The translations under genes and the position numbers were made by a program. From an uncultured Bacteroidales bacterium (GTDB taxonomy: Bacteria > Bacteroidota > Bacteroidia > Bacteroidales > Muribaculaceae): DNA of 10,197 nt. Numbering within the stretch: the first letter of the stretch is position 1; every line of letters starts with the position of its first letter. The stretch covers positions 1 through 10,197 of the forward strand of contig CAMWNL010000022.1 in NCBI GenBank assembly GCA_947175585.1, read 5' to 3'. Positions 1 to 10,197 of this stretch are shown here, piece after piece. The notes below the pieces were generated by a model, which worked only from the letters and a program-made list of their open reading frames with translations, did not search any database and was not told where the DNA came from.

Positions 1-674
1 CTGTCTATACTACCGAAAACATCGGTCACTACGGACTCGGTTTCGACTACTACACTCACTTCACTTCGCCGATACGCCGCTACCCCGATATGATGGTTCA
101 CCGTCTGCTCGACCGTTATCTCAACGGCGGCCGCAGCGTCAACGTCGAGAAACTCGAAGACGAGTGCAAGCACTCATCAAACATGGAGCAGCTCGCCGCC
201 AACGCCGAACGCGCATCAATCAAATACAAGCAGGTCGAATTTATGAATGACCATCTCGGCGAAGTTTACGACGGCGTCATCTCAGGAGTCACCGAGTGGG
301 GCCTATATGTCGAGCTCGACGAAAACAAGTGTGAGGGCCTCGTGCCTGTCCGCGATCTCGCCGATGACTATTATGACTATGACGAGAAGAACTACAGCCT
401 CGTAGGCCGTCGTAACGGCAATCGCTATCGCCTCGGCGACAAGGTCAAAGTACAGGTTGCCCGTGCCAACCTCGACAAAAAGCAGCTTGACTTCGTGCTT
501 GTCGATGAGAAAAATCCGCCTCGCTCGCTTGCCACTCTCGCCGCCCCGTCTGTAGCAGAGGTAATGAGATCATCAGGCAAAGGGAGCAAATCAAAGCGAC
601 AGTCACGCGGCAAGGGCTCGTCATCAAAATCCAAATCATCAAAAGGCGGAAAACAGTCGCGTCGTAAAAAATGA
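1..674 (+). CDS. rnr: Ribonuclease R, C-terminal part (5' end outside window)
   Basis: This is the 3' part of an RNase R/RNase II family 3'-5' exoribonuclease, which degrades structured RNA in the cytoplasm. The reading frame is open from base 3. The start of the window encodes the end of the RNB catalytic domain, including the family signature [12 protein letters not shown] (about bases 57-92). A spacer follows, then an S1 RNA-binding domain from about base 258 ([20 protein letters not shown]) to about base 507. The protein ends in a Lys/Ser/Arg/Gly-rich basic tail of some 35 residues, common in RNase R and probably aiding RNA binding. The stop TGA shares four bases (ATGA) with the folB start, so the two genes are probably translationally coupled. 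The N-terminal cold-shock domains and most of RNB lie upstream and cannot be judged. Confidence 0.92.
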
Positions 675-1027
675 AAGCTACCATAGAGATTGAAGGCCTG
701 CGTGTGTGGGCTCGCCACGGTGTGTTTGACCAGGAACGCACCGTCGGCAATCTTTTTGAGGTGTCGCTATCGCTTGTCTATCCTCCGGCACTGCTGGCCG
801 TGAAGACAGACTGTGTCGACGACACGCTCAATTATGCCAGAGCAATCGAGATAGTAAAATGTGTGATGTCAGAGCCGTCGGCGCTCATCGAGCATGTCGC
901 CGGGCGCATCCACACTGCCCTGACTGAAGCTTATCCAGAAATCGAATCGGGTCGCATCACCGTCATCAAACCCGCCCCACCGGTTTCCGCCGAACTCTCC
1001 TCGGCTCGATTCACTCTCGAATTTTAA
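671..1027 (+). CDS. folB: Dihydroneopterin aldolase
   Basis: This is a 118-residue protein, the usual length for FolB, which converts 7,8-dihydroneopterin to 6-hydroxymethyl-7,8-dihydropterin and glycolaldehyde in folate synthesis. Expected active-site positions are visible: Glu22 in HGVFDQER, Tyr55 in LNYARAIE, Glu74 in LIEHVAGRI and Lys100 in ITVIKPAPP. These correspond to the Glu, Tyr, Glu and Lys described for the Staphylococcus aureus enzyme. The ATG overlaps the RNase R stop as ATGA, and no other folate gene is present in the window. The gene ends 12 bases before a strong intrinsic terminator, so the RNase R-folB transcript should stop here. Identification is firm; a side activity on the triphosphate form or as an epimerase cannot be read from sequence. 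Confidence 0.93.
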
Positions 1028-1039
1028 ATCTACCTTATA

Positions 1040-1087
1040 AAAGCATAAAAGCGAAACCCTTCGTCAAGGATTTCGCTTTTATGCTTT
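1040..1087. terminator. Bidirectional intrinsic terminator between folB and rpmE2
   Basis: There is a perfect 17-bp inverted repeat, 1040-1056 with 1071-1087 (left arm AAAGCATAAAAGCGAAA). The 14-nt loop can add a small CCTT/AAGG helix. On the plus strand the stem ends in a T-run (1085-1090). It lies between two convergent genes, folB ending at 1027 and rpmE2 ending at 1106, and the A-rich left arm gives T residues on the minus strand, so it probably ends both transcripts. The minus-strand T-run is poorer. Confidence 0.87.
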
Positions 1088-1105
1088 TTTGATGTGAAGT
1101 CTCGA

Positions 1106-1360
1106 TTACTTCTTGTTGCGGTTGCCATAACGGCTCATGAACTTGTCGACGCGACCGGCGGTATCGACGAGTTTCTGCTTGCCGGTGAAGAAGGGGTGAG
1201 AAGAGCTTGTGATTTCAAGCTTCACCAGAGGATAAGTTGTGCCATCGATTTCGATAGTTTCCTTGGTGGCGATTGTCGAACGAGTGATGAACACTTCTTC
1301 GTTTGACATATCCTTGAATGCTACTTCACGATAATTTGAAGGGTGAATGTCTTTTTTCAT
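1106..1360 (-). CDS. rpmE2: 50S ribosomal protein L31, type B
   Basis: This is an 84-residue L31 of the type B (YkgM-like) class, a protein of the large ribosomal subunit at the subunit interface. Typical features are the start [17 protein letters not shown], the segment [12 protein letters not shown] and the end VDKFMSRYG. There is no cysteine, so this is the zinc-independent (C-minus) form; type A L31 carries a Cys zinc ribbon. The ATG at 1360 is preceded by an A-rich stretch without Shine-Dalgarno, normal for Bacteroidetes. It is a single-gene transcript with a promoter at 1434-1464 and a leader of roughly 65 nt containing a hairpin. Identity is very secure. Confidence 0.96.
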
Positions 1361-1396
1361 TTTTGTATGCTACTTTTTGTTGATCAACTTTTTTGT

Positions 1397-1420
1397 TTTC
1401 TCGCTGGTAAGGCGGAGAAA
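1397..1420 (-). promoter_or_regulatory. Hairpin in the rpmE2 5' leader
   Basis: Read on the minus strand, 1420-1397 forms an 8-bp stem, TTTCTC(C)GC pairing with GCGAGAAA, with one bulged C and a 7-nt loop CTTACCA. It lies between the predicted transcription start (about 1427) and the ATG (1360). Many ribosomal protein mRNAs carry leaders that bind the protein for feedback control. That role here is inference from position alone. Confidence 0.35.
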
Positions 1421-1433
1421 TCGTAATGGCTTG

Positions 1434-1464
1434 CAAATTTAGGCATTATTATTAATGTGGCAAA
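1434..1464 (-). promoter_or_regulatory. Bacteroidetes-type promoter for rpmE2
   Basis: On the minus strand a -7 box TAAATTTG (1441-1434) matches TAnnTTTG exactly. A -33 box TTTG (1464-1461) sits 19 nt upstream. This is the layout recognised by the Bacteroidetes primary sigma factor. The predicted start is about 1427. Confidence 0.62.
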
Positions 1465-1481
1465 ACTTTCGTCAAAAAATC

Positions 1482-1513
1482 TTCGCTAAATTCGCCGTAA
1501 AGCCTTAATTTTG
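1482..1513 (+). promoter_or_regulatory. Probable promoter for ssb
   Basis: A -7 box TAATTTTG (1506-1513) fits TAnnTTTG. The upstream element is weaker, TTCG at 1482-1485 with a 20-nt spacer. It points toward ssb (ATG at 1550), back to back with the rpmE2 promoter. Confidence 0.45.
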
Positions 1514-1549
1514 CACTCGTCAATTCTAACCACAAGCTCTTGCAGACAG

Positions 1550-1873
1550 ATGAATAAGGTAATATTAATGGGTAATGTCGGCGCTGATCCGCAGTTGCGA
1601 TATGTAGAGCGCCGTCCCGTCGCTTCGTTCTCACTCGCTACCAACGAGCCGGCGCGACGCGCTGAAAACGGTGCCGAAATACCCGAGCGCACCGAGTGGC
1701 ACAATATAGTTATGACCGACGCCGCAGCCGAGTTTGCCGAGAAATATATCCGTAAAGGCACACGCATGCTGATCGAAGGCACTCTGCGCACCCGGTTCTG
1801 GGAGGATCGCACGGCGATAAAACGCTCGGTCACCGAAATATATGTCATCTCCTTTGAGCTTTTAGGGCGATAA
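1550..1873 (+). CDS. ssb: Single-stranded DNA-binding protein, short form without acidic tail
   Basis: This is a 107-residue OB-fold protein of the SSB family, which coats single-stranded DNA in replication, repair and recombination. The N-terminus MNKVILMGNVGADPQLRY is the classic SSB start, followed by VASFSLATNE and TEWHNIV (about residue 50), then KYIRKGTRMLIEGTLRTR. The gene stops right after the OB fold (FELLGR). There is no disordered linker or acidic DDDIPF-type tail, the part that recruits partner proteins in canonical SSB. A second, full-length SSB elsewhere in the genome is therefore likely. The start at 1550 was chosen because it gives the family N-terminus; an in-frame TTG at 1511 adds 13 unrelated residues and lies inside the predicted -7 box. 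Confidence 0.9.
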   Translation: MNKVILMGNVGADPQLRYVERRPVASFSLATNEPARRAENGAEIPERTEWHNIVMTDAAAEFAEKYIRKGTRMLIEGTLRTRFWEDRTAIKRSVTEIYVISFELLGR

Positions 1874-1885
1874 CTACCGCCCTAA
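1862..1885 (+). terminator. Hairpin over the ssb stop codon
   Basis: A perfect 8-bp inverted repeat, TTAGGGCG (1862-1869) with CGCCCTAA (1878-1885), has an 8-nt loop that contains the ssb TAA stop (1871-1873). No clear T-run follows, so it may be a weak terminator or simply protect the 3' end of the transcript. Confidence 0.4.
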
Positions 1886-1936
1886 CCTACAATTTATCTA
1901 AAAAAACGCCATCTGCCTTATTTTTATTACCAAATT

Positions 1937-1968
1937 TTTGCATATAAAGACTCAATTGTCTATATTTG
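1937..1968 (+). promoter_or_regulatory. Bacteroidetes-type promoter upstream of the accessory stretch
   Basis: A -33 TTTG (1937-1940) and a -7 TATATTTG (1961-1968) are separated by 20 nt, an exact match to the TTTG-N19/20-TAnnTTTG pattern. Transcription would begin near 1975, reading the small ORF at 1997 and possibly the Imm26-like gene at 2233. Confidence 0.6.
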
Positions 1969-1996
1969 CAAAATATCTCATCATATTTATAATCTT

Positions 1997-2104
1997 ATGA
2001 CAAAACTACCTCAAATCTTATTTGCCATGTATGATGCGTTTAGAAATGGTACGCTTTACAATCTCCCCCATACAGAAATTTCTGTTTATGTCTTTATGTC
2101 TTAA
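1997..2104 (+). CDS. Possible 35-residue ORF, no known function
   Basis: This ATG-started ORF of 35 codons (MTKLPQILFAMYDAFRNGTL at the N-terminus) lies about 20 nt after a well-formed promoter, which is the main reason to list it. I recognise no family. Its last codons run into the direct repeat at 2064-2110, and the sequence is AT-rich, so it may be a chance ORF or a decayed gene. No Shine-Dalgarno is visible, which says little in this phylum. Confidence 0.22.
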   Translation: MTKLPQILFAMYDAFRNGTLYNLPHTEISVYVFMS

Positions 2105-2110
2105 AATAAG
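2064..2110 (+). repeat. Imperfect direct repeat, left copy
   Basis: Shared elements, in order, with the copy at 3053-3100: CTCCCC, then TCTGTTT (2081-2087), then an identical 12-mer TGTCTTTATGTC (2089-2100), then TAAAATAA (2102-2109). The right copy has four extra bases before the last element. The two copies bracket the Imm26-like gene about 1 kb apart. Confidence 0.5.
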
Positions 2111-2232
2111 GAAGGCTTCTTCTACAATTATTATACCCGGTATATCCTATTAACCACAGATAAATCAATATACAATTGACTGCAATCCAAAGCATTGAAT
2201 AAAATATAATATAAAATTTTAATAGAATATTT

Positions 2233-3012
2233 ATGGCAAAAAGAATTGTAACAAAGATAGGAGACATTTTCTGCGTGGAGATAGATGGCAATAGAAAGTC
2301 CTATTTCCAGTATATCGCAAATGATATGAGTATGTTAAACAGCTCGGTTATACGCGTATTCAAGACTAATTATTCGATTGATACCAATCCCAAGATAGAG
2401 CAAATAGTCAATGATGGCATCGCCTTTTATGCCCACACCGTTTTGAAAGCAGGAATTCAGCACAATGCTTGGTACAAAATTGGGACATCAAAAGAAACTG
2501 ATGAAGAGACAGCTGCGAATGTTATCTTCGCCTTCGCTTCAATTAGTGATATATATTCCCCAAATTTTGAAGCGCCAAAAGATCCATTATCCAACTGGTA
2601 CATTTGGAAAATTAACACAGACTTAATCAGTGTCGGAAAGCTGCCAAAAGAATTTTGGAACATTGCTGAACCTGGTGGAGTGTATTCTTATATGGAAATT
2701 GTTTCGCGTATTAAATCAGGCTATTACGGTTATACAAGAATTGAATATGATGTATTAAAGCGGAAGCCTTTGCCGGATGTAGATAGCTATATTAAGGTGG
2801 TTGGTGAAAACGAGACAAGCTACTATCAGTTTAAAGGACAATATGCAGTAAAGGAACTGATAGTCTCGGCTTCAGATTCAACAAAGTTAACCACCGACAG
2901 ACCTGAGGCTAACGGATATGAGCTCCGTAAAGCTGAATTTGGTGAGACAAACTGGCACTATAATAATTTCATTTCTCAGGAAGAATTTGAGGACGCCTGG
3001 CGCTCATACTAA
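2233..3012 (+). CDS. Imm26-like hypothetical protein (possible orphan immunity protein)
   Basis: This is a 259-residue cytoplasmic-looking protein with no signal peptide or membrane segment. The N-terminal part, KIGDIFCVEIDGNRKSYFQYI (from residue 8) followed by LNSSVIRVFKTNYSID, resembles from memory Bacteroidales proteins annotated as immunity protein 26, a predicted antidote family in polymorphic toxin systems. That is a resemblance, not a search result. The C-terminal half (SGYYGYTRIEYD, then DSYIKVVGENETSYYQF) is beta-rich and aromatic and I do not recognise it. No toxin gene adjoins it, so if it is an immunity gene it is an orphan. The gene is much more AT-rich than ssb or pheA and is flanked by a direct repeat, both hints of acquisition. 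The ATG at 2233 follows an A/T-only leader. Confidence 0.55.
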   Translation: MAKRIVTKIGDIFCVEIDGNRKSYFQYIANDMSMLNSSVIRVFKTNYSIDTNPKIEQIVNDGIAFYAHTVLKAGIQHNAWYKIGTSKETDEETAANVIFAFASISDIYSPNFEAPKDPLSNWYIWKINTDLISVGKLPKEFWNIAEPGGVYSYMEIVSRIKSGYYGYTRIEYDVLKRKPLPDVDSYIKVVGENETSYYQFKGQYAVKELIVSASDSTKLTTDRPEANGYELRKAEFGETNWHYNNFISQEEFEDAWRSY

Positions 3013-3052
3013 TTCAGCGATACATATCTCAAGCCTCCATCCCCAAAACCAC

Positions 3053-3100
3053 TCCCCAAAAAAATCTGTTTTTTTGTCTTTATGTCGTCATAAAATAAAG
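3053..3100 (+). repeat. Imperfect direct repeat, right copy
   Basis: This is the partner of the repeat at 2064-2110: CTCCCC at 3052-3057, TCTGTTT at 3065-3071, TGTCTTTATGTC at 3075-3086 and TAAAATAA at 3091-3098. Within it AAAAAAA-TCTG-TTTTTTT (3058-3075) and TTTATG-TCGT-CATAAA (3079-3094) can fold as weak hairpins, so it could also end transcription of the Imm26-like gene. Confidence 0.5.
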
Positions 3101-3160
3101 AGGACGAAACTACGATTTTACTTAAAACCGCGATATTTTTAATAAAAATTGTTGAGATTG

Positions 3161-3191
3161 TTGCGTATTTAAAAATGAAGTTGTAGCTTTG
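3161..3191 (+). promoter_or_regulatory. Promoter of the aromatic amino acid operon
   Basis: A -7 box TAGCTTTG (3184-3191) matches TAnnTTTG, with TTG at 3161-3163 and a 20-nt spacer. The predicted start, near 3198, places the leader-peptide ATG (3212) about 14 nt into the transcript and leaves about 185 nt of leader before pheA. Confidence 0.6.
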
Positions 3192-3211
3192 CGGCATAAA
3201 TCACAATAATT

Positions 3212-3283
3212 ATGACACGATTTTACGCATATTATTATTCCTTTTATTTCTATCGCAAGATTAGGAACGGGATTATCGCGTGA
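3212..3283 (+). CDS. Phe/Tyr-rich attenuation leader peptide
   Basis: This is a 23-codon ORF, too short for routine gene callers. Residues 4-14 read FYAYYYSFYFY, so 9 of 11 are Phe or Tyr (3 Phe, 6 Tyr in the whole peptide); the rest is basic and plain (RKIRNGIIA). It starts just after a predicted promoter and lies upstream of a terminator that precedes the Phe/Tyr synthesis operon. This is what a ribosome-mediated attenuator needs: low charged tRNA-Phe or tRNA-Tyr stalls the ribosome in the aromatic run. Codons 18-21 double as the left arm of an antiterminator. Its product probably has no function of its own. No Shine-Dalgarno is seen. Confidence 0.87.
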   Translation: MTRFYAYYYSFYFYRKIRNGIIA

Positions 3284-3345
3284 ATGGTCAGAAGACAAAA
3301 CGATAAAATTAATAAATCAAACAACAATATAAATCAATCCCGTTC
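3265..3345 (+). promoter_or_regulatory. Antiterminator helix of the Phe/Tyr attenuator
   Basis: GAACGGGATT (3265-3274) is perfectly complementary over 10 bp to AATCCCGTTC (3336-3345), which is also the left arm of the terminator. The two helices cannot coexist. The left arm begins 11 nt after the last Tyr codon (3251-3253). A ribosome stalled in the aromatic run should therefore leave it free, while one that reaches the stop codon (3281-3283) would cover it and let the terminator form. Confidence 0.78.
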
Positions 3346-3378
3346 ATCACACAACTGATGACGGGATTTATTTTTTTT
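3336..3378 (+). terminator. Attenuator terminator before pheA
   Basis: AATCCCGTTCATCA (3336-3349) pairs with TGATGACGGGATT (3356-3368), giving 13 bp with one bulged T and a CACAAC loop. It is followed by TA and a run of eight T (3371-3378). The T-run ends three bases before the pheA ATG at 3382. It is a typical intrinsic terminator in the place where it would gate the whole operon. Confidence 0.87.
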
Positions 3379-3381
3379 AAC

Positions 3382-4236
3382 ATGGACAAGCTAAAAGTGA
3401 CCATCCAAGGTGTGGCCGGATGTTTCCACGACGCCGCAGCGAGAGAATACTTCGCCGGGCAAGACATAGAGACTGTGCCGTTTGACACGTTCCACGACAT
3501 GTTTGACGCCCTTGAGGGCGACGCCTCGCTCGTCGGTATCGTGGCGATTGAGAACACCATCGCCGGCAGCCTGCTGCAGAACCATGAGATGCTGCGCCGG
3601 AGCAAGCTGCGCATCATCGGCGAGCATAAAAAACGCATATCCCACGTTCTCGCCGCCCTGCCCGGGCAGTCTATCGACGAACTGTCAGAGGTCAATTCCC
3701 ACCCGATGGCGCTGATGCAGTGTGAGCAGTATCTGCGCCGCCACCCTAATCTGAAGATGATCGAGCGCTTTGACACAGCCGGTAGCGCCAAAGAAATCGC
3801 CGAACAGCATCTCACCGGTCACGCAGCCGTCTGCGGCGACTACGCCGCCAGGCTCTACGGTCTCGAAATACTCGAAAGCGGCATCGAGACCAACCGCCGT
3901 AACTTCACCCGTTTTCTTATCGTGGCCAATCCGCTGCTTGCGTCTGAGATAGGCCCGTCGGAAAAGGAGGTCAACAAGGCTTCAATCGTCTTCACCCTGC
4001 CCCACACCGGCGGCGCTCTGTCCAAGGTGCTGACCATCCTGTCGTTCTACGATATGAATCTGTCAAAAATCCAGTCTATGCCGATCATAGGCCGCGAATG
4101 GGAATATCGCTTTTACGTCGATCTGACCTTCGGGAGCATCGTGCGCTATCATCAGGCGATAGACGCCGTTAGACCGCTGACCAACGAACTGATGACCCTT
4201 GGCGAGTACGCCGAATTTAAAACCAATAATGACTGA
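3382..4236 (+). CDS. pheA: Prephenate dehydratase with C-terminal ACT domain
   Basis: This 284-residue monofunctional enzyme converts prephenate to phenylpyruvate, the committed step to phenylalanine. Catalytic-domain motifs include IENTIAGSL (residues 56-64), NSHPMALMQC (105-114) and the TRF motif at 176-178 (NFTRF). An ACT regulatory domain starts near residue 198. Its two Phe-binding motifs deviate from the consensus: GALV reads GALS (211-214) and ESRP reads QSMP (231-234). Phe feedback may therefore differ from classical enzymes, though this may simply be the form usual in the phylum. ATG 3382 gives the family N-terminus (MDKLKVTIQGVAGCFHDAAA). An in-frame ATG at 3358 lies inside the terminator stem and would translate its T-run. 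First gene of the operon, and overlaps the aminotransferase start. Confidence 0.95.
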   Translation: MDKLKVTIQGVAGCFHDAAAREYFAGQDIETVPFDTFHDMFDALEGDASLVGIVAIENTIAGSLLQNHEMLRRSKLRIIGEHKKRISHVLAALPGQSIDELSEVNSHPMALMQCEQYLRRHPNLKMIERFDTAGSAKEIAEQHLTGHAAVCGDYAARLYGLEILESGIETNRRNFTRFLIVANPLLASEIGPSEKEVNKASIVFTLPHTGGALSKVLTILSFYDMNLSKIQSMPIIGREWEYRFYVDLTFGSIVRYHQAIDAVRPLTNELMTLGEYAEFKTNND

Positions 4237-5422
4237 ACCCATGAATCAACCGAAAAAAATTGTGCCTGCCGACCGTGTCGAGGCAATCAAGGAATATTAC
4301 TTCTCACGAAAACTGCGCGAACTCGCCAGACTCAACGCCGAGGGAGCCGACATTATCTCACTCGGCATCGGTGGTCCTGATCGCGCACCGTCAGCCGAAG
4401 TGATCGCGACCATGCAGCGCGAGGTCGGCATCGAGTCAAACCACAGCTATCAGTCTCACAACGGCTTGCCCGAACTGCGCCGGGCTTTTGCAGACTGGTA
4501 TCAGCGAAAATACGGCGTGACGCTCAATCCTGACAACGAAATTCAACCCCTAATCGGTTCAAAAGAGGGCATACTCCATCTGTCGCTGACATTCCTCAAC
4601 CCGGGCGACGGTGTGCTTGTTCCTGACCCCGGTTATCCGACCTACAGCTCGGTCAGCCGCCTCGTCGGTGCCGAAATTTTCACCTATGATCTCACCGAGG
4701 AAGGCGGATGGCTGCCGGACTTCGACGCTCTCGAACGCCTGCCCCTCGACAAGATAAAACTTATGTGGGTCAACTATCCCCACATGCCGACAGGACGTCA
4801 GGCCACACGCGACACCTTCGAACGCCTGATTGATTTCGGTCGCCGTCACGGCATAGTCATCGCTCATGACAATCCCTACAGTTTTATACTCAACCGCGAG
4901 CCGCAGAGCATCCTTCAGGTCGAGGGTGCGATGGATGTGGCGATCGAATTAAATTCGCTCAGCAAGAGCCATAATATGGCCGGATGGCGTGTAGCGATGG
5001 CGGCTTCAAACCCGACATTCATCTCCTGGCTTCTCAAAGTCAAGAGTAATATTGACTCAGGCCAGTTCAAACCCGTGATGCTTGCCGCAACCGAAGCGCT
5101 TAAAGCCGACGACAGCTGGTATGACCAACTGTATGACGTCTACGCCGAGCGCCGCACAATCGCCGAAGACATCATGCGCGAACTCGGCTGCAGCTTCGAC
5201 GAACAGCAACGCGGCATGTTTCTCTGGGGACGCATCCCTGACGACGTGGAGTCAGGCGAGTGGCTCGCCGACGAACTTTTCTACAAGGCAAAAGTGTTTA
5301 TAACTCCGGGATTCATCTTCGGCCGCAACGGCGAGCGCTACGTGAGAATATCACTCTGCGCCAAACCCGAGAAACTGCGCGAATCTCTGAATCGCATCCG
5401 TCAATATAACAACAATAAGTAA
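4229..5422 (+). CDS. PLP-dependent class I/II aminotransferase, aromatic operon
   Basis: This is a 397-residue fold-type I aminotransferase. Visible features are the N-terminal LGIGGPD (about 45-51), the PLP-contacting DNPY (214-217), the Schiff-base Lys246 in SLSKSHNMAGWR, and the substrate-carboxylate Arg373 in VRISL. The usual NPTG motif reads NYPHMPTG (182-189), with Met where Asn is normal. Its place between prephenate dehydratase and DAHP synthase suggests transamination of phenylpyruvate and 4-hydroxyphenylpyruvate, or of prephenate. Sequence alone would equally allow an alanine- or DapL-like activity. ATG 4229 overlaps the pheA stop by 8 nt; ATG 4241, just after that stop, is an equally good start (393 residues). 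An upstream TTG at 4199 is unlikely. Confidence 0.9.
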   Translation: MTEPMNQPKKIVPADRVEAIKEYYFSRKLRELARLNAEGADIISLGIGGPDRAPSAEVIATMQREVGIESNHSYQSHNGLPELRRAFADWYQRKYGVTLNPDNEIQPLIGSKEGILHLSLTFLNPGDGVLVPDPGYPTYSSVSRLVGAEIFTYDLTEEGGWLPDFDALERLPLDKIKLMWVNYPHMPTGRQATRDTFERLIDFGRRHGIVIAHDNPYSFILNREPQSILQVEGAMDVAIELNSLSKSHNMAGWRVAMAASNPTFISWLLKVKSNIDSGQFKPVMLAATEALKADDSWYDQLYDVYAERRTIAEDIMRELGCSFDEQQRGMFLWGRIPDDVESGEWLADELFYKAKVFITPGFIFGRNGERYVRISLCAKPEKLRESLNRIRQYNNNK

Positions 5423-5436
5423 ATACATATATCATA

Positions 5437-6519
5437 ATGAAAGACTTACAACCACTGTTTCCGACTCTTGACTCGTCGAAACCCATCATAATTGCCGGCC
5501 CCTGCAGCGCCGAGACCGAAGAGCAGGTTATGACCACCGCGCGTGAACTCGCCGCCAACGGCATTAAAATTTTCCGCGCCGGAATCTGGAAACCGCGCAC
5601 TCACCCCGGCGGCTTCGAGGGTATCGGCGAGGAAGGCCTCAAATGGCTCGCCCGTGTTAAAGAAGAAACCGGCATGATGGTGTCGACCGAGGTCGCTACC
5701 CGTCAGCACGTAGAGCAGGCATTAGCCGCCGGCATCGACATGCTCTGGATCGGAGCCAGGACATCGGCCAATCCGTTTGCCATGCAGGAAATCGCCGACG
5801 CGCTTGCCGCTGCAGAAGTTGACATACCGATCCTTGTAAAGAACCCCGTAAATCCTGACCTCGAACTCTGGATCGGAGCCATGCAGCGCATTTATAACGC
5901 CGGTATACGCCGCATCGGAGCCATACACCGAGGATTCAGCGCATACGGCAAGCATCTCTACCGTAACCTGCCGCAGTGGCGCATCCCCATCGAGCTTCGC
6001 CGCCGATTCCCCGCCCTTCCGGTGTTCTGCGATCCAAGCCATATCGGCGGCAAGCGCGAACTCATCGCCTCTATCTCTCAGCAGGCTCTCGACATGAGCT
6101 TCAGCGGACTCATCATTGAGAGTCACTGTGACCCTGACTGCGCGTGGAGCGACAAGGCGCAGCAGATCACGCCCGAAGTGCTGAATTTCATACTCCACAC
6201 TCTTGTGCTACGCGACAAATCGACATCGACCGAAAGCCTCGCCCTGCTACGCCAGCAGATTGACCGCATCGACGACGAGTTGCTCGAACTCCTCGACAAG
6301 CGCATGCGCGTCGCCTGCGAAATCGGTCAGTATAAGAAAGAGCACTCCATGCCCGTCATTCAGGCCGGACGTTATAATGACCTCATGGAGCGTCGCGTCA
6401 GCTCGGCTGTAGAGTTGGGCATGTCAGCCGATTTTATGCGCGCAATCCTTGCCGCTATCCACGAAGAGTCAGTGCGCAAACAGATTGAAATCGTCAACGG
6501 TCATCCTCTCGGAAAATGA
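5437..6519 (+). CDS. Bifunctional DAHP synthase / chorismate mutase (C-terminal AroQ type)
   Basis: This is a 360-residue fusion. Residues 1 to about 262 are a type I-beta (KDO8P synthase-like) DAHP synthase, joining phosphoenolpyruvate and erythrose 4-phosphate at the entry to the shikimate pathway. Motifs are AGPCSAE (20-26, with metal-ligand Cys23), FRAGIWKPRT, LVKNPVNPD, AIHRGFS, FCDPSHIGG and IESHCDPDCAWSD. Residues about 268-350 are an AroQ chorismate mutase (chorismate to prephenate), with Arg272, Arg291, Lys300 and Arg312 in expected positions. The Glu that normally follows the last Arg is replaced by Tyr313. Porphyromonas gingivalis has the same domain order, and there the mutase domain mediates prephenate inhibition of the synthase. 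The start is 14 nt after the aminotransferase stop. The stop overlaps the next ATG as ATGA. Confidence 0.95.
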   Translation: MKDLQPLFPTLDSSKPIIIAGPCSAETEEQVMTTARELAANGIKIFRAGIWKPRTHPGGFEGIGEEGLKWLARVKEETGMMVSTEVATRQHVEQALAAGIDMLWIGARTSANPFAMQEIADALAAAEVDIPILVKNPVNPDLELWIGAMQRIYNAGIRRIGAIHRGFSAYGKHLYRNLPQWRIPIELRRRFPALPVFCDPSHIGGKRELIASISQQALDMSFSGLIIESHCDPDCAWSDKAQQITPEVLNFILHTLVLRDKSTSTESLALLRQQIDRIDDELLELLDKRMRVACEIGQYKKEHSMPVIQAGRYNDLMERRVSSAVELGMSADFMRAILAAIHEESVRKQIEIVNGHPLGK

Positions 6520-7289
6520 AAATACTGATTCTTGGAGCCGGCAAGATGGGCTCATTCTTCTGCGACTTGCTATCGTTTGACCATGAGGTTGCGGTTTATG
6601 ACCCCGATCCTCAGCGACTTCGCTTCACATTCAACTGTCAGCGCTTCTCTTCGCTCGATGAGATTGACGCTTTCGAGCCACAGCTCGTCATCAACGCCTC
6701 CACGGTCAAATATACCATCGACGCGTTCAAGGCCGTGTTACCACACTTGCCATCCACGGCTATCCTCAGCGACATCGCGTCTGTAAAGACCGGTTTACCG
6801 GAGTTCTATGCCGAGTGTGGTCATCCGTTCGTGTCGACCCACCCTATGTTTGGCCCGACCTTTGCGTCACTGAGCAATCTCTCCAACGAAAACGCGATTA
6901 TCATCACCGAGGGTGACCACCTCGGCAAAGTCTTCTTCCGGGACCTTTACAACCGACTGCACCTCCACATTGAGGAATACACTTTTGCCGAGCACGACCT
7001 GACTATAGCCTACTCGCTGTCAATTCCGTTTGCTTCGACACTTGTGTTTGCATCGACCATGAAGCATCAGGATGCTCCCGGCACCACATTCAAGCGCCAC
7101 ATGGCTATTGCCAATGGCCTCATGAGTGAAGACGACTATCTGCTCAGCGAGATATTGTTTAACCCAAACACATCTGACCAGCTCCAGCAGATCAGCGACA
7201 AACTCACCGAGCTCAAAGACATTGTCGACGCCCGCGACAGCGACCGAATGAAAGCCTACCTCGACCGCGTCCGCCAGAACCTGAAGTAA
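6516..7289 (+). CDS. tyrA: Prephenate dehydrogenase
   Basis: This 257-residue NAD(P)-dependent enzyme oxidatively decarboxylates prephenate to 4-hydroxyphenylpyruvate on the tyrosine branch. A Rossmann motif GAGKMG (7-12) and Asp29 after the second strand (VYDPD) suggest NAD preference. HPMFGPT (109-115) is the family signature, and His160 in FAEHDLTIAYSLSIPF heads the conserved helix. There is no ACT domain and no fused mutase, so this is a short single-domain form. It overlaps the DAHP synthase-mutase stop by ATGA, and closes the operon. Feedback by tyrosine is not obvious from sequence; control may rest on the upstream attenuator and on the fused mutase. Confidence 0.93.
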   Translation: MKILILGAGKMGSFFCDLLSFDHEVAVYDPDPQRLRFTFNCQRFSSLDEIDAFEPQLVINASTVKYTIDAFKAVLPHLPSTAILSDIASVKTGLPEFYAECGHPFVSTHPMFGPTFASLSNLSNENAIIITEGDHLGKVFFRDLYNRLHLHIEEYTFAEHDLTIAYSLSIPFASTLVFASTMKHQDAPGTTFKRHMAIANGLMSEDDYLLSEILFNPNTSDQLQQISDKLTELKDIVDARDSDRMKAYLDRVRQNLK

Positions 7290-7300
7290 TCAACAAAACT

Positions 7301-8065
7301 TTAATTCATTAACCATCCATTTAGAGCGGCTAACCATAAATATAGTCGCTCTATTATTTTATTTTTATGCCAGCAACTATATGACGTCAATTCAAAATTC
7401 TGACTGTTCATCTTCTTAAAAGACGGTTTTTGCGCAAAATAAGCTCTCCGACTATTAATCGTCTGTATGACCATATTTATCGCATCTTCTTTTGTGAGAT
7501 TGACCGTGGTAAACTTCGGATAAACCTCCTTAACCCATTCTACAAACCATTCGGGTTTAAATGACCTACCATCCTTCCATTCTTTCAATAAAGCCAAACC
7601 CTTTTTTAGTTCCCCACGAAGAATTTTTATCATCGCCGCCTCATAAATAATTCGCTCTACATTTCTACGTTGCCGTATTTGTTTAGTCAGTTTCGCGTCT
7701 GCATATTCTAACGATTCAAACTTTATCAGTTCCAGGGCATACTCCAAAGCTGCTGATGCCATTTTTTCCATTTTTAAACGGAATGCATCATCATCATTCT
7801 CATATACAATGAATCCTCCTATTCTTTTTTCAGAACCGTAATTAAATGCTATGGTCTCATTTAATCCCTCTGTGTATTCAAATAGAAAACCAATGCCGGC
7901 ATTGCAATACGAACCGCGCTCCCATCCTGACGGTTGAAATTCTATCTGAACGAAAAAATATCCACAATCGTAAAGCCAAGTACGAGACCTCCCCTTCTGA
8001 AAAAAGCCATGAGGAGCCAACACCGATTTCGCTACCTGATTAATGATTTTATTGTGATCCATCAT
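7301..8065 (-). CDS. DUF4304-like hypothetical protein
   Basis: This is a 254-residue soluble protein. Its N-terminal third has the DUF4304 look: VLAPHGFFQKGRSRTWLYD (from residue 15) followed by GYFFVQIEFQPSGWERGSY (35-53). I know no biochemical function for this family. The middle (about 110-165) is probably helical and rich in charged residues, and the C-terminus is Trp-rich. The AT-rich gene stands alone and convergent to tyrA, with 11 nt between stop codons. Its last codons overlap the operon terminator on the other strand. ATG 8065 (or the adjacent ATG 8062) was chosen over an in-frame GTG at 8104, because that GTG lies upstream of the predicted -7 promoter box at 8087-8094. Confidence 0.75.
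   Translation of the reverse strand: MMDHNKIINQVAKSVLAPHGFFQKGRSRTWLYDCGYFFVQIEFQPSGWERGSYCNAGIGFLFEYTEGLNETIAFNYGSEKRIGGFIVYENDDDAFRLKMEKMASAALEYALELIKFESLEYADAKLTKQIRQRRNVERIIYEAAMIKILRGELKKGLALLKEWKDGRSFKPEWFVEWVKEVYPKFTTVNLTKEDAINMVIQTINSRRAYFAQKPSFKKMNSQNFELTSYSCWHKNKIIERLYLWLAALNGWLMN
7322..7368 (+). terminator. Terminator of the aromatic operon
   Basis: The 11-bp stem pairs 7322-7332 (TAGAGCGGCTA) with 7343-7353, including one G-T pair and a 10-nt loop, followed by the T-rich tract ATTATTTTATTTTTATG. It lies 33 nt after the tyrA stop and inside the 3' end of the convergent DUF4304-like gene. Confidence 0.7.
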
Positions 8066-8086
8066 TCTTACTACATTTAAGGCTTG

Positions 8087-8094
8087 CAAATATA
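8087..8094 (-). promoter_or_regulatory. -7 promoter box of the DUF4304-like gene
   Basis: The minus strand reads TATATTTG (8094-8087), an exact TAnnTTTG match about 22 nt before ATG 8065. No good TTTG is seen at the -33 position, only T-rich sequence. The leader would be short, about 15 nt. Confidence 0.45.
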
Positions 8095-8168
8095 CCACTT
8101 TCACCTGATTTATAAAACGTTTTAAGTTTTGTTCTCCTCAAAAATTTTTACAATATATTTACAACCCA

Positions 8169-8198
8169 AAAGCCCGGAGCTTAAGAACCCCGGGCTTT
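8169..8198 (-). terminator. Terminator after the DUF3861-like gene
   Basis: A perfect 9-bp stem AAAGCCCGG (8169-8177) pairs with CCGGGCTTT (8190-8198) around a 12-nt loop. On the minus strand it is followed by TTTTGGGTTG, a modest T-run. It starts 28 nt after the stop of the minus-strand gene. Confidence 0.7.
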
Positions 8199-8226
8199 GT
8201 TATCTTTCTTGCTTTGAGAGTTTGAT

Positions 8227-8532
8227 TTACTTGTTGTCGCAGTTGCAACCGCAACCAAGCTGGCTCTTGACTGTCTGTTTGAATGCCTCAAACTGAGGAG
8301 CAAAGTCCTTGAAGAGGGCAAGGTCAGGATTTTTCTTGATTACATGGTGCATAAATCGCATCGCAAGCACAAATTCCTTGGCGTGTTTGTCTTTTGCGAA
8401 CAAACCCTTTTGACGGGCATTCTCAACCATATTGGCCAAGTCGTGGTGACCGCCAAAATTAAAATTGATTACTTCGGCCATTTTTCCGTCCTTGGCCTCG
8501 ATGACGTTTACGTAATATGATTTCTTGTCCAT
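8227..8532 (-). CDS. DUF3861-like small protein with Cys-rich C-terminus
   Basis: This is a 101-residue soluble protein. The pattern NFGGHHDLANMVENAR (about 25-40), then AKEFVLAMRFMHHVIKKNPDLALFKDFAPQFEAFKQTVK, resembles DUF3861: a short beta start, an N/HHD motif, and helices ending in a phenylalanine-rich segment. This is from memory, not a search. It ends GCGCNCDNK, a CxCxC cluster that could bind a metal and is not something I expect in the family. The function is unknown. Single gene, with its own terminator at 8169-8198 and a long upstream region (8533-8733) that may hold a structured leader. ATG 8532 is the natural start. Confidence 0.72.
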   Translation of the reverse strand: MDKKSYYVNVIEAKDGKMAEVINFNFGGHHDLANMVENARQKGLFAKDKHAKEFVLAMRFMHHVIKKNPDLALFKDFAPQFEAFKQTVKSQLGCGCNCDNK

Positions 8533-8556
8533 AATAAAAATAATGTGTTAGTTTAC

Positions 8557-8604
8557 GGCGTGGAACCTTTCCGCGCTTTCGCAAGTAAGAACGAATCCAC
8601 CGCC
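8557..8604 (-). promoter_or_regulatory. Possible structured leader / weak promoter region of the DUF3861-like gene
   Basis: On the minus strand GGCGGTGGA (8604-8596) pairs with TCCACGCC (8564-8557), 8 bp with one bulged G, and small helices can form between the arms. This GC-rich patch stands out in AT-rich surroundings. Weak -7 candidates are CAACTTTG (8614-8607) and TAACCTTTG (8649-8641, one base too long). No clean promoter was found for this gene. Confidence 0.25.
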
Positions 8605-8738
8605 GCCAAAGTTGACGCAATTATCCCTAAACAACACCAACAAAGGTTAAACCGCATTTTCAAGAAAACATCTACACTATGACATGCTCTATAACACAAT
8701 CTCTATACTTGTAACTTGCCCCCCCTCACGTTTTAACT

Positions 8739-8975
8739 TTGCATAAACAAACCGCCACACTTTGCGTAGAAAAAACGCCTCCCTACGTTTATTGTTATGA
8801 CCCATGGGAAAGAGTATATGTTATTAAAGATAATTCGGTGTATCGTTTAGGGCATAACCTTTATCCTGAAAACGCCGAAGACGTCAAGAGATTATTATCA
8901 GCAATGTCTCTTCATTCATTACCAACTGTTCCGAATGATTATATTTATCATACTGTCCGCTCGGAAGCATTTTAA
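8739..8975 (+). pseudogene. Short ORF, probable 3' remnant of a gene
   Basis: This 78-codon frame has a protein-like composition (YDPWERVYVIKDNSVYRLGH, then LYPENAEDVKRLLSAMS), but the only early start codon is TTG at 8739. The first in-frame ATG is near base 8904, late in the ORF. A sequence matching a -7 box, TAACTTTG (8734-8741), overlaps that TTG, which argues against initiation there. The simplest reading is the C-terminal piece of a gene whose front has been lost; a small gene with an unusual start is possible. I recognise no family. It ends 1 nt from the stop of the minus-strand ATPase gene. Confidence 0.35.
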
Positions 8976-8976
8976 T

Positions 8977-10134
8977 TTAATATAGAAATCCCAACAGCCA
9001 TATTGGTATCTTATTTCCAAACCCGATTTCAATATTATCAGCAATGACATAACTATCCGGCAAGTCTGCAATCTGAGAGAAACCTTTGCTTTTTCCACCG
9101 ACTTCAAATAAATATTGTCGGTTCAGCAGGAAGTCTCCGTCTTTTGGCACAAAAAGCTGTCCCTCAGAACTGAGCATTGATCCAACAAAACTTTCTCTTG
9201 CCGTTCCTACTTTATTAACTATGCCAAGTGCTTGCATCACCGATGGATTATCAAAGAGTATTTTTTCAGGTTTTGCTGCTTGTTTTGGTTGAGTAGTACT
9301 ATCCATAAGAGTACGAAGAATCGCGCCTTCGCTGAGCAATGTAAAGAATTTCATTAACTGGTTGCGGGTCACCCCTATATCTCTGGACAAATTTGTCATA
9401 TTTGGAACAAACGGAACCTGGTCAGCCAACACAACCAGAAGTTTCTTTAGTTTCAACTGCGTTTCATATTCGATTGACGTAATTGCCGGTATGTCAATAT
9501 CTATCACTGACAATACGAGTCTTTCGACCCTTTGGTCATATGTGATTTCCGAACTATCTAAAAAGAACGGATAATAACCTTTCTTCAGGTATTTCTCAAA
9601 CTCACCTATGACTCTAATTTGAGAACTTATATTAGATGCCAGAGAACGATGATCATTCAGAAGGTTGGGCAAATTGATGGGGGCTAATCCATAGTTACCG
9701 GTAAAATTCAAGTACTCTCGGAAAGAAAGTCCTCTCAAATCATATACTGCCACTCGTCGTGACAAGTCAGCTATCTTGCTATTGAGATGGAGCAATGAAG
9801 AGCCGGTTAACACAATGTGCAATGCCGGATAACTGTCATATATATTTTTTAGTTCCTGTTCCCAATTTGAACGCGGATATAAATGAACCTCGTCGAGATA
9901 AAGATGTGTACCTCCGTGCTTGTAGTGGTAATCAGCAAATTCAACAATTGTATGATCGTTAAAAAAAAGCTGATCTAGAGAGGCATACACTCCTTTATCC
10001 CCTTGCTCTTTACACTGCTGTAACATTATCGTGGTTTTGCCAACCCCTCTGGCTCCCTTAATCATAATTAGTCTGTCGCTCCACGCAATTTTATCATATA
10101 GATAGCGGCGCAATGGTGCGTCAAGATCATTCAT
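8977..10134 (-). CDS. AAA family ATPase with DUF4143 domain
   Basis: This 385-residue protein belongs to the large AAA_14/DUF4143 group common in Bacteroidales, whose biological role is largely unsettled. Walker A is GARGVGKTT (27-35) and Walker B is LYLDEVH (78-84). A sensor-like LTGSS (109-113), the basic LSRR (124-127) and the hallmark LSFREYL (136-142) follow. The C-terminal region (about 210-370) fits DUF4143, with a helical wHTH-like part (NLSRDIGVTRNQLMKFF) and the nuclease-like end QYLFEVGGKSKGF. ATG 10134 is taken as the start; the codon before it, TTG, is unlikely. All motifs are intact, so the gene looks functional. It is AT-rich with a promoter box at 10184-10191, and is probably accessory or horizontally acquired. 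Confidence 0.88.
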   Translation of the reverse strand: MNDLDAPLRRYLYDKIAWSDRLIMIKGARGVGKTTIMLQQCKEQGDKGVYASLDQLFFNDHTIVEFADYHYKHGGTHLYLDEVHLYPRSNWEQELKNIYDSYPALHIVLTGSSLLHLNSKIADLSRRVAVYDLRGLSFREYLNFTGNYGLAPINLPNLLNDHRSLASNISSQIRVIGEFEKYLKKGYYPFFLDSSEITYDQRVERLVLSVIDIDIPAITSIEYETQLKLKKLLVVLADQVPFVPNMTNLSRDIGVTRNQLMKFFTLLSEGAILRTLMDSTTQPKQAAKPEKILFDNPSVMQALGIVNKVGTARESFVGSMLSSEGQLFVPKDGDFLLNRQYLFEVGGKSKGFSQIADLPDSYVIADNIEIGFGNKIPIWLLGFLY

Positions 10135-10183
10135 CAAACGTGAGGATATTTCGTATATTCGTTACATAACTTTCAAGGTATCA

Positions 10184-10191
10184 CAAATATA
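10184..10191 (-). promoter_or_regulatory. -7 promoter box of the AAA ATPase gene
   Basis: The minus strand reads TATATTTG (10191-10184), an exact TAnnTTTG match 50 nt before the ATG. The -33 box would lie beyond the window edge, so only half the promoter can be seen. Confidence 0.45.
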
Positions 10192-10197
10192 CAACTT

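Follow-up and report, generated by a model that had tools for sequence, protein, structure and literature searches.

A probable Phe/Tyr leader-peptide attenuator upstream of the pheA operon in class Bacteroidia

The pheA operon and the region upstream

In the window, the whole 10,197-nt stretch of DNA analysed here (locus L001; contig CAMWNL010000022.1 of assembly GCA_947175585.1, from an uncultured Bacteroidales bacterium of the Muribaculaceae), pheA is the first of four operon genes identified by domain matches (Table 1). With all four enzymes encoded, the operon can serve both Phe and Tyr, and this gene content agrees with the argument of the initial annotation that a mixed Tyr and Phe leader fits an operon making both amino acids. 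The operon is directly preceded by a gene (2233-3012) whose product carries an Imm26 (immunity protein 26) domain, and weak microRNA/sRNA model matches, all under their cut-offs, occur on both strands at 1033-1095.

Table 1 Features of the pheA locus (window coordinates)
Feature	Position	Strand	Basis
Putative Bacteroidetes-type promoter	3161..3191	+	TTG 3161-3163, 20 nt, -7 box TAGCTTTG 3184-3191; sequence
Leader ORF	3212..3283	+	23 codons + TGA, translation MTRFYAYYYSFYFYRKIRNGIIA; sequence and similar leaders class-wide
Segment 1:2 hairpin	3213..3290	+	long imperfect stem around sensor codons, A in 3′ side; fold and covariation in relatives
Sensor codons 4-14	3221..3253	+	Phe/Tyr in 9/11; sequence
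Segment 2 (A), antiterminator 5′ arm, within leader ORF	3265..3274	+	exact reverse complement of 3336-3345
Segment 3 (B), partner of A (antiterminator) or C (terminator)	3336..3349	+	pairing in sequence
Segment 4 (C), terminator 3′ arm	3356..3368	+	pairing in sequence
T8 run 3′ of terminator stem	3371..3378	+	sequence
pheA, prephenate dehydratase (PF00800)	3382..4236	+	domain match
Class I/II aminotransferase (PF00155)	4229..5422	+	domain match (scan 4208-5422); start = ATG overlapping pheA end
DAHP synthase-chorismate mutase fusion (PF00793, PF01817)	5437..6519	+	domain match
Prephenate dehydrogenase (PF02153)	6516..7289	+	domain match

The promoter match and the 23-codon leader with nine Phe or Tyr codons among codons 4-14, both claimed in the initial annotation, are present in the sequence. 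The TTG and -7 box were called from the Bacteroidetes promoter consensus, and the box lies 20 nt from the leader ATG at 3212. Phe and Tyr occupy codons 4, 5, 7, 8, 9, 11, 12, 13 and 14, and none of 2000 dinucleotide shuffles of 3013-3381 yielded a short ORF with nine Phe/Tyr codons within 12.

Downstream of the sensor codons, segment B can pair with either A or C. The 10-bp antiterminator proposed earlier, 3265-3274 with 3336-3345, was verified as an exact complement, and pairing with 3333-3350 as good as the real one arose in 10 of 2000 shuffles of 3248-3335. Of the 13-bp terminator claimed at 3336-3368, the mutually exclusive helix and the T8 run stand, with the correction that the stem (-16.2 kcal/mol) carries one bulged U; a 33-nt hairpin of equal stability appeared in 0/300 shuffles of 3285-3381. 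The T8 run ends at 3378, three bases upstream of the pheA ATG at 3382. The reported geometry, in which A begins 11 nt past the last Tyr codon (3251-3253), is seen in the window and recurs in relatives, where the best antiterminator arm starts a median of 11 nt (quartiles 8-13) past the last aromatic codon over 115 loci.

That these structures belong to a known riboswitch, a T-box or another described RNA family is extremely improbable. The Rfam families (Phe_leader being an example) produced six window matches at E up to 1, none at cut-off. One of the sub-threshold hits, to RsaJ, does overlap the element at 3272-3368 (30.8 bits, E 0.00032), but the RsaJ cut-off is 100 bits.

Leaders and helices in relatives

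Relatives were drawn from several samples: a first set, mostly Muribaculaceae, made up of the best 80 of 257 pheA loci from contigs plus relatives (28 of 61 matching genomes); an order sample (49 of 118); and a phylum sample (102 of 118). The first set and the order sample overlap, 7 of 42 order loci coming from genomes of the first set, and other classes are represented by 28 loci, the best-scoring among 77 genomes that had a PDT match. A leader was counted when a short ORF carried 7 or more aromatic residues within 12 codons and lay at most 350 nt upstream of pheA. Loci with less than 200 nt upstream (L064, L070, L072, L077, L106, L131) were left out, identical upstream DNA was counted once, and the window contributes one row.

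By this definition an aromatic leader precedes pheA at 75/95 distinct loci of the first set, 35/42 of the order sample and 20/24 of the class, the samples overlapping, and at 0/28 loci of other classes in the phylum. The corresponding shuffle backgrounds were 23/1900, 14/840, 11/480 and 2/560. Both Phe and Tyr occur in 113/115 homologous runs, and Trp in 22. At 94/112 loci a TAnnTTTG box occurs no more than 90 nt from the leader ATG, compared with 11 expected from shuffles, and in 80 of those 94 the spacing is 16-32 nt; 82 loci combine the -7 box with a correctly spaced TTG (3.6 expected). A Shine-Dalgarno (SD)-like 4-mer within 20 nt of the leader start is missing in 113/115 loci. On these sequence comparisons, the same kind of switch appears to be carried by many relatives across class Bacteroidia.

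No leader passed the threshold at 20/95, 7/42 and 4/24 loci, of which L007, L116, L178 and L182 look like weaker leaders. In the first set, nine loci without a leader (L085, L091, L092, L093, L096, L100, L105, L107, L108) have pheA 14-71 nt downstream of a long ORF on the same strand; this ORF is the methionine synthase gene metH in the three that were checked (L085, L093, L100). The four leaderless class loci fall two per genus in two genera (L151 and L200; L195 and L204). Among genomes of the window's own genus, 16/37, its own included, have a prephenate dehydratase match (E up to 1e-20), several of the misses being 99% complete; the suggestion is that Phe synthesis has been lost in many members of this genus.

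A terminator was found at 115/122 unique leader loci and was absent by our criteria at seven, including that of the cultured Barnesiella sp. WM24 (L090). Another cultured strain, Duncaniella muris DSM 103720 (L066), carries both leader and terminator. The 115 unique loci with both leader and terminator were used for the helix tests. As their terminators had been picked with a T-run requirement, the search was repeated at 130 loci without it, and at 84/130 loci the 8 nt following the best hairpin contained at least 5 T, compared with 9/130 on its 5′ side. These counts bear on translational attenuation, in which the hairpin would hide the pheA start region and leader stalling would expose it with no transcription termination. 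The window hairpin ends only 13 nt 5′ of the pheA ATG, and the tetQ operon of Bacteroides is controlled translationally by a leader peptide, both of which would suit such a mode of control; the one-sided T-rich stretch argues against it, as does a gap of over 30 nt between the hairpin and the nominal start in 33/130 loci, and we regard it as improbable.

The antiterminator pairing is specific to each locus. A:B energy averaged -14.66 kcal/mol within loci and -10.22 with B swapped among them (0/10000 permutations, n=115). In a wide set of 60 loci (L017-L029 and L110 onward), in which the window's family is still represented by two genomes (L018, L130), the values were -14.59 and -9.24 kcal/mol (0/10000). 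A reversed B of the same composition gave a difference of 0.96 kcal/mol, compared with 5.36 for the real segment; since 0.96 is still beyond all 5000 swaps, composition accounts for part of the A:B signal but not the bulk. The shared B cores comprise 88 distinct sequences; A and C carry an identical base at 869/962 shared positions, and a median of 8 B bases is common to both helices. In an earlier test against shuffled DNA, the A:B z was above -3 in 27/67 loci. The initial annotation had called for a comparison of many relatives upstream of pheA, looking for aromatic runs and compensatory helix changes; in that comparison leaders recur class-wide, as do antiterminator and terminator, with coordinated changes in the helices. 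Homologous loci lacking an aromatic leader or helix covariation, named there as evidence against attenuation, were sought as well, and the outcome did not refute the attenuator reading.

The initial annotation had seen no separate anti-antiterminator arm and had supposed that ribosome coverage alone might suffice. The 1:2 hairpin is not significant in the window alone (z -1.3 and -1.5 in two tests), and is present and covarying in relatives, so coverage is probably not the whole mechanism. From ATG-15 to A+20, leaders fold better than their shuffles (median z -2.16, 59/115 below -2), and in the folding model A is on average 0.68 paired with the aromatic run before B exists (115 loci). Leader codons pair with A plus 25 nt at -15.71 in real and -11.30 in swapped combinations (0/5000, n=115), and in the wide set the 1:2 hairpin reaches -15.58 compared with -10.80 (0/5000), a difference of 4.78 against 0.73 for the reversed control. 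The lower stem, formed between the start of the run and the region 3′ of A with A itself excluded, gives -8.16 compared with -6.16 swapped (0/5000, n=114); in the wide set its difference of 1.55 exceeds the control's 0.67 by a modest margin. Reversed controls nearly beat the swaps themselves (91/5000 for 1:2, 34/5000 for the lower stem).

These swap tests are alignment-free because MAFFT columns drift with indels, and RNAalifold on 38 MAFFT-aligned leaders, part of 49 references, returned no consensus pairs. In the same 38 leaders, 21 lower-stem cells had changed on both sides yet remained paired, compared with 9.9 in shuffles (0/500), a count made on a structure taken from one member (L047), a choice that biases it toward that structure over slid versions. 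The number of pairs with two-sided change was 6, not above the shuffled 5.1 (166/500).

A three-segment attenuator without an anti-antiterminator, whose untranslated leader would read through, was the design first drawn from segment A alone, and it was set aside once the folds included the 3′ flank of A. Segment A alone carries no pairing signal with the leader (median z -0.18), which together with the insignificant window hairpin and the dominance of A:B in the ribosome-free window (P 0.86) would fit three segments. The swap signal for segment A alone (-6.53 compared with -5.69) is comparable to what the composition controls give (0.67-0.96 kcal/mol) and was not taken as evidence. Against three segments, the leader pairing that includes the 3′ flank of A is locus-specific, the reversed control being much weaker, and the lower stem covaries; this design is unlikely.

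The same pairing bears on whether the small ORF might instead encode a functional aromatic-rich peptide, for example a membrane peptide, followed by an ordinary terminator. An MTRF start, common among Muribaculaceae loci, would speak for such a peptide, but conservation of the 5′ codons may stem from their pairing with the region after A. The variable length and C terminus, the exchange of Phe and Tyr for one another, and an antiterminator arm that can fall either within the ORF or beyond it also make a functional peptide very improbable.

Predicted switching of the leader

The 1:2 anti-antiterminator being present and covarying in relatives, we read the element as, very probably, a classical four-segment ribosome-mediated transcription attenuator sensing charged tRNA-Phe and tRNA-Tyr. 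Its anatomy, conservation, covariation and spacing are read directly from the DNA; from these we infer the transcription start, stalling, termination, the limiting amino acid and the behaviour of the untranslated state. Transcription would begin a few bases upstream of the leader ATG. With Phe or Tyr short, the leading ribosome would stall in codons 4-14 and open the 1:2 hairpin, leaving segment 2 just past its front edge, so that A:B pairing could form, no terminator would arise and the operon would be transcribed. With both amino acids ample, a ribosome at the stop codon would cover A, B:C would form and transcription would end in the T run before pheA. In an untranslated leader the 1:2 hairpin could hold A, also favouring termination.

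Spacing and folding predictions were compared with this scheme. Assuming an E. coli-like footprint, A would lie under a ribosome at the stop codon in 105/115 loci and be clear of one stalled on the last aromatic codon in 107, with 101 loci showing both. With the footprint masked, the mean P(A:B) was 0.83 for a mid-run stall and 0.70 for one on the last aromatic codon, falling to 0.08 at the stop; with no ribosome it was 0.55. The window gave 0.95, 0.96, 0.00 and 0.86 for the same states. In the model, the stop and stall states thus act like a classical attenuator, and the untranslated state is predicted to be ambiguous at equilibrium, favouring the antiterminator in the window.

So read, the element would define, from sequence, a complete conserved attenuator with a two-amino-acid sensor in a major bacterial group of the gut and the environment. 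Since such control requires that a ribosome follow RNA polymerase closely, and since the leader starts are SD-less, it would offer a direct test of transcription-translation coupling in Bacteroidota. The pheA leader element also suggests itself as a candidate Phe/Tyr-responsive control element for these organisms.

Known systems and other amino-acid operons

The enterobacterial pheA attenuator (pheL) also consists of a leader peptide with four-segment logic and a terminator before pheA. That leader senses Phe alone, whereas Phe and Tyr are mixed in nearly all Bacteroidia runs, and the near-universal absence of an SD-like 4-mer at Bacteroidia leader starts is a further difference. The enterobacterial trp, his and ilv attenuators resemble the element in that stalling picks the antiterminator over the terminator and a 1:2 hairpin surrounds the sensor codons; they respond to other amino acids in another phylum, and the likeness is one of mechanism.

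Within the phylum, the available portion of PMC9723704 describes 64 structured 5′ regions in Flavobacterium psychrophilum, names conserved 5′ elements of pheA and hisG in Flavobacteriaceae, and speaks of strong clues for leader-peptide attenuation 5′ of amino-acid operons. The pheA element named there is alike in gene and phylum and in having no Rfam match. That account, in the same portion, runs to a few sentences on one family with the operons bearing leaders left unspecified, whereas the present analysis delimits the leader, the two mutually exclusive helices and the 1:2 hairpin and follows them through class Bacteroidia. In the accessible part of PMC7366714, sORFs in long 5′ UTRs of Bacteroides thetaiotaomicron are said to recall attenuation leader peptides, with BT_4401 as the example and pheA unmentioned there; PMC4833913, as far as its accessible text goes, counts Bacteroidetes leader genes for another purpose. 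Among the openly readable matches listed, by title and start of abstract, no description of a class-wide pheA leader was recognised, an earlier prediction being possible. The mechanism is thus known and the element partly reported, and what is added here is its definition, its breadth and the fourth segment.

Other amino-acid operons were surveyed by seeking hisG, trpE, ilvD and homoserine dehydrogenase in 40 genomes each and scanning their upstream regions. At 6/18 hisG loci of class Bacteroidia (L208, L212, L215, L217, L220, L221), a short ORF rich in His (for example MNRTHHHHHLTYSENPE) precedes a terminator; a simple antiterminator is clear among these six only in L220, and one occurs also in the His-poorer L218. 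Of ten hisG and ilvD loci tested, one has no terminator, and a simple antiterminator was clear (z below -3) only in L218, L220 and L241. The last, an ilvD locus, has the leader MIALHTSINLAILHIIRVVVVSSGM and a terminator of -20.6 kcal/mol; its antiterminator arm (z -5.5) lies 11 nt past the last Ile/Val/Leu codon, and this layout matches that of the pheA element.

Class-wide Phe/Tyr leaders, His-rich leaders at some hisG loci and one Ile/Val-type leader at ilvD together lead us to favour, with some reservation, the view that ribosome-mediated attenuation is ancestral and general for the amino-acid operons of class Bacteroidia and works from leader starts devoid of Shine-Dalgarno motifs. If attenuation is indeed general there, transcription and translation must be tightly coupled in this class. 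Upstream of trpE, three loci (L224, L227 and L234) also have short ORFs in which Trp codons stand close together (NTWRWQ, NTNWCW and NRWWLL).
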